From Flavobacteriaceae bacterium MAR_2010_72 (lineage in GTDB: Bacteria; Bacteroidota; Bacteroidia; Flavobacteriales; Flavobacteriaceae): DNA of 64,000 nucleotides. The position numbers were made by a program, and so were the translations under genes. Below, in pieces: positions 1 to 64,000 of the stretch. How positions within the stretch are numbered: the stretch's first letter is position 1; the number at the start of each line of letters is the position of its first letter. The notes beneath the pieces are model-generated. The model searched no databases and was not told the DNA's origin. It was given only the letters and a program-made list of their open reading frames with translations. The stretch spans positions 868,001-932,000 of the forward strand of contig QXCW01000002.1 of assembly GCA_003550275.1 (NCBI GenBank). The letters are read 5' to 3'.

Positions 1-160
1 CAACATGAATTTCATCTTCTGGAGTTACTTTGGTTCCCATTTCTGGTACAGTTCCGTTAATGGTAACGCGTCCTTGTTCAATAAGTTTGTCTGCTGCACG
101 ACGTGAGCAGTAGCCAGCTTCACTTAAATATTTATTGAGTCGTGTGAGTTGCTCTTCCAT
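1..160 (-). CDS. RluF/RsuA-type rRNA pseudouridine synthase, N-terminal part (cut by window edge)
   Basis: Only the first 53 codons are inside the window; the gene runs off the left edge. They form an S4 RNA-binding domain: RLNKYLSEAGYCSRRAADKL followed by IEQGRVTINGT, the usual opening of RluB/RluF/RsuA enzymes, which convert uridine to pseudouridine in rRNA. The catalytic domain is outside the window, so the target base cannot be told; the sequence most resembles RluF starts. The ATG at 160 is only 4 nt past a TATCTTTG -7 element, so the mRNA may be leaderless. Confidence 0.85.
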   Translation of the reverse strand, partial: MEEQLTRLNKYLSEAGYCSRRAADKLIEQGRVTINGTVPEMGTKVTPEDEIHV

Positions 161-164
161 AGTG

Positions 165-172
165 CAAAGATA
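165..172 (-). promoter_or_regulatory. -7 promoter element (TATCTTTG) of the RluF-type gene
   Basis: Read on the minus strand the octamer is TATCTTTG, an exact match to the Bacteroidota -7 consensus TAnnTTTG. It ends 4 nt before the ATG at 160 and lies just past the stop of the upstream hydrolase gene. No clear TTG -33 element, only an AT-rich stretch. Confidence 0.65.
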
Positions 173-177
173 CAAGT

Positions 178-1005
178 TTATGCCTCTATAAAATCAGAAA
201 TATAGCCTGCAACAGTTTCATTATTTAAGGAATGTCCCAAGCCTTTAGTCGTAATTAGTTTACTATTCTTAAAGCTTTGGTTGATTTGTATGGCATCGTT
301 ATACGGAATAACATCATCATCTTCATCATGAATAATCAGGCCTTTTGAGTGGATGGTTTCCAGATATTTTGCCGTTGAAAAACTGTTGGGCTCATTACCA
401 AAACGTTCAATGATAATTGAGTTAAGTTCATTGATGATACGTTGGTTGTATCCCAGCATATCGGTATAACGTTTAAGGACATTCTTAAATTCTGAAGGTA
501 CACCTAGCAAGATTAACTTTTGAATGCTTTTTAGTCGATATTTATTTTGACAAAAAACAGCAGCCATGCCGCCAACAGAATGCCCCACAACAATATCGGG
601 CTGAAAGCGTTGTGCTACCACATTTATATATTCAGAATATAATACGGCATTAAATGAATTGCTTTTGGAATAGCCATGTGCTGGAGCATCCAAAGCAATA
701 ATATTGTAATCATTACTTTTTAATTTTAAAATAAGGGACCTCCAACGTGCCGAATTACTTTCCCAACCATGCCCTAATAAAATAGTTTCTTTTTTTCCCA
801 ACCAACGGTAGGTCATGATGGGTTTATTTTCAAATTGAAGCTCTTCTTGGAACGCAGTGCCTAAAAATTCGTTTTGCTCTTCAGTAATTCGTCCTTTTCG
901 CGGCTTGGTAAACAAACCAATGGCTTTATTGGCTGCATAGGTTTTTGAAATATAGCTTACCGCATTGTAGAATTTCCCTATGGTATGTACTAAAAATTTT
1001 TCCAT
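178..1005 (-). CDS. alpha/beta hydrolase
   Basis: A 275-residue alpha/beta-hydrolase of unknown substrate. The core strand and oxyanion segment ETILLGHGWE (about 74-82) precede the nucleophile elbow GHSVGG with Ser143. The acid is likely in the Asp-rich run HDEDDDVIP (226-234), and the base is His258 in KGLGHS. No signal peptide, so cytoplasmic. I chose the ATG at 1005 rather than a longer reading because it overlaps the stop of the upstream cupin gene as TAATG, a translational-coupling arrangement. Together with the cupin it looks like a two-gene unit. Serine esterase or lipase-like activity is inference from the fold. Confidence 0.85.
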   Translation of the reverse strand: MEKFLVHTIGKFYNAVSYISKTYAANKAIGLFTKPRKGRITEEQNEFLGTAFQEELQFENKPIMTYRWLGKKETILLGHGWESNSARWRSLILKLKSNDYNIIALDAPAHGYSKSNSFNAVLYSEYINVVAQRFQPDIVVGHSVGGMAAVFCQNKYRLKSIQKLILLGVPSEFKNVLKRYTDMLGYNQRIINELNSIIIERFGNEPNSFSTAKYLETIHSKGLIIHDEDDDVIPYNDAIQINQSFKNSKLITTKGLGHSLNNETVAGYISDFIEA

Positions 1006-1373
1006 TAGGGCTCTCTGTTTACAAGGTCCATAGAAAATGCAGGGGTGCAAATGGAGAGATATTCACAAGGTTCAGTAAACGGATTTGAATATTGAACTCG
1101 TGTATTCTTTTCAATTTTAATAGATTGTCCTGCCTCTAAAACAATGGTTTCACCTTCAATTATAAATTGCTTTTTGCCTTTAATGACAAAAGTGAACTCG
1201 TCAAATTCTGGCGTTTGAAATGGTTCGCTCCAACCAGCAGGTGCAACCATATGCGCAATACTGATTTTTGAATTACCATCGGTAGCCAATCCAAAATGTT
1301 CCTTAATGATCTTTCCGTCAGTGGTTGGAACTATAAAAGGTGAATTTTGGACGCTATATTGTTTCTGTTTCAT
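1005..1373 (-). CDS. cupin-domain protein
   Basis: A 122-residue single-domain cupin. The barrel is seen in the stretch FDEFTFVIKGKKQFIIEG (about 58-75), then ETIVLEAGQSIKI and a C-terminal strand with EYLSICTPAFS. The first cupin motif usually supplies metal-binding His residues; here that position has FDEFTFV with no His pair, so metal binding is doubtful. Its stop codon overlaps the start of the hydrolase gene (TAATG). Function unknown; small-molecule sensing, epimerase-like or storage roles are all possible. Confidence 0.8.
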   Translation of the reverse strand: MKQKQYSVQNSPFIVPTTDGKIIKEHFGLATDGNSKISIAHMVAPAGWSEPFQTPEFDEFTFVIKGKKQFIIEGETIVLEAGQSIKIEKNTRVQYSNPFTEPCEYLSICTPAFSMDLVNREP

Positions 1374-1385
1374 TAATTGTAATTT

Positions 1386-2357
1386 CTATTTTAAAGGCTT
1401 CTTTTTAATCATACCGCCTCTTAAATCCTTTACAAGTCCCATAATAATAAATGCGCTTTTGTCAATTTTATCAATTTCAGTATGGAGTTTTGCTAATTCC
1501 AATCGTGTGACCACTGTATAAATAATGTCTTTGTCATAGCTTTTCCCTCTATTTCCATAACCGCCTTTACCTGCATAAATAGTGCAGGCACGCTGTAATC
1601 TTTCGATAATCATAATTCTAATATCCTCATGTCTTTCTGAAATAATGGTAACTCCTACATACTCTTCTACACCATCAACTACAAAATCCACCGTTTTTGC
1701 TGCAGCTAAATAGGTGAGTATCGCATACAAGGCTATTTCAACAGACAAAACATAAGCACCAAACGAAAAGATTAAAATGTTGATGAGCAATAATACATCG
1801 CCCACAGTAATGGATAATTTTCGGCTTAAAAAGATGGCGAGTACTTCGGTGCCATCAATAACGCTGCCGCCACGCATGGCCATACCAATTCCCAATCCTA
1901 AAAAGAAACCACCAAAAACCGCTATCAGCAACTTGTCGTCCGTAATGGTTGGGTATTCCACATAATGCACAACAATGGCTAAAAAAGCAATGGCAATAAT
2001 ACTTTTAATGGCGAATTTGAGACTGAATGTTTTAGAAGCAAGAAAAATAAAAGGCAAGTTGACCAAGATTAGCAGGTAACTTAAATTTAGGTTAGTGATA
2101 TTTTCAAGCAAAAGCGAAATACCTGTCGCGCCACCGTCAATAAAACGGTTTGGAAGTAAAAATCCTTTTAACCCAAAACCAGCAGAAAATACGCCAATGA
2201 TAATGAAAATATACTCCTTAATCGCATGAACCATTTCCACATGCAAAATCCTTACCAGCGGCACAATCTGTCTTTTGCTAGCTGGTATGGTTTTTTGCTT
2301 TGCTTCGATACGTTTTCGAGCAATTTCAACTAATAATTTTGAGATAAAAGGGTTCAT
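1386..2357 (-). CDS. YitT family membrane protein (DUF161 + DUF2179)
   Basis: A 323-residue inner-membrane protein. After a basic N-terminal tail of about 45 residues come several hydrophobic segments (roughly 50-215) with the glycine-rich YitT signature FLLPNRFIDGGATGISLL. The C-terminal ~80 residues (VDFVVDGVEEYVGVTIIS onward) are a cytoplasmic DUF2179-like ferredoxin-type domain. YitT proteins are widespread and their transported substrate is not established. The gene lies 12 nt before the cupin gene on the same strand and may be co-transcribed. Confidence 0.88.
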   Translation of the reverse strand: MNPFISKLLVEIARKRIEAKQKTIPASKRQIVPLVRILHVEMVHAIKEYIFIIIGVFSAGFGLKGFLLPNRFIDGGATGISLLLENITNLNLSYLLILVNLPFIFLASKTFSLKFAIKSIIAIAFLAIVVHYVEYPTITDDKLLIAVFGGFFLGLGIGMAMRGGSVIDGTEVLAIFLSRKLSITVGDVLLLINILIFSFGAYVLSVEIALYAILTYLAAAKTVDFVVDGVEEYVGVTIISERHEDIRIMIIERLQRACTIYAGKGGYGNRGKSYDKDIIYTVVTRLELAKLHTEIDKIDKSAFIIMGLVKDLRGGMIKKKPLK

Positions 2358-2376
2358 TTATGATGTTTTGTAATTC

Positions 2377-2931
2377 TTAATTCCAATACACAAAAAAATA
2401 TTTGATTTTTGCTCTATCCGGAATCTGTATTTTTTCAATTTTTAGGCTCAAATCAAATCTTAAATCTGAAGGCAATTCTTTTTTATCAATAGTGAATGAC
2501 GCATTAATCTCGTCAACAGTAATTACGATGGAATTAATCAAATTATTAATTCTAGAGATTTTATAATTTTGGTCAATATCCTTAAAAGTACTTAAAGTTG
2601 AAATGCCTTTTTCGGTTCTATACCTAGAATCCATGATTTGAACACTTTCAATCACGGCTGTAGAATCCAAAACTTGATCTGGCGCTAATATTAAAAGTTC
2701 TTTTCCACCTTTTTCAAAAATATTGATATCATTTGTATTTCCAGAATATTCATCACCTTTTATGGATTTTACAATAGAGTCGTTTGGAAAAACGAGTTCA
2801 AGATCTTTAACCTGTGTGGAGTCGGTTAACAACCCAATATTATGTTTACTGATTAAAAAAGGATCAATTTCCTTTTTACAACTTACCGCAATAAGAGCTA
2901 AAAATAACAGACTTAATAAGGATTTATTCAT
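2377..2931 (-). CDS. hypothetical lipoprotein
   Basis: A 184-residue protein with a lipoprotein signal, MNKSLLSLLFLALIAVSC, whose lipobox AVSC puts the lipidated Cys at residue 18, followed by KKE. The mature part is beta-rich and polar with no motif I recognise. It is encoded 19 nt upstream of the YitT gene and 43 nt downstream of the HerA-like gene, all on the minus strand. It probably sits on a membrane facing the periplasm or surface. No function is proposed. Confidence 0.75.
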   Translation of the reverse strand: MNKSLLSLLFLALIAVSCKKEIDPFLISKHNIGLLTDSTQVKDLELVFPNDSIVKSIKGDEYSGNTNDINIFEKGGKELLILAPDQVLDSTAVIESVQIMDSRYRTEKGISTLSTFKDIDQNYKISRINNLINSIVITVDEINASFTIDKKELPSDLRFDLSLKIEKIQIPDRAKIKYFFVYWN

Positions 2932-2974
2932 TGGAGATTATAATTTTAATAATTGTTAAAGATTTTTAATGGGA

Positions 2975-4519
2975 TTATTTTTTCATCACCTTATTGAGAA
3001 TCCCAAATACACTTCGTATGAAGGTAGCACTGGTCAATACTTTTACCACTGGATTCATGGCTGTGCTTCGACGTCTAGTTGTGGTTCTGGATTTGGATTT
3101 GGTTTCGGCTCTTTTTAAGGCTTCACGTTCTTCTTTGGCTTTTTCTTTGGCTTCTTCAGCTTCGGCTATTTCAATTTTTTTATTCAACAGTTCATAAGCA
3201 CTTTCTCGGTCTATGGTTTCGTTATATTTTTTAACCAATTTTGAATTAGAAAGCAAACTTTTTAATTCAGTATCTGATAAAATATCCATTCGGCTCATAG
3301 GCGCGCGCATCATCGTAGCCGCCAATGGTGTTGGTCGTCCTTTTTCGTTAAGTGCTGATACCAAAGCTTCTCCAGTTCCTAAAGTTGTTAAAATTTGGGC
3401 GGTATCATAATATTCGGTATCAGGATAATTTTGAGCCGTTAGTTTAATGGCTTTTCGGTCTTTAGCCGTAAAGGCACGCAGTGCATGCTGAACTTTAAGA
3501 CCTAACTGGCTCAAAACGGCTTCAGGGACATCGGTAGGGTTTTGTGTTACAAAATACAGTCCAACGCCTTTACTTCGAATGAGTTTTACAATGCTTTCAA
3601 TTTGATTGAGAAGCGCCTTTGAAGCCTCATTGAAAATTAAATGGGCTTCGTCAATGAACATGATCAATTCTGGACGATCACTATCACCTTGTTCTGGAAA
3701 TGTTGAGTAAATTTCAGCCAGAAGGCTCAACATAAATGTAGAAAATAATTTTGGTCGATCTTGAATATCGGTAAGTCTAATAATATTAATATAACCTCTA
3801 CCGTTGTTGTCAACGCGCAATAAATCATCAACCTCAAATGAAGTTTCACCGAAGAATAAATCGGCACCTTGCTGCTCCAATTCTACAACTTTTCTTAATA
3901 TCGCTCCTGTTGATGCTGTGGAAATTCTACCATAAGCATCTTCAAACTCTTCTTTCCCTTCTTGTGTAGCAAATTGTAATATTTTTTTGAAATCTTTTAA
4001 ATCCAGTAAAGGCAATTTATTATCGTCGCAATATTTGAAAATTACAGCTACAATACCAGATTGAACTTCAGATAAGTCCAGAATTCGAGATAGTAAAACT
4101 GGTCCAAACTCACTTACTGTAGCTCGAAGCCTAACGCCATTTTGTTCAGATAACGTCAAAATTTCAACAGGAAATGATTTTGCTTCAAATGGAAGCCCAA
4201 TAAGGTTGTGACGTTCATCAATCTTTGGATGACCTGGGCTAGGTTGAGCTAGTCCGCTTAAGTCGCCTTTGATATCCATGAGAAGTACAGGAATACCTTT
4301 GTTACTTAAATTTTCGGCTAAAACTTGTAGAGTTTTTGTTTTTCCTGTTCCAGTTGCACCAGCTATTAAACCATGTCGATTCATGGTTTTTAATGGGACG
4401 TTGACAAAAGCATTTTTGACGGTTTCACCAGCTAACATCGCCGATCCTAGAGTTATATAGTCACCTTTATTGGTGTTGCCTTCGATGATGTGATTAAAAA
4501 ATGCGTCTTTTTCGCTCAT
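2975..4519 (-). CDS. HerA-like ATPase (DUF853 family)
   Basis: A 514-residue P-loop ATPase of the HerA/FtsK superfamily, DUF853 branch. Walker A is GATGTGKT at 54-61; Walker B is LIMFIDEAH near 285, followed by a sensor stretch GVGLYFVTQNPTDVP. An N-terminal beta-barrel precedes the ATPase core. The C-terminal 70 residues are a charged Glu/Lys/Arg-rich helix ending in a basic RTTTRRRST patch. HerA proteins pump or process DNA ends with NurA; no nurA is nearby, and the DUF853 branch has no settled role. Stand-alone gene or head of the block reading toward YitT. Confidence 0.88.
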   Translation of the reverse strand: MSEKDAFFNHIIEGNTNKGDYITLGSAMLAGETVKNAFVNVPLKTMNRHGLIAGATGTGKTKTLQVLAENLSNKGIPVLLMDIKGDLSGLAQPSPGHPKIDERHNLIGLPFEAKSFPVEILTLSEQNGVRLRATVSEFGPVLLSRILDLSEVQSGIVAVIFKYCDDNKLPLLDLKDFKKILQFATQEGKEEFEDAYGRISTASTGAILRKVVELEQQGADLFFGETSFEVDDLLRVDNNGRGYINIIRLTDIQDRPKLFSTFMLSLLAEIYSTFPEQGDSDRPELIMFIDEAHLIFNEASKALLNQIESIVKLIRSKGVGLYFVTQNPTDVPEAVLSQLGLKVQHALRAFTAKDRKAIKLTAQNYPDTEYYDTAQILTTLGTGEALVSALNEKGRPTPLAATMMRAPMSRMDILSDTELKSLLSNSKLVKKYNETIDRESAYELLNKKIEIAEAEEAKEKAKEEREALKRAETKSKSRTTTRRRSTAMNPVVKVLTSATFIRSVFGILNKVMKK

Positions 4520-4577
4520 GCCTCAAAAATTTTGTATAAAAATAGTGTAATTTTAGTCAAGTATAAAATCTAGTAAA

Positions 4578-5024
4578 ATGAAAAGATCAGTTTATATTTT
4601 GGCATTGTCCCTCTGTTTTGTTATTACTAATTGTGAAAACAAATCTAGTCATATTGTATTTCATAAGTCTCATGAGCCAAGCAGGCTCAATACGCCATTT
4701 AGTGATGTGGTTGAGGTCAATGGGTTGTTGTTCTTAACAGGTCAGATAGGTAAAGATCACAAGAGTGGGGATTTGGCGGAAGGAGGAATTAAAGCAGAAA
4801 CCAAACAAGTTATTGAAAACATTCAGGCCGTATTACAGCACCATAATTTGGAATTGGATAACGTTGTAAAATGTACCGTTATTTTGAAGGATATCAATGA
4901 CTTTGCCTCGTTTAATGAAGTTTATGTTAAGTATTTTACTAAAAAACCAGCACGAACAACCTTTGCGGCATCTGCATTGGCTGGAAACGCCAGTATAGAA
5001 ATAGATGTAATTGCTGCCAAGTGA
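4578..5024 (+). CDS. RidA-family protein with lipoprotein signal
   Basis: A 148-residue protein whose last ~125 residues are a RidA/YjgF/UK114 domain. It shows the family's segment VVEVNGLLFLTGQIG, the IENIQAVL helix, and PARTTF, where the Arg is the residue that normally binds the imine/enamine carboxylate. RidA proteins hydrolyse reactive 2-aminoacrylate-type enamines and are usually cytoplasmic and about 125 residues long. Here an N-terminal hydrophobic segment (residues 4-17) ends in ITNC, a Bacteroidota-tolerable lipobox, so the protein is probably exported and lipidated. Diverges from the HerA-like gene. Confidence 0.85.
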   Translation: MKRSVYILALSLCFVITNCENKSSHIVFHKSHEPSRLNTPFSDVVEVNGLLFLTGQIGKDHKSGDLAEGGIKAETKQVIENIQAVLQHHNLELDNVVKCTVILKDINDFASFNEVYVKYFTKKPARTTFAASALAGNASIEIDVIAAK

Positions 5025-5064
5025 AAACTTATAGTTTAAGATGTTGACTTCAAATTTTAAGAAG

Positions 5065-5072
5065 TATCTTTG
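5065..5072 (+). promoter_or_regulatory. -7 promoter element (TATCTTTG) of queE
   Basis: TATCTTTG matches the Bacteroidota -7 consensus. A TTG at 5044-5046, 18 nt upstream, can serve as the -33 element. The ATG of queE at 5079 is 6 nt after the element. Confidence 0.65.
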
Positions 5073-5078
5073 CAGACT

Positions 5079-5711
5079 ATGACACGAAGTGAGCGACAAG
5101 AATTAATAGATAAAGGCTTATTGTTGCCTTTAATGGAGGAGTTTTACACCATTCAAGGTGAAGGTTACCATAAAGGTACTGCAGCCTATTTTGTAAGAAT
5201 TGGAGGCTGTGATGTGGGCTGTCATTGGTGTGATGTCAAGGAAAGCTGGCTTGCCGAATTGCATCCTCCCACTGAAACTTCCAAAATAGTTGAAAATGCC
5301 GCTAAATATAGCAATACGATTGTAGTTACTGGTGGTGAGCCCTTAACTTGGGACATGACCGAATTAACTACTCAATTAAAGGCCAAAGGATTACAAACGC
5401 ATATAGAAACTTCTGGGGCTTATACACTCACTGGTATTTGGGATTGGATATGTTTATCTCCAAAAAAGTTGAAATTACCAACCGAAGAAATTTATAGCAA
5501 AGCTCATGAATTAAAATGCATCATATACAATAAAGATGATTTTCGTTTTGCAGAAGAGCAGGCTTCCAAAGTAAACAAAGAATGTATTTTGTACTTACAA
5601 CCCGAGTGGAGTAAGCGTGATAAAATGATTCCTGAAATTGTAGATTATGTCATGGCGAACCCCAAATGGAAAGTTTCTCTGCAAACCCACAAATATTTGA
5701 ATATTCCATAA
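5079..5711 (+). CDS. queE: 7-carboxy-7-deazaguanine synthase QueE
   Basis: A 210-residue radical SAM enzyme that converts 6-carboxy-5,6,7,8-tetrahydropterin to 7-carboxy-7-deazaguanine in preQ0/queuosine synthesis. It has the small QueE form: FYTIQGEGYHKGTAAYFVR, then the cluster motif CDVGCHWC (CX3CX2C), then VVTGGEP. The Gly-rich SAM contact and truncated barrel fit the family. An upstream in-frame TTG at 5070 lies inside the -7 element, so the ATG at 5079 is the start. It converges on the DUF2911 gene and ends at a shared hairpin. No queCDF is in the window; folE at 25.5 kb supplies the first step from GTP. Confidence 0.92.
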   Translation: MTRSERQELIDKGLLLPLMEEFYTIQGEGYHKGTAAYFVRIGGCDVGCHWCDVKESWLAELHPPTETSKIVENAAKYSNTIVVTGGEPLTWDMTELTTQLKAKGLQTHIETSGAYTLTGIWDWICLSPKKLKLPTEEIYSKAHELKCIIYNKDDFRFAEEQASKVNKECILYLQPEWSKRDKMIPEIVDYVMANPKWKVSLQTHKYLNIP

Positions 5712-5712
5712 A

Positions 5713-5738
5713 AAAAGCCTTGGTTTTCCAAGGCTTTT
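5713..5738. terminator. bidirectional terminator between queE and the DUF2911 gene
   Basis: AAAAGCCTTGG and its exact reverse complement CCAAGGCTTTT form an 11-bp stem around a TTTT loop. Runs of A and T on both flanks let it serve either strand. Confidence 0.85.
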
Positions 5739-5757
5739 AAACTATAAGTTGAAATTT

Positions 5758-6297
5758 TTATTTAGATGAGGTTGGTACAGCTATTCTTACCTTATCCCAG
5801 CCCATATGCATGGTGCCATCGTCACCAAATGCAATAGAGAACGCCTCCAGTGATTCGTCTCCCATGCTTACAGGTGCTGTAACTCTAGCAACATCTTTTG
5901 ATTCATCATAAAAATAGGATCCCCAAGTGTTTACGTCAGAATTAATAATGACGGTCCATTCTTTTTCACCAGGTATTGTGGCCAAAGTATAAGTTCCTGC
6001 TGGAACCATTTTGCCTCCAAAATTAGTGTCCTTGTAAAAGGTGATCTCGGCAGCTTCATTAGCGCCAGTACGCCAAACTTTTCCATTGGGTGCTAACTTA
6101 TCCAACGAACGACCATTGAGTTGAGGTCGGCTGTAAACGACTTTAACAGCTTTGTTTGCCTCTTTGTAACTTGCAGGATGAGATGCTGCATCCATTGGAC
6201 TTTTATCTAGCCCAGAAAATTTTTGAGCGTTTACGTTAACTGTGAAAAGCATAACCAATGCAAATGAAATGGCGCTAAGTAATTTTGATGTCTTCAT
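5758..6297 (-). CDS. DUF2911 domain protein, secreted
   Basis: A 179-residue protein with a signal peptide (residues 1-24, cleaved near VNAQ). The mature part is a DUF2911 domain: VVYSRPQLNGR, GKVWRTGANEAAEITFYKD, then VPAGTYTLATIPGEKEWTVI. This family is common in Bacteroidota, exported, and has no known function. It is a single-gene unit on the minus strand, convergent with queE. The 5' flank up to asnB is 279 nt and must hold promoters for both genes. Confidence 0.88.
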   Translation of the reverse strand: MKTSKLLSAISFALVMLFTVNVNAQKFSGLDKSPMDAASHPASYKEANKAVKVVYSRPQLNGRSLDKLAPNGKVWRTGANEAAEITFYKDTNFGGKMVPAGTYTLATIPGEKEWTVIINSDVNTWGSYFYDESKDVARVTAPVSMGDESLEAFSIAFGDDGTMHMGWDKVRIAVPTSSK

Positions 6298-6576
6298 AAT
6301 ATGTTTTGTTTTTAGAATTCTTAAAGTTAGAGAATTGTTTGATACAAGTGTTTTAATGTTTTGTTAAATGCAAATCAAAACAGGTCTAATGGTCGTTTAA
6401 TAATTTAAAACTTTACAACTCTAATAAATAGTGATATTAAGATAAAAGTATTGTTTTAAATTGTTATTGATTATCAATGTTTAGTTTAAATATGTAAGTT
6501 AATTTGAGATTAATGTTTTATATAATAAACCATAATATCATATTTGCATCGATAATGATAATAAACTAAAAGAATT
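6298..6576. promoter_or_regulatory. divergent intergenic region with candidate asnB promoter
   Basis: AT-rich region between two divergent genes. CATATTTG at 6539-6546 is one base off the -7 consensus TAnnTTTG and sits 30 nt before the asnB ATG. I could not find a convincing -7 element for the minus-strand gene, and no other structure stands out. Confidence 0.45.
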
Positions 6577-8247
6577 ATGTGTGGTATAGTATGTGCCTTT
6601 GATTTAAAACAAAAGTCGGAAGACTTAAGGCCTCAATTGTTGGAAATGTCAAAACGAATCCGTCATCGCGGGCCAGATTGGAGTGGAATTTACAGTGACG
6701 AAAAGGCTATTTTGGCTCATGAGCGTTTGGCTATCGTTGATCCCGCATCGGGTAAACAGCCATTATTTAGTCAAGACAGAAAATTGATTTTGGCTGCTAA
6801 TGGCGAAATTTATAATCATAGAGACCTTCGCAAGCAATTTCCGAATTATAACTTTCAAACTGAAAGTGATTGTGAAGTCATTTTAGCCCTTTATAAAGAA
6901 AAGGGAGCTGATTTTGTTGATGAAATGAATGGGATTTTTGGATTTGCGATTTATGATGTCGAAAAAGATGAGTATTTCATTGCTCGCGACCATATGGGAA
7001 TTATCCCACTATATATCGGCTGGGATCAAAATGGGACCTTTTATGTTGCTTCCGAATTAAAGGCTTTGGAAGGTGTTTGTACAAAAATTCAACTGTTTCC
7101 TCCAGGCCATTATTTGTCGAGTAAAGATGGGAAATTTGTACAATGGTACAAACGGGATTGGACCGAATACGAAGCCGTTAAAGACAACGAAACTAGTATC
7201 AAAGCTATAAAGGAAGCTTTAGAAGCAGCCGTACACAGACAATTAATGAGTGATGTGCCTTATGGCGTATTGCTTTCTGGTGGATTAGATTCGTCTGTAA
7301 CTTCAGCCATAGCTAAAAAATATGCCCAAAAGCGAATTGAAACAGATGATACTACTGATGCTTGGTGGCCACAATTGCATAGTTTCTCGGTGGGACTGGA
7401 AGGTTCCCCAGATTTAGCTGCTGCCAGAAAAGTAGCTGATCATATTGGTACGATTCACCATGAAATTAAATTCACTATTCAGGAAGGTTTAGATGCCATA
7501 AGGGATGTGATCTATAATCTTGAAACTTACGATATTACTACAATTCGCGCCAGTACACCAATGTATTTAATGGCTCGCGTCATCAAGTCTATGGGAATAA
7601 AAATGGTGCTTTCGGGTGAAGGAGCCGATGAATTATTTGGTGGCTATTTATATTTCCACAAAGCACCAAATGCTCAAGAATTTCATGAAGAAACCGTTCG
7701 TAAATTATCTAAACTGCATATGTACGATTGTTTACGTGCCAATAAAAGTTTAGCGGCTTGGGGAATTGAAGGTCGTGTACCGTTTTTGGACAAGGAATTT
7801 ATGGATGTAGCTATGCGTATCAACCCACAAGATAAAATGATCAATGGTGAGCGTATGGAAAAATGGGTAGTTCGTAAAGCCTTTGAAGACATGTTGCCTG
7901 AAAGTGTAGCATGGAGACAAAAAGAGCAGTTTAGTGATGGTGTAGGTTACAGTTGGATTGATACCTTGAAAGAAATGGTAAATACCGAAATCTCTGACGA
8001 GCAAATAAAAAATGCCCATTTCAGATTTCCAATTCAAACACCTCAAAACAAGGAGGAATTTTACTACCGTTCTATTTTTGAAGAGCATTTTCCAAGTGAT
8101 GCGGCTGCCTTAAGTGTGCCTCAAGAACCAAGTGTGGCCTGTAGTACTAAAATTGCACTGGAGTGGGATGAGGCCTTTAAAAACATGAATGATCCATCGG
8201 GTAGAGCAGTGGCAAAAGTGCATTCAGATGCATATGTGAAAGCATAG
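6577..8247 (+). CDS. asnB: asparagine synthase B (glutamine-hydrolysing)
   Basis: A 556-residue enzyme that makes asparagine from aspartate, glutamine and ATP. It begins MCGIVCAF, so Cys2 becomes the N-terminal nucleophile of the class II glutaminase domain (1-~195), with RHRGPD and ANGEIYNH contacts. The synthetase domain carries the pyrophosphate loop LLSGGLDSS (232-240) and LSGEGADELFGGY. Length is that of E. coli-type AsnB. Single gene with its own terminator at 8267-8301. Confidence 0.97.
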   Translation: MCGIVCAFDLKQKSEDLRPQLLEMSKRIRHRGPDWSGIYSDEKAILAHERLAIVDPASGKQPLFSQDRKLILAANGEIYNHRDLRKQFPNYNFQTESDCEVILALYKEKGADFVDEMNGIFGFAIYDVEKDEYFIARDHMGIIPLYIGWDQNGTFYVASELKALEGVCTKIQLFPPGHYLSSKDGKFVQWYKRDWTEYEAVKDNETSIKAIKEALEAAVHRQLMSDVPYGVLLSGGLDSSVTSAIAKKYAQKRIETDDTTDAWWPQLHSFSVGLEGSPDLAAARKVADHIGTIHHEIKFTIQEGLDAIRDVIYNLETYDITTIRASTPMYLMARVIKSMGIKMVLSGEGADELFGGYLYFHKAPNAQEFHEETVRKLSKLHMYDCLRANKSLAAWGIEGRVPFLDKEFMDVAMRINPQDKMINGERMEKWVVRKAFEDMLPESVAWRQKEQFSDGVGYSWIDTLKEMVNTEISDEQIKNAHFRFPIQTPQNKEEFYYRSIFEEHFPSDAAALSVPQEPSVACSTKIALEWDEAFKNMNDPSGRAVAKVHSDAYVKA

Positions 8248-8266
8248 ATTCAAAATGTTTAACTAC

Positions 8267-8301
8267 AAAAAAAGACCAACGACTTTCGTTGGTCTTTTTT
8301 T
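8267..8301 (+). terminator. asnB terminator
   Basis: A 16-bp perfect stem (core AGACCAACGA / TCGTTGGTCT, A-run and T-run flanks) around a CTT loop. The A-run before it would let it act on the minus strand as well, for the T9SS protein gene. Confidence 0.88.
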
Positions 8302-8373
8302 TATAAAATGAGGCTCACAACATTTTTTTTAATGACTTTAAAATTAGGTGTTATTTAAACTGATAGAGAAAAA

Positions 8374-9366
8374 CTAATTGATGATTATTTTTTTATTTAG
8401 CAATCCTTTATCGGTTTTAATTTGTAAAATATAGGTTCCCTTTGCGAAATTGGAAACATCAATTTTATTTAAGTTGGTATCAACCTCAAAGGTTTTTATG
8501 ACCTTACCGTTTAAATCAATTAATTTTATGCGTTCTGTAAAATTAGTTTTAGTATCAACGGTGATATTATCATTTGCAGGTACAGGAAATATTCTGGTCA
8601 ACAACAATAAGTTGTCCTGAATGCTTAATGCTTCAGTAATGGTAAATTCTATGGCCTCATAAAGGGACCAAACACCATTTTCGTCTCTAGCTCTAACGTA
8701 AAGGTAGTGAGTGCCTTCAGTCAATCCTCCAGAAGGTATTGCTATAGCTTCGTTTAGGGTGAAAGTTGATGGATTGACATCTATAACGTTACCACTAGCC
8801 CCAGTTCCTGGGTCGGTATCAAAGAAATATTCATATTGGTTGATAGCGGTTTGAGCAGGAGCGGCAAAACTATGCACTAAAAAGGTTTGCTTAAAGAAAA
8901 GTGACCATCTATCATCTTCATCTTTTGTTCTAATATAAAGTGTGTGAATACCATCACTTAATGCAGCTGGTATTGCCAAAGATTCACTTACACTAAAACT
9001 TGGCGTTATTGCAATAGCAGTTCCATTGTTTGTTCCTGGATCTGTATCAAAAAAATATTCAGCTGCAATAATTTGTGATGGCGTAGTTGTGTCAGTAAAG
9101 TCATGTATCAAAAATGTTTGTTTAAAATACAACGACCAAATATCATTAGCATCTTTTGTTCTAACGTAAAGCGTATGAATACCTTTATTTAATGAACTGG
9201 TATTTATTGTGAAAGATTCAAAGATGGTATTACCAGGTGTATTGATGGTTATTGGTGTTCCATTATCGGTTCCAGGGTCAGTGTCTATAAAATATTCTGC
9301 TCTTTCTATTTGGGCAATTCCAAATAGAGGGATGCAGTATAATAAAAGGGTGAATAGCTTTCTCAT
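8374..9366 (-). CDS. secreted three-repeat protein with T9SS type A sorting domain
   Basis: A 330-residue secreted protein: signal peptide 1-19 (ends GIAQ), three tandem repeats of about 75 residues (21-90, 91-167, 168-245), and a C-terminal T9SS type A sorting domain (about 250-330, ending GTYILQIKT...KKIIIN). Each repeat has the signature EYFxDTDPGT, a GIHTLYVRTKDxxxxWSL motif and an aromatic C-terminal strand. The product should be exported by Sec, then carried across the outer membrane and anchored by type IX secretion. The upstream beta-helix gene is 27 nt away on the same strand. Binding partner unknown. Confidence 0.85.
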   Translation of the reverse strand: MRKLFTLLLYCIPLFGIAQIERAEYFIDTDPGTDNGTPITINTPGNTIFESFTINTSSLNKGIHTLYVRTKDANDIWSLYFKQTFLIHDFTDTTTPSQIIAAEYFFDTDPGTNNGTAIAITPSFSVSESLAIPAALSDGIHTLYIRTKDEDDRWSLFFKQTFLVHSFAAPAQTAINQYEYFFDTDPGTGASGNVIDVNPSTFTLNEAIAIPSGGLTEGTHYLYVRARDENGVWSLYEAIEFTITEALSIQDNLLLLTRIFPVPANDNITVDTKTNFTERIKLIDLNGKVIKTFEVDTNLNKIDVSNFAKGTYILQIKTDKGLLNKKIIIN

Positions 9367-9393
9367 AATTTTGATTTTAAATATTTGAAAAGG

Positions 9394-10410
9394 CTAATTC
9401 TTTTTCCCTGCCGTAAAAGTTACATCGAGATCTTGACCCATTGGAACGGAGGAATTAGAAATGTCTAAAGAAGTCATGTAGGGCCATAAATCAGGTCTTC
9501 CTTGAGGATCAAAATTGAACATAGCTCCATGAACACCTAAATCTGTGCCATCTGTACCAGCATTGACCGCCGCACCAGAGACATTGTAATCATTGTTGTA
9601 ATAGTCCGCAATATCTAAAAATGAAAACGAAAAACCAGGATCTGTATTGTCAAGGTTATTGCTCCCGTTTAATGAAGTTACAGTTTGCCCTTGTACATTA
9701 CGTGTTAGACAATTATTATAAACCACTGTTGAACTATTTAAATTAATATCTGTCGTGCTTCCCTCGAGAATAAAAATATTATTATTAACAATGGGATCTG
9801 CACATCCATTTGCAAAGTTTCCAGTAGAGCTTATTAAAATATTATTCAAAAAGCTTGAAGTATTGTCAAAACCCTGAATTGCATATGCGCTAGTGTTGTC
9901 AAATATATTGTTTTTTACAATCCAATTGTTTGAACTACTAACATTAACTGTTGCCGTAATAAATAGGTTTCCCTCAATAATCCAATCATCATTATCTAGC
10001 CTTCCAGTGATGGCAGAACCTGTAATCTTATTATTGATTACTTGTATATTATCTGCGTCACTTCCAGCGGCAATGCTTATATTACCAATGGTTAATCCAG
10101 TAATTAAGGAATTTGCACTTGCACCACCAAATGTTATGTTTCCAACACTTGCGGTTTCATTAATCTTGGAAGTGCTAGGATCATGGCCCATTCCAACTAT
10201 AACCAACCTTAAGTTAATTGTTTTATTGCCATAGCCGGTCGCAGATGGATGTATTTGTATTGTGTCTCCTACAGTTGCATTGTCAACTGCGTCAGAGAAG
10301 CTAGAATAGTCAGCACCAGCATTTTCACGATTATCAACCGTAATAACTTTTTGGGCTTGTAAGGTGAAAGTAATTAAGAGGCATACGAGAGTAGAAGAAA
10401 GTGTTTTCAT
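9394..10410 (-). CDS. secreted parallel beta-helix-like protein
   Basis: A 338-residue protein with signal peptide MKTLSSTLVCLLITFTLQAQ. The mature part opens with a pectate-lyase-like first turn (DYSSFSDAVDNATVGDTIQI), then Asn-rich repeating strands with N-N-x-I steps typical of right-handed beta-helix repeats (about 110-230). Such folds bind or cleave polysaccharides, but I cannot name catalytic residues. The C-terminus ends in GKKN without a recognisable T9SS tag. It sits upstream of the three-repeat T9SS protein and downstream of the AraC-type regulator gene, all on the minus strand. Confidence 0.75.
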   Translation of the reverse strand: MKTLSSTLVCLLITFTLQAQKVITVDNRENAGADYSSFSDAVDNATVGDTIQIHPSATGYGNKTINLRLVIVGMGHDPSTSKINETASVGNITFGGASANSLITGLTIGNISIAAGSDADNIQVINNKITGSAITGRLDNDDWIIEGNLFITATVNVSSSNNWIVKNNIFDNTSAYAIQGFDNTSSFLNNILISSTGNFANGCADPIVNNNIFILEGSTTDINLNSSTVVYNNCLTRNVQGQTVTSLNGSNNLDNTDPGFSFSFLDIADYYNNDYNVSGAAVNAGTDGTDLGVHGAMFNFDPQGRPDLWPYMTSLDISNSSVPMGQDLDVTFTAGKKN

Positions 10411-10517
10411 TTTGTGTAAGTATTTAAAAGTTAGTAAACGAAATGCCCGTAACTAGTTAAGGTTAAGAGAATGAAATAAACTTGAAGTACTTTAAAATTA
10501 GACACTTACAAACTTTT

Positions 10518-10555
10518 AAGTTCCAGATTTTTGTGAATGACAAAATTCTGGACTT
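10518..10555 (-). terminator. imperfect hairpin downstream of the AraC-type regulator gene
   Basis: AAGTTCCAGATTTTTGT pairs imperfectly with ACAAAATTCTGGACTT across a GAATG loop. On the minus strand it follows the regulator gene's stop at 10588 and precedes an A/T-rich stretch. It could end that transcript or be a leader structure of the beta-helix gene. Confidence 0.5.
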
Positions 10556-10587
10556 ATTTAAAATGGCTTTTTAAAATAATTTGAAAG

Positions 10588-11739
10588 TTATGCAGATAAC
10601 ATTTCTTTTTTATAGGAAAGTGGTGTTTTGCCAGTTGCTTTTTTAAATACTTCATAAAAAGAAGATTTGGAGTTAAATCCGGCCTCCAAACCTATAGCGG
10701 TAATCGTGTATTTTGAAAAGTCGGGGTTTCTCAAATATCGTTCTGCTTCCTTAACACGGTAAGAATTTAAATAATCCGGAAAACTTATGCTCAATTCTGA
10801 ATTGATCATTCGAGATAGATAACTCGGACTTAAGTTTAAGGATTCGGCAACACTTTCTAAAGTTAAATTGGAATCCAGATATTTCTTTTCATTAATCAAT
10901 AAATTTTCAAGAGCTAAAATGTATTCGTTCTTATAACTTGAAATTGTATTGTCAGAAGGTTTATGGTCGCTACCTACTTGCATTGATTGGGCGTCCATAT
11001 AATCCCTAATTCTTCTTCGATCGGCTATTATACCATATTTATAAATCCCTATATGTCCAAGCCAATAAATCATTACTGCTAAACCTAACCACAAACTGTA
11101 AAAAACTACTTCACCACTTTTAATGTACATATTTCTAATAGTCAAATAAGCCCATAAAAATGTAAAAAGCCATATAATTATCAGTGTTATTTTTAACCAT
11201 TTGATATCATTTTGAACGGAGTCTTTATTGAAGGTTCGAGATTGAATTTCGTACCGTCTTGTTTTATAGATTAAAATAGCAAGAAGAATAATACTAAAAA
11301 TCACCGAAAACAATTCCGTGTAAATAATAACAGTTCTATAAAATGGGTTAAGTTGATCCATTGCATGATTTCCCAATAGAAGCTGCACTCTAAAATACAT
11401 TGTTAGCCCTAATGAAATTATGAACGGGATAAAAATTACTTTTTCTGTCCAACGTACTTTCTTTGAAGGGTATAAAAAGGAAATCACATAAAAGTAAATG
11501 ATTGGAGCGTCAATTGCTGCAAAGGGCAGGTACAAATAATTATACATGTCTAGTAATGAAATCAAGCCAATATCAGGGATGATATACATTAAATTCCCGG
11601 CTGAATAACAAAAAATCAGGGATACTAAATAAAACGTACTCTTTGAATGGTATTTTTTTGAAAAGGCAACAATGAGCGTAAATATAAAGCCTTGAATTAT
11701 TCCAGCAATAATAAGCGTATTATAAATATTGAATTCCAT
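10588..11739 (-). CDS. membrane-anchored AraC/XylS-type transcriptional regulator
   Basis: A 383-residue regulator. The N-terminal ~235 residues hold about seven hydrophobic helices with short loops, and the last ~110 residues form an AraC-type double helix-turn-helix: TLESVAESLNLSPSYLSRMI and then ITAIGLEAGFNSKSSFYEVF, ending in the family's TGKTPLSYKK. This 7TM-plus-AraC layout is common in Bacteroidota; the ligand is usually unknown. It probably senses an envelope or small-molecule signal and binds DNA at the membrane. The neighbouring secreted protein genes downstream are plausible targets by position only. Confidence 0.88.
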   Translation of the reverse strand: MEFNIYNTLIIAGIIQGFIFTLIVAFSKKYHSKSTFYLVSLIFCYSAGNLMYIIPDIGLISLLDMYNYLYLPFAAIDAPIIYFYVISFLYPSKKVRWTEKVIFIPFIISLGLTMYFRVQLLLGNHAMDQLNPFYRTVIIYTELFSVIFSIILLAILIYKTRRYEIQSRTFNKDSVQNDIKWLKITLIIIWLFTFLWAYLTIRNMYIKSGEVVFYSLWLGLAVMIYWLGHIGIYKYGIIADRRRIRDYMDAQSMQVGSDHKPSDNTISSYKNEYILALENLLINEKKYLDSNLTLESVAESLNLSPSYLSRMINSELSISFPDYLNSYRVKEAERYLRNPDFSKYTITAIGLEAGFNSKSSFYEVFKKATGKTPLSYKKEMLSA

Positions 11740-12040
11740 CTTTTTACCAAACTCCTTTAAAGATAATTCATTTTGATGATTTTTTCTGTTTTCAATATCT
11801 TGATGACTTTATATGGCTAATCAGACGATTGTTTTTTTTCTGAAGAATGACTGTTTTCATTGCATTATCTTCCCGCTATTGCGTTATTTGTGTTTTGCTG
11901 TTTTACAAAAGCATTGTAAAATAGTAAAATGCGATTTAAGGCCATTTTCAAGCGATTTAAGACGCTTTTAAGTAATTAACAAATGTTGATAATTTCAACA
12001 TATATTGCTCGAAATGCTTTTTAAAAGCGGTTTAAATTGT

Positions 12041-12048
12041 TATCTTTG
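12041..12048 (+). promoter_or_regulatory. -7 promoter element (TATCTTTG) of gyrB
   Basis: Exact match to TAnnTTTG, 70 nt before the gyrB ATG. A clear TTG -33 element is not visible; the region 20 nt upstream is T/A-rich. Confidence 0.6.
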
Positions 12049-12064
12049 TAAGTATCCTAAAATG

Positions 12065-12088
12065 ATGCCAGAATTGGCATTTTTTTTT
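12065..12088 (+). terminator. terminator-like hairpin in the gyrB leader
   Basis: ATGCCA-GAAT-TGGCAT forms a 6-bp stem with a 4-nt loop, followed directly by eight T residues. It lies between the gyrB -7 element and the gyrB start codon, so it would be near the 5' end of the transcript. It may attenuate gyrB or end a short leader RNA. Confidence 0.55.
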
Positions 12089-12106
12089 GAACTCAAATCA
12101 AAATAA

Positions 12107-14059
<1,953 letters not shown>

Positions 14060-14103
14060 TAAATTTTAAAATTAGTTTAAGCTAAAAAAAATGGAATTTA
14101 AAT

Positions 14104-14138
14104 AAAAGCAGCTGCTTGTAAAGTGCAGCTGCTTTTTT
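14104..14138 (+). terminator. gyrB terminator
   Basis: AAAAGCAGCTGC pairs with GCAGCTGCTTTT (12 bp) across a 9-nt loop and is followed by T residues. Confidence 0.88.
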
Positions 14139-14211
14139 ATGTACAAAAAACTAAAACATCGATAAAATACAATTTTATATGTTGAAATACGTTTATTCTC
14201 TATGTTTTTAT

Positions 14212-14219
14212 TAGCTTTG
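14212..14219 (+). promoter_or_regulatory. -7 promoter element (TAGCTTTG) of the DUF6588-like gene
   Basis: TAGCTTTG fits TAnnTTTG and lies 24 nt before the ATG at 14244. TTT at 14192-14194 could serve as -33. Confidence 0.55.
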
Positions 14220-14243
14220 AAAAAAAAATAAAATACTTAACCT

Positions 14244-15254
14244 ATGAAAAAGTTATCACTAATTGCGGTTCTATTTACCGTACTATGCAGCAATGCCCAA
14301 GAGAATATTGATGATCTTCTCGCCGCTGGTGTTCAAGATGCCAAGCAGTTCACTACAGACTATATTGCTCCAGCTTCAGAAGGCTTGGCCTTTGGTATAA
14401 ACAATGGCTGGTTTAATAATGCAAAAACACCACATCGTTTTGGTTTTGAAATTTCATTAATTGGAAACGCTTCTTTTATTAAGGATGAAAAAAAATCCTT
14501 TTTGTTAAACGTAGCTGATTATGAAAATGTCCGGTTTGAGGATGGGAGTAGCTCAAAAAATGTCGCTACAGCTCTAGGTCATAATGATCCAGACATAACC
14601 ATCATAGTAACCTATGATGACCCAATTTTTGGGAATCAAGAAGTTGAACTGACTTTGCCAACAGGATTGGGTTCTACAGATTTAAACTTAATTCCTACTG
14701 CGTTTTTGCAGGCTAGTTTTTCGCCGTTTAAAGGCACACAAGTCAAAGCGCGTTATTTTCCTGAAGTTAATGCAAAGGATGCTAAAATAGGCTTATATGG
14801 CGTAGGACTTCAACAAGATTTCACCTCATGGTTACCGGCAGATAAAATTATTCCTGTGGCCATTTCAGGTTTAGTCGCATATTCCCATTTAAATGGAAGT
14901 TATGACTTTACCGATTCTAGTTTAGTAGACGGCGAAAATCAACAAATAAATACGGAGGTCAATACACTGTTGTTGCAACTTATTGTAGGAACTAAATTGA
15001 ATATCATTAATTTTTATGGAGGTTTAGGGTACATTACAGGGAAATCGACTACCGATCTTTTGGGAACTTACAGAGTGAACAATGGTGTTATTTTTTCTGA
15101 AGAAATTGTAGATCCCTTTTCCATCAAACAGGATGTTTCAGGAGTTAGAGCAACGGTTGGCGCCAATCTAAAACTTGGTTTTTTTGGACTTAATGCCGAT
15201 TATTCAATCGCTGAATTTGACAGTGCATCGTTAGGGATTAATTTTTCCTTTTAA
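14244..15254 (+). CDS. DUF6588-like secreted/outer-membrane protein
   Basis: A 336-residue protein with signal peptide (1-18, ends CSNA). The mature sequence is a run of short amphipathic strands with aromatic ends, finishing in LGINFSF, an outer-membrane beta-barrel style C-terminus. Early residues ENIDDLLAAGVQDAKQF followed by a YIAPASEGLAFGINNGW segment recall the DUF6588 family of Bacteroidota, from memory only. Function unknown. Monocistronic: own -7 element and own terminator. Confidence 0.72.
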   Translation: MKKLSLIAVLFTVLCSNAQENIDDLLAAGVQDAKQFTTDYIAPASEGLAFGINNGWFNNAKTPHRFGFEISLIGNASFIKDEKKSFLLNVADYENVRFEDGSSSKNVATALGHNDPDITIIVTYDDPIFGNQEVELTLPTGLGSTDLNLIPTAFLQASFSPFKGTQVKARYFPEVNAKDAKIGLYGVGLQQDFTSWLPADKIIPVAISGLVAYSHLNGSYDFTDSSLVDGENQQINTEVNTLLLQLIVGTKLNIINFYGGLGYITGKSTTDLLGTYRVNNGVIFSEEIVDPFSIKQDVSGVRATVGANLKLGFFGLNADYSIAEFDSASLGINFSF

Positions 15255-15273
15255 ATAAAAGCTAAAAACCAAG

Positions 15274-15306
15274 AAAAAGCATAAGAGATAATCTTATGCT
15301 TTTTTT
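15274..15306 (+). terminator. terminator after the DUF6588-like gene
   Basis: AAAAAGCATAAGA and TCTTATGCTTTTT make a 13-bp perfect stem with a GATAA loop, followed by T residues. Confidence 0.9.
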
Positions 15307-15326
15307 ATTTACCGCATAATAATTTG

Positions 15327-15334
15327 TAATTTTG
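15327..15334 (+). promoter_or_regulatory. -7 promoter element (TAATTTTG) of mdh
   Basis: TAATTTTG followed by CA matches the -7 consensus and lies 37 nt before the mdh ATG. Confidence 0.6.
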
Positions 15335-15371
15335 CACTCTTATTTGTCAACACAATTTAAATATATTTCAT

Positions 15372-16292
15372 ATGAAAGTTACCGTAGTAGGAGCAGGAGC
15401 AGTAGGTGCTAGTTGTGCCGAATATATTGCCATCAAAGATTTTGCAAGTGAAGTGGTGTTATTAGATATTAAAGAGGGTTTTGCCGAAGGTAAAGCCATG
15501 GATTTAATGCAAACCGCTTCATTAAATGGGTTTGATACCAAAATCACAGGAGTTACAAATGACTATTCTAAAACCGCTAATAGTGATATTTGTGTGATTA
15601 CTTCTGGGATTCCTCGTAAACCTGGGATGACTCGTGAAGAATTGATTGGAATCAACGCAGGTATCGTAAAATCAGTGTCATCAAGTTTGATCGCACATTC
15701 TCCTAATACAATTTTAATTGTGGTAAGTAACCCTATGGATACTATGACCTATTTGGCGCACAAAGCAACGGGATTACCTAAACATAGAATTATTGGTATG
15801 GGTGGAGCTTTAGATTCTGCACGTTTTAAATACCGCTTGGGTGAAGCCTTGAATGCGCCAATTAGCGATGTTGATGGTATGGTCATTGGTGGACATAGTG
15901 ATACTGGAATGATTCCGTTAACACGTCTAGCGACTCGAAATAGCGTTCCTGTATCTAAATTCATGTCTTCAGAGCGTTTAGAGCAAGTAAAAGAAGATAC
16001 TAAAGTTGGAGGAGCTACTTTAACTAAATTATTAGGAACATCAGCTTGGTATGCACCAGGTGCTGCTGTAAGTGGATTGGTACAGGCTATTGCTTGTGAC
16101 CAAAACAAAATGTATCCATGTTCGGTCTTTTTAGAAGGTGAATATGGTATGAACGATATCTGTATCGGAGTGCCGGTTATTTTAGGAAGAAACGGAATAG
16201 AACGTATTGTTGAAATTGAATTGACCGACGCCGAAAAAACGAACATGCAAGAAAGTGCAGATGCCGTTAGAAAGGTAAACGATCTGTTGTAA
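15372..16292 (+). CDS. mdh: malate dehydrogenase
   Basis: A 306-residue NAD-dependent malate dehydrogenase of the LDH-like type, oxidising malate to oxaloacetate in the TCA cycle. The Rossmann motif VGAGAVGASCAE is at 6-17, Asp32 in LLDIKEG selects NAD over NADP, and the substrate loop shows SGIPRKPGMTREEL (Arg82 and Arg88 region). The catalytic His175 is in GGHSDTGMIP and the partner Asp is in SNPMDTMTY/DSARFKYRL. Own promoter and terminator, so monocistronic. Confidence 0.96.
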   Translation: MKVTVVGAGAVGASCAEYIAIKDFASEVVLLDIKEGFAEGKAMDLMQTASLNGFDTKITGVTNDYSKTANSDICVITSGIPRKPGMTREELIGINAGIVKSVSSSLIAHSPNTILIVVSNPMDTMTYLAHKATGLPKHRIIGMGGALDSARFKYRLGEALNAPISDVDGMVIGGHSDTGMIPLTRLATRNSVPVSKFMSSERLEQVKEDTKVGGATLTKLLGTSAWYAPGAAVSGLVQAIACDQNKMYPCSVFLEGEYGMNDICIGVPVILGRNGIERIVEIELTDAEKTNMQESADAVRKVNDLL

Positions 16293-16324
16293 TTTCCAAC
16301 TTCAAAAATTAAATTGATATTATA

Positions 16325-16356
16325 TAAAGACTGTAGAAATGCAGTCTTTATTTTTT
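16325..16356 (+). terminator. mdh terminator
   Basis: TAAAGACTG and CAGTCTTTA form a 9-bp stem with an 8-nt loop, followed by six T residues. The -7 element of the next gene starts 3 nt later, so terminator and promoter are packed together. Confidence 0.85.
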
Positions 16357-16358
16357 GT

Positions 16359-16366
16359 TATATTTG
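16359..16366 (+). promoter_or_regulatory. -7 promoter element (TATATTTG) of the SecD-like gene
   Basis: Exact TAnnTTTG match that ends 4 nt before the ATG at 16371, suggesting a leaderless mRNA. Confidence 0.6.
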
Positions 16367-16370
16367 GCGC

Positions 16371-17006
16371 ATGAATTCGAGATGGTACATCGGTACTTTA
16401 GTTATTTTACTTGCTTTTTTAGGGGTGGTTGCTAATCAGAAACAACAAGCACCTAATCAGGAAATTGTATTGCAATTTACTTCAGACGAAGTTACCTCTA
16501 ATGATACCCAAAGTGCACTTGATATTGTAAAAAAACAGTTGCGACGTGCAGGCGTTGATGATATTCACATTAGCGAGGAAAGCAATGGAAGCTTAAAAAT
16601 TACTTATTACAGTAATACAGATGTATCTAATATTAAAAAGATACTTCTAAATGATGATAGTTTGGATTTGGGCTGTGTTTCAACTCATGAAGACCAGCAG
16701 CCAATCCAACCACCTTCAGAGGACACCACTGTTACCTATAATCTCGATATTTACGAAATTCAAAAAGGTGACAATTCTGCATCAAGTTCTGCTGGAAAAT
16801 TTGCATTAGAAGCCAAATCTGAAAACAACAGGTTTGTGAACCCTAATTTTCATTTTTCATTTGATGACCTTGTTGTATTAAAAAGTGATGGAATAGCAAA
16901 AATATCCTCAAATTTCAAAATCAATAGTGTCGTTGTCTCTGGCAATAAGTCACATCAAATTCCCGAAGTAAGAGCGGGCCCTTTCAGCAATGGGATGGTT
17001 AGCTAA
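16371..17006 (+). CDS. small membrane-anchored SecD periplasmic-domain-like protein
   Basis: A 211-residue protein with one N-terminal membrane helix (about 6-21) and a periplasmic remainder. Residues 48-100 follow the SecD part of the neighbouring SecDF (residues 190-243) almost without gaps: SALDIVKKQLRRAGV here, SAFEVLRKRIDKFGV there, then a strand and DVSNIKKIL here, DVERIKKLL there. This region in SecD is the periplasmic P1 base. The remaining transmembrane domains of SecD are absent. I chose the ATG at 16371 over upstream non-ATG codons because a terminator hairpin lies at 16325-16350. It may be an accessory of SecDF; no function is proven. Confidence 0.7.
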   Translation: MNSRWYIGTLVILLAFLGVVANQKQQAPNQEIVLQFTSDEVTSNDTQSALDIVKKQLRRAGVDDIHISEESNGSLKITYYSNTDVSNIKKILLNDDSLDLGCVSTHEDQQPIQPPSEDTTVTYNLDIYEIQKGDNSASSSAGKFALEAKSENNRFVNPNFHFSFDDLVVLKSDGIAKISSNFKINSVVVSGNKSHQIPEVRAGPFSNGMVS

Positions 17007-17247
17007 GAATTTTTTACTGTTGAGGTTTTAATATAGTAAAATTTTAAAGCTTAAACATACTCCCACATTTCAAATCAAGAATGAATCGCATTAATCAACA
17101 GGTACACTTTGAGCCTAATCATTCTTAAAAGAGTTATATAGTTTGAATAAAAACTATTAACCATTTATATCATAAAAAATTAATTGTCAAATCCGCTGTA
17201 AATTCTATATTTGCGCGTTAAAAAAATTGACCTAAAAACATAAAATA
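17007..17247 (+). other. intergenic region upstream of secDF
   Basis: No ORF seen. A widely spaced inverted pair AAGAATGA / TCATTCTT lies near 17080-17130, of unclear meaning. The secDF promoter is at its right end. Confidence 0.5.
17184..17213 (+). promoter_or_regulatory. secDF promoter (-33 TTG and -7 TATATTTG)
   Basis: TTG at 17184-17186, a 19-nt spacer and TATATTTG at 17206-17213 match the Bacteroidota housekeeping promoter in both elements and spacing. The ATG is at 17248. Confidence 0.75.
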
Positions 17248-20229
17248 ATGCAAAACAAAGGATTAGTAAAGTTATTTGCGCTCTTATTTGGTTTGGTAAG
17301 TATTTACCAGCTTTCATTTACATTTAAAGCCAACCAGATAGAAGCCCAAGCCGAAGCATTTGCTGCAAGTAAATATGATGACCCAGATTTAATAAATGCT
17401 GAAGAAGTTAGGTATTTAGACTCCATTTCTAACAAAGAGGTTTTCAATATTCTAATTGCAAAATTCAGCTATAACGAAGTAAAAGAAAAATCAATGAATC
17501 TTGGTCTTGACCTAAAAGGTGGGATCAACGTTATTCTTGAAATTTCAGTAAAAGATATCTTAAAAGGTCTTGCAAATAATAGTAAAGACCCAGTTTTCAA
17601 CAAGGCTTTAGAAGATGCAGTTGAAATTCAAAAAGATGCTCAAGAGCCTTATTTGGAATCCTTTTTTACTGCATTTGATGCAATAAAGGGAGATACTAAA
17701 TTAGCTTCACCAGATATTTTTGCGAACAGAACGTTGGTTGATGATGTCGACATTTCAATGTCTGATGACCAAGTGAAGGAGGTACTTAAAACAAAAGTAG
17801 ACGAATCAATTGTTTCAGCTTTTGAAGTATTACGTAAACGTATAGATAAGTTTGGGGTTACGTCTCCAAATATCCAACGTTTAGGAAATTCTGGACGTAT
17901 TTTAGTGGAACTTCCTGGCGCCAAAGATGTTGAGCGTATTAAAAAGCTATTACAAAGTACCGCTCAATTGGAATTTTGGGATGTACTTAATGGACAAGAG
18001 CTTGGTGATTTCTTTGTACGAACAAATGAAACTTTAAAAGCTGTAGTTGGTGAGGAAAAGGCAGAGGCCGAAGTCGCTCAAGATTCTACTGCAACCGAAG
18101 AGAGTGCAGATAGTCAAATTGATGCCTTATTAGGTGATACTACTGCAAATGATTCCCTTCAACCACAAGGGGTCAATCCATTGTTTGATATGATTTATCC
18201 GCAAAGCGATCCTTCAGCATTATTTGCTGTTAAATCAGAAGATAAGGAAACTTTAGAGGCTTATTTAAAAATGCCTCAAGTAAGGGCTAATTTACCAGCA
18301 GAACAACGTTATACCAAATTTGCGTTTGGTCTACCAGAATTAAATAGTGAATCAGGTTTAGAAACTGTAAATGTTTATGCACTTATTGGTAATAGAGATA
18401 ATCAACCAGAATTAAGTGGAGCTGTTATTACCGATGCACGTCAGTCCTACAACAACCAAGGTAAGCCTTCGGTAAGTATGCAAATGAACGGAAAAGGTGC
18501 AAAAGTATGGGAAGCAATGACAGGAAGAGCATATACGCAACAAAGTCAAATTGCGATTGTGTTAGATGACATTGTATATTCTGCACCTGGTGTAACCACA
18601 GGCGCTATTTCTGGTGGAAATTCTGAAATTTCAGGATCGTTTACAGTTAATGAAGCGGTCGATTTAGCGAATGTATTGAGAGCAGGTAAATTACCAGCTT
18701 CAGCAGATATTGTACAAGCTGACGAGGTTGGAGCATCTTTAGGTAAAGAAGCCATAGATAGTGGTTCAAAATCATTTTTAATAGCCCTATCGTTAGTGCT
18801 AATATGGATGGTGCTCTACTACGGTAAATCTGGTGGTTTTGCTGATATAGCTTTATTACTCAATATCTTGTTAATCTTTGGTGTGCTTGCTGGTCTTGGA
18901 GCTGTGTTAACACTACCTGGACTTGCTGGTATCGTTTTAACTATTGGTATGTCGGTTGATGCGAACGTACTTATTTTTGAACGTGTACGAGAAGAAATTG
19001 GTAAAGGAAAAGGCCAAAAAGAAGCTGTTAAAGATGGTTTTGCAAACGCATTGTCTTCAATTTTGGACGCAAATATCACAACAGGATTAACGGCAATTAT
19101 ATTATTTGTGTTTGGTACGGGTCCGATTAAAGGGTTTGCTACCACGCTATTAATTGGTATTTTAACCTCGTTGTTTACGGCGATTTTCATTACTAGATTA
19201 TTAGTGGACTGGTACGTAAATAGAGGTGGTAAGTTAGACTTTTCAACTGCAATCACTAAAGGCTTCTTTAGAAACTCAAGCTTTAACTTTGTGAGCAAAC
19301 GTAAAGTGGCTTATGTGGTATCGAGTATTTTAATTATAGTAAGTTTAAGTTCATTATTTACAAAAGGTCTAGACCAAGGGATTGACTTTGTTGGAGGAAG
19401 AACCTATCAAGTTCGATTCGATCAAATTGTTAACCCAGAAACTGTAGTACAAGATTTGAATGCTACTTTTGGAAGTGCTGAAGTTAAAACTATTGGAAGT
19501 GCCAATCAGTTAAAAATTTCAACTAAATATAAAGTAGATGAAAATTCAGCTGAAGCAGATGAAGAAGTACAAACAATGCTTTTTGAAAGCTTAAAGCCGT
19601 ATTTGCCTGAAGGGATATCTTATACCGATTTTTCTGAAGGAAAAAATAATATAGGTAAAATGTATTCTAGTAAAGTGAGTCCAACTATTGCTGATGATAT
19701 CAAGAAAGAATCGTTTTGGGCGGTATTGGGATCACTTGTGGTTGTATTCCTTTACATCTTATTGCGATTCAAGAAATGGCAGTTCTCTTTGGGAGCGGTT
19801 TCTGCAGTGTTCCATGATGTTATTATTGTTTTGGGAGTATTCTCTTTAACCTATAAGTTTATGCCATTTAGTATGGAAATTGACCAAGCCTTCATAGCTG
19901 CAATTCTAACGGTGATTGGGTATTCGTTAAATGATACGGTTGTTGTGTTTGATAGAATTAGAGAGGTAATACTTGACAGAGGTGGCTTTAAAGGCGGTGT
20001 TAATATCAACTCGGCCATTAACAGCACATTGAGCAGAACATTAAACACCTCACTTACTACCTTAGTGGTGTTATTTGCGATGTTTACATTTGGAGCTGAT
20101 TCGTTACGAGGCCTTCTTTTTGCCTTAATTATTGGTATCGTTGTAGGTACGTATTCGTCCATATTTATTGCAACTCCAATTATGTACGATACTTTGAAGG
20201 ATAAAGGTGAAACACCTCAAGAGAAATAA
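17248..20229 (+). CDS. secDF: fused protein translocase subunit SecDF
   Basis: A 993-residue fusion of SecD and SecF, inner-membrane proteins that use the proton gradient to help Sec-translocated proteins leave the channel. SecD: first membrane helix (about 7-23), LGLDLKGGINVILEI, the P1 domain (about 165-510) with ELPGAKD, then TM helices with GMSVDANVLIFERVREE. SecF: second half starting near 690 with LDQGIDFVGGRTYQVRF and GYSLNDTVVVFDRIRE. An acidic Ser/Thr/Ala-rich insert (about 266-305) lies in the SecD periplasmic part. Such fusions are normal in Bacteroidota. Own promoter and terminator. Confidence 0.96.
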   Translation: MQNKGLVKLFALLFGLVSIYQLSFTFKANQIEAQAEAFAASKYDDPDLINAEEVRYLDSISNKEVFNILIAKFSYNEVKEKSMNLGLDLKGGINVILEISVKDILKGLANNSKDPVFNKALEDAVEIQKDAQEPYLESFFTAFDAIKGDTKLASPDIFANRTLVDDVDISMSDDQVKEVLKTKVDESIVSAFEVLRKRIDKFGVTSPNIQRLGNSGRILVELPGAKDVERIKKLLQSTAQLEFWDVLNGQELGDFFVRTNETLKAVVGEEKAEAEVAQDSTATEESADSQIDALLGDTTANDSLQPQGVNPLFDMIYPQSDPSALFAVKSEDKETLEAYLKMPQVRANLPAEQRYTKFAFGLPELNSESGLETVNVYALIGNRDNQPELSGAVITDARQSYNNQGKPSVSMQMNGKGAKVWEAMTGRAYTQQSQIAIVLDDIVYSAPGVTTGAISGGNSEISGSFTVNEAVDLANVLRAGKLPASADIVQADEVGASLGKEAIDSGSKSFLIALSLVLIWMVLYYGKSGGFADIALLLNILLIFGVLAGLGAVLTLPGLAGIVLTIGMSVDANVLIFERVREEIGKGKGQKEAVKDGFANALSSILDANITTGLTAIILFVFGTGPIKGFATTLLIGILTSLFTAIFITRLLVDWYVNRGGKLDFSTAITKGFFRNSSFNFVSKRKVAYVVSSILIIVSLSSLFTKGLDQGIDFVGGRTYQVRFDQIVNPETVVQDLNATFGSAEVKTIGSANQLKISTKYKVDENSAEADEEVQTMLFESLKPYLPEGISYTDFSEGKNNIGKMYSSKVSPTIADDIKKESFWAVLGSLVVVFLYILLRFKKWQFSLGAVSAVFHDVIIVLGVFSLTYKFMPFSMEIDQAFIAAILTVIGYSLNDTVVVFDRIREVILDRGGFKGGVNINSAINSTLSRTLNTSLTTLVVLFAMFTFGADSLRGLLFALIIGIVVGTYSSIFIATPIMYDTLKDKGETPQEK

Positions 20230-20248
20230 TAAATTATCAAATTGATTT

Positions 20249-20280
20249 AAAAAGGTTGTCATTTTTGGCAACCTTTTTTT
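20249..20280 (+). terminator. secDF terminator
   Basis: AAAAAGGTTG pairs with CAACCTTTTT (10 bp); loop TCATTTTTGG; T-run follows. Confidence 0.88.
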
Positions 20281-20359
20281 GTTTAATTAAGTTGAAAATA
20301 TATTTTTCAAAATTTGAATTTTCAATTACTTATTTAGCTAATTTTGGACTCTGAAAAGA

Positions 20360-20367
20360 TACCTTTG
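20360..20367 (+). promoter_or_regulatory. -7 promoter element (TACCTTTG) of the ATP-grasp gene
   Basis: TACCTTTG fits TAnnTTTG. A second candidate, TAATTTTG, overlaps at 20339-20346. Either would drive the ATP-grasp/GNAT pair. Confidence 0.5.
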
Positions 20368-20397
20368 GTACTATGAAAGTTTTTGAAAATTTAGGCG

Positions 20398-21693
20398 GTG
20401 AAAGCTACAGTATTTCCTCCTAAAAAGTTTCTATTTGTTTCTCGATGGGGAGAAACTTTAGATATAGCACACAGTACTTCACTTGAAGGCCATAAAGTTA
20501 AAATGTATATAGAAGATCGATCTTCTAGGGAAATTGGTTTTGGATTTGTTAAAAAAGTACAAAACTGGAACGCACATGTCGATTGGGCCGATGTCATCAT
20601 TTTTGATTATACAGGTTATGGTCAACAATGTGAAGACTTAAGAGCATCCGGTAAATTTGTGATTGGAGGTACGCGTTATACTGATAATTTGGAACTCGAT
20701 CGTGATTTCGGCCAGTCTGAACTAAAAAAACACGGCGTAAAAACACTGCCTTACAAGGAGTTTTTTAGCTTTCAAGAGGCGATAAAATATATCGAACAAA
20801 ACCCAAATTCCTATGTTATTAAGCCTTGTGGAGAAACTCAAGAATTAAAACAATTACTTTTTGTAGGTAGTGATGATGAAGGTTTGGATGTTATTCGAGT
20901 ACTAAAGGCCTACGAACGATCCTGGGGAGACGATTTTGGGACATTTCAGTTGCAGCGAAAGGTTAAAGGTGTAGAGATTTCTGCATCGGCATTTTTTAAT
21001 GGAACCGAATTTTTATATCCCTTAAATATCACTTTTGAACATAAAAAGTTCTTTCCAAAAGAATTGGGCGTGTCAACGGGCGAAATGGGCAGCAGTATGT
21101 TTTGGGTCAATGAATCACCCATTTTTGATGCGACTTTAAAAAAGTTTGAATCCACATTGGCAAAGCAAAAGTTTGTTGGTCACATTGATATTAATTGCAT
21201 CGTTAATGGTAAGGGTATTTATCCATTAGAGTTCACGTCACGGTTTGGATATCCTCAAGTTTCTATTCAAAGAGCAGGAATTATGGAGCCTATTGGTGAA
21301 ATGCTATATAAAATTGCGTCGCGCCAAAAATTTAAAATCAATGTAAAAAAGGGTTTTCAAGTCGGTGCGTTTATCGTAGTACCACCGTTTCCCTATGATG
21401 ACAAAAAAACATTCGAATTGTTTTCAAAAGATGCGGTTGTAGTATTCAAAAAGAATGTGAAAGAAGGTGTTCATCCATTTCATTTGAAGATGGTAAATAA
21501 TGAATGGTTGATCACGGGAAATACTGGTGTACCAGTTTTGGTAACTGGAACAGGTATTACTATGAAAGAAGCACAAAAAATGATGTATAATAGAATTCAG
21601 AACATCATTATTAATAACAGTTATTATAGAACCGACATCGGTGATAGATGGTTTGAAGATTCCGATAAACTTTGGTCTTGGGGCTTATTATAA
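20398..21693 (+). CDS. ATP-grasp family ligase, PurD-like
   Basis: A 431-residue protein with an ATP-grasp layout: an N-terminal nucleotide-like subdomain (KKFLFVSRWGETLDIAHSTS), a lid with YVIKPCGE, and a C-terminal core with GHIDINCIVNGKGIYPLEF and TSRFGYPQ, where the Asp/Glu residues would bind Mg-ATP. It recalls phosphoribosylamine-glycine ligase (PurD) but lacks its N-terminal GGREHA-type motif, so another carboxylate-amine ligation is likely. The GTG at 20398 is the only start after the in-frame TAG at 20392. The GNAT gene follows 5 nt after the stop. The substrate is unknown. Confidence 0.75.
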   Translation: MKATVFPPKKFLFVSRWGETLDIAHSTSLEGHKVKMYIEDRSSREIGFGFVKKVQNWNAHVDWADVIIFDYTGYGQQCEDLRASGKFVIGGTRYTDNLELDRDFGQSELKKHGVKTLPYKEFFSFQEAIKYIEQNPNSYVIKPCGETQELKQLLFVGSDDEGLDVIRVLKAYERSWGDDFGTFQLQRKVKGVEISASAFFNGTEFLYPLNITFEHKKFFPKELGVSTGEMGSSMFWVNESPIFDATLKKFESTLAKQKFVGHIDINCIVNGKGIYPLEFTSRFGYPQVSIQRAGIMEPIGEMLYKIASRQKFKINVKKGFQVGAFIVVPPFPYDDKKTFELFSKDAVVVFKKNVKEGVHPFHLKMVNNEWLITGNTGVPVLVTGTGITMKEAQKMMYNRIQNIIINNSYYRTDIGDRWFEDSDKLWSWGLL

Positions 21694-21698
21694 TTCCT

Positions 21699-22160
21699 AT
21701 GAAACTCAAAAACTTCACAACAAAGGCGCATACATTTTTTAATCTTTTGCCAATTGAATGGCAGGACACCATTGTCCCCCACTGGAACGATAGTAAATCC
21801 ACAACTCAAGTTTATGTGATTGTTGAACATAAAGTTGTCGTTGCTGGAGGCTTGGTGTTTTCAAAATGTCCTCCAGATATGATGTATTATGAAAAGCAGG
21901 CCAAAAAGTTGTTCAAAAAGGAGTATATGTATCTGGGTTTTATTTATGTAACACCTACGCAAAGAGGTAGAAGTTTAGGATCGTTATGGTTAAGTAAAAT
22001 AAAAGAACTCTATCCCAAACAAGGCCTGTGGTTGGCTATTGAAGACCAGAGCCTACATCACTTTTATGTTAAAAACGGCTTTGAGCATATTGATACCATA
22101 GTGACACCTGATCAACAACAAGAATTGGTTTATGCATATAAACCGAAACCTAAAGTTTAG
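21699..22160 (+). CDS. GNAT-family N-acetyltransferase
   Basis: A 153-residue GNAT protein. The acetyl-CoA binding turn is in YVTPTQRGRSLGSLWLSKIK, where QRGRSLGS replaces the usual Q/RxxGxG/A; a C-terminal strand HHFYVKNGFEHIDT is the typical F/Y-x-K-x-GF ending. The ATG at 21699 lies 5 nt after the ATP-grasp stop, so the two are almost surely co-translated, and may act on the same metabolite. The gene's last 11 nt overlap the 3' end of the opposing DUF192 gene. Substrate unknown. Confidence 0.82.
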   Translation: MKLKNFTTKAHTFFNLLPIEWQDTIVPHWNDSKSTTQVYVIVEHKVVVAGGLVFSKCPPDMMYYEKQAKKLFKKEYMYLGFIYVTPTQRGRSLGSLWLSKIKELYPKQGLWLAIEDQSLHHFYVKNGFEHIDTIVTPDQQQELVYAYKPKPKV

Positions 22161-22650
22161 TAAACTGTATTTTATCTCCTGGCTGTAAATCCCAGGTAGT
22201 TGTTAATCCAGCATTGACCTCTAAAACATATTGAGCAGGTGCCGCAGAAGGGAGACCAGTTTCATCAAAAGGTTTTGCGTTTTTTGAGATGCTCGCTATA
22301 ACTTTATCTTTATCAATATAAATGATATCTAAAGGAATTTCCGTGTTTCTCATGTAAAAGTTACGGTAATCTGAATCTGGAAAAATAAACAGCATACCAT
22401 GAGATGCTTGCATGTGCTTACGGTACATTAATCCGGTTTGGGTTTCGTACTCGTTGTCTGCAATTTCAATATCCAATGTAGCAATAACCGAATCGGTTTC
22501 AGCTTTTAAAAGCGATAATTCGCCTTCTTTCTTAAACTTAATAGTAACCGGAGTAACTTTCGATTTACTCTTTTCTTCTTTGCAGGAAAAGGTAATAAAA
22601 CCCAAAACCCCTATAAATGCTACTATTTTAAACAGTTTTGAGAAATTCAA
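22150..22650 (-). CDS. DUF192-family lipoprotein
   Basis: A 166-residue protein: hydrophobic N-terminus ending in FITFSC, a lipobox with Cys at residue 23, then a charged linker and a DUF192 domain (about 50-166) with TQTGLMYRKHMQASHGMLFIF and NTEIPLDIIYIDKD. DUF192 proteins are small beta-barrel-like, often exported, without a set function. It lies 3 nt downstream of lgt, whose product lipidates such proteins, on the same strand. It overlaps the GNAT gene tail to tail. Confidence 0.88.
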   Translation of the reverse strand: MNFSKLFKIVAFIGVLGFITFSCKEEKSKSKVTPVTIKFKKEGELSLLKAETDSVIATLDIEIADNEYETQTGLMYRKHMQASHGMLFIFPDSDYRNFYMRNTEIPLDIIYIDKDKVIASISKNAKPFDETGLPSAAPAQYVLEVNAGLTTTWDLQPGDKIQFTKL

Positions 22651-22653
22651 TTT

Positions 22654-23478
22654 TTAATTTGGTTTTGGTTTGTAAACAAACATAAAATATAACCCAATCA
22701 AAATAAATGGGACGCTTAACCACTGACCCGTATTAAGGTTTAAAAAACTGATATATTCATCACCTTGTGGTTCTTTTACAAATTCTACACAAAAACGAAC
22801 TGCCCAAAGCAGCACTAAAAATAGACCAAATAAGAAGCCTTCTTGCTTGCTTTTGTTGGTTTTCCAATATACATATAGAAGAATGAAAAAGACAAAAACA
22901 TAACAAAACGCTTCATAGAGTTGAGCGGGATGACGGGGGAAATCCTCACCCAGTTGCTTAAATACCACGCCAAAATCAGATTGGGTTACCTTGCCTATGA
23001 TTTCAGAATTTATAAAATTTCCAATTCTAATAGCAACAGCACCCAAAGCTACTGGAATAACTACACGATCCAATATCCAAAAGAGGGACTTTTTAAGGAC
23101 TTTTTTATTATATAAATACATGGAGATAATCATACCAATAGCAGCACCATGACTTGCGAGGCCTCTAAAGCCTGTGAAATGCATTCCTCCCTTAAAACTA
23201 AAAGGTAAAAAGATGCTGAAAAAGTCTTCTTTAAAAAGTTCAGGCTGGTAGAAAATCACATGACCTAATCGAGCACCAAGCATGATACCTATCACTGAAT
23301 AGATGAATAAAGAGTCTAAGGCCTGACTGGTTTGGTTTTCGTTTTTATAAATGCGTTTAGTGATATAAAACCCAAGTATAAAGGCTATTATCCACATCAT
23401 GCTATAATAATGAAGCGTGAAATCTCCAAACAAATGGATACCTTTTGAAGGATCCCAGACAAATTTTAATAGGTACAT
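22654..23478 (-). CDS. lgt: prolipoprotein diacylglyceryl transferase
   Basis: A 274-residue inner-membrane enzyme with about seven membrane helices that moves diacylglycerol from phosphatidylglycerol to the lipobox Cys of prolipoproteins. The Lgt signature region is present: GLASHGAAIG with the essential His, then IGNFINSEIIG, and RHPAQLYEAF with the Arg. Length is normal. Followed by the DUF192 lipoprotein gene 3 nt downstream, so co-transcribed. Several lipoproteins in this window are its substrates by inference. Confidence 0.95.
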   Translation of the reverse strand: MYLLKFVWDPSKGIHLFGDFTLHYYSMMWIIAFILGFYITKRIYKNENQTSQALDSLFIYSVIGIMLGARLGHVIFYQPELFKEDFFSIFLPFSFKGGMHFTGFRGLASHGAAIGMIISMYLYNKKVLKKSLFWILDRVVIPVALGAVAIRIGNFINSEIIGKVTQSDFGVVFKQLGEDFPRHPAQLYEAFCYVFVFFILLYVYWKTNKSKQEGFLFGLFLVLLWAVRFCVEFVKEPQGDEYISFLNLNTGQWLSVPFILIGLYFMFVYKPKPN

Positions 23479-23555
23479 AGTTGTTAGTTTACTCTGGTAA
23501 ATATACTATTTTGTGTTTGACCAAAAGGTAAGGATTTGTTAATTAATCTTTTTTG

Positions 23556-23590
23556 TCAGGAACAGGATCGTAACCACTTCCTCCCCAAGG
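23556..23590. repeat. direct repeat, copy 1 (yidD 3' end duplicate)
   Basis: 35 nt beginning TCAGGAACAGGATCGTAACC, identical to 23671-23705 except for one base (A for G at position 18). Copy 1 lies downstream of yidD. Confidence 0.85.
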
Positions 23591-23605
23591 CGACAGAGCG
23601 TCTAG

Positions 23606-23626
23606 AAAATGTACGGTGTACATTTT
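23606..23626. repeat. perfect palindrome AAAATGTAC-GGT-GTACATTTT
   Basis: Two 9-nt arms in exact inverted order around GGT, located between the two copies of the yidD tail repeat. Confidence 0.75.
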
Positions 23627-23654
23627 TAGCGAATGGGCGAGCTGGCGCATTGGC

Positions 23655-23891
23655 CTAGTTGTCATCCTTTTCAGGAACAGGATCGTAGCCACTTCCTCCC
23701 CAAGGATGACAACTAAAAATTCGTTTTAAAGCTAGTCTTCCTCCTTTAAACAGTCCATACTTCTCAAGAGCCTCTTTTGAATAATGGGAACATGTGGGTT
23801 GAAAACGGCAAGTTGCAGGCGTTAAAGGTGAAATCAAGGTTTGATACACTTTTATCAATAGTAAAAAGGGGTATATAAGTAACTTTTTCAA
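23655..23891 (-). CDS. yidD: membrane protein insertion efficiency factor YidD
   Basis: A 78-residue YidD (DUF37) protein: an N-terminal amphipathic segment, then [16 protein letters not shown] and [17 protein letters not shown], both family signatures. YidD assists YidC-dependent membrane protein insertion and is normally next to rnpA; here it lies between lgt and cysS instead. Its 3' end is duplicated downstream (23556-23590). Confidence 0.93.
23671..23705. repeat. direct repeat, copy 2 (inside yidD)
   Basis: This is the in-gene copy of the 35-nt repeat; it encodes the [10 protein letters not shown] part of YidD. See 23556-23590 for the second copy. Confidence 0.85.
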
Positions 23892-23947
23892 TGTGTACTA
23901 TTTTAGTTCTTTGATGTTTAGCGGTGTATAAAACAGCTTACATCAGC

Positions 23948-25429
23948 CTAATTTGTTGAAAACGTGGTGCCTTCTTTACCATCCTGAAGTTGAATACCAA
24001 CTTCGGCGAGTTCATCCCTTATTTTATCAGAAAGTGCAAAATCTTTATTTGCTCTAGCTTGTTGGCGTATTTGAATTAAAAGCTCAACAGCCCCTGAAAG
24101 TTTATCGGTGCTCGTTTCAACTTTTGTTACATTCACTAAACCTAAAATATCAAACACAAACGCATTCATTGTTGCCTTGAAGATTTCTAGATCGTCGTGG
24201 GTTAAACTGGCATTTCCTTCTTTGATTTGGTTGATGAATTTAACACCTTCAAATAAATTAGCAATTAGGATAGGAGAGTTGAAGTCATCGTTCATGGCAT
24301 CATAACAGCTTTGCTTCCAATCCAAAATAGTGATGGAAGACGATTCGGAAGATTTTAACTCATCCATGATATTGATGGCATCCATAAGTCTGTAAAACCC
24401 TTTTTCACTTGCCAAAAGCCCATTGTTGGTGAAATCTAAAATGCTTCGGTAATGTGCCTGAAGCATAAAAAATCGTGCAACACTTGGCGCATAGGCTTTA
24501 GTAATATGCGGGTTATCACCCGAAAATATTTCATTGGGGAGAATAAAATTTCCAGTGGATTTAGCCATTTTTTTACCATTCATGATCAACATATTGGCAT
24601 GCATCCAATAGTTTACGGGTGAAGCATCATTACAAGCTTCGCCTTGAGCAATTTCACATTCGTGATGAGGAAATTTTAAATCCATCCCACCACCATGAAT
24701 ATCAAAATGATCTCCTAAATATTTAGTGCTCATGGCTGTGCATTCCAAATGCCAGCCCGGAAACCCATCACTCCAAGGGGATGGCCAGCGCATAATATGT
24801 TGAGGTTCAGCTTTTTTCCAAAGTGCAAAATCCTGCGGATTCTTTTTATCACTTTGACCATCAAGTTCACGTGTATTATGAATAAGATCTTCAACATTAC
24901 GTTTGCTTAAAATGCCATACTGCTTGGTTTCGTTGTATTTTAACACATCAAAATAGACTGAACCATTAACCTCATAGGCCAATCCTTTGTCTAAAATGGT
25001 TTTGATAATCTCTATTTGCTCAATAATATGGCCAGTAGCTGTTGGCTCGATACTTGGGGGTAAGAAGTTAAATTTATTGAGAATATTATGAAAGTCGACA
25101 GTATAACGTTGTACGACTTCCATAGGTTCAATTTCTTCTAATCGCGCTTTTTTTGCAATTCGATCTTCCCCAGCGTCAGCATCGTTTTCTAAATGCCCTG
25201 CATCGGTAATATTTCTAACAAAACGAACTTTATAGCCCAAGTGTTTTAAATACCGGAATACCATATCAAAGGACATGAAGGTTCTAACATTACCTAAATG
25301 AACATTACTATACACTGTTGGTCCGCAAACATACATGCCAACATGACCTTCATTAATAGGCTTAAAAGCTTCTTTTTGACCAGATAGTGTATTATAAAGT
25401 TTTATGTGTTGTGTTTGGAATAAGTGCAT
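23948..25429 (-). CDS. cysS: cysteine-tRNA ligase
   Basis: A 493-residue class I aminoacyl-tRNA synthetase charging tRNA-Cys. The first zinc/HIGH region is [17 protein letters not shown], with HLGN in place of HIGH; zinc ligands follow in WHLECTAMS and HHECEIAQ. The KMSKS loop is [13 protein letters not shown]-terminal DALR-like helical domain ends the protein. Located 20 nt downstream of folE on the same strand, likely one unit folE-cysS. Confidence 0.97.
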
Positions 25430-25449
25430 TTTTATCGGACTGTTTTAAC

Positions 25450-26127
25450 TTAAAATTGGGTCTCTAATTTAATATAATCCAAAAACTCTCTTCGTGTTTC
25501 TTTCTCTTTAAATTTTCCTCCAAATTCTGAAGTTACAGTACTACAATCAATATCTCTAATACCTCTGGAATTGACACATAAATGTTTTGCATCAATCACA
25601 CAGGCTACATCTTGTGTATTTAAAACAGTTTGAAGTTCTTTTACAATTTGTATAGTTAAGCGTTCCTGAACTTGTGGTCGTTTGGCAAAGTAATCGACTA
25701 TTCTATTCATTTTAGAAAGTCCAACCACTGTACCGTTAGATATGTAAGCAACATGCGCTTTACCAACAATTGGTAAAAAGTGATGCTCACAGGTAGAATA
25801 CACCGTAATGTTCTTCTCTACCAACATTTCACCATATTTATATTTGTTTTCAAAAGTAGATGCGCTGGGCTTTTTATTAGGATTTAAACCACCAAAAAGT
25901 TCTTTAACAAACATTTTGGCAACACGTAATGGCGTGCCGTTTAAGCTGTCATCTGTAAGGTCTAATCCTAATGTTTCCATAATATGGCGAACATCATCCT
26001 TTATGATATCAATCTTTTCCTCATTGGTAAGTCTGAAGGCATCACTACGCATAGGCGTGTCTGTAGATGTACCTATGTGGTTATCTCCTAGAGACTCAAA
26101 ATCTTCAATGTCTTTTTCTATTTTCAT
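25450..26127 (-). CDS. folE: GTP cyclohydrolase I
   Basis: A 225-residue enzyme turning GTP into 7,8-dihydroneopterin triphosphate, the first step to folate and, through QueD/QueE, to queuosine. The zinc site is CEHHFLP with a later Cys in DAKHLCVNSRG, and the GLSKMNRIVDYFAKRPQVQE core is exact family sequence. The N-terminal ~35 residues are an extra acidic stretch. Own -7 element at 26167-26174; followed by cysS. Confidence 0.97.
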   Translation of the reverse strand: MKIEKDIEDFESLGDNHIGTSTDTPMRSDAFRLTNEEKIDIIKDDVRHIMETLGLDLTDDSLNGTPLRVAKMFVKELFGGLNPNKKPSASTFENKYKYGEMLVEKNITVYSTCEHHFLPIVGKAHVAYISNGTVVGLSKMNRIVDYFAKRPQVQERLTIQIVKELQTVLNTQDVACVIDAKHLCVNSRGIRDIDCSTVTSEFGGKFKEKETRREFLDYIKLETQF

Positions 26128-26166
26128 TTTTTGAATTCTAAATTTGACTTTAGATTAAACAGAAGG

Positions 26167-26174
26167 CAAAGATA
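26167..26174 (-). promoter_or_regulatory. -7 promoter element (TATCTTTG) of folE
   Basis: CAAAGATA on the plus strand reads TATCTTTG on the minus strand, an exact -7 consensus, 39 nt before the folE ATG at 26127. Confidence 0.6.
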
Positions 26175-26379
26175 AGCATTTATAAAAATCATATGCTAAA
26201 TTATAATGTAAAACGTTATACTCATGGACTTTTGAATGCAATTGGTCGTATAATTGGCTATTTGTTACATTAATTTTACTAATTTTCACAACTTGTGTTC
26301 AAAGTAGTAATGAGGAAGTTTGATTCTAAAGTAGGTTCTGTTTTTCGATTTATTAATCAGGCATAAAATTGTTTATGAA

Positions 26380-29300
26380 ATGTATATGGCTATAAAAAAG
26401 TCACTTTTAATATGTTTTCTGTTTTGTACGGTTTTTGGTTTCAGCCAAGACATCACAATGCAAAATGGAACCTTTACCCAATGCTCGGGGATGTTTTATG
26501 ATTCTGGAGGTGCAAATAATGACTATGCAAATAATGAAAGTTTTGAAATCACTATATGTCCAGATAGTGCTGGTCAAAAATTACAATTAAATTTTACGAC
26601 GTTCAATATTGCAGGGGATGTTATGCAAATATACAATGGTGATACTACTGCTGCTCCAGGACTTGGGAATTTTTCGGGAACTAATAGTCCAGCCCTTATT
26701 TCTGCAACATCTACCAACAGTACGGGTTGTATTACTATTCAATTTTTTTCTGATCTAACAACACCCTCAACAGGCTGGGCAGCAAATATCCTATGCTATT
26801 TGCCATGCCAAACCATTACTTCACAATTGGATACTGCGACACCTGCGCCCGATTCAAATGGGTACATAAGAGTATGCCCTAATGAGACCATAGATTTAAC
26901 TGGAAGTGGAATGTTTTCAGATGATGGTGCTGGAGCAACATATGAATGGGATTTAGGTGATGGAAGAACTATTTCTGGACAAACTGCTAATTTTTCATAC
27001 CCTAATCCGGGTGTATATAAAGTAAACTTGAATATTAGGGATACCAATACTTCAGTTGATCCGCAAGGTTGCCGGAATACCAATTTAATCAATCAAGTGA
27101 TACAAGTAGGAAATCCTCCAGATTTCGCTGGAACTCAGGCTGCCGATACCATTATTTGTTTTGGTGATACTACAACCATTGAAGGTGTTGTAACCCCAGT
27201 TACTTATGTCGAAGATTGTGCGCCACCTATAAGCGGAACCACATTTTTACCAGATGGAACAGGTGCTCAATACTTTACATGCATTACAGTAGATTGTTAC
27301 GCGTCTGGCCAGACTCTAACAGATATTAGCCAGTTGTTGGAGGTTTGTGTGAATATGGAGCATTCCTATTCTGGAGATTTGATTATTACTTTAATTTCAC
27401 CTGATGGACGAGAGGCCGACTTATTTACCCAGCCTCCTGGAGTTGCTGCGGCTAATTATTTTGGAAACCCTTTAAAGGATGATACTATGGTTCCAGGAAC
27501 TGGAGCAGACTATTGTTTTTCAATGGCTGCATCGACGTTGCTAGAAAACGGGGCCACTATATCTGCTGGAACACCTGCAGCGCCATCATGGGCTCCTGGA
27601 ACTTACTTGCCTAAAGAATCGTTTTCTAATTTGGTTGGAAGCCCTTTAAATGGACAGTGGTGTTTGAGGATCATTGATAATCTGCCTATTGATAGTGGAT
27701 ATATATTTTCATGGGGAATGAATTTTGACCCAAGTGTTCTTCCAGCCGATCTCACGTTTACACCTGTAATTACATCTGAAGCATGGGATACAGATTCTTC
27801 TATTACGAATACTTCGGGAAATACTATTACAGTTCAGCCTGCAACAGCTGGAACCCATTGTTATACTTATCGAGTTGTGGATGATTTTGGTTGTGAATAT
27901 ACTGAACAAGTTTGTATCGATGTATTACCCGAAATTATTACTGCTCCGGCCAATGATTTGTTTGCCTGTGATATGGGATCACCACATAATTTTGATTTAA
28001 CCGAAAATACACCAGTAGTAATTTCAAGCGCTCCAAATCCGTCAGAATTAGTTATTACCTATCACCAAAATTTAGCTGATGCAGATTCTGGTTCAAATAG
28101 TATTAGTTCAGCAAGTAACTATTCGGGTGCAGATGGACAAACTATTTATACCAGAATTGAATATCAAACCTCTGGATGTTATGAAATCGAAACGTTTACG
28201 TTGAACCTTACAAATCCACCTACCATTAATGCTGTGCCAGACTTGATGACTTGTGATGATAGTTCAAATGATGGTTTTGAACCTTTCAATTTAGAATTGC
28301 AAACATTAGGAATATTAGGGGCACAACCAGCTTCCGATTTTAATGTGACTTATCATGCTAATTTTTCAGAAGCTGATGGCGGTACAAATGCTTTAACTAG
28401 CCCATTTACCAACACGGTTAACCCCCAAGGTATTTTTGTTAGAGTTGAACGAGCGGGAGAGCCAAGCTGTTACTCTGTTTCAGCAGCACCACTTTTTAGC
28501 CTAATTGTGAATTATAGGGCTGTTGCCAATACTCCAAGTAATTTGGAAGTTTGTGATGATATTAGCAATGATGGTTTTGCCCAATTTGATCTTACAGTTC
28601 AGGATCTTACAATTCTAGGCACCCAAGATCCTTCATTATTTACCATTAGTTATTATGAAAATTCTATAGACGCTGATACAGCTACTAATCAAATACCTAA
28701 TCCCACAACCTATATCAATTCAAGTTCCCCACAAACGATTTTTGCTAGAATCGAAGAAAACGCAAATCCAATTTGTTATAGCACCACTTTCTTCGACATC
28801 ATAGTATATGCATTACCTACTGTTGTGTCGCCAACGCTTTTAGAGACCTGTGATGATACCACTGCTGATGGTATGACCGAATTTGATTTAACACTTAAAG
28901 ACAATGAAATTACCGCTGGAAACCCAAATTTAGTGGTGTCTTATTATGAATCAAATGCTGATGCTCAATCGCAATCAAATGTAATCACAAACCCAACTGC
29001 CTACACTAATCGATCAGTAAATGGGTTGCCCGCTAATCCTCAAACACTATATGTTGTTGTTACAAATGTGACAACAAACTGCATAAGCTATACCACTTTG
29101 GAATTACAAGTGCTACCTAATCCAACACCAAATGATGATGCCAACGATCTAGTAGCATGTGATGATGTAAACCCAGGGAATATGCAAGAGGTATTCAATT
29201 TAACTACGAACGAAACCTATATTTTGAATGGTCAAGTAGGAGTATCAGCATCTTATTTTACAACACAAACTGATGCTGAAGGAAATATAAATGCTATAGC

Positions 29301-30753
29301 GACTCCAACAGCATATCAAAATTCTGTGAATCCTCAAACCATTTTTGTTCGTGTAAGTGATGATGTTACAGGTTGTTTTACTGTTGTAGATTTTGATCTT
29401 CTCGTTGAGCCCTTACCCGTGGCAACGGCTATGACCGCGTTAGTGGTTTGCCAAGATAATTCCACTGGATTTTACGCTTTTGATTTAGAGAGTAAAACGG
29501 CAGAGGCTTTAAATGGGCAAGATCCGATGCAATTTTCAGTTACTTATCATCAGTCACAGGCAGATGCTGATAGTTTAATGAATCCTTTGGCAAGTCCTTT
29601 CACCAATACGTCGAATCCACAACAGATTTTTGTGGCTATAACCAATACATCAACAGGTTGTTCAATAAGTACGCCAAGCTTTTTTGTTGAGGTTCAGGAA
29701 ATCCCTGAAGCCAATGGTGATGCCCAATCCATTAGGTATGCTATATGTGATAATATTGGTGACAATGACGGATTTGCACAATTTGATTTAACTACGCAAG
29801 ATATTGTTGTGCTAGACGGACAAGATCCTTCAGATTTTTCGGTCACTTATTTTTCTAGTATGACCAATGCGGATGGCAATATAAACCCATTGCCAACAGT
29901 ATATGAAAATTCTACCAATCCGCAAGTTATTTACGCTCGAGTTGATGATAACACCACAGCCGATGCTATTTGCTACGCCATTACACCATTAACTTTAGAA
30001 GTTAACTTACGACCTATATTCGACTTAGAGGATAACTATGTGCTATGCGTTAACACAAATGGAACTGAAGTTATAGCTCCACCACTTTTAGATACAGGTT
30101 TACCGGTTAGTGATTATAGCTTCGAGTGGAGTTATAATGCTGTTGTAATTCCTACCGAAACGAGTCCGAGTCTTATTCCTACAATGCCTGGCACTTATAG
30201 TGTTTTGGTTACAAATAATACATCTGGTTGTCAAGCTTCTGATAGTGCAGAAGTAGAGCAGAGCGAGCCACCCGTTGTTACAGCAAATGTCACATCAAAT
30301 GCATTTGCAGATAATCATGTAGTTGTAGTTACAGCAGTAGGTTCTGGCGATTATGAATTTAGTTTGGGTAATGGCCCTTGGCAGGACAGTAACACTTTTG
30401 AAAACGCCCCTTTCGGTGAACATGTGGTAAGTGCAAGAGATAAGATTGGATGTGGTTTTTCTTCTACTACTATAACGGTTGTTGACTACCCATTGTTTTT
30501 CACCCCTAATGGGGATAATTTTAACGATACTTGGAATATAAAAGGTTTGGAAAACCAGAATAATGTCACTATTTATATTTATGACAGATATGGAAAGTTA
30601 TTGAAACAAATCAGTGCTTCAGGAGATGGATGGAATGGAACTTACAATGGTGCCTTAATGCCTTCAAATGATTACTGGTTTACGGTGCTTTATGATGATC
30701 TGATTACTGGAGCGCGTAAAGAATTCAGTGCACATTTTGCTTTAAAGCGATAA
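26380..30753 (+). CDS. large T9SS type B surface protein with CUB-, PKD- and P-domain-like modules and seven tandem repeats
   Basis: A 1,457-residue secreted protein. Order: signal peptide (1-23, ends FGFSQ); CUB-like domain (24-145); PKD domain with WDLGDG...YPNPGVYKVNL (about 150-245); subtilisin-type P-domain-like module (about 280-445) with MEHSYSGDLIITLISPDG; an Ig-like segment; seven repeats of about 98 residues with a CDD...FDLT start and a NPQTIFVR core (about 520-1,200); Ig-like segments; and a C-terminal T9SS type B sorting domain (last ~85 residues: FFTPNGDNFNDTW, YDRYGKLL). Likely a cell-surface adhesin or matrix protein. Starts ATG 26380 or 26386. Confidence 0.85.
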   Translation: MYMAIKKSLLICFLFCTVFGFSQDITMQNGTFTQCSGMFYDSGGANNDYANNESFEITICPDSAGQKLQLNFTTFNIAGDVMQIYNGDTTAAPGLGNFSGTNSPALISATSTNSTGCITIQFFSDLTTPSTGWAANILCYLPCQTITSQLDTATPAPDSNGYIRVCPNETIDLTGSGMFSDDGAGATYEWDLGDGRTISGQTANFSYPNPGVYKVNLNIRDTNTSVDPQGCRNTNLINQVIQVGNPPDFAGTQAADTIICFGDTTTIEGVVTPVTYVEDCAPPISGTTFLPDGTGAQYFTCITVDCYASGQTLTDISQLLEVCVNMEHSYSGDLIITLISPDGREADLFTQPPGVAAANYFGNPLKDDTMVPGTGADYCFSMAASTLLENGATISAGTPAAPSWAPGTYLPKESFSNLVGSPLNGQWCLRIIDNLPIDSGYIFSWGMNFDPSVLPADLTFTPVITSEAWDTDSSITNTSGNTITVQPATAGTHCYTYRVVDDFGCEYTEQVCIDVLPEIITAPANDLFACDMGSPHNFDLTENTPVVISSAPNPSELVITYHQNLADADSGSNSISSASNYSGADGQTIYTRIEYQTSGCYEIETFTLNLTNPPTINAVPDLMTCDDSSNDGFEPFNLELQTLGILGAQPASDFNVTYHANFSEADGGTNALTSPFTNTVNPQGIFVRVERAGEPSCYSVSAAPLFSLIVNYRAVANTPSNLEVCDDISNDGFAQFDLTVQDLTILGTQDPSLFTISYYENSIDADTATNQIPNPTTYINSSSPQTIFARIEENANPICYSTTFFDIIVYALPTVVSPTLLETCDDTTADGMTEFDLTLKDNEITAGNPNLVVSYYESNADAQSQSNVITNPTAYTNRSVNGLPANPQTLYVVVTNVTTNCISYTTLELQVLPNPTPNDDANDLVACDDVNPGNMQEVFNLTTNETYILNGQVGVSASYFTTQTDAEGNINAIATPTAYQNSVNPQTIFVRVSDDVTGCFTVVDFDLLVEPLPVATAMTALVVCQDNSTGFYAFDLESKTAEALNGQDPMQFSVTYHQSQADADSLMNPLASPFTNTSNPQQIFVAITNTSTGCSISTPSFFVEVQEIPEANGDAQSIRYAICDNIGDNDGFAQFDLTTQDIVVLDGQDPSDFSVTYFSSMTNADGNINPLPTVYENSTNPQVIYARVDDNTTADAICYAITPLTLEVNLRPIFDLEDNYVLCVNTNGTEVIAPPLLDTGLPVSDYSFEWSYNAVVIPTETSPSLIPTMPGTYSVLVTNNTSGCQASDSAEVEQSEPPVVTANVTSNAFADNHVVVVTAVGSGDYEFSLGNGPWQDSNTFENAPFGEHVVSARDKIGCGFSSTTITVVDYPLFFTPNGDNFNDTWNIKGLENQNNVTIYIYDRYGKLLKQISASGDGWNGTYNGALMPSNDYWFTVLYDDLITGARKEFSAHFALKR

Positions 30754-30771
30754 GGAATCACTTTAGATAAC

Positions 30772-30800
30772 AAAAAACCACCTTATATAAGTGGTTTTTT
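30772..30800 (+). terminator. terminator after the T9SS type B gene
   Basis: AAAAAACCAC and GTGGTTTTTT form the stem with one bulged C and a short TTATATAA-containing centre, followed by T residues. It may also serve the opposing porin gene. Confidence 0.8.
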
Positions 30801-30820
30801 GTTATTCAAAATATATATTC

Positions 30821-32338
30821 TTATAAATTAAACCCTAAAGAAAGGCTGACATTATTAACTTTAGAGTCAACAGTTGCGGCATTGGTTAAGCCAACACTAT
30901 ATAATTGGTTATTTATGCTTCTTTCAGAGCTATCATATGCTAAATCTAATCTCATATTGCCAAAATTATAACCTAATCCAAGTGAGAAACCAGTTAGGTC
31001 ACCATAAAAGGATTCATCAACATAAGGGCTTTCTTCAAAACGATATCCACCTCTAAAACTTAACTGTTTGTGTCTGTATTCTCCTCCAAATCTATAAGTG
31101 GAAGCGACCTTAAGGTTATTGCTCATAAGGTCATTTTGTGAAGCAAAATAGGCGTCAGATGTTGGCTTAAACTTTGTGCTTCCAAAATCCTTTCTTGAAT
31201 AATCAAAGCTAATCAAGCCTTCTTCGCCAAAAACGTAAGCAAGACTTCCTGTGACTTTTCCTGGTGTTTGTAATTTGTAATCTGGAAAGATATTTATGGT
31301 ATTTGGATTAATAATTTGATTAATATTTGAGCCGCCTTCATTTCTTACGGTTTCTAGATATTGTGAAGTTTCTTCAGTAATATTGAACCAAGTAGGCGAA
31401 TTATAGGTTAAGCCTGCTCTTAACTCGGTACTCAACTTAAGGATTGCACCTAACTGAAAAGAAAATCCGGTTCCATTTGTATATAGATTATTTTCAAATC
31501 CAACCTCATTTACCAAAGAGCCAGGATTTGTGTTCGATTCATATAAATAGGTTGAACGTTCGTAATTGATAAAGTGGGAGTTAAGGTTTAAACCTAAATA
31601 GAGATTATCTTGATATTGAGAGGCCAAATTGAAACTTAATTTGCCATTATAGCCTCGTGCAGCATAGGTGTAATCTTGATTGAAGGTGCCTAGTGCCATA
31701 TTTATGGTATAACCAGTATTATCATCGGTATCCATATTAGGTTCTAAAATATAGGATTCGTAACCCAAAAAGGCTTGTTGGTTTGCAAAACCGTAAAACG
31801 ATCCAATTTCGGCATAAGCCTCTTCTAAACTTTCGCCAGGCAATGCAGAGATTTCGTCTAGTCGAAGTCCTTGTGCGTAAGCTAAAAAGTAATTACCAAC
31901 GGTATTGTTGGCATCACCAACTGCAAACCAATAGTTGTCAAAGTTTGAAAGTTTATCATAATTTGCGCTCAACACAAACTTTCTCCATGGCGAATTTGAA
32001 TTGGTATTGGTAAATACCAAAACTGCTCCTAATTGATTAAGATCAAATTTAGATTCAGATGCAGAGCTTAAGCCATTAAAATAAGAAACATCATTGTTGA
32101 CATTTAAATTAGATAAGGTGAATGAACCATGGCTTCGTGTAAATATTGCAGAACCTGCAGGGTTAATACTTACCGCCGACATATCACCACCTAAAGCTCC
32201 AAAGGCTCCGCCCATGGCTCTAAATCTGGCTGTTCCTTGAACTTCGTCGAGCGAATATCTAACAGCGTCACTTATGTCTTGAGCCATAAGATTAGACATA
32301 CATAGGACACCTATGAATAGTAAACTTAACTTTTTCAT
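30821..32338 (-). CDS. OmpP1/FadL-family outer-membrane transporter
   Basis: A 505-residue outer-membrane protein of the FadL/TodX/OmpP1 family. Signal peptide 1-20 (ends NLMAQ); the mature start is the plug-like DISDAVRYSLDEVQGTARF, with the FadL-like MGGAFGALGGDMSAVSINPAG segment; the remainder alternates short amphipathic strands ending in VSLSLGFNL. These barrels take up long-chain fatty acids or other hydrophobic compounds. I start at ATG 32338; a TTG two codons upstream is less likely. Encoded 31 nt after the Ser/Arg/Asn-rich lipoprotein, same strand. Confidence 0.88.
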   Translation of the reverse strand: MKKLSLLFIGVLCMSNLMAQDISDAVRYSLDEVQGTARFRAMGGAFGALGGDMSAVSINPAGSAIFTRSHGSFTLSNLNVNNDVSYFNGLSSASESKFDLNQLGAVLVFTNTNSNSPWRKFVLSANYDKLSNFDNYWFAVGDANNTVGNYFLAYAQGLRLDEISALPGESLEEAYAEIGSFYGFANQQAFLGYESYILEPNMDTDDNTGYTINMALGTFNQDYTYAARGYNGKLSFNLASQYQDNLYLGLNLNSHFINYERSTYLYESNTNPGSLVNEVGFENNLYTNGTGFSFQLGAILKLSTELRAGLTYNSPTWFNITEETSQYLETVRNEGGSNINQIINPNTINIFPDYKLQTPGKVTGSLAYVFGEEGLISFDYSRKDFGSTKFKPTSDAYFASQNDLMSNNLKVASTYRFGGEYRHKQLSFRGGYRFEESPYVDESFYGDLTGFSLGLGYNFGNMRLDLAYDSSERSINNQLYSVGLTNAATVDSKVNNVSLSLGFNL

Positions 32339-32369
32339 AACCAATTTTTAAATTTTAGAATAATGTGAA

Positions 32370-33482
32370 TTACTGATTTCCTCTTCTGCTCGTTGATCTT
32401 GAACCACTACTAGAAGATCGCGAGCTACTACTGCTTCCTCGACTAATGTTTCCAGATGAGGATCTCGAAGAACTTCTACTGATATTTGATGAAGACGAAC
32501 TTCTACTGCTAGAGGAACTCCTATTAATGCTTGGCGAATTATTTGATCGTCTAGAACTGCTTCTAATTGCAGAGTTTGATCTAGAGGATGAATTTGTTCT
32601 AGGCCTAATTGAAGAATTTGATCTTGTTGTAGTTCTTGGTCTAACAGTTGAATTGTAACCACGTCTGTTTGAGTTAGAATTAACTCTTGTGCTCGTACGT
32701 GGTCGATTTATTGTACTGCTTCTTGAAATTGTAGACGAACTTCTTCTGTTTAAGGTTGAAGTTCTATTAGAAACAGATGATGAGGTTCTTCTGTTTAAAG
32801 TTGATGTTCTACCTGTACTTGAAGTATAATTTGTACCATTATAATTCGTCAAGGTACCGCGTCGCCCTGAATTATAGGCAACATTACGGTATCCGTAATT
32901 ATTGTAGTAATGCCTATTGTATCTGTTGTAATATGGACTATAATACGCATAGCCACCATAATACCCACCATAAAAAGTGTTATATCCATAAAACGGAGGA
33001 CACCAGAAAGGATCATAAAATCCATAACCATAGCCCCATCCCCAATTATTCCAAGCATAAGGACTGTACCATCTATTATATGGGCGATACCACCAGTTGC
33101 CAAAGCCATTGTTAGGATATACATTGATAGTTAAATCAGAACTGTTTTGTCCCCAACCAGCATAACCAGTTTGGATATCTGTATTGATTTCATCCTCAAC
33201 ATAATCTCCTTCATAAGAATCTATATCCGTGAAAATAACTCCCTCTTCTGGGATGTTATCATATTGTTGGGATTTTTCAGCGAAGTAATTTTTATAATAG
33301 CCGTTGTTACTTGAAACAGGTTGTGAGTTTCTATCTTCTACATATACGACCTCTTCAGCCCCATAAATACCATCAGTATCATAACCAACATATTGGTATG
33401 ATCCACAAGAAGCTAACATGAGGGTGAAGCTTAGTGCAACATAAAATGGTAATTTCGATTGTAAGTTAGTTTTAAACTGCAT
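32370..33482 (-). CDS. Gly/Tyr- and Ser/Arg/Asn/Thr-rich low-complexity lipoprotein
   Basis: A 370-residue protein with a lipoprotein signal (MQFKTNLQSKLPFYVALSFT then LMLASC, Cys 26). Residues about 105-200 are rich in Tyr, Gly, Trp and Asn (NWGWGYGYGFYDPFWCPPFY); residues about 200-370 are a long Ser/Arg/Thr/Asn stretch built on STLNRR-like units. No fold is apparent. The strong positive charge suggests binding to acidic surface polymer or nucleic acid; that is inference. Upstream of the FadL-type gene, same unit. Diverges from proS. Confidence 0.72.
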   Translation of the reverse strand: MQFKTNLQSKLPFYVALSFTLMLASCGSYQYVGYDTDGIYGAEEVVYVEDRNSQPVSSNNGYYKNYFAEKSQQYDNIPEEGVIFTDIDSYEGDYVEDEINTDIQTGYAGWGQNSSDLTINVYPNNGFGNWWYRPYNRWYSPYAWNNWGWGYGYGFYDPFWCPPFYGYNTFYGGYYGGYAYYSPYYNRYNRHYYNNYGYRNVAYNSGRRGTLTNYNGTNYTSSTGRTSTLNRRTSSSVSNRTSTLNRRSSSTISRSSTINRPRTSTRVNSNSNRRGYNSTVRPRTTTRSNSSIRPRTNSSSRSNSAIRSSSRRSNNSPSINRSSSSSRSSSSSNISRSSSRSSSGNISRGSSSSSRSSSSGSRSTSRRGNQ

Positions 33483-33510
33483 ATCTCGATAATTTTATTG
33501 TTGAACATTA

Positions 33511-33518
33511 CAAAAATA
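33511..33518 (-). promoter_or_regulatory. -7 promoter element (TATTTTTG) of the low-complexity lipoprotein gene
   Basis: CAAAAATA on the plus strand reads TATTTTTG on the minus strand. It is overlapped by one arm of an inverted repeat at 33512-33541. Confidence 0.55.
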
Positions 33519-33541
33519 GTTAGTTTTGTCGAACTATTTTT
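33512..33541. repeat. inverted repeat AAAAATAGTT-N10-AACTATTTTT
   Basis: Ten-nt perfect arms in the 100-nt gap between divergent genes (lipoprotein and proS). One arm overlaps the -7 element of the minus-strand gene. Confidence 0.55.
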
Positions 33542-33582
33542 TTATTTAACATAGTCACAACTTTTGTGCCAAAACACTAGCA

Positions 33583-35061
33583 ATGAGCAAAAATCTTACA
33601 AGTAGGGCAGAGGATTATTCCAAATGGTACAACGAACTCGTTGTGAAGGCTGATCTAGCGGAGAATTCGGCCGTTAGAGGATGTATGGTAATAAAACCAT
33701 ATGGATATGCAATTTGGGAAAAAATGCAGGCCGAATTAGATAGAATGTTTAAGGAAACAGGTCACCAAAACGCCTATTTTCCACTTTTTGTGCCTAAAAG
33801 TTTGTTTGAAGCCGAAGAAAAAAACGCTGAAGGTTTTGCTAAAGAATGTGCAATTGTTACGCATTATAGACTTCAAAGTGATCCTGATAGACCAGGTAAA
33901 TTAAGAGTAGATCCAGAAGCAAAACTTGAAGAGGAGCTTATTGTAAGACCTACCAGTGAAGCTATTATTTGGAATACTTACAAGGGGTGGATTCAAAGTT
34001 ATAGGGATTTACCTATTCTTATTAACCAGTGGGCAAATGTGGTACGATGGGAAATGAGAACACGATTGTTTTTGCGAACTGCGGAATTTTTATGGCAAGA
34101 AGGCCATACAGCTCATGAAACAAAGGCAGAAGCCATTGCCGAAGCTGAACAAATGAACGATGTGTATGCGACATTTGTAGAAAATTTTATGGCAATCCCA
34201 GTTATTCAGGGTACTAAAACCGAGGCTGAACGATTTGCAGGTGCTATTGAAACCTATTGTATTGAAGCATTGATGCAAGATGGAAAAGCTTTGCAGGCAG
34301 GAACCTCTCACTTTTTAGGTCAAAATTTCGCTAAAGCGTTTGATGTGAAATTTGCAAATAAAGAAGGACAACAAGATTACGTTTGGGCGACCTCATGGGG
34401 AGTATCCACTCGTTTGATGGGAGCTCTAATTATGACACATAGTGATGATAAAGGCTTGGTACTTCCTCCTAATCTGGCACCAATTCAGGTAATCATTGTG
34501 CCAATTTATAAGTCTGAAGAGCAATTGGAAGCTATCACTGAAGTGGCAAATGATATTATGATGCAATTAAAACAACAAGGTGTCAGTAGTAAGTTCGATG
34601 GAAGAACAACGCATCGACCAGGAGCAAAATTTGCACAGTATGAGATGCAAGGCGTTCCTTTGCGTATTGCCATTGGTCCTAAAGATTTAGAAAATGGAAC
34701 CGTGGAGTTGGCACGAAGAGATACCTTAACTAAAGAGATTGTACCTCTAAATGGTCTATCGGGATTAGTTGAAGGGTTGATGACTGAAATACAGGATGCC
34801 CTTTATACTAAAGCGTTGAATTTTAGAAACTCACACATTACCCAAGTTCATACGTTTGAGGAGTTTAAGCATGTTTTGGAGAATAAAACTGGATTTATAT
34901 CAGCGCATTGGGATGGTACTTCCGAAACAGAACAGAAGATTAAAGAACTTACGAAAGCAACCATTAGATGCATTCCGTTGGATGTTGAAAATGTAGCTGG
35001 AGAGTGCGTGTTTAGTGGTAAACCGTCCGAAAGAAGAGTGCTGTTTGCTAAAGCGTATTAA
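33583..35061 (+). CDS. proS: proline-tRNA ligase
   Basis: A 492-residue class II aminoacyl-tRNA synthetase of the shorter archaeal/eukaryotic-like ProRS type without the bacterial editing domain insertion. It shows [17 protein letters not shown], motif 2 ([24 protein letters not shown]), motif 3 ([17 protein letters not shown]) and a C-terminal anticodon-binding domain (about 290-400) plus the characteristic tail. Single gene; followed by the tRNA-Glu/rpsT unit with its own promoter. Confidence 0.96.
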
Positions 35062-35088
35062 ATTTTTTAAAAAAAGTTTATTCAGTAG

Positions 35089-35118
35089 TTGCAACATTTA
35101 AAAATAGTTGTATTTTTG
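35089..35118 (+). promoter_or_regulatory. promoter of tRNA-Glu and rpsT (-33 TTG and -7 TATTTTTG)
   Basis: TTG at 35089-35091, a 19-nt spacer and TATTTTTG at 35111-35118 followed by CA match both elements of the Bacteroidota consensus. The tRNA begins about 70 nt downstream. Confidence 0.75.
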
Positions 35119-35189
35119 CATCCGCAATGAAGAATTGCACGTTCATTTGAAAAGGTAAGATTAATATTTTACTTTGTAATAAAACAAAT

Positions 35190-35261
35190 GGCCCGTTCGT
35201 CTATCGGCTAGGACGCCAGGTTTTCATCCTGGTAAGAGGGGTTCGATTCCCCTACGGGCTA
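35190..35261 (+). tRNA. tRNA-Glu (anticodon TTC)
   Basis: A 72-nt cloverleaf: acceptor GGCCCGT/ACGGGCT with a terminal G-U pair, as often in this phylum's tRNA-Glu; D-arm GTCTATCGGCTAGGAC; anticodon arm CCAGG-TTTTCAT-CCTGG reading TTC; T-arm AGGGG-TTCGATT-CCCCT. The CCA end is not encoded. Only 24 nt separate it from rpsT, with no terminator or -7 element between, so both probably arise from one transcript. Confidence 0.97.
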
Positions 35262-35285
35262 CATTTTTAACAAGAAAAAAATAAA

Positions 35286-35537
35286 ATGGCAAATCATAAG
35301 TCAGCATTAAAAAGAATTAGAACAAACGAAGCGAAGCGCTTAACCAACAGGTATCAGCACAAAACCACGCGTAATGCTATTAAAAAATTACGTGAAATGG
35401 AAAAGGCTAAAGACGCTCAAGCTTTTTTACCTTCGGTAGTTTCGATGATCGATAAGTTGGCAAAGAAAAATGTGATTCATGCTAATAAAGCAGCTAACTT
35501 AAAGTCTGGATTGACTAAACATGTAGCTTCTTTATAA
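35286..35537 (+). CDS. rpsT: 30S ribosomal protein S20
   Basis: An 83-residue basic helical protein with the S20 start MANHKSALKRIRTNEAKRL and NRYQHKTTRNAIKKL. S20 binds the 5' and 3' minor domains of 16S rRNA. It begins 24 nt downstream of tRNA-Glu and ends at a clear terminator. Confidence 0.97.
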   Translation: MANHKSALKRIRTNEAKRLTNRYQHKTTRNAIKKLREMEKAKDAQAFLPSVVSMIDKLAKKNVIHANKAANLKSGLTKHVASL

Positions 35538-35560
35538 GAAAAAGATAATAGATTAAAAAA

Positions 35561-35590
35561 GGTCTCTTCAAATTGAAGAGACTTTTTTTT
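35561..35590 (+). terminator. rpsT terminator
   Basis: GTCTCTTC and GAAGAGAC form an 8-bp stem with an AAATT loop, followed by eight T residues. Confidence 0.88.
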
Positions 35591-35607
35591 GTTTCAATAC
35601 TATGGAA

Positions 35608-35644
35608 TTAAAAAGAGCTCATGAAAATCATGAGCTCTTTTTAA
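35608..35644. terminator. long bidirectional hairpin between rpsT and rho
   Basis: TTAAAAAGAGCTCATGA and its exact reverse complement form a 17-bp stem with an AAA loop. It sits between convergent genes and has A and T ends on both strands, so it can end rho transcription and back up the rpsT terminator. Confidence 0.88.
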
Positions 35645-35662
35645 GTATTTAGAATTTGGCTT

Positions 35663-37264
35663 TTAACCGTTCATAGAGATTAAAAACTCTTCGTTGTTTC
35701 GTGTTTGCTTGAAGCGTTCGTTAATAAACTCCATGGCTTCAACCGGATTCATATCGGCAAGATATTTACGCATTACCCACATACGTTGAATCACATTTTC
35801 ATCTAATAATAGGTCGTCTCTACGAGTACTTGAAGACGTAAGATCGATAGCAGGGAAAATTCTACGATTAGATATTTTTCTATCCAATTGAAGCTCCATA
35901 TTACCTGTTCCTTTGAATTCTTCGAAAATAACTTCATCCATTTTGGATCCTGTTTCGGTAAGGGCTGTAGCGATTATGGTCAATGAACCTCCATTTTCTA
36001 TATTACGAGCAGCACCAAAGAACCGTTTTGGTTTGTGAAGTGCATTAGCATCAACACCACCACTCAAAATTTTACCAGAAGCTGGCTGTACAGTATTGTA
36101 AGCTCTTGCCAGTCGGGTAATAGAATCAAGTAGAATCACAACATCATGTCCACATTCAACCAGTCGTTTGGCTTTTTCGAGGACGATATTGGCAATTTTA
36201 ACATGCTCATGTGCTTCTTTATCAAACGTTGAAGCAATAACTTCACCTCTAACATTACGTTGCATATCGGTTACCTCTTCAGGACGTTCATCAATCAATA
36301 AAATCATTTGATAAACTTCCGGATGATTAGCTGCAATGGCATTCGCCACATCTTTAAGCAACATGGTTTTACCTGTTTTAGGCTGCGAAACAATCATTCC
36401 ACGTTGTCCTTTTCCAATTGGCGAGAACAAATCCATAACTCGTGTAGATATGGTACTTTGCTTTTCGGCCAAGTTAAATTTTTCTTTAGGGAATAGGGGC
36501 GTTAAGTGTTCAAACGAAACGCGATCTCTAACCACTTCAGGCTTTTGACCGTTAATCTTACTCACCTTAATTAATGGGAAATATTTCTCTCCTTCCTTTG
36601 GAGGTCGTACATGACCTAATACCGTGTCACCAGTTTTTAGTCCAAATAATCTAATTTGAGACTGTGACACATAAATATCATCTGGAGATGATAGGTAATT
36701 ATAGTCCGAAGAGCGTAAAAATCCATATCCATCTTGCATAATGTCTAAAACACCTTCACTTTCAATGATAGCATCAAATTCAAAGTCAGGCTCACGGTAG
36801 CGATTTCTGCTGTCCTTGTTGCCGTTGCTATTCCCGTTATGTTCTTTTTGGCGAGGATTTGGTTTATGTTCTTTTTGGCGAGGATTTGGTTTATGATCGC
36901 TAGAACCTCCCTGTTTTTGTTTTGGTTGCTCTTTTTTATCAGGAGCATCGTCCTTTTGTTGAGCAGGCTTATCGTCTTTTTTAGAATCTGAAAATTCTAT
37001 TTTTTGCTGCTCTTTTGTTTGAGGCTGTGGTTTTTTGACACGGTCTCTTTTTGGCAATGGTTTTTTATCTTGTTGCTGATCTTTACTGTCATCAGCATCC
37101 TTGACTTCCTGTTTTACGGTTTGAGGATTGGCGGCCTGTACATCTAATATTTGATATACTAGGTCCAGTTTTTTAAGTGTACGGTATTTTGGTACATTTA
37201 ATTTTTGAGCAATTTCTTGTAAGTCAGAAAGCTTTTTTTCTTTTAATTGTGAAATTTCAAACAT
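35663..37264 (-). CDS. rho: transcription termination factor Rho with long low-complexity insertion
   Basis: A 533-residue hexameric RNA helicase. N-terminal Rho domain (1-42), then a charged insertion rich in Lys, Gln, Asp, Asn and Pro (about 43-160), the RNA-binding cold-shock-like domain (about 161-240), and the RecA-like motor with Walker A QPKTGKT (295-301), Walker [17 protein letters not shown] and the Q- and R-loops. The insertion contains two tandem HKPNPRQKE units encoded by an exact 27-bp repeat. Such insertions are known in Bacteroidota Rho; in Bacteroides thetaiotaomicron one has been linked to phase separation. Confidence 0.96.
36837..36894. repeat. exact 27-bp tandem repeat inside rho
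   Basis: Two perfect copies (36841-36867, 36868-36894) plus a 4-nt partial copy. Each encodes nine residues (HKPNPRQKE) in the disordered insertion, so copy number could change in frame. Confidence 0.9.
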
Positions 37265-37455
37265 TGAGGTTTAATGAATATTATGTTTTATAAACTGAAA
37301 TTGATTTATTCCTTACTTTTCTAAAATGTAACTTAAGCGGAAAATATTGAAAAAAATCTGAAGATTATTAACCTGACCCTTTGTGGGTGGCAGATTACTA
37401 TTGCAATAATACAATTTTATTTTAAAAATAAGTGCATCTTTTCAAAAGAAACTAT

Positions 37456-37463
37456 TAATTTTG
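37456..37463 (+). promoter_or_regulatory. -7 promoter element (TAATTTTG) of the DUF4293 gene
   Basis: Exact TAnnTTTG, 22 nt before the GTG start at 37486. Confidence 0.55.
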
Positions 37464-37485
37464 TGCTTTAATTTTTACAAATTCA

Positions 37486-37896
37486 GTGTTACAGCGCATA
37501 CAAACGGTCTATTTATTGATTTCAGCCCTATTTTCGGCGGGATTGATTTTTGTTTTCCATTTGTGGACTACTGAAAATGAGGTTCTTGTATATGCCAAAG
37601 ACAATTTAATATATTTGATCTTGTTTTTAGGCTCGGCGTTGTTATCTGTAATTTCAATATTTAGTTATACAAATAGGCAAACCCAATTTGTTTTGGGAAG
37701 GCTTAATATCATATTAAACTTTATTTTATTAGGATTATTTGTGTATCAATTGCTAATCTCACCTGGAGAAAGTCAAATTTCGGAGAAAGGTGTTGGGATT
37801 TTTATACCTATTTTTTCTATCGTGTTTTTGGTTTTAGCCAATAAGGCCATAAAAAAGGATGAAGATCTTGTAAAATCTGTCGATCGATTACGATAA
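37486..37896 (+). CDS. DUF4293 family membrane protein
   Basis: A 136-residue protein with four membrane helices (about 8-25, 40-60, 70-88, 100-120). The start LQRIQTVYLLISAL matches DUF4293, which usually opens M-I/L-QRIQT; here the start codon is GTG at 37486. The family is conserved beside rho in many Bacteroidota and has no known function. A terminator follows. Confidence 0.85.
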   Translation: MLQRIQTVYLLISALFSAGLIFVFHLWTTENEVLVYAKDNLIYLILFLGSALLSVISIFSYTNRQTQFVLGRLNIILNFILLGLFVYQLLISPGESQISEKGVGIFIPIFSIVFLVLANKAIKKDEDLVKSVDRLR

Positions 37897-37924
37897 ACCT
37901 TATATCTTAATTAATTTAGTGCGT

Positions 37925-37950
37925 AAACCCAGAGTGAAGACTCTGGGTTT
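37925..37950. terminator. terminator between DUF4293 and phosphoesterase genes
   Basis: AAACCCAGAGT and ACTCTGGGTTT form an 11-bp stem with a GAAG loop; T-run on the plus side, A-rich on the other. Confidence 0.85.
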
Positions 37951-37951
37951 T

Positions 37952-38443
37952 TTATTTTTTGAATTCAATAACTTCTAGATTGTCTATTTTTTTGTCCTCG
38001 ATTGTAAAACGAAGCATGGTTCGCACTTTTTGAAGCCCATGTTTACCGACAGCACCAGGATTCATGTGTAATAAATTCAAGGTTTTGTCTGGCATCACCT
38101 TTAAAATATGTGAATGTCCACTAATGAATAGTTTTGGAGGGTTGTTGTAAATCTCACTTTTAATTCGTCGATCATATTTATTTGGGTATCCGCCAATATG
38201 GGTCATCCAAACATCCACACCTTCACACGTGAAACGTTGGTGCAATGGGAACTCTTGCCGAGCTTTAGCATCGTCAATATTTCCGTAAACCGCTTTTAAG
38301 GGTTTTAGGGATTTTATGGCATCAGTAACATTTAAATCACCAATATCACCAGCATGCCAAACTTCATCAGCCTGTTGTACATGTTTTAAAATAGCCTCAT
38401 CAATATAACTATGAGTATCTGATAAAAGAAGGATTTTTTTCAT
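37952..38443 (-). CDS. YfcE/MJ0936-type metallophosphoesterase
   Basis: A 163-residue calcineurin-like phosphoesterase. All metal-site motifs are present: LSDTHS (D-x-H), HAGDIGD, YGNIDD, the His of THIGG and SGHSH, and a C-terminal HMNPGAVGKHG. YfcE-type enzymes hydrolyse phosphodiesters in vitro; the cellular substrate is open. I use the ATG at 38443 because MKKILLLSDTHS is the family start; codons upstream add nothing. Convergent with DUF4293, divergent from truA. Confidence 0.9.
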   Translation of the reverse strand: MKKILLLSDTHSYIDEAILKHVQQADEVWHAGDIGDLNVTDAIKSLKPLKAVYGNIDDAKARQEFPLHQRFTCEGVDVWMTHIGGYPNKYDRRIKSEIYNNPPKLFISGHSHILKVMPDKTLNLLHMNPGAVGKHGLQKVRTMLRFTIEDKKIDNLEVIEFKK

Positions 38444-38515
38444 GGTTACTTTCAGCAAAAGCTGAAATCTTATTTATTTAACTTTAAATTCAAATTTACA
38501 AAGACATTAAAATTC

Positions 38516-38523
38516 TATCTTTG
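38516..38523 (+). promoter_or_regulatory. -7 promoter element (TATCTTTG) of truA
   Basis: Exact consensus followed by CA, 24 nt before the TTG start of truA. No strong -33. Confidence 0.6.
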
Positions 38524-38547
38524 CATCTTACAAAAATAAAGGTTTAA

Positions 38548-39291
38548 TTGAGATACTTTATTGAATTATCATATATTGGCAAGGCCTATCATGGTTGGCA
38601 AAATCAACCCAATGCGATATCGGTCCAGCAGGTTTTGGAAGAAGCACTTTCAGTGTTGTTGCAGACTAAAATTGAAATTGTTGGGGCTGGTCGAACTGAT
38701 GCTGGGGTACATGCCAAACAAATGTTTGCACATTTTGATGTTGATATTCCGTTTGATATAGATCAATTGAAATATAAACTCAACTCTTTTTTACCTAAAG
38801 ATGTTGCCATTCATTGCATATTCAAAGTGAAACCAGATGCTCATGCCAGATTTGATGCTTCAAGCCGAACATATCACTACAAAATTTCAACTCATAAAAA
38901 TGTGTTTAATTTTGATTTTGCCTACGAAATGCATTTGCCTTTAGATGTTGATCAAATGAATGAAGCTTGTAAAATTCTATTGAAGTATAACGATTTTCAA
39001 TGCTTTTCTAAAAGTAATACCGACGTAAAAACGTATCATTGTAGTATTGAAAATGCCAATTGGCATATTGAAAATGATACCCTTACATTTGTGATTACAG
39101 CTGATCGATTTTTAAGAAATATGGTAAGGGCTATTGTCGGTACATTAATCAACATTGGGCTAGGTAAAATGGAAGTTGATGATTTGCATACCATTATAAA
39201 ATCAAAGGACAGAAGTGAAGCAGGATTTTCTGTACCGGCTCATGGCTTATATTTAACAAAAATCACATATCCTGATACAATTTCGTTGTAA
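38548..39291 (+). CDS. truA: tRNA pseudouridine(38-40) synthase
   Basis: A 247-residue TruA that isomerises uridines 38-40 in the tRNA anticodon arm. Catalytic Asp is in AGRTDAGVHA; SYIGKAYHGWQ and the RFLRNMVRAIVGTLI helix are family sequence. The start is a TTG at 38548 (TTG AGA TAC TTT) since no ATG lies in frame at the right place. The ABC exporter gene follows on the same strand after 30 nt. Confidence 0.94.
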   Translation: MRYFIELSYIGKAYHGWQNQPNAISVQQVLEEALSVLLQTKIEIVGAGRTDAGVHAKQMFAHFDVDIPFDIDQLKYKLNSFLPKDVAIHCIFKVKPDAHARFDASSRTYHYKISTHKNVFNFDFAYEMHLPLDVDQMNEACKILLKYNDFQCFSKSNTDVKTYHCSIENANWHIENDTLTFVITADRFLRNMVRAIVGTLINIGLGKMEVDDLHTIIKSKDRSEAGFSVPAHGLYLTKITYPDTISL

Positions 39292-39321
39292 TTGATGAGC
39301 TTATTGTATTGAAAAAGTTAT

Positions 39322-41094
39322 ATGGAAGAACCTAAAGAACATAAAGCATTTGATCTATCACTGTTTAAGCGATTGCTTCAGTTTATAAAACCCTACAAAT
39401 GGGTGTTTATTGGTACCTTGTTGTTTGCCATTGGGCTTGCACTTTTTGGGGCTTTAAGACCTTATATTCTTCAAATTGCAATTGATGAACATGTTGCTAT
39501 CAATCACTATGATGGTTTTATGTTTTATGTAGTAGTCATGATTGGGCTTTTAATCCTTGAAGTGGTTTCTCAACTCTTATTTATATACTATGCAAGTTGG
39601 CTGGGCCAATCGGTTGTAAAGGATATACGGGTTAAACTTTATCGGCACATGTTGAGTTTTAAAATGAAATATTTTGACAATTCTTCAGTTGGTGTCCTTA
39701 TTACCAGAGCGGTTACCGATATGGAACGTATTGCCGATATCTTTGGAGAAGGTCTGTTCATGATTTTTAGTGACGTGCTTAAAATGGCCGTTGTTGGAGG
39801 ATTTATGGTTTGGATGAACTGGAAGTTGAGTCTTATCGTATTTGTGACCTTGCCTATTATGTTGTTTGCAACCAAGATTTTTCAGAAATACATGAAACGC
39901 GCCTTTGAAGAAGTAAGAAATGAAGTCTCTAATTTAAATTCCTTTGTACAAGAGCGTGTAACTGGCATGAAAATTCTTCAATTATTTACGCGAGAAGACA
40001 CTGAACACAAAAAATTTAAAGTTATTAATGAACGTCATAAAAAAGGATGGTTAAAAACAGTTTGGTATAACTCCATCTTTTTTGCAGTGGCAGAGTTATT
40101 AGGGGCCTTAACGCTTGGAGCTGTTATCTGGGCAGGCGGATTTATGGTTTTGGATTCAGCCAATGCAGTGTCTCTCGGTGATTTGACGGCATATATTATG
40201 TTTATCCCAATGATGTTTAGACCACTAAACCAGATTGCTAATAAATTTAATACACTTCAAATGGGTATGGTAGCTGCAGATCGGGTATTTAAGGTTTTGG
40301 ATACCACTTCACACATAGATGATACCGGTAATAGAGTTGCGAGCCAGTTTAAAGGTGATATTGAATTCAGAAATGTCCATTTTTCATATGTAAAGGATGA
40401 GGAAGTATTGAAGGGTGTTTCCTTTGATGTATCTTCTGGACAGACGATTGCTATTGTTGGAGCTACAGGTGCTGGAAAATCAACAGTTATCAATTTATTG
40501 AATCGTTTTTATGACATCCAACAAGGAAGTATTTGCATCGATCAAGTCAATATAAAAGAATTGACATTGAAGTCGTTGAGAGCGCAAATTGCTGTTGTAT
40601 TGCAGGATGTATTTTTGTTTGCCGATACTATTTTTAATAACATCACTTTAAAAAATCCTGACATTACCGAAGCGCAAGTAGAGCAAGCAGCTAAAGATAT
40701 TGGTATTCATGATTTTATTATGAGTTTGCCAGGTGGCTATCAATATAATGTAAAGGAAAGAGGCGTAATGTTATCTTCTGGTCAAAGACAATTGATATCC
40801 TTTTTAAGGGCTTATGTCACAAATCCGAGCATTCTCATTTTGGATGAAGCCACATCATCAGTGGATAATCATTCTGAACAACTTATTCAAAGTGCCACCG
40901 ATAAGATCACTAAAAACAGGACTTCAATTGTAATTGCACATCGATTGGCGACCGTAAAAAAAGCTGATAATATAATTGTAATGCAGGCTGGCCAAATTGT
41001 TGAACAAGGAACACATAAGCAGTTGTTGAAACGGAAAGAGGGTTATTATAAAAACCTTTATGAAGTTCAGTTTATGAAGGAAGCTGTTGTTTAG
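39322..41094 (+). CDS. ABC transporter, fused permease and ATPase (MsbA/MdlB type)
   Basis: A 590-residue half-transporter. Six membrane helices (about 30-320) precede the nucleotide-binding domain with Walker A GATGAGKST, Q-loop VVLQDVFLF, signature LSSGQRQL (SSGQ variant of LSGGQ), Walker B ILILDEATSSVD and H-loop IVIAHR. It must dimerise; substrates of this clade are lipids or drugs and cannot be told here. Downstream of truA, same strand. Confidence 0.93.
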   Translation: MEEPKEHKAFDLSLFKRLLQFIKPYKWVFIGTLLFAIGLALFGALRPYILQIAIDEHVAINHYDGFMFYVVVMIGLLILEVVSQLLFIYYASWLGQSVVKDIRVKLYRHMLSFKMKYFDNSSVGVLITRAVTDMERIADIFGEGLFMIFSDVLKMAVVGGFMVWMNWKLSLIVFVTLPIMLFATKIFQKYMKRAFEEVRNEVSNLNSFVQERVTGMKILQLFTREDTEHKKFKVINERHKKGWLKTVWYNSIFFAVAELLGALTLGAVIWAGGFMVLDSANAVSLGDLTAYIMFIPMMFRPLNQIANKFNTLQMGMVAADRVFKVLDTTSHIDDTGNRVASQFKGDIEFRNVHFSYVKDEEVLKGVSFDVSSGQTIAIVGATGAGKSTVINLLNRFYDIQQGSICIDQVNIKELTLKSLRAQIAVVLQDVFLFADTIFNNITLKNPDITEAQVEQAAKDIGIHDFIMSLPGGYQYNVKERGVMLSSGQRQLISFLRAYVTNPSILILDEATSSVDNHSEQLIQSATDKITKNRTSIVIAHRLATVKKADNIIVMQAGQIVEQGTHKQLLKRKEGYYKNLYEVQFMKEAVV

Positions 41095-41098
41095 TTAA

Positions 41099-41881
41099 TT
41101 AAACCAAATCTTTTTTAATCATTTCGGTTAAATCCTGGGTATCCTTGTACATAATGAATTCTCCGTTTTTTATATAAGAAATCTGTCCTGTTTCTTCACT
41201 GACTACAATAGCTAAAGCATCCGTTTTTTCGGTAATCCCTATAGCTGCACGATGTCTTAATCCAAAACGTTGCGGAATATTTTTTTCATTATTAACAGGA
41301 AGTATCACCCTAGTTGCCTTTACAATATTATTTTCAATAATAATTGCACCATCGTGCAATGGGCTGTTTTTAAAAAAGATACTTTCAATAATAGCTTGGG
41401 TGACATTGATATTCATTTCGTCGCCGGTGCTAATTAAAAAATCAAGGTTATTGTTGCGTTCCAGAACGATCAACGCACCTGTTTGTGTGGCTCCCATTTT
41501 ATTGCAGGCGGCAATAATAACATCAACATTGGTTTCGCTTTCGGCATCTGCTTTTAAAAATTTTATCCGATTTAAAAATTTACCTTTTCCGCCCAAATTT
41601 GTAGAACCAACCATAAGAAGAAACTTTCTGATTTCTGGCTGGAAAACAACTATTAAAGCAATAATCCCAACCTTCATAAATCCATCAAAAATATTGTGGA
41701 GTAAATTCATTTTTAAAAGGTCGGTCACTTTCCAAACCGAATAAATAACAATAATTCCTATAAAAATATTGATGGCAACGGTGCCTTTTACAAGTTTGTA
41801 AACATAATAGAGTAGGATAGCAACCAAGAATACATCAATAAAATCTACGATGCCAAAATCCCAAAATTCAAATTTATCCAA
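41099..41881 (-). CDS. cdaA: diadenylate cyclase CdaA
   Basis: A 260-residue membrane enzyme making c-di-AMP from two ATP. Three membrane helices lie within about 1-80; the DAC domain follows with the family motifs DGA (177-179, in SPLHDGAIII) and RHRAA (209-213, in GLRHRAAIG). CdaA is the house type of diadenylate cyclase. It lies 43 nt downstream of folP on the same strand. No gdpP/pgpH-like phosphodiesterase is in the window. Confidence 0.94.
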   Translation of the reverse strand: MDKFEFWDFGIVDFIDVFLVAILLYYVYKLVKGTVAINIFIGIIVIYSVWKVTDLLKMNLLHNIFDGFMKVGIIALIVVFQPEIRKFLLMVGSTNLGGKGKFLNRIKFLKADAESETNVDVIIAACNKMGATQTGALIVLERNNNLDFLISTGDEMNINVTQAIIESIFFKNSPLHDGAIIIENNIVKATRVILPVNNEKNIPQRFGLRHRAAIGITEKTDALAIVVSEETGQISYIKNGEFIMYKDTQDLTEMIKKDLV

Positions 41882-41924
41882 GGTGAAGGTGTTTTTGTAA
41901 ATTTAACAAAATAAGGTTAATTAT

Positions 41925-42752
41925 TTAGGCTTTGTTGAATTGTTGAAGTAGCCTTATCGATTCTACCGCCTCTTTGACGTCGTGAACCCTCAAAATATGA
42001 GCACCCTTTTGTAGCGCAATTGTATTTAAAACCGTGGTTCCATTTAAAGCTTCGTTGCTTGAAGTATTCAGGGTTTTATAGACTAAAGATTTTCGAGATA
42101 AACCAACCAGAATAGGCAATTCCAGCATTTTTAAACGGTCAAGATTGTTTAGCAATTCAAAATTTTGAGCGATTGTTTTTGAAAAACCAAACCCTGGATC
42201 AGCGATTACATCAATAATCCCCAATGCTCGTGCTTTAGTAATGCGTTCAGAAAAGTAAAACAAAATCTCCTTCATCATATCTGTATATTGAGTTTGATTT
42301 TGCATGGTTTGCGGTGTTCCCTTCATATGCATCATCACATAAGGGACTTTTAGGCTTGCAATAGTTGGAAGCATATTCTTGTCTAATTTTCCAGCAGAAA
42401 TATCATTGATCATACATGCACCGGCATCAATGCCTTTGCGTGCTACTTGGCTTCTAAAAGTATCCACAGAAAGTAAAGCTTCAGGGAAATTATCCATCAA
42501 TAGTTCTATTACTGGCAACAATCGCTGTAATTCTTCAGTTTCACTTATATGCGTTGCATTTGGTCGTGAGCTATAAGCTCCAAGATCAATAAAGGTAGCA
42601 CCTTCATTAAGCATTTTTTCGGTTTGGGAAAGAAAATCTTTATCATTTTTATACCGTCCGCCATCGTAAAATGAATCTGGGGTGAGGTTTAAAATTCCCA
42701 TAACCTTGGGAACCGATAAATCGATAAGTTGTCCTTTACAATTAATTGTCAT
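41925..42752 (-). CDS. folP: dihydropteroate synthase
   Basis: A 275-residue TIM-barrel enzyme joining 6-hydroxymethyl-dihydropterin pyrophosphate and p-aminobenzoate, the sulfonamide target. Motifs: GILNLTPDSFYDGG, FIDLGAYSSRP, VMMHMKGTPQTMQ, DPGFGFSKT and VGLSRKS. Upstream of cdaA in one unit. Confidence 0.95.
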   Translation of the reverse strand: MTINCKGQLIDLSVPKVMGILNLTPDSFYDGGRYKNDKDFLSQTEKMLNEGATFIDLGAYSSRPNATHISETEELQRLLPVIELLMDNFPEALLSVDTFRSQVARKGIDAGACMINDISAGKLDKNMLPTIASLKVPYVMMHMKGTPQTMQNQTQYTDMMKEILFYFSERITKARALGIIDVIADPGFGFSKTIAQNFELLNNLDRLKMLELPILVGLSRKSLVYKTLNTSSNEALNGTTVLNTIALQKGAHILRVHDVKEAVESIRLLQQFNKA

Positions 42753-42894
42753 GTTCTAAAAATACAAATATCAAAAGCTTCAAATTTAAAAACCTACTAA
42801 TTGTGGCGAATTAGCAACAATTTTAAACTTTAAACCTGAAACTTTGAACTTTAAAATTATTTATGCGAAATTTACGCAAATTTAAATGTATTAA

Positions 42895-43440
42895 ATGCAA
42901 GATACTTCAAAACAGTACGATGATATCATTGCGCTATGTAGAAATCTTTTCACTAATAAAATGAAAGATTATGGAAGTGCATGGCGAATTTTAAGACTTC
43001 CATCATTAACCGATCAAATTTTTATTAAGGCACAACGTATTCGTAGTTTACAGCAAAATTCTGTTCGAAAAGTAGACGAAGGTGAAATAAGCGAATTTAT
43101 AGGTATTATTAACTATTGTACAATGGCTTTAATTCAGTTGGGAAAAGGGGTTGTAGAACAACCTGACTTGTCTGTTGAAGAAGCCACCAAATTATACGAT
43201 GAAAAGATAGGGTTGACCAAGCAATTGATGATGGATAAAAACCATGATTATGGTGAAGCTTGGCGAGATATGCGTGTAAGTTCTTTAACCGATTTAATTT
43301 TGCAAAAATTACTTCGCGTTAAACAGATTGAAGATAATGCAGGAAAAACCATTGTAAGCGAAGGTATTGATGCCAATTATCAGGATATGATCAATTATGC
43401 TGTTTTTGCCTTGATCCATTTAGAAGCTTCAAAACACTAA
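42895..43440 (+). CDS. DUF1599 domain protein with internal duplication
   Basis: A 181-residue protein made of two alike halves (about 6-83 and 99-175). Each has YDxxIxL, a DYGxAWRxxRxxSLTDxI core and an INYxxxALIxL helix; conserved Asp, Trp and Arg suggest a nucleotide-binding helical fold, by inference. DUF1599 has no settled function. First gene of a seven-gene plus-strand run ending at clpS. Confidence 0.85.
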   Translation: MQDTSKQYDDIIALCRNLFTNKMKDYGSAWRILRLPSLTDQIFIKAQRIRSLQQNSVRKVDEGEISEFIGIINYCTMALIQLGKGVVEQPDLSVEEATKLYDEKIGLTKQLMMDKNHDYGEAWRDMRVSSLTDLILQKLLRVKQIEDNAGKTIVSEGIDANYQDMINYAVFALIHLEASKH

Positions 43441-43465
43441 TCCATTAAAAAAAACTGAAATTTAT

Positions 43466-44746
43466 ATGAAAGCATTTATAGCCTTATCAAGACTCATTGT
43501 TGGAAGTTTATTTATTGTTTCTGGTTTAATTAAATGTAACGATACATTAGGCTTTTCATACAAGCTCAACGATTATTTTGCACACGATGTTTTGAATTTG
43601 GAATTTTTAATTCCTTATTCTTTACTACTTGCGGTACTTATTTGTGTTGTTGAAATTGTACTTGGGGTAGCCTTAATTTTTGGTTTGAAAAGTAAACTTT
43701 CAACAACTTTGATATTACTCATGATGCTCTTTTTTACATGGCTAACTTGGTATACTTCAAGTTGTTTAGAAGCGCAAGAAGCTGCTGGAAAAATTGGGGA
43801 AGAATTTAGTAAAAATTGCGTATCTGATTGTGGTTGTTTTGGAGATGCTTTAAAACTCGAACCTAAAGAATCGTTTTACAAAGACCTCTTTTTACTCATA
43901 TTTACAATTCCGTTGTTCTTTTTCGGAATAAAAAACAAAATTCCTGTTAATACCAAGAAAGAGGATATCTTTTATATGCTGGCGTCTTTGGTACTCATTT
44001 TTGGATTTGGGGTTTTGGTTATCGGCTGGTGGTTTACTGTACTATTTTCAATGGTTTTATATGCCGTAGTTTATTTTATTAAAAACAAGTCTAAAGGTGA
44101 GTGGTTATCGTTGTTGGCTGCCTATGTGTTTTCATTAGGATTTACCTATTATTGTTTGCAACATTTACCGATTAAAGATTTTAGGGCCTATAAAATTGGT
44201 AACAACATTAGAGATGAGATGACCGTGCCAGACGATGCAAAAAAACCTGTTATTGAATATACGTGGGTGTTTAAGGTTAATGGCGAAGACCAAGAGTTTG
44301 TAACCAATGGCTCTTATCCTGAAGTTGATGGCGATTACGTTGGGGTTTCAACCAAAGTTATTGAAGAAGGATTTGAACCAAAAATTTTGGATTTTTCAAT
44401 AGAATCGGAAGATGAAGACTTAACAGAGCATTTTTTGTCGGCTGATAAATTACTCATGATCGTTTCATATAACATCCTAACTGCCGAAAAGGATGGCTTG
44501 GTCAAATTGAAAAAAGTCTCGGATGCTGCGCTTAAAAAAGGTTACACCGTAATTGGTATAACAGCTTCAGGAGCTTTAGACAAACAGGAAATCATAGCTT
44601 CGTATAATTTAGATTTTGATTTTTATCTGTGTGATGAAAAAGTGTTAAAGACTATAGTGCGCTCTAACCCTGGAGTATTAACTCTTGAAAAAGGTACTAT
44701 AACACAAAAAGTACACTGGAACGATATTGAAGATCTAGAACTTTAA
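43466..44746 (+). CDS. BT_3928-like DoxX/MauE-type membrane protein
   Basis: A 426-residue membrane protein. The first part (about 1-150) has the DoxX/MauE pattern: RLIVGSLFIVSGLIKCNDTLGF, then a CVSDCGCFGD motif with vicinal cysteines like MauE-type proteins. Four to five helices are followed by a soluble C-terminal half (about 240-426) with no clear motif. The BT_3928 family is conserved in Bacteroidota next to DUF1599, tpiA and prmA. The Cys pair may exchange disulfides with the TlpA-like protein downstream; that is inference. Confidence 0.82.
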   Translation: MKAFIALSRLIVGSLFIVSGLIKCNDTLGFSYKLNDYFAHDVLNLEFLIPYSLLLAVLICVVEIVLGVALIFGLKSKLSTTLILLMMLFFTWLTWYTSSCLEAQEAAGKIGEEFSKNCVSDCGCFGDALKLEPKESFYKDLFLLIFTIPLFFFGIKNKIPVNTKKEDIFYMLASLVLIFGFGVLVIGWWFTVLFSMVLYAVVYFIKNKSKGEWLSLLAAYVFSLGFTYYCLQHLPIKDFRAYKIGNNIRDEMTVPDDAKKPVIEYTWVFKVNGEDQEFVTNGSYPEVDGDYVGVSTKVIEEGFEPKILDFSIESEDEDLTEHFLSADKLLMIVSYNILTAEKDGLVKLKKVSDAALKKGYTVIGITASGALDKQEIIASYNLDFDFYLCDEKVLKTIVRSNPGVLTLEKGTITQKVHWNDIEDLEL

Positions 44747-44752
44747 CCACAA

Positions 44753-45829
44753 TTGATAAACTACATCTTAAATAAAGTCTTTTATGCTTTACTTACCTTG
44801 TTTGGTGTAGTTACAGTCATTTTTCTGTTGTTTAATGTGCTTCCTGGAGATCCAGCACAAATGATGATGGGCCAAAATGAAGATAGTGAGCAACTGGCGC
44901 TTATAAAACAAAAATATGGCTTCGATCAGCAACTTTCTACCCAATATGCTTATTATTTAAATGACCTTTCGCCAATTTCATTTCATTCAGAAAATCCATC
45001 TGATTACACCTATTTAAGTGAAGGAAAATATAGTGCCGCTAAACTATTTACCATTTCTAATACCACAACGGTTATGAAGTGGCCTTTTTTGCGTGAATCG
45101 TTTACCAAACAAGGAAAAAATGTATCGCAAGTAATTGCTGAAACCTTGCCGAATACTTTTGTTTTGGCTGTTTCGGCCATTACCATTGCTATTATCATAG
45201 GTGTTTTATTAGGAATAGTTTCTGCCTTGTTTAAGGATCATTGGCTTGATAAAAGCATACAGGTATTTAGTACATTGGGAATGAGTGTGCCGTCATTTTT
45301 TAGTGCGATTTTATTTGCTTGGTTTTTTGGTTTTGTGTTGCATGAATACACTAATTTGGAAATGACCGGGAGCCTTTTTGAGCTTGATGATTTTGGTGAG
45401 AAGGTAGAGATTAAATGGAAAAATTTGATACTTCCAGCCATTGTTTTGGGGATTCGTCCGTTGGCGGTGGTTATTCAGCTTATGCGTAATTCCCTATTGG
45501 AAGTTTTTAACCAAGATTATATACGAACAGCGCGGGCAAAAGGGTTGAACGAGTTTCAAATCATTAGGAAACATGCGGTTAAAAACGCTTTGAATCCTGT
45601 AGTTACTGCCATTTCTGGGTGGTTTGCTTCAATGTTGGCTGGTGCGGTGTTTGTTGAATATATTTTTGGCTGGAATGGTTTAGGAAAAGAAATCGTAAAT
45701 GCATTAAATACTCTGGATTTACCCGTTATTATGGGTTCAGTACTTGTTATAGCTTTGGTTTTCATAATTATCAATATTTTTGTGGACGTTATCTATGCTT
45801 GGTTAGATCCTAAAGTGAAACTACAGTAA
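44753..45829 (+). CDS. orphan ABC transporter permease (DppB/OppB type)
   Basis: A 358-residue membrane protein of the binding-protein-dependent transport permease family. The start MINYILNKVFYALLTLFGVV and PGDP motif are DppB-like; the EAA loop is IRTARAKGLNEFQIIRKHAVKNALNPVVT. An unusual loop (about 65-115) lies before the second helix. No partner permease, ATPase or binding protein is encoded nearby, so partners must be elsewhere. The start is TTG at 44753, 6 nt after the preceding stop. Confidence 0.88.
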   Translation: MINYILNKVFYALLTLFGVVTVIFLLFNVLPGDPAQMMMGQNEDSEQLALIKQKYGFDQQLSTQYAYYLNDLSPISFHSENPSDYTYLSEGKYSAAKLFTISNTTTVMKWPFLRESFTKQGKNVSQVIAETLPNTFVLAVSAITIAIIIGVLLGIVSALFKDHWLDKSIQVFSTLGMSVPSFFSAILFAWFFGFVLHEYTNLEMTGSLFELDDFGEKVEIKWKNLILPAIVLGIRPLAVVIQLMRNSLLEVFNQDYIRTARAKGLNEFQIIRKHAVKNALNPVVTAISGWFASMLAGAVFVEYIFGWNGLGKEIVNALNTLDLPVIMGSVLVIALVFIIINIFVDVIYAWLDPKVKLQ

Positions 45830-45875
45830 GCTATCAATCATTATCTAGACTAGTAAGGTATATGAAAATGGAATT

Positions 45876-46370
45876 ATGAAGTACTTATTTATTATCCCTT
45901 TGTTTTTAGTTACTATTTTAAGTTGTCAAACCGAAGAACCCACTCAATTTTCTGAAGAGGCTTTACAGGACACCTTTATCACTATTAACGATGAAACTAT
46001 TACCTTTGCCAAGATATTAGAAAAGCATAAAGGCAAAACTATTCTAATCGATATCTGGGCGACTTGGTGCCGAGATTGTATTGAAGAAATGCCTCGTGTA
46101 AAGGCCTTGCAACAGGAAGTACCAGATGTAGTTTTTGTATTCTTATCATTAGATAGAAGTACGTCATCTTGGAAAAAAGGAATTAACACCTATAATCTAA
46201 AAGGAGACCATTATTTTATGCAATCTGGTTGGGATGGCCCTTTTGCAGATTTTATTGACCTGGATTGGATATCGAGATATATGGTTGTTGGTCCTGATGG
46301 ACAAATAAAATTGTTCGACGCCATTAAAGCCAACAATATTCATTTAAGAGAACAATTAATAACTAATTAA
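45876..46370 (+). CDS. TlpA-like thioredoxin-fold lipoprotein
   Basis: A 164-residue protein with a lipobox (TILSC, Cys 17) and a thioredoxin domain with IDIWATWCRDCIEEMP, active site Cys65-Cys68 (CRDC). The cis-Pro region is near SRYMVVGPDGQI. It probably reduces disulfides in the periplasm. In the run between the permease and tpiA genes, same strand. Confidence 0.9.
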   Translation: MKYLFIIPLFLVTILSCQTEEPTQFSEEALQDTFITINDETITFAKILEKHKGKTILIDIWATWCRDCIEEMPRVKALQQEVPDVVFVFLSLDRSTSSWKKGINTYNLKGDHYFMQSGWDGPFADFIDLDWISRYMVVGPDGQIKLFDAIKANNIHLREQLITN

Positions 46371-46398
46371 CCTGGCCAAATGGCTTAAAAAATATACT

Positions 46399-47148
46399 AT
46401 GAGAAAACAAATTGTCGCTGGAAACTGGAAAATGAATAACGATTTGGCTCAAACCCAAGCGTTGATTAGCGATTTAAAAAAGCAAAACCAAACCTCTGAT
46501 GCCGAAGTGATGATAGCGCCTGCATTCACTAATCTGTGGTCTGCTTTCGAAAGCTTAAGACAGCAACCTATCGAAGTTGTAGCGCAAAATATGCACTTTG
46601 CTTCAAATGGTGCTTACACTGGTGAAGTTTGTGCAGCAATGCTTAAGAGCATAGGTGTTTCTACAGTTATCTTAGGCCATAGTGAGCGCCGCGCTTATTT
46701 TAATGAAACCGATGAATTGTTAGCCAAAAAAGTCGATGCAGCTTTGGCAAATGATATGCGGGTCATATTTTGTTTTGGTGAAGAATTGGCCGATAGAAAG
46801 TCAGGAAATCAAGAACAGGTAGTAAAAAGTCAAATTAAAAATGCTTTATTTCATTTAGAAGCTAGTGCGTTTAAACAAATCATTTTGGCTTATGAACCCG
46901 TTTGGGCCATAGGTACAGGCGAAACAGCTAGTCCAGAGCAGGCACAGGACATGCACGCCTTCATTAGAAAGACATTAAGCGATAAGTGCAGTAGTGCAGT
47001 TGCCGATGGAGTTTCAATTCTCTACGGTGGAAGTGTTAAACCCGATAATGCGAAGGAAATTTTTTCTAAACCTGATGTTGATGGCGGATTGATTGGTGGT
47101 GCTTCATTAAAGGCAGAAGACTTTTTTGCCATTGTGAACGCGTTTTGA
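46399..47148 (+). CDS. tpiA: triose-phosphate isomerase
   Basis: A 249-residue TIM barrel interconverting dihydroxyacetone phosphate and glyceraldehyde-3-phosphate. Lys in AGNWKMN, His in LGHSERR, Glu in LAYEPVWAIGTG and the phosphate loop YGGSVKPDNA are all present. Part of the run toward prmA and clpS. Confidence 0.97.
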   Translation: MRKQIVAGNWKMNNDLAQTQALISDLKKQNQTSDAEVMIAPAFTNLWSAFESLRQQPIEVVAQNMHFASNGAYTGEVCAAMLKSIGVSTVILGHSERRAYFNETDELLAKKVDAALANDMRVIFCFGEELADRKSGNQEQVVKSQIKNALFHLEASAFKQIILAYEPVWAIGTGETASPEQAQDMHAFIRKTLSDKCSSAVADGVSILYGGSVKPDNAKEIFSKPDVDGGLIGGASLKAEDFFAIVNAF

Positions 47149-47180
47149 AGTCTGTTAATCATATTAATTATTAAACTCTA

Positions 47181-48017
47181 ATGTCTAACAATGTTTATCT
47201 CGGCTACTATTTTAAAGTTAGCCCTTTGCAGCCTGCTGTAGAAATTTTAATCGCTGAATTAGGATTTGCTGGTTTCGAAAGTTTTGTAGAAACTGATGAA
47301 GGCGTAACCGCGTACATTCAAAAGGATGAATGGCACGATGCTATTTTGGAGGATATTCAAATATTAGATTCTAAAGAATTTGAGATTACTTACACATTCG
47401 ACGAGATTGAGCAAACCAACTGGAATGAAGAGTGGGAGAAGAACTTTAGTCCGATAGTGGTTGACGATCAATGTTCCGTACGGGCACCGTTCCATAAAAA
47501 ACCGAATACACAGTACGACATTGTTATTGAACCCAAAATGAGTTTTGGTACAGGTCATCATGAAACTACGCATATGATGATTCAACATATCTTAAAAAAT
47601 GATATGACTAATAAATCGGTGTTGGATATGGGTTGCGGTACAGGTATACTAGCTATTCTGGCCGAAATGAAAGGCGCAAAACCCATTGATGCCATTGATT
47701 ATGATAATTGGTGCTACTTGAATAGTTTGGAAAATGTAGAACGCAACAATTGCAAGCATATCACAGTTTTGGAAGGCGATGCGAGCCTCTTGGTTGACAA
47801 GCATTATGATATTATAATTGCCAACATTAACAGAAACATCCTTCTTAATGATATTAAAACCTATGTCAATTGCTTAAATGAAAATGGTATGTTGTTGTTG
47901 AGCGGTTTCTACAAAGATGACATACAAGCTATTGAAGACGAATGTAATACCCATATGTTAAAATTGGTGGAAACTATTGAAAAGAATCATTGGGTTTCCT
48001 TAAAATTTTTAAATTAG
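47181..48017 (+). CDS. prmA: ribosomal protein L11 methyltransferase
   Basis: A 278-residue SAM-dependent methyltransferase of ribosomal protein L11. Motifs: PKMSFGTGHHETTHMMI, the SAM loop VLDMGCGTGILAI, and IIANINRNILL (the NINRNILL variant of PrmA's catalytic loop). N-terminal ~100 residues form the substrate-recognition domain. Located 12 nt upstream of clpS. Confidence 0.93.
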   Translation: MSNNVYLGYYFKVSPLQPAVEILIAELGFAGFESFVETDEGVTAYIQKDEWHDAILEDIQILDSKEFEITYTFDEIEQTNWNEEWEKNFSPIVVDDQCSVRAPFHKKPNTQYDIVIEPKMSFGTGHHETTHMMIQHILKNDMTNKSVLDMGCGTGILAILAEMKGAKPIDAIDYDNWCYLNSLENVERNNCKHITVLEGDASLLVDKHYDIIIANINRNILLNDIKTYVNCLNENGMLLLSGFYKDDIQAIEDECNTHMLKLVETIEKNHWVSLKFLN

Positions 48018-48029
48018 TAAAAAAAAGAC

Positions 48030-48305
48030 ATGAGTACTAGGGAAAAAACGTCAGAAGAAGTCCTATTGGATGAAGACATTTTAAAGCAGAATGAAATTGT
48101 GCTATTCAATGACGATGTCAATACTTTTGATCATGTTATCGATACACTCATTCATGTTTGCGATCACATTCCAGAACAGGCCGAACAATGTGCTATTATT
48201 GTTCATTATAAAGGTAAATGTACGGTGAAAACAGGTGATTATGACGACTTAAAGCCGAGATGTTCTATGCTTCTGGAAGCTGGTTTAAGTGCTGAAATCG
48301 TGTAG
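48030..48305 (+). CDS. clpS: ATP-dependent Clp protease adaptor ClpS
   Basis: A 91-residue ClpS with VLFNDDVNTFDHVIDTL (the NDDxN/H core), EQAEQCAIIVHYKGKC and VKTGDYDDLKPRCSMLLEAGLSAEI. It hands N-degron substrates to ClpA-type chaperones. Last gene of the plus-strand run; the next gene is on the other strand 14 nt away. Confidence 0.95.
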   Translation: MSTREKTSEEVLLDEDILKQNEIVLFNDDVNTFDHVIDTLIHVCDHIPEQAEQCAIIVHYKGKCTVKTGDYDDLKPRCSMLLEAGLSAEIV

Positions 48306-48319
48306 TGTATTTATTTAGT

Positions 48320-49531
48320 TCAATTGATTTCTTTAGGCATACGGAATTTGATGACTACAGAAGAGCTAATGGTAAGCCCACCAATGAGTAATATAGCGTT
48401 TTCAACACCAAATAAGTCAGCAGTAACTCCCGATAAAATTGCGCCAAACGCGTAGCCTAAATCCCTCCAAAGCCTAAATGTTCCGATACATTCAGCTCTT
48501 TGTTTTGAGTTTGTAGCTTGGGCAATAGTTGACAAGAATGTTGGATAAACTAATGCTGTGCCTATACCTAATATTGCTGAAATTGTGGATAAAACATAAA
48601 AATTGTCACTTAAAGAAATAAGAACAATAGCAATTCCTTGAATTAGCATTCCCCAAAACAACATTGCCTTTTTTGAAAAGGAGTCAGACATTTTTCCTGT
48701 GAATAGTTGTCCAATACCCCAAACGGTAGGATAGATAGCTGCAATAATTCCTATATGTTCATTGTTAAATTTTAAAGATAACAGAACAATCGGGAGCAAC
48801 CCCCAGATCATTCCATCGTTCATATTATTTATTACTCCTGCTTGTGTTACTGAACTTAATGTTTTGTTTTTTAAAGTTGTTTCTAAAAACACATTATTAA
48901 GTAAAGGAGTACTATCGTTTTCACTTTCTTTATTAACAAATCCCCTAGTGTCTTTTACCCACAAAGCAGTCATTACAAAACCTATTATAGAAATCAAAAT
49001 ACCAAGGTAAAATGGGTAAGGAGTAATTCCATATTCGCTAGCAATAAAGCCAGTTAAAAATGCTACTAAACCTACTGCCAAATAGCCTGCAAATTCATTC
49101 AGCCCCATGGCAAAGCCACGCTCTTTTTCCCCGACAAGATCAATTTTCATAACTACCGTGCTACTCCATGTTAGCCCTTGATTTATTCCTAATAAAATAT
49201 TGGCAAGGACTACCCAGTTCCAACTTGGTGCATATATTAATATGAAGGGAATTGGAATAGCGATTAACCAGCCAACTAACAATAAGTTCTTTCGCCCAAA
49301 TTTGTTTGCAAGTCGTCCTGTGAAATAGTTAGCACCAGCTTTTGTTAAACCAAAGACTGTAATGAAAGAAAGAATTGCTGTTTTTGAAGTAATTCCAAAT
49401 TCTAATTCGGCTAATTGAGGGAAAATGGTACGCTCCATTCCAATCATACCGCCTACGAAGGCGTTAACAATTGCCAAAAGCGTAAACTGCTTCCAATTTT
49501 CTTTTAGTCCAAGCTTTATGTTATCTGGCAT
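48320..49531 (-). CDS. MFS transporter
   Basis: A 403-residue transporter with about twelve membrane helices and a central charged loop (about 180-210). The signature GRLANKFGRKNLLLVG is the MFS loop between helices 2 and 3. I take the ATG at 49531; starting further upstream would overlap the end of the persulfide dioxygenase gene. It follows that gene by 32 nt, with no -7 element between, so it is probably one unit and may carry a sulfur compound; that link is inference. Confidence 0.85.
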   Translation of the reverse strand: MPDNIKLGLKENWKQFTLLAIVNAFVGGMIGMERTIFPQLAELEFGITSKTAILSFITVFGLTKAGANYFTGRLANKFGRKNLLLVGWLIAIPIPFILIYAPSWNWVVLANILLGINQGLTWSSTVVMKIDLVGEKERGFAMGLNEFAGYLAVGLVAFLTGFIASEYGITPYPFYLGILISIIGFVMTALWVKDTRGFVNKESENDSTPLLNNVFLETTLKNKTLSSVTQAGVINNMNDGMIWGLLPIVLLSLKFNNEHIGIIAAIYPTVWGIGQLFTGKMSDSFSKKAMLFWGMLIQGIAIVLISLSDNFYVLSTISAILGIGTALVYPTFLSTIAQATNSKQRAECIGTFRLWRDLGYAFGAILSGVTADLFGVENAILLIGGLTISSSVVIKFRMPKEIN

Positions 49532-49563
49532 GTTTAGAAGTTTGTCTACTCGTAGCTTGTTTT

Positions 49564-50970
49564 TTATAAAGTAGACGGGCAAACATAATCGGTCATAGGC
49601 AAATCGGTTGTTTTAAGAGCGCCAAAACCGCCAGCAATATCTACCAAGTTGTCAAAACCTCTAGCTTTTAAAATAGAAGCTGCAATTACCGAGCGATAAC
49701 CTCCTGCGCAATGGATGTAGTAGGTTTTATCTTTACTCACATCATTCATATTATCATTGATGTAATCTAATGCAAAATGTTGGGCATTTTCAAGATGCGT
49801 ACTTTTATACTCGCCATCTTTACGAACATCCAATACATTTACTAATTCATTTTTTGCTATTTTGGAAAAGTCTTCGGCTCCAATCGATTCTAAAGTTTCA
49901 ATGTCTCTGCCAGACTTCTTCCAAGCGTCGATACCACCTTTTAAATAGCCCAAGGTATTATCATAACCTACCCGTGATAATCTTGTAACCGTTTCTTTGC
50001 TTTTTCCTTCAGGGACAACTAAAATAATAGGTTGTTTCAAATCGGTAATTAAAGCGCCAACCCATGGTGCAAAAGAACCGTTTAATCCAATAAAAATTGA
50101 ATTAGGAATATGGCCTTTTACAAACTCCTGCTCTGTTCTTACGTCTAAAACCAATGCTTCTTCATGATTGGCCATGGCTTCAAAAGTTTCTGGATCTAAC
50201 GGAATGTTTCCAGTTTGTAAAACCTGTTCAAAAGTTTTATAACCTGTTTTATTCAACATAGCATTTTTTGAAAAATATTGCGGTGGTGGAGCTATACCTG
50301 TTAAGACTTCTTTTACAAACTCTTCCTTGGTCATGTCTTCACGTAAAGCATAATTGGTGCGTTTTTGTTCGCCAATGGTGCCAACTGTTTCTTTGCTCAA
50401 ATTTTTTCCACAGGCAGATCCGGCCCCATGAGCTGGATATACAATAACGTCATCTGCCAAGGTCATGATTTTCGTTCGTAATGAATCATAAAGCATTGCT
50501 GCTAAATCTTCTTTTGTGAGATCAGATTTTATGGCTAAATCAGGTCGTCCTACATCACCTAAAAATAGGGTGTCACCAGAAAATATAGCATGATCTCTAC
50601 CGTTTTCATCAATCAACAAATAAGTTGTTGATTCTAAAGTATGTCCTGGTGTATGTAATACTTTAATAGTAATGTTTCCCAATTGAAAATGCTCGCCATC
50701 ATTGGCACTATGGATGTCGTAAGAGGTAGTAGCTTTAGGCCCGAATACAATAGTTGCACCTGTTTTTTTAGCGAGGTCAATATGTCCTGAAACAAAATCT
50801 GCGTGAAAATGAGTTTCAAAAATATATTTAATTTTTGCGTTTCGTGCATTCGCTTTATCTACATAATTTTGCGTTTCACGTAGCGGATCTATAATGGCAA
50901 CTTCGCCATTTGACTCAATGTAATAAGCACCTTGTGCTAAACAACCCGTATATATTTGTTCAATCTTCAT
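49564..50970 (-). CDS. CstB-like persulfide dioxygenase-rhodanese fusion
   Basis: A 468-residue protein with three domains: a metallo-beta-lactamase fold (1-~240), a rhodanese domain (~270-355) and a second rhodanese domain (~375-455). Iron ligands of the persulfide dioxygenase type are visible: THFHADF (His54, His56, Asp58), TPGH (His110), SGDT (Asp133) and PAHG (His181). The first rhodanese lacks the active Cys (VPEGKSKE), the second has it (HCAGGYRS, Cys421). This matches the layout of Staphylococcus CstB, which oxidises persulfides and moves sulfur to sulfite. Own promoter at 50993; the MFS gene follows. Confidence 0.9.
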   Translation of the reverse strand: MKIEQIYTGCLAQGAYYIESNGEVAIIDPLRETQNYVDKANARNAKIKYIFETHFHADFVSGHIDLAKKTGATIVFGPKATTSYDIHSANDGEHFQLGNITIKVLHTPGHTLESTTYLLIDENGRDHAIFSGDTLFLGDVGRPDLAIKSDLTKEDLAAMLYDSLRTKIMTLADDVIVYPAHGAGSACGKNLSKETVGTIGEQKRTNYALREDMTKEEFVKEVLTGIAPPPQYFSKNAMLNKTGYKTFEQVLQTGNIPLDPETFEAMANHEEALVLDVRTEQEFVKGHIPNSIFIGLNGSFAPWVGALITDLKQPIILVVPEGKSKETVTRLSRVGYDNTLGYLKGGIDAWKKSGRDIETLESIGAEDFSKIAKNELVNVLDVRKDGEYKSTHLENAQHFALDYINDNMNDVSKDKTYYIHCAGGYRSVIAASILKARGFDNLVDIAGGFGALKTTDLPMTDYVCPSTL

Positions 50971-50992
50971 ATGTTATCATTTTTACTACTTC

Positions 50993-51000
50993 AAAGATAC
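50993..51000 (-). promoter_or_regulatory. -7 promoter element (TATCTTTG) of the CstB-like gene
   Basis: CAAAGATA on the plus strand reads TATCTTTG on the minus strand. No TTG -33 is at the expected distance; a Crp-like palindrome is there instead. Confidence 0.65.
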
Positions 51001-51018
51001 TAAACCTTTGTTTTTTAG

Positions 51019-51038
51019 AATGTGACCTTTGTTACATT
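51019..51038 (-). promoter_or_regulatory. Crp/Fnr-like operator upstream of the CstB-like gene
   Basis: AATGTGAC-CTTT-GTTACATT is a 20-nt palindrome with one mismatch between arms. Its core TGTGA-N6-TTACA is close to the Crp consensus. The centre is 35.5 nt from the last base of the -7 element, a class II activator position. A Crp/Fnr-type gene lies 1.9 kb upstream. Confidence 0.6.
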
Positions 51039-51833
51039 TTATAAAGTTAATTCTTTATAAATAATATAGATGGCCATGACAAACACAAAATAACCAAAGC
51101 CTTTTTTTAAGCTTTTATTTGAGATATACTTTGATAATCGGCCTCCTATGATTATCCCAATAATCGTGAGCAATGAGAAGGAGATTAGAAAGAACCAGTC
51201 TATGTCAATAGTATGTAAATCTCCGGTAAAACCAATTAAAGAATTGATGGTTATAATGATTAGTGAAGTGCCTACAGCCTTTTTCATGGGTAAATTTGCC
51301 CAAAGCACTAACGCTGGAACATAAAGAAACCCACCGCCAGCACCAATAATTCCTGTTATAACTCCTATTAAAACTCCCTGTATAAACGTATAGTAATAGG
51401 GTTGCCGTTTATGTTGAATTACATCTTTCTTTTTGTTGTTTATCATTGAAACGGCTGCCAACAACATAACTAATCCAAAGAAAACCATGATTCCTACCTC
51501 TTTGGTGAGGTCGTAATTTTTTATACTAAATAGGACGTCTGGAAGCCCTGGGACTAAAAATCGCCGAGAGAGATAAACAGCTAAAAATGAGGGAAATGAA
51601 AATGCTAGGCCGATTTTTATATCGGCCAAACCCTTACGGTATTTTTGAATGGTCCCAACCAACGATGAAGAACCGACAACAAATAAAGAATAAGCTGTTG
51701 CAACTATTGGGTTATAACCCAGTAAATACACCAAAATAGGCACGGTTAATATGGAACCGCCACCACCAATCAGGCCTAAAACCAATCCAACTACAAATGC
51801 ACCAACATACCCCAAAAGTTGCGTTATTTCCAT
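51039..51833 (-). CDS. TauE/SafE-family sulfite/sulfur anion exporter
   Basis: A 264-residue membrane protein with about eight helices. Two copies of the family's glycine-rich motif are seen: VLGLIGGGGSILTVPILVYL near residue 20 and GVITGIIGAGGGFLYVPALV near 160. TauE/SafE proteins export sulfite, sulfoacetate or related anions. In Staphylococcus a TauE gene belongs to the cst sulfide operon. It starts 1 nt after the stop of the DUF6691-like gene. Confidence 0.9.
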   Translation of the reverse strand: MEITQLLGYVGAFVVGLVLGLIGGGGSILTVPILVYLLGYNPIVATAYSLFVVGSSSLVGTIQKYRKGLADIKIGLAFSFPSFLAVYLSRRFLVPGLPDVLFSIKNYDLTKEVGIMVFFGLVMLLAAVSMINNKKKDVIQHKRQPYYYTFIQGVLIGVITGIIGAGGGFLYVPALVLWANLPMKKAVGTSLIIITINSLIGFTGDLHTIDIDWFFLISFSLLTIIGIIIGGRLSKYISNKSLKKGFGYFVFVMAIYIIYKELTL

Positions 51834-51834
51834 A

Positions 51835-52248
51835 CTAATGAGGGAGCTTGTCTTTTAAAAGTCCGTAGACAAATGTTCCTAAAATTGCTGCAGCAATTAC
51901 AATTAATACGGTAAATGCACCAGTTCCAACCAAAATATACATGGGGCCAGGGCAAGCTCCAGAAAGTGCCCAGCCTAAACCAAATATGGCTCCACCAACT
52001 AGGTAACGCACAAGACCTTTGTCTTTTGCAGGAATATGGATTAATGCGCCTTCAATGGTTTTTAATTTCATTTTTTTTGTAAGGAGTATAAGAAGGATTC
52101 CGGTTGCAACTGCAGTTCCAATTATACCATACATATGAAAGGATTCAAACCTAAACATTTCATAGATGCGATACCAAGAAACGGCTTCTGATTTTACCAA
52201 TACAATTCCGAAGAAAATTCCAACCAATAAAAATTTAAGATACTTCAT
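51835..52248 (-). CDS. YeeE/YedE-like half-transporter (DUF6691 type)
   Basis: A 137-residue membrane protein with four helices. The segment GLGWALSGACPGPMYILVG carries the single conserved Cys of YeeE/YedE transporters, which pass thiosulfate or persulfide sulfur across the membrane. It would be the C-terminal half of a split YeeE, partner to the 185-residue protein upstream. Between that gene (9 nt) and tauE (1 nt) in a tight unit. Confidence 0.85.
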   Translation of the reverse strand: MKYLKFLLVGIFFGIVLVKSEAVSWYRIYEMFRFESFHMYGIIGTAVATGILLILLTKKMKLKTIEGALIHIPAKDKGLVRYLVGGAIFGLGWALSGACPGPMYILVGTGAFTVLIVIAAAILGTFVYGLLKDKLPH

Positions 52249-52257
52249 AATTCAACT

Positions 52258-52815
52258 TTAAAAAATTAATGGAAATAACAAATGAACCATAACCAATCCA
52301 CCGATGAAAAAGCCAACAACTGCTATCAATGAAGGCAACTGCAAATTGCTTAATCCTGTGATAGCATGACCAGAAGTACAACCTCCGGCATATCGAGTGC
52401 CAAAACCAACCAAAAAACCACCAATGATTAAAATTAAGATGCCTTTTAAACTAAAAACGGCATCCCAGCTATAAATTTCTGGAGGCAGTAATGAGGCCCC
52501 AGCATTATTAAATCCAAATTCTTTTAGTTGATCTACTGTTTTAGGATTTAGATCAATTGCCGTGGGATTGGAAAGCATATAATGAGCAATAAATCCGCCA
52601 ATAACGGCGCCAAGAACTACTATAAGATTCCATTTTTGATCTCTCCAACTAAATTTGAAAAATTCCACTTTTTTTCCTGCACCAGCAAGAGCACAAAAGG
52701 TTCGTAAATTTGAGCTCATGCCAAATGTTTTTCCAAAGTAAATAAGTAAAAACATGACTAGTGCGATGAGCGGGCCAGATACATACCATGGCCAAGGTTC
52801 TAAAATGTGATTCAT
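52258..52815 (-). CDS. YeeE/YedE-like sulfur transporter, N-terminal half
   Basis: A 185-residue membrane protein with about five helices. The conserved Cys motif is YAGGCTSGHAITG (about 139-151); FGMSSNLRTFCALAGAGKKV is an earlier family stretch. In E. coli YeeE imports thiosulfate; small split forms in Bacteroidota occur as neighbouring pairs, as here. First gene of the unit that leads to the half-transporter and tauE; a -7 element and a Crp-like site lie upstream. Confidence 0.88.
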   Translation of the reverse strand: MNHILEPWPWYVSGPLIALVMFLLIYFGKTFGMSSNLRTFCALAGAGKKVEFFKFSWRDQKWNLIVVLGAVIGGFIAHYMLSNPTAIDLNPKTVDQLKEFGFNNAGASLLPPEIYSWDAVFSLKGILILIIGGFLVGFGTRYAGGCTSGHAITGLSNLQLPSLIAVVGFFIGGLVMVHLLFPLIF

Positions 52816-52831
52816 GATTTCAGAGTTTATG

Positions 52832-52839
52832 CAAACATA
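52832..52839 (-). promoter_or_regulatory. -7 promoter element (TATGTTTG) of the YeeE-like gene
   Basis: CAAACATA on the plus strand reads TATGTTTG on the minus strand. The inverted repeat AACATAAG-N7-CTTATGTT at 52834-52856 overlaps it. No TTG -33 at the usual distance. Confidence 0.6.
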
Positions 52840-52860
52840 AGATTAAGACTTATGTTATTA

Positions 52861-52876
52861 TGTAATAATTGTTACT
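52861..52876 (-). promoter_or_regulatory. Crp/Fnr-like operator upstream of the YeeE-like gene
   Basis: TGTAA-TAATTG-TTACT is a near palindrome sharing the TGTAA half-site with the operator at 51019-51038. Its centre is 36.5 nt from the last base of the -7 element, 1 nt different from the other site. It overlaps the 3' end of the regulator gene. Confidence 0.5.
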
Positions 52877-53511
52877 TAAAATTGTAGGACTTCTATTTTA
52901 TTCCTTCCAATATGTATTTTCGCTTCATCTTCTAACTGCTTTAATAATCTAGAAATAACTACTCGTGATGTATTTAAATCTTCAGAAATTTGTTGATGGG
53001 TAATGGTTATAGTTGAAGACGCATTGAGTTTGACTTTATCGATGAGGTATTTGTAAAGTCGCTCATCCATTTTCATAAACGCAAGTGCGTCAATAGTTTC
53101 TATCATTTCATTGAATCGAATCTGATAACTTTCTAAAATAAAATTACGCCAACGTTCATTGCTATGAAACCAATTGAACATGTTTTCTAGCGGAATCATC
53201 AAAACAGAAGAGTTTTTATCGGCAACGGCTCTTATTTTGCTATTGGTTTTAGAAAGGCAACATGTGAGAGACATAGCACAGGTATCTCCACGCTCCAGAA
53301 CATAAAGAAGGAGTTCATGACCTGATTGGTCTTCACGTAATACTTTGATATTACCGGTAATTAATAAAGGGATGTAATGTAGGTTTTGACCAATATCAAT
53401 AATGATATCGTCTTTTTTGAATTGTTTTAATTTGCCTACTTGTAATATGGAATCTATGAGTTGATCATCAAATGCATATCCAAACTGTTCGCTTAATTGT
53501 TGCTTAACCAT
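52876..53511 (-). CDS. Crp/Fnr-family transcriptional regulator
   Basis: A 211-residue regulator: N-terminal cyclic-nucleotide-binding-like beta barrel (about 15-130), dimerisation helix (about 130-160) and a winged HTH (ITITHQQISEDLNTSRVVIS). It lacks the residues that bind cAMP as I read it. Three cysteines (Cys78, Cys84, Cys85) in DTCAMSLTCCLSK could sense thiols or persulfide; that is inference. The gene starts at ATG 53511, 4 nt past its -7 element. It heads the sulfur module. Confidence 0.88.
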   Translation of the reverse strand: MVKQQLSEQFGYAFDDQLIDSILQVGKLKQFKKDDIIIDIGQNLHYIPLLITGNIKVLREDQSGHELLLYVLERGDTCAMSLTCCLSKTNSKIRAVADKNSSVLMIPLENMFNWFHSNERWRNFILESYQIRFNEMIETIDALAFMKMDERLYKYLIDKVKLNASSTITITHQQISEDLNTSRVVISRLLKQLEDEAKIHIGRNKIEVLQF

Positions 53512-53544
53512 AATCCAAAAATAAGGATTTACGATTTTGGATTA
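53511..53544. repeat. inverted repeat TAATCCAAAA-N14-TTTTGGATTA over the regulator promoter
   Basis: Ten-nt perfect arms; the left arm covers the start codon and the -7 element (53516-53523) of the Crp/Fnr gene. It may be an operator. Confidence 0.5.
53516..53523 (-). promoter_or_regulatory. -7 promoter element (TATTTTTG) of the Crp/Fnr regulator gene
   Basis: Reads TATTTTTG on the minus strand and ends 4 nt before the ATG, so the mRNA is likely leaderless. -33 region only T-rich. Confidence 0.55.
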
Positions 53545-53550
53545 AATTGT

Positions 53551-53582
53551 TTGGTTGTTTTTTAATAAAAATAGTATATTTG
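53551..53582 (+). promoter_or_regulatory. promoter of tRNA-Arg (-33 TTG and -7 TATATTTG)
   Basis: TTG at 53551-53553 or 53555-53557 and TATATTTG at 53575-53582 followed by CA; spacers of 21 or 17 nt. The tRNA begins 15 nt downstream. Confidence 0.65.
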
Positions 53583-53596
53583 CATCCCAATTTAAA

Positions 53597-53670
53597 GGCC
53601 TCGTGGCGCAACTGAATAGCGCATCTGATTACGGCTCAGAAGGTTACAGGTTTGAATCCTGTCGAGGTCA
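53597..53670 (+). tRNA. tRNA-Arg (anticodon ACG)
   Basis: A 74-nt cloverleaf: acceptor GGCCTCG/CGAGGTC with one G-U pair, D-arm GGCGCAACTGAATAGCGC, anticodon loop TTACGGC (anticodon ACG, read as inosine) on a TCTGA/TCAGA stem, T-arm ACAGG-TTTGAAT-CCTGT. Discriminator A. CCA not encoded. Followed by a terminator. Confidence 0.97.
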
Positions 53671-53678
53671 CAAAATTA

Positions 53679-53722
53679 AAAATGCAACAAGCGATTAGAG
53701 TGTTTGTTGCATTTTCGTTTTT
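53679..53722 (+). terminator. tRNA-Arg terminator
   Basis: AAAATGCAACAA and TTGTTGCATTTT form a 12-bp stem with a 13-nt loop; T-rich tract follows. Confidence 0.8.
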
Positions 53723-53737
53723 AATACGTTTTCAATT

Positions 53738-53932
53738 TTACTTGAATCTAATTGTCAATCTACTCGAAAGGTCATAAATAGTTTCAGAAGCAAATTGAGG
53801 ATCAAACAATACAAAAATTCTGTAAATTACAAAACTTAAATATAAGAGAAGAACCATAAAGCTTATTTTGCCATAGTTTTTAACTCTATTGTATTTTTCA
53901 AGTTTTGCCCAAATTAAGTTTAAACTTTTCAT
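53738..53932 (-). CDS. hypothetical small membrane protein
   Basis: A 64-codon reading frame from ATG 53932. It has a basic N-terminus (MKSLNLIWAKLEKYNRVKNY) and one clear hydrophobic helix (ISFMVLLLYLSFVIYRIFVLF). No motif recognised. A longer reading frame from upstream would run into the small gene at 54025-54177, so I use the ATG. Its reality is uncertain. Confidence 0.4.
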   Translation of the reverse strand: MKSLNLIWAKLEKYNRVKNYGKISFMVLLLYLSFVIYRIFVLFDPQFASETIYDLSSRLTIRFK

Positions 53933-54024
53933 TTTGGGAAGTGATTGGTTAGTGATAGTACTAATATAGGTAAAATAACAGATATTCAAAATATTAAGAC
54001 AACAATAGGTTCTAAAAAAATGAT

Positions 54025-54177
54025 TTAGTCTAAAGCCCGCTTTGTAATATATGCGCGCCAAGCAATAACCGCTAATTGTAATTTACTAGCCTTACTTAAA
54101 TCTAGTTGCTTTTTTGTAAAACTAGGTAGTACGGCTTTGTTTAGCTTAGCGAGAACTTTGAAGAATTGTTTTTTCAT
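54025..54177 (-). CDS. conserved small basic protein (50 aa)
   Basis: A 50-codon ORF starting MKKQFFKVLAKLNKAVLPSF and ending ITKRALD before TAA. Short proteins of this pattern, with LPSFTKKQLDLSKASKLQLA and WRAYITKRALD, are familiar to me from Flavobacteriaceae, where they are hypothetical or annotated inconsistently. It is basic and helical, with no signal peptide. It stands alone between tRNA-Arg and the BlaI/M56 genes. Coordinates could be off by one base, as I counted them by hand. Confidence 0.7.
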   Translation of the reverse strand: MKKQFFKVLAKLNKAVLPSFTKKQLDLSKASKLQLAVIAWRAYITKRALD

Positions 54178-54260
54178 AGTGAATTAACAAGTTGTAAATG
54201 TAATAAAATGATGTTTAACGAATTAATTTGTTCTACTTTAAATCTTGAGAGTAAAATCAA

Positions 54261-54295
54261 AAAAAAGCAGGTTAAATGATTTAAGCCTGCCTTTT
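54261..54295 (-). terminator. terminator of the blaI-M56 unit
   Basis: GCAGG-TTAAAT pairs with ATTTAA-GCCTGC with one bulged C; on the minus strand the hairpin is followed by a run of T residues and lies just past the M56 gene stop. Confidence 0.7.
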
Positions 54296-54324
54296 AATTG
54301 AACATAATTTCAAATAAATAGTAT

Positions 54325-56199
54325 TTATTTTTCTTTGGTTGTAATTAACACCACACCATTTTTTCCTTTGTCTCCATACTTTTCTGTGGCCTTATCTCCT
54401 TTAAAGACTTCAACTTTATCTATGTTGTCAGGATTGACTTCATCCATTTCTTTTTTGGTGATTTCTTTTCCATTTAAAATATACAGAGGTTCTTTACCAT
54501 CTGTATTGGAGATGAAAAACTTATTTTCCCCTTTACTGTCAAATTCGTAAACCTCTACATCATCCTTTTTATTGGTCCAAACCTTTTTTGCTTTGTCAAC
54601 TTTTTCCAAACGAATAACTTTGGTGTCTTCATCGTCACCATCAACTTTACGGATAACTACACTTTTATCCTTTACTTTTATAACATTTCCGTCTTCAGAA
54701 ATAAAATGAACATTTCCTTTCCCCTTGTGAATGGTATGCGCCTTGCCCTCACCTTCAATAATAATTTCTTCTTCATGATCTTCGTCATCATCATGGTCGT
54801 CAGAGAATACAAAAACATTGCTGCCTTTTCCAGCTTTATGGATTTTATGCTTTCCATCTTTTGAAACCACTTTATAGGATTCGTCCGCATAATGAACCTT
54901 ATGGCCAGCATTGCCTATTGAAATTTTACCACTTTTATCATCGACATTAATCCTGATAGGTCTAATTGGATCATCACTTTCAGTGTGGTAATTGGCATTT
55001 GAATCTTTTGAGTCGACATCAATTTTTATGGCCGTAATCTCATTTTTGCCATTGCGTTTAACACCTTTAATTTTAACGGTAACACCTTCATCTTTAAATT
55101 CCTTTTTAATAGCATCCAGTTCTGCATCTGAAAGATCTTTCGTAATCATTGCGCTTATATTAGCAAACTTTGCTACAGCATTTTTTGGCTGATTATTAGA
55201 ATTTGAAAGAGCTGTTTTCTCGCTATTTGCTGAAAATGTTTCTTTGGGTTCTGGTTTATCAATTTCGGCTTGGTCGGTTGGTAATTTAGAAATGAGATCA
55301 ATCGACGGGCTTGCATAAGAAGTGACTTCCTCCATAGGGATAACCTTTTCAACATATACCTTTTTGGTGTTGGCACTCATTAAAAAAAAGGCTAAAACCG
55401 GAAGTATTAAAGCATACTTCCAAACATTTAATTGATTTGATTTTGATTTGTGTAACATAACGATTCGTTTTTTGATTAAAGAATTATAAAAATTATTGGT
55501 AAATGCCAATTGGTAATTTGGCACACTAGCTTTTAGTAATAAGGTTTGATAGCTTTTTTCGCATTCAGATATGGTTTGTGCTTTTTGATCAGCTATGAAT
55601 TCTAAATTTTGTTGAAGTTCTTTTTTGTACAGCCAAATAAATGGGTTAAACCATAGTACAACACTAGCAAGTTGCACTAAAATCACATCAATAGAATGGT
55701 ATTGTTTGGCATGCACTTTTTCATGATTGATCACGTGATCCAATTCTACTTTACTAAATTGGTCTTTATTGTAAACGATACATTTGAAAAATGAAAAAGG
55801 AGAAGCTTTATGAGAAGTTTCAATATGTGTAAATCCATTGATTTTTAGTCGCTTGTTTGTTTTAAAAAGAACAAACAATGATGAAAATTCAACCAATAAT
55901 TTGGATGTAAAAAATAATACTCCAGTTATATAAATGAGGGAGACAAGCTCCATGTAGTCAAATGTATTTTGAGCTGTAGATGAAGCCAGTTCTCCAGTTT
56001 CAGAAATTATAAAGCTTTGTGTTGTAGGTGTATATTCTATATATATAGGAATAACAATAAAAGGAATTAAAATTGACATGATAAGCCCGCCCAATAAAAA
56101 CCAACGATTGGATTCAAAAAAAGTTTCGCGCTCTAGCAGAAGTTTATAACACGCATAGAAGATAATAACAATAGCAGATGATTTTAATAGATATTCCAT
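54325..56199 (-). CDS. BlaR1/MecR1-type M56 membrane peptidase with TonB-plug-like tail
   Basis: A 624-residue membrane sensor protease. Four membrane helices (about 5-20, 33-55, 80-105, 260-278) enclose the zinc motif HEKVH (159-163) and the downstream Glu of NLEFIADQ. After a final helix comes a long periplasmic tail (280-624): a Thr/Ser linker, a stretch with acidic and His-rich runs (DDHDDDEDHEEE, about 467-478), and a C-terminal TonB-plug-like segment (571-622: EPLYILNGKEI...GKNGVVLITTK). Such proteins cleave the cognate BlaI repressor. The BlaI gene is 2 nt upstream. The sensed signal is unknown. Confidence 0.9.
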   Translation of the reverse strand: MEYLLKSSAIVIIFYACYKLLLERETFFESNRWFLLGGLIMSILIPFIVIPIYIEYTPTTQSFIISETGELASSTAQNTFDYMELVSLIYITGVLFFTSKLLVEFSSLFVLFKTNKRLKINGFTHIETSHKASPFSFFKCIVYNKDQFSKVELDHVINHEKVHAKQYHSIDVILVQLASVVLWFNPFIWLYKKELQQNLEFIADQKAQTISECEKSYQTLLLKASVPNYQLAFTNNFYNSLIKKRIVMLHKSKSNQLNVWKYALILPVLAFFLMSANTKKVYVEKVIPMEEVTSYASPSIDLISKLPTDQAEIDKPEPKETFSANSEKTALSNSNNQPKNAVAKFANISAMITKDLSDAELDAIKKEFKDEGVTVKIKGVKRNGKNEITAIKIDVDSKDSNANYHTESDDPIRPIRINVDDKSGKISIGNAGHKVHYADESYKVVSKDGKHKIHKAGKGSNVFVFSDDHDDDEDHEEEIIIEGEGKAHTIHKGKGNVHFISEDGNVIKVKDKSVVIRKVDGDDEDTKVIRLEKVDKAKKVWTNKKDDVEVYEFDSKGENKFFISNTDGKEPLYILNGKEITKKEMDEVNPDNIDKVEVFKGDKATEKYGDKGKNGVVLITTKEK

Positions 56200-56201
56200 G
56201 G

Positions 56202-56561
56202 TTATTGTTTGTTTTCAATTAGTGCAATGATCTCTTTAAGCTCGTCTAAACTAATTTTTTCTTCTTTGGCAAAAAAGGAAACAACGTTTTTGTAAGAATT
56301 GTTAAAATAGTTTTCAATGGCTGTATTCATATAGCGCTCTTTATAAGCTTCTTTGCTAACAATAGGGTAGTACTGATGCGTTTTACCATAGGCAGTATAA
56401 CCTACATAGCCTTTGTCTTCCAGATTCCTTATTATGGTCGAAAGCGTATTGTAGTGGGGCTTGTCTTGTTTTATTTCTTCAAGAACATCTTTTACAAAAG
56501 CTTTTTCGAGCTTCCACAGAATGTGCATAATTTCTTCTTCCTTGTTTGTCAGCTTTTCCAT
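56202..56561 (-). CDS. BlaI/MecI/CopY-family transcriptional repressor
   Basis: A 119-residue winged-helix repressor: LTNKEEEIMHILWKLEKAFV, then HYNTLSTIIRNLEDKGYVGY, the usual BlaI HTH, followed by a C-terminal dimerisation helix. In this family the membrane protease encoded beside it cleaves BlaI between domains. The two genes are 2 nt apart, so one unit. Its promoter carries two tandem palindromes, the expected repressor sites. Confidence 0.93.
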   Translation of the reverse strand: MEKLTNKEEEIMHILWKLEKAFVKDVLEEIKQDKPHYNTLSTIIRNLEDKGYVGYTAYGKTHQYYPIVSKEAYKERYMNTAIENYFNNSYKNVVSFFAKEEKISLDELKEIIALIENKQ

Positions 56562-56580
56562 AAATATTAATTCGATGTTT

Positions 56581-56611
56581 CAAACCTATAACTATTTTTA
56601 TAGTTATACAA
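56581..56611 (-). promoter_or_regulatory. blaI promoter (-33 TTG, -7 TAGGTTTG)
   Basis: CAAACCTA at 56581-56588 reads TAGGTTTG on the minus strand; CAA at 56609-56611 supplies TTG 20 nt upstream. The promoter is inside the palindromes. Confidence 0.65.
56587..56608. promoter_or_regulatory. candidate BlaI operator 1
   Basis: TATAACTAT-TTTT-ATAGTTATA, perfect 9-nt arms, 4-nt spacer; lies between the -7 and -33 elements of blaI. Confidence 0.65.
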
Positions 56612-56625
56612 CTATTTTAATAGTT
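56610..56625. promoter_or_regulatory. candidate BlaI operator 2
   Basis: AACTAT-TTTA-ATAGTT, 6-nt arms; centre 20 nt from that of operator 1, about two helical turns, so both could be bound on one face. Confidence 0.6.
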
Positions 56626-56813
56626 ATTTAACGATAATTTTAGTTTTTTAATGCAGATTATTTGATAAATATAATGAAGCTTACTTTTGTTTTGTATTTT
56701 AATAAGTTGATATATAAATGGTTATATGAACTTGAATAAAATTGAATCCCTGTGAGTCTAAATCGCTTGGTAATACTGTCATCAAAGCCTTATCTTCGCA
56801 AAAAAATAATCGC

Positions 56814-57764
56814 ATGAGTATTTTACTGGTTTTTCTTGGCTTGGTTCTGTTGGTAGTTGGTGGTGAATTTTTAGTGCGTTCATCTGTAGCGCTTTCCTTT
56901 AAATTAAAGCTTTCAAAATTAGTAATTGGGATGACCGTGGTTTCATTTGCGACATCTGCACCTGAATTGTTGGTGAGTTTACAAGCTGCGATTGATGGGT
57001 CTTCCGATATTGCATTAGGAAACATTATTGGATCCAATATTGCTAATATTGGTTTGGTTTTGGGGATAACCGCCATAATTTCTCCATTGGTTGTAGAGCG
57101 GGACTTTTTTAGGCTAAATTGGCCTGTCATGATGATTATGTCATTTTTGCTCTATGTTTTTTTGCGTGACGATAATCATTTGAGTGCGGAAGAAGGTTTG
57201 ATTTTTATGACCTTGCTTATATTTTTTCTTATTGTTATTATAAGAGATTCACGAAAAAAGACCAAAATAAGTTTAGAAGGTTTGGATGATTCTTTACAGC
57301 AGACCTCTAATTTTAAGATTACTGTTTGGTTACTTATTGGCGCATTCGCCCTTTACTTTGGAAGTGAATGGCTTGTTGATGGGGCCAAACAATTAGCTTC
57401 AAATTTGGGCGTAAGCGAGTATGCTATTTCGGTCACTGTTATTGCTATTGGTACGAGTGTTCCAGAATTAGCAGCTTCTGTGATTGCAGCCTTAAAAAAG
57501 GAAAAGGCGATTTCTCTAGGGAATTTAATAGGTTCGAATATATTTAATTTGGCTTCTGTATTGGGAATTACAGCTATGATAAGCCCAATTACCATTAACC
57601 CTAATTCACCTGAAATACTGTCAACTAATATTTTTTGGATGATTGGTTTTGCAGCTGTGGTATTACCTTTGGTACTCGTGCCTAAACTATATGAACTAGG
57701 AAGGTTAAAAGGGTTTTTGCTTTTTGGGGCCTACATGGTTTTTATTTATTATACCATAGTATAA
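56814..57764 (+). CDS. calcium/sodium antiporter (CaCA family, YrbG type)
   Basis: A 316-residue antiporter with ten membrane helices in two inverted halves. The alpha repeats are GMTVVSFATSAPELLVSL with GNIIGSNIANIGLVLG in the first half and VTVIAIGTSVPELAASVI with GNLIGSNIFNLASVLG in the second. The Glu in each (APE, VPE) is the Ca2+-binding acid. ATG 56814 is preferred over an upstream reading because MSILLVFLGLVLLVVGGEFLV begins the first helix; TATCTTCG near 56791 is one base off a -7 element. Convergent with the glutamine synthetase gene. Confidence 0.93.
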   Translation: MSILLVFLGLVLLVVGGEFLVRSSVALSFKLKLSKLVIGMTVVSFATSAPELLVSLQAAIDGSSDIALGNIIGSNIANIGLVLGITAIISPLVVERDFFRLNWPVMMIMSFLLYVFLRDDNHLSAEEGLIFMTLLIFFLIVIIRDSRKKTKISLEGLDDSLQQTSNFKITVWLLIGAFALYFGSEWLVDGAKQLASNLGVSEYAISVTVIAIGTSVPELAASVIAALKKEKAISLGNLIGSNIFNLASVLGITAMISPITINPNSPEILSTNIFWMIGFAAVVLPLVLVPKLYELGRLKGFLLFGAYMVFIYYTIV

Positions 57765-57768
57765 AAAA

Positions 57769-57802
57769 CAAGAGCCAGCAATTACAAAATTGCAGGCTCT
57801 TG
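57769..57802. terminator. bidirectional terminator between antiporter and glutamine synthetase
   Basis: CAAGAGCC-A-GCAAT and ATTGC-A-GGCTCTTG form a 13-bp stem with one A-A mismatch and a 6-nt loop. Confidence 0.75.
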
Positions 57803-57822
57803 AGTGAACAAAACAAAAATGT

Positions 57823-58839
57823 TTAGATTTTGGCAGATTTAACAGTCTTAACTATTCTACCTGCAATTTTATAAGGGTCTCCGTTAGAAGCGGGACGACG
57901 ATCTTCTAACCATCCTTTCCAGCCGCTTTCAACAGTTGCAATTGGAATACGAATTGACGCTCCACGATCGGAAATTCCGTAACTGAAATCATGTATACTA
58001 GCCGTTTCGTGCTTTCCAGTTAATCGTTGATCATTAAATTCTCCATATACTGCAATGTGTTCTTTGACTACAGGTCTAAAGGCTTCACATATTTTTTCGT
58101 AGACTTCTTTTGATCCAGCCGTACGTAATATTGAATTTGAGAAATTGGCATGCATTCCAGATCCATTCCAGTCCATATCTTTTCCTAATGGTTTTGGGTG
58201 ATATTCAATATAGTAACCGTATGATTCTGTAAGTCTATCTAAAAGGTATCTTGCTACCCATAATTCATCTCCAGCTAATTTAGCGCCTTTTGCAAATAAT
58301 TGAAACTCCCATTGACCACAAGCTACTTCTTGATTGATGCCTTCGAAGTTAATTCCAGCAGCGACACACAAATCTGCATGTTCTTCTACTAAATCCCTTC
58401 CATGGGTGTTCTTTCCTCCAACAGAGCAGTAGTAAAGTCCTTGAGGTGCTGGATATCCACCAACTGGGAATCCTAACGGAAGTTGTGTGCGCGTATCCAT
58501 AATAAAATATTCTTGTTCAAAACCAAACCAGAAATCATTGTCGTCATCATCGATTGTTGCTCTACCGTTTGATTCGTGCGGAGTACCATCTGCATTTAAA
58601 ACTTCGGTCATTACTAACCAACCATTTTGTCTAGCTGGATCTGGAAAAAGAGCTACGGGTTTTAACAAACAGTCTGAAGAACCTCCTTCTGCTTGCCTAG
58701 TAGAACTTCCATCGAATGACCACATTGGGCAATCTTCCAATTTACCGCTAAATTCATTAACGACTTTGGTCTTGCTTCTCATGTTTTGCGTTGGGAAATA
58801 TCCATCTAGCCAGATATACTCTAATTTAATTTTGCTCAT
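57823..58839 (-). CDS. glutamine synthetase, GSII-like (beta-grasp)
   Basis: A 338-residue glutamine synthetase of the short eukaryote-like GSII type, making glutamine from glutamate, ammonia and ATP. Motifs: beta-grasp start LEYIWLDGYFP, WSFDGSSTRQA, EQEYFIMD, NGSGMHANFS and the Arg/Asp-rich SIRIPIAT end. Short length (about 340) separates it from GSI (about 450). It diverges from a GSIII gene, so two unlike glutamine synthetases are back to back. Confidence 0.93.
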   Translation of the reverse strand: MSKIKLEYIWLDGYFPTQNMRSKTKVVNEFSGKLEDCPMWSFDGSSTRQAEGGSSDCLLKPVALFPDPARQNGWLVMTEVLNADGTPHESNGRATIDDDDNDFWFGFEQEYFIMDTRTQLPLGFPVGGYPAPQGLYYCSVGGKNTHGRDLVEEHADLCVAAGINFEGINQEVACGQWEFQLFAKGAKLAGDELWVARYLLDRLTESYGYYIEYHPKPLGKDMDWNGSGMHANFSNSILRTAGSKEVYEKICEAFRPVVKEHIAVYGEFNDQRLTGKHETASIHDFSYGISDRGASIRIPIATVESGWKGWLEDRRPASNGDPYKIAGRIVKTVKSAKI

Positions 58840-58865
58840 GATTATTTTATTTAAAATTTAATGTG

Positions 58866-58873
58866 CAAATATT
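58866..58873 (-). promoter_or_regulatory. candidate -7 element of the GSII-like gene
   Basis: Reads AATATTTG on the minus strand, one base off TAnnTTTG, 27 nt upstream of the ATG at 58839. Confidence 0.4.
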
Positions 58874-58986
58874 GCTAATTTTATTTATACGTCAAAAAAA
58901 AAGGGGTGTGTTATCGTTAAATCTTATTAACAATTATCAATGCCCTAAAAAATGAGGGGTATGTGTTCTGGTAATTGAATATTTAG

Positions 58987-58994
58987 TATTTTTG
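58987..58994 (+). promoter_or_regulatory. -7 promoter element (TATTTTTG) of the GSIII gene
   Basis: Exact TAnnTTTG match 28 nt before the ATG at 59023; -33 region weak. Confidence 0.6.
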
Positions 58995-59022
58995 ACCGTT
59001 CAAAACTATTAAAATAATAATC

Positions 59023-61209
59023 ATGTCAACACTTAGATTTCACGCAATTAAGGAAACTCTTACAAGAAAACAGGTCTCAATTAGCGAAAATGGGCGTCGT
59101 TCGTCAATTTTTGGGTTAAATGTGTTCAATGAAACAGCCATGAGACAGTACTTAACAAAAGAAGCATTGGAAAGTATTACTGACGCGGTTAATAAGGGCG
59201 ACAAAATAAATAGGGTTATTGCAGATCATATTTCAACAGGTATGAAAGAGTGGGCCATCTCTAAAGGTGCAACCCATTATACACATTGGTTTCAGCCTTT
59301 AACTGGTGCTACCGCCGAAAAGCATGATGCTTTTTTTGAGCCTGTTGGTGATGGACAGGCGATTGAAAAGTTTGGTGGTGGACAATTAGTGCAACAGGAA
59401 CCGGATGCATCGAGTTTTCCAAGTGGGGGTATAAGAAATACATTTGAAGCACGAGGTTATACCGCTTGGGATCCTACGTCACCAGCTTTTGTTTTTGGGA
59501 CTACACTTTGTATTCCTACTGTCTTCGTTTCATATACGGGTGAAGCATTGGATTATAAAACACCATTATTAAGGGCCTTACAAGCTGTGGATAGCGCTGC
59601 AGTAGCCGTATGTAAATATTTTGATAAGAATGTTAGAAAGGTTAATGCATCTTTAGGATGGGAACAGGAATATTTCCTAATTGATAGTGCTTTGGCGTTA
59701 TCGAGACCAGATATCGTTTTAACGGGTAGAACTTTGCTAGGCCATTCCCCAGCTAAAGGTCAACAACTTGACGACCATTATTTTGGGTCCATTCCGAACC
59801 GTGCGATGCAATACATTCGAGATTTAGAGAACGAATGTATGCTTTTGGGAATTCCAGTGAAAACTAGACATAATGAGGTGGCACCCAATCAATTTGAATT
59901 GGCGCCTATTTATGAAGAAGCCAATTTAGCGGTAGATCATAATTCACTATTAATGGATGTAATGAGCAAAATTGCCGAACGCCATAATTTTAAAGTTTTA
60001 TTTCATGAAAAGCCATTTGCGGGTGTTAATGGGTCAGGAAAACATAACAATTGGAGTTTAAGCACCGATACTGGAGTGAACCTATTAAGTCCGGGTAAAA
60101 CCCCTATGAGTAATCTTCAGTTCCTCACGTTTTTCATCAATACCATTAAGGCGGTACATGAGAATGAAGAGTTATTAAGAGCAGCGATAGCATCGGCAAG
60201 CAACGATCATCGTTTGGGTGCTAACGAGGCGCCACCAGCTATTATTTCTGTTTTTATTGGAGGACAACTTACCAATGTGTTAAATGAGCTCGAAAATGTA
60301 ACAACAGGTAAATTGTCTCCTGAAGAGAAAACAGACTTAAAACTTAATGTTGTAGGCAAGATTCCAGAAATCCTTTTGGATAATACCGATAGGAATAGAA
60401 CGTCTCCATTTGCCTTCACTGGAAATAAATTTGAATTTAGAGCGGTTGGTTCTAAAGCCAATTGTGCTAATCCCATGACCGTTCTAAATACAATTGTCGC
60501 AAAGCAGCTTATAGATTTTAAAGAAGAAGTTGATGCCCTGATTGATAAAAAAGGAATGAAAAAGGATGATGCGGTGTTTAATGTATTACGTGAATATATT
60601 AAGAAATCAAAAAACATCTTGTTTGAAGGCAATGGTTATAGCGATGAATGGCAAAAAGAAGCTAAAAAACGAGGCTTAAGTAACAATAAAACAACTCCAG
60701 AAGCTTTAAAAGCTAAAATATCGACAAAGGCATTGGATCTTTTCGAGTCGTTGGGCGTGATGAATAAAATAGAATCTAAAGCACGTTACGAAATAGAAAT
60801 GGAAGAGTATGTGTTGCGAATTCAAATTGAAGGTCGTGTTTTAGGTGATGTGGCACGCAACCATGTAATTCCAACCGCGGTTCGCTATCAAAATATCCTG
60901 ATAGAGAATGTTAAAGGACTCAAGGAAATTTATGGAGATGCCTTCAAAACTTTAGCCAAGGAACAATTGAATCTCATTGAAGAAATCTCAAAACACATTG
61001 AATCCATCAATTCCAACGTCACAAAAATGACTAATGAACGCAAAAAAGCAAATGCAATTGAAGATATTGAGAAAAAAGCGCTTTCGTATTGTCACAAGGT
61101 GAAACCATTATTTGATGAAATTCGCTACCACAGTGATAAACTTGAGTTACTCATTGATGATGAATTGTGGCCCTTAACTAAATATCGAGAACTACTCTTT
61201 ACAAAGTAA
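59023..61209 (+). CDS. glnN: type III glutamine synthetase
   Basis: A 728-residue GSIII enzyme (glutamate + NH3 + ATP to glutamine). The core has HYTHWFQPLTGATAEKHDAF, EQEYFLID, NQFELAPI, and GSGKHNNWSLST; the end is the long GSIII C-terminal domain with EEISKHIESINSN-like helices. GSIII is frequent in Bacteroidota and about 700-730 residues. Divergent from the GSII-like gene; the PurM gene follows. Confidence 0.95.
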   Translation: MSTLRFHAIKETLTRKQVSISENGRRSSIFGLNVFNETAMRQYLTKEALESITDAVNKGDKINRVIADHISTGMKEWAISKGATHYTHWFQPLTGATAEKHDAFFEPVGDGQAIEKFGGGQLVQQEPDASSFPSGGIRNTFEARGYTAWDPTSPAFVFGTTLCIPTVFVSYTGEALDYKTPLLRALQAVDSAAVAVCKYFDKNVRKVNASLGWEQEYFLIDSALALSRPDIVLTGRTLLGHSPAKGQQLDDHYFGSIPNRAMQYIRDLENECMLLGIPVKTRHNEVAPNQFELAPIYEEANLAVDHNSLLMDVMSKIAERHNFKVLFHEKPFAGVNGSGKHNNWSLSTDTGVNLLSPGKTPMSNLQFLTFFINTIKAVHENEELLRAAIASASNDHRLGANEAPPAIISVFIGGQLTNVLNELENVTTGKLSPEEKTDLKLNVVGKIPEILLDNTDRNRTSPFAFTGNKFEFRAVGSKANCANPMTVLNTIVAKQLIDFKEEVDALIDKKGMKKDDAVFNVLREYIKKSKNILFEGNGYSDEWQKEAKKRGLSNNKTTPEALKAKISTKALDLFESLGVMNKIESKARYEIEMEEYVLRIQIEGRVLGDVARNHVIPTAVRYQNILIENVKGLKEIYGDAFKTLAKEQLNLIEEISKHIESINSNVTKMTNERKKANAIEDIEKKALSYCHKVKPLFDEIRYHSDKLELLIDDELWPLTKYRELLFTK

Positions 61210-61220
61210 AGAACAATCCT

Positions 61221-61228
61221 TATTTTTG
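61221..61228 (+). promoter_or_regulatory. -7 promoter element (TATTTTTG) of the PurM-like gene
   Basis: Exact consensus followed by CA, 16 nt before the ATG at 61245; TTT 20 nt upstream could be -33. Confidence 0.6.
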
Positions 61229-61244
61229 CAATTCAAAGCCAGTT

Positions 61245-62423
61245 ATGAGTCAAGATATAAGTAAACGGTATGCACAGCGCGGGGTTTCGGCTTCAAAAGA
61301 AGATGTTCACAACGCCATAAAGCATATTGATAAAGGACTATTTCCTAAAGCCTTTTGTAAAATCGTTCCTGATTATCTAACCCATGATGATGAGTATTGC
61401 CTCATCATGCATGCCGATGGTGCTGGAACCAAAAGTTCATTGGCCTATATGTATTGGAAAGAAACAGGAGATGTTTCAGTATGGAAAGGTATAGCACAAG
61501 ATGCCTTGATTATGAATATTGACGACTTGCTTTGTGTTGGTGCTACCGATCATATTCTATTATCTTCAACCATTGGTAGAAATAAAAATTTAATTCCTGG
61601 AGAAGTTATTTCGGCTATCATAAATGGTACGGAAGAATTGATTTCAGAGCTTGAAAAGTTTGGAGTCACTATTCATTCCACTGGTGGTGAAACAGCCGAT
61701 GTAGGCGATTTGGTGCGAACCATTATTGTTGATTCTACGGTAACCGCCCGAATGAAGCGCAGCGATGTGATTGACAATGCTAACATTAAACCAGGAGATG
61801 TGATTGTTGGTTTGGCATCATTTGGTCAGGCAACGTATGAAAGGGCATACAATGGCGGTATGGGTAGTAATGGATTAACTTCGGCTAGACATGATGTGTT
61901 TCATAATTATTTAGCTGAAAAATTCCCTGAAAGTTTCGATGCTGCTGTGCCAAAGGATTTGGTGTATTCTGGTCAAGTAAAATTGACAGATACTGTTGAA
62001 AATTCGCCGATTGATGCAGGAAAGTTGGTGCTTTCACCAACACGTACCTATGCGCCAATCATCAAACAAATACTTTCAAAATTTAATAAGGAAAGCATTC
62101 ACGGTATGGTGCATTGCAGTGGAGGTGCACAAACAAAGATTCTTCATTTTATTGACGATTTACACATTATAAAAGATAACTTATTTCCAATACCTCCATT
62201 ATTTAAACTAATCCAAGAGCAGTCCAAAACCGATTGGAAAGAAATGTATCAAGTGTTCAATTGTGGTCACCGAATGGAGCTTTATGTTTCACCAGAAATT
62301 GCCGAAGATATCATCAACATTTCCAAATCGTTTAATGTTGATGCGCAACTAATAGGTAGGGTAGAAGCCTCTACATCAAAAAAGCTGACGATATCCAGTG
62401 AGTTTGGTGAGTTCACATATTAA
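61245..62423 (+). CDS. purM: phosphoribosylformylglycinamidine cyclo-ligase (PurM) type enzyme
   Basis: A 392-residue AIR synthase family enzyme: YAQRGVSASKEDVHNAI, then HADGAGTKSSLAYMY, NIDDLLCVGATDHILLS, HSTGGETADVGDLVRT, and the C-terminal GMVHCSGGAQTKI and NCGHRMELYV. Bacteroidota PurM proteins have this slightly divergent form; a PurM-superfamily relative cannot be fully excluded. Its stop overlaps by 4 nt that of the opposing small membrane-protein gene. Confidence 0.9.
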   Translation: MSQDISKRYAQRGVSASKEDVHNAIKHIDKGLFPKAFCKIVPDYLTHDDEYCLIMHADGAGTKSSLAYMYWKETGDVSVWKGIAQDALIMNIDDLLCVGATDHILLSSTIGRNKNLIPGEVISAIINGTEELISELEKFGVTIHSTGGETADVGDLVRTIIVDSTVTARMKRSDVIDNANIKPGDVIVGLASFGQATYERAYNGGMGSNGLTSARHDVFHNYLAEKFPESFDAAVPKDLVYSGQVKLTDTVENSPIDAGKLVLSPTRTYAPIIKQILSKFNKESIHGMVHCSGGAQTKILHFIDDLHIIKDNLFPIPPLFKLIQEQSKTDWKEMYQVFNCGHRMELYVSPEIAEDIINISKSFNVDAQLIGRVEASTSKKLTISSEFGEFTY

Positions 62424-62707
62424 ATAAATTCCTTTATGAGCATCAAATAAATGCTCATAATGATGACATCTATAATATATAAGAAGCTAAACAATTTAAA
62501 TTCTGAAATCCCTAACGATTTAAAAGGCGCTAGTTTTTGCTCGGCGCCACTTTGAATGACATAAAATCTTGCAAAAATGGCTAAAAATAGCTTTGCAATA
62601 AACGCCTGAAAAAGTAAAGGGTTAAAGAAGGTAATAACAATATTGGCCAGAAATGACCAAAGGAAGAGCGGTTTGTAAAATAGAATTATGGCCTCAAAGC
62701 GTTGCAT
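62420..62707 (-). CDS. small hypothetical membrane protein
   Basis: A 95-residue protein with three hydrophobic segments (about 6-28, 33-52, 72-92) and a polar loop (SGAEQKLAPFKSLGISEFK). No family recognised. Convergent with purM (4-nt overlap); its 5' side diverges from prfA. Confidence 0.65.
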   Translation of the reverse strand: MQRFEAIILFYKPLFLWSFLANIVITFFNPLLFQAFIAKLFLAIFARFYVIQSGAEQKLAPFKSLGISEFKLFSFLYIIDVIIMSIYLMLIKEFI

Positions 62708-62792
62708 AATAGTATTAAACGGCTTTTTGTTTAAATTATTTTCAGTTTCTAATTGTATTCCATTGGCCAGATTAAAAATTCATAAAATATTG

Positions 62793-62800
62793 TATTTTTG
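62793..62800 (+). promoter_or_regulatory. -7 promoter element (TATTTTTG) of prfA
   Basis: Exact TAnnTTTG followed by C, 21 nt before the ATG at 62822. Confidence 0.6.
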
Positions 62801-62821
62801 CCACACAATTTAAACAGCTAA

Positions 62822-63898
62822 ATGTTAGAGAAATTACAAATAATAAAACAACGATTTGATGAGGTCAGCGATTTGATCATCCAGCCAGATATCATTACAG
62901 ATCAAAAACGATATGTGTCCTTGAATAAAGAGTACAAGGACTTAAAGGTATTGGTAGATAAACGAAACGAATATAAGGAGTTGTTGGACAATATTTCGGA
63001 GGCTGAAGATATTATATCTGAAGGTGGAGACCCAGAAATGGTGGAAATGGCCAAAATGCAATATGAAGAAGCCAAGGCCCAAATTCCTAAATTAGAAGAT
63101 GAGATCAAGTTTTTATTGATTCCAAGAGATCCTGAAGATACTAAAAATGCTGTTGTTGAGTTACGTGCTGGAACCGGTGGTGATGAAGCCAGTATTTTTG
63201 CTGGAGATTTGTTCAGAATGTATTCAAAATATTGTGAAAGTAAAGGGTGGAAAGTAGATGTCATCGATTATAGCGAAGGTACCAATGGCGGATTTAAAGA
63301 AATTCAATTTGAAGTGAGTGGAGAAGATGTCTACGGAACTTTAAAATTTGAAGCTGGCGTACATCGTGTGCAGCGTGTTCCACAAACCGAAACCCAAGGT
63401 CGCGTGCATACTAGTGCTGCCACTTGTATGGTTTTTCCGGAGGCTGAAGAATTTGATGTAGAAATAAACCCCAAAGATGTCCGTATTGATTTTTTCTGTT
63501 CATCAGGTCCTGGTGGGCAATCTGTAAATACCACCTATTCGGCGGTGCGTTTAACGCATATTCCAACAGGTTTGGTGGCCCAATGTCAAGATCAAAAGTC
63601 ACAACATAAAAACAAGGAAAAGGCCTTTAGGGTATTGCGTTCACGTTTATATGACATGGAATTGGAAAAGAAAAATGCCGAGGATGCTGCTAAACGTGGC
63701 ACTATGGTAACCTCGGGTGACCGAAGTGCTAAAATTAGAACTTATAATTATCCCCAAGGACGGGTCACTGATCATAGAATTGGATTGACTTTATACGATT
63801 TATCTAATATTGTAAATGGTGACATTCAAAAAATAATAGACGAATTAATGCTTGCCGAGAACACTCAAAAGTTAAAAGCCAGTGACGATGTAATTTAA
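62822..63898 (+). CDS. prfA: peptide chain release factor 1
   Basis: A 358-residue class I release factor reading UAA and UAG. It has the GGQ motif in [20 protein letters not shown], the tripeptide-anticodon region [19 protein letters not shown] just before it, and the C-terminal [20 protein letters not shown]. The PxT anticodon is PQT (in RVPQTETQ). Followed by a terminator and pyrF. Confidence 0.97.
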
Positions 63899-63903
63899 AA
63901 ACC

Positions 63904-63925
63904 AAGCCTCTTTTGAGGCTTTTTT
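63904..63925 (+). terminator. prfA terminator
   Basis: AAGCCTC-TTTT-GAGGCTT hairpin (7 bp) followed by T residues, 7 nt before pyrF. Confidence 0.8.
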
Positions 63926-63931
63926 CATAGT

Positions 63932-64000
63932 ATGACAACACAACAGCTTACCCAGCAAATCAAAGAAAAAAAGTCATTCCTCTGTATTGGATTGGATGTA
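63932..64000 (+). CDS. pyrF: orotidine 5'-phosphate decarboxylase, N-terminal part (cut by window edge)
   Basis: The last 23 codons of the window read MTTQQLTQQIKEKKSFLCIG then LDV, the usual opening of the longer (PyrF type 2) OMP decarboxylases, where SFLCIGLDV is the first barrel strand. The gene continues past the right edge. Only a short part is visible, so the call is moderate. Confidence 0.75.
   Translation, partial: MTTQQLTQQIKEKKSFLCIGLDV

Follow-up and report, generated by a model that had tools for sequence, protein, structure and literature searches.

A gene for a putative translation-arrest peptide related to the P1 domain of SecD precedes secDF in Flavobacteriaceae

Introduction

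What is the function of the small gene that precedes secDF in Flavobacteriaceae bacterium MAR_2010_72 and in many of its relatives? In the window, the stretch of 64,000 nucleotides that we analysed (positions 868,001 to 932,000 of contig QXCW01000002.1), an open reading frame with an ATG start at 16371..17006 encodes a protein of 211 residues, here called X. It is followed by secDF (17248..20229, 993 aa), which scores 1371.2 bits with NF009585 against a cut-off of 1037. All features of the window described below lie on its + strand and are given in its coordinates. A sequence-only reading of this DNA had noticed that part of X resembles SecD, and had proposed that X is a stand-alone, membrane-tethered P1 base that modulates SecDF or binds its clients. 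From its homologs, its profile matches and a C-terminal RAGP motif, we annotate X as a putative translation-arrest peptide derived from SecD P1.

The X gene and its neighbours

The 211-residue frame described earlier is real, and its N-terminal helix was recovered by secondary structure prediction at residues 4-21 (16380..16433), where it is hydrophobic by inspection and could serve as a signal anchor or a signal sequence. X is a single-copy gene in the window's own genome. Of 299 family genomes, 116 (in 93 of 236 genera) yielded a homolog, with Psychroserpens, Gelidibacter, Flavivirga, Aquimarina, Algibacter and Formosa among the named relatives. The names of the homologs are mostly those of Flavobacteriaceae genera (Psychroserpens and Aquimarina were looked up and belong to this family), and two are named only 'Bacteroidia'. 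Searches of the order (395 genomes) and of the phylum (296 genomes) gave no convincing X outside the family; viral contigs contained no relatives, and a PDB sequence search with X gave 0 matches.

Gene order was compared in 70 of the 116 X genomes (loci L001-L070, the best 50 plus 20 weaker matches). X was accompanied by a downstream secDF on the same strand in 68 of the 70, and 65 of the 70 had the upstream neighbour seen in the window, a dehydrogenase gene (15372..16292, 306 aa) that we presume to be mdh and refer to by that name. A terminator-like hairpin of 12 pairs with a T tail follows mdh at 16324..16351 (one found, against a mean of 0.5 in shuffled sequences), and a similar one is visible after mdh in many relatives. 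Two overlapping sets of loci from two sources together comprise 149 loci with 130 distinct proteins, which are related and so do not represent independent lineages; in 148 of these 149, X and secDF are separated by 102-284 nt (median 187), and the neighbourhood that was to be checked is thus conserved. The exception, L060, carries X on a contig that ends before secDF. One further locus, L061 (G113, first match 7.9e-13), was missed by the stricter tblastn and lies outside the 149, yet it is labelled as X-bearing in the SecDF tree described below. Counts for named loci refer to the 80 kept of 124, to which some X loci from the order-wide search were not added.

Relationship of X to the SecD P1 domain

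The similarity that had first drawn attention to X was reproduced by BLASTP against the window's SecDF, which aligned residues 48-100 with SecDF 190-243 with one gap, though only at an E value of 0.017. A stronger match, which the earlier reading had missed, emerged in another part of the protein when profiles were compared with hhalign: X (69 sequences) aligned over residues 125-210 with residues 374-459 of SecDF (39 sequences) at a probability of 88.6 (P 2.7e-6), and in the same comparison the N-terminal half, X 31-100 on SecDF 166-243, was colinear but weak (probability 3.0, P 0.015). The head match scored 51.5; none of 300 column shuffles scored above 25.3, and reversed columns gave 21.8. 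The N-terminal half, with a score of 24.7 (probability 6.8%) against a shuffle maximum of 21.1 (300 column shuffles), was weak but above chance. When the SecD P1 alignment was broadened to 54 rows, the probability rose to 93.8 (P 1.7e-7). The alignments were subsets of those collected (A1, 49 of 69 X; A3, the window plus 61 of 80; A4, 54 of 79; A5, 17 of 19; A6, 60 of 83 distinct rows).

Residues 125-204 of X (16743..16982) align without a gap with SecDF 374-453 and appear to be a truncated region from the P1 head; RAGP of X lies over SecDF residues 450-453, which read TTGA in the window (codons at 18595..18606). Upstream of this region, X 72-124 followed the part of SecD just before the head, not the base, in the 54-row comparison, and the X of L017 aligned with the SecDF model as 72-198 on 318-442. 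Since different comparisons align it with different parts of SecD, the placement of X 72-124 is ambiguous.

In searches with family models, the X of L017 matched the NCBIfam models SecDF (8e-7) and secD (2.2e-5) over residues 37-198, below the curated cut-offs. Two NCBIfam SecD models each matched 12 of 49 X members at E <= 0.01, the window's X not among them, and no unrelated NCBIfam model matched more than 2 of the 49. The window's X falls below every Pfam and NCBIfam cut-off, with no Pfam SecD match and an NCBIfam secD score of 15 bits against 244; no SecD P1 family was among the Pfam matches listed for the 49 members (25 of 30 families), and SecD-TM1 matched 3 of 49. When whole genomes were searched with the X profile, the long frames (784-1001 aa) found besides X were SecDF in 14 of 14 loci checked, a count that excludes long-frame matches without a checked locus, such as those in G156, G624, G010, G417 and G328. 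In the reverse direction, a SecD profile reached X in one of 24 X genomes (G247, E 2.9e-8) and did not reach it in the other 23 at E up to 10.

Columns ~40-103 of the X profile matched proteins in whole genomes that we take, by eye and without a domain scan, to be ParB-like, and did so better (E 8e-5) than they matched SecD (E 1e-3). The SecD base was therefore rejected as the sole identification of X. As an observation in its own right, the look-alike unit in these proteins is a C-terminal domain of the type GGEIKIEYYS..DLERIL and was matched at L095, L100, L102, L104, L106, L113 and L116. The resemblance to SecD P1 claimed by the sequence-only reading thus holds at the level of profile-profile comparison, where the match is colinear and above shuffled controls, but the segment 48-100 on which it was based is by itself not specific for SecD. 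Judged from these alignments, X is related to SecD P1 through a colinear base and head, of which the head part is strong and the base part weak.

A structure model of X built on a 62-row alignment (mean pLDDT 56.6) consists of the helix at the N-terminus, a beta-alpha-beta-beta-alpha unit modelled with confidence (pLDDT 82-87 in the blocks of 31-90) and a strand at 123-129 (block 121-130, pLDDT 81), and residues 133-200 have a pLDDT below 50. VIA-align related this model to SecDF P1 (3aqo, Z 7.2 at 17% identity; 5yhf, Z 6.8), which tied with other ferredoxin-like folds including S6, with rows up to Z 8.1; Foldseek returned nothing at E <= 0.001, and SecDF was absent from its best 50 matches. 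The model agrees with a P1 base without proving it, and together with the 3aqo match and the score of the N-terminal half it led us to annotate residues ~26-131 (16446..16763) as a P1-base-like, ferredoxin-type domain. Positions N29, Q30, L57, Y79 and S81 of this predicted base are invariant or nearly so. Conservation across the base is fair, so that X may have a role as a protein too.

The conserved C-terminal motif

The strongest constraint on X lies near its C-terminus, in the RAGP of residues 201-204 (16971..16982), a putative arrest site. RAGP occurs shortly before the stop codon in all 149 homologs (130 distinct; 69 of 69 and 80 of 80 when counted separately), in 125 of them as PEVRAGP, and the frame is open up to the stop in all 149 loci. 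Per-residue conservation is 1.0 for each of the R, A, G and P, 0.99 for P198 and 0.90 for V200, and only 0.04-0.30 past Pro204, such that the peak comprises the seven residues P198-P204. The Gly of RAGP is found at residue 175-212 (median 201) across the homologs, and about 180 residues separate the N-terminal helix from the arrest site in X. Among the 80 named loci, all six Arg codons are used for the Arg of RAGP, the position after the Pro is unconstrained and carries 28 different codons, and exactly two residues follow RAGP in 54. This free choice of the Arg codon, combined with the unconstrained codon after the Pro, points to selection on the peptide that ends at the putative A-site residue.

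RAGP was found in 0 of 54 SecD P1 rows and in 0 of 17 rows of the P1 lipoproteins described below; the place in SecD that lies under it reads (T/S)(T/S)G(P/A) in 35 of the 54. A Gly stands at +4 in 29 of the 53 X tails with at least four residues, at a place where SecD reads GPISGG, and is likely a relic of that sequence. From these alignments we infer that X arose by duplication of the P1 part of secD, followed by truncation and then by gain of the Arg: the duplicate (base plus part of the head) would have been cut after the strand 'IAIVLDNxVYSAPGVxxGP', and a local TTGP-like sequence would have become RAGP. By analogy with known systems, a RAGP of this kind in front of secDF is a hallmark of export monitors that act through translation arrest.

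P1 lipoproteins beside X

Genuine stand-alone P1 proteins of the kind envisaged by the sequence-only reading are encoded in some relatives: a lipoprotein-like ORF of ~305 aa lies between mdh and X and has a P1 base and a complete P1 head; its start is, as we judge it, lipobox-like. PF22599 matched five of five tested (5e-20 to 2e-15), and PF21760 matched two of the five (2e-6 and 0.003), one of them over the cut-off. Among ORFs ending within 1800 nt before X (L001-L030 offering only ~1500 nt of flank), the 149 X loci contain 19 long ones (18 distinct), always between mdh and X, and pieces were found in the same position in three further loci, L023, L027 and L191; five pieces below 290 aa, of 24 lipoprotein ORFs, were left out of the comparison. 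The lipoprotein lies almost 900 nt from X in L155 and L196. A whole-genome scan found lipoprotein frames of 309-329 aa in at least 7 of 299 genomes, and in the window's genome the SecD P1 profile matched SecDF alone at E up to 10, which leaves that genome without a P1 lipoprotein.

X aligned with the lipoprotein from end to end (residues 1-210 to 1-271, probability 97.9, P 6.2e-13), with its RAGP lying over TAGP in L010, SAGP in L018, and SSGP and SSGA in several others; the L010 lipoprotein reads YSAPGVTAGPIRGG opposite HQIPEVRAGP of X.

Such ORFs, which have no motor helices, stand beside X at L017:398-1336, L018:497-1417, L131:3550-4464 and elsewhere. At L027:527-1446 and L191:3527-4446 the lipoprotein reading is divided between overlapping ORFs of 245 and 76 aa, through frameshift or decay, and only a 72-aa piece is left in L023. 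In G197 (L242, 4660-5601, minus strand), one of the genomes found by the whole-genome scan, a P1 lipoprotein-like ORF occurs alone between mdh and secDF, giving the order mdh - lipoprotein - secDF with X undetected. We considered this arrangement as a candidate for the ancestral state and rejected it: the SecDF of G197 nests among those of X-bearing genomes, and loss of X is therefore the simpler explanation.

X-less genomes and the evolution of X

For comparison, 65 genomes were searched, 64 of which had a SecDF match, and 40 X-less loci were taken (39 from the family and one from the order). In 28 of these 40, mdh lies upstream of secDF, and no X-like ending was present among the listed ORFs of at least 45 aa before secDF. 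Two X-less genomes (L206:1264-1929, reverse complement, and L207:1267-1929) have a different protein of ~220 aa between mdh and secDF, with a signal-like N-terminus. The C-termini of these proteins read TNNLNGI and TDNLQGM, in which we recognise no arrest motif known to us.

On a tree of 80 SecDF proteins, 40 of them from genomes with X, the X label requires 13 changes, at least 10 of which are forced by starred branches. The tree cannot tell gain from loss; the homology among the X proteins makes a single old origin followed by many losses the simpler account.

Putative promoters and a foldable element upstream of secDF

A putative -7 promoter element of the Bacteroidota type, TATATTTG (16359..16366), ends 4 nt before the start of X, and TAnnTTTG, which matches the consensus of that element (PMC6847099), ends exactly 4 nt before the X start codon in 120 of 149 loci. 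The X mRNA is therefore predicted to be leaderless or nearly so. Counting against this promoter, a -33 TTG at a spacing of 17-23 nt was present in only 9 of the 149. In F. johnsoniae, 87% of predicted transcripts have leaders longer than 10 nt (PMC6847099).

A putative promoter of secDF itself, TTG N19 TATATTTG, lies at 17184..17213. The pattern TTG-N17-23-TAnnTTTG occurs in 93 of 148 X-secDF gaps, compared with 1.1 in mononucleotide shuffles, and within 110 nt of secDF it is found in 91 of 148 X loci and in 35 of 40 X-less loci. About one third of X loci thus lack a visible secDF promoter and may depend on read-through from X, and the lower frequency in X loci would be expected if such read-through feeds secDF.

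This promoter is overlapped by a foldable inverted repeat (17180..17231), which in the window has imperfect outer arms of the GTCAAAT/ATTTGAC type and an inner hairpin GTAAAT/ATTTGC. Relative to shuffled sequence, the 80 nt before secDF are more stably folded in X loci, with a mean z of -2.39 (81% below -1.5; 68 of 148 loci scanned, from L001-L070), against 0.02 in the 40 X-less loci (5% below -1.5), a difference with a Mann-Whitney P of 1.6e-14 that ignores relatedness; over 110 nt the means are -1.8 (148 X loci) and 0.05 (40 X-less loci). Perfect arms of at least 7 bases that end 6-32 nt before secDF were found in 78 of 148 X loci; 28.5 would be expected, and none of 20 shuffles exceeded 36. 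The X-less loci gave 8 of 40, with 7.9 expected. The arms vary between loci (GTCAAAT/ATTTGAC, GTCAAAC/GTTTGAC, GTCGAATA/TATTCGAC and GTAACAA/TTGTTAC). RNAalifold found no consensus pairs in 60 aligned elements; covariation is weak because most pairs of the 7-pair outer stem hardly vary among the named loci, and the evidence for the element consists of folding energy and arm counts. The rest of the gap, too, folds slightly more stably than expected by chance, above all immediately behind the arrest codons, where the mean z at +20 to +80 is -1.63; in windows starting at +40 to +160 it is about -0.7 to -1.2, each in at most 80 loci, 80 of 148 having been scanned over the gap. This folding could supply alternative pairs.

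The whole element would be present in an mRNA reading through from X into secDF; transcripts started at the secDF promoter would include just its 3' part. A ribosome stalled at the arrest site could not touch the element directly, as this site lies ~190 nt from the secDF start. None of the 148 secDF leaders, and just one of the 149 in front of X, has GGAG, GAGG or AGGA within 20 nt. In this phylum SD sequences are naturally missing, and mRNA structure tunes initiation in F. johnsoniae (PMC6847099).

Proposed function of X

We consider it highly probable that X is a cis-acting export monitor of secDF of the SecM/VemP type, descended from a truncated SecD P1 duplicate. By analogy with those systems, X would go to the Sec translocon through its N-terminal hydrophobic segment, the ribosome would stall at IPEVRAGP, Gly203 occupying the P site and Pro204 the A site, and the pull of export on the X chain would free it; at low export or SecDF capacity, stalling on X would then increase expression of the downstream secDF. 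In favour of this reading are the invariant RAGP, the steady position of X before secDF, the long spacer, the relationship to SecD and the difference in pre-secDF folding between X and X-less loci. Several points count against such a monitor. Most X loci (93 of 148) have a likely secDF promoter of their own behind X, the stall site is too far from the foldable element for direct contact, and RNAalifold gave that element no consensus stem. In addition, the representative of uDF_RQH_Flavobacteriales, a group of arrest peptides discussed below, stalls B. subtilis ribosomes efficiently in vitro and E. coli ribosomes less (PMC10987492).

The proposal that X works as a protein, a tethered P1 base with SecDF or its clients (such as T9SS cargo) as targets, draws on the relatedness to SecD, on the confident ferredoxin-like base in the model and on the near-invariant base positions. 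We nevertheless regard it as unlikely, because the foremost constraint on X is the C-terminal RAGP at the end of the P198-P204 peak, just before a free tail, and a folded P1 domain would not require it; in addition, X runs on into a truncated head that is predicted at very low confidence, and known analogues act in cis. The sequence-only reading was right in its observation, which it understated by overlooking the head match and the invariant RAGP, and probably wrong in the function that it proposed. Far less credible still, indeed hardly so, is the reading of X as a SecD duplicate in decay that kept RAGP by chance. The truncated domain and the repeated gain or loss of X on the SecDF tree would suit decay, but RAGP in 149 of 149 homologs with every frame open to the stop, its conservation at the protein level under free codon choice, and its absence from the SecD and P1-lipoprotein rows all argue against it.

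The two activities could also be combined, in that X stalls in cis and the folding of its SecD-like base outside the membrane, or the binding of that base to SecDF, pulls the stall free. At the stall, about 70 residues (131-203), mostly the low-confidence stretch, would separate the base from the P site, and the ribosome tunnel and the translocon together hold roughly 70 residues. For VemP, contact with the P1 head of SecD has been proposed as part of its release (PMC11470409). Against this, the base may be a mere relic, and we give the combination appreciable but less than even weight. With the same reserve we put forward a tentative account in which the (T/S)(T/S)GP turn of a truncated SecD P1 duplicate became RAGP and the base still folds at or engages SecDF, whose activity would release the stall, making X a read-out of SecDF capacity that sets secDF expression.

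An export monitor of this descent would bear on the origins of arrest peptides, for here a widespread family would have a traceable parent in the very gene it precedes, and since SecD would show the residues from which the arrest motif came, the birth of a stalling motif becomes testable. The family further suggests a sensor that mimics the part of the motor it monitors. The Flavobacteriaceae export heavily through Sec and T9SS, and X points to a regulatory input into SecDF in this group.

Comparison with known arrest peptides

An arrest-peptide monitor before secDF is of a known kind; one that descends from a domain of its own target would be new, as far as the literature we searched goes. 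That search covered few subscription journals and had bioRxiv outside its scope, and within it we found no report of SecD ancestry for any arrest peptide.

RAPP-like uORFs before secDF are an established class. In a screen of 30,175 genomes for Sec-related uORFs (PMC10987492), Fujiwara et al. (2024) named the group uDF_RQH_Flavobacteriales, which like X consists of Flavobacteriales uORFs of secDF with a RAPP-like C-terminal motif. The four sequence features used there to recognise such peptides recur in X, which is a small uORF of secDF without annotated function, with an N-terminal signal or transmembrane segment (helix 4-21, recognised by model and inspection, a weaker test than that of the paper), a conserved C-terminal sequence followed by a free tail, and a spacer between signal and arrest site far longer than the >30 residues required. 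RQH arrest peptides are described there as stalling with the third motif residue in the P site; their groups are defined by motif and order, with no overall similarity among members, and repeated independent emergence is favoured (PMC10987492). On the basis of motif and gene order, the X family is very probably uDF_RQH_Flavobacteriales. For that group, the accessible text speaks neither of homology to SecD nor of a neighbouring P1 lipoprotein or an RNA element (PMC10987492).

SecM of E. coli (secM-secA), which is exported and regulates a Sec gene in cis, likewise has RAGP, the core of its arrest motif, a few residues before its stop. However, X shares only RAGP with the SecM motif FxxxxWIxxxxGIRAGP, in which F, W and GI are replaced (V188, K193, E199 and V200), and X precedes secDF whereas SecM precedes secA; to our knowledge SecM has no SecD-like domain. 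VemP of Vibrio is encoded upstream of secD2F2; it is exported and its arrest controls secDF, but its arrest motif is different (RxxxWKxxNxxY-like), and the window's X has a single Trp, at residue 5. With the P1 domain of SecD and SecDF (PF21760 plus PF22599), X shares the colinear similarity of base and head; it differs from it in having no end of the head, no motor helices and no SecF, and in carrying RAGP in place of (T/S)(T/S)G(P/A).
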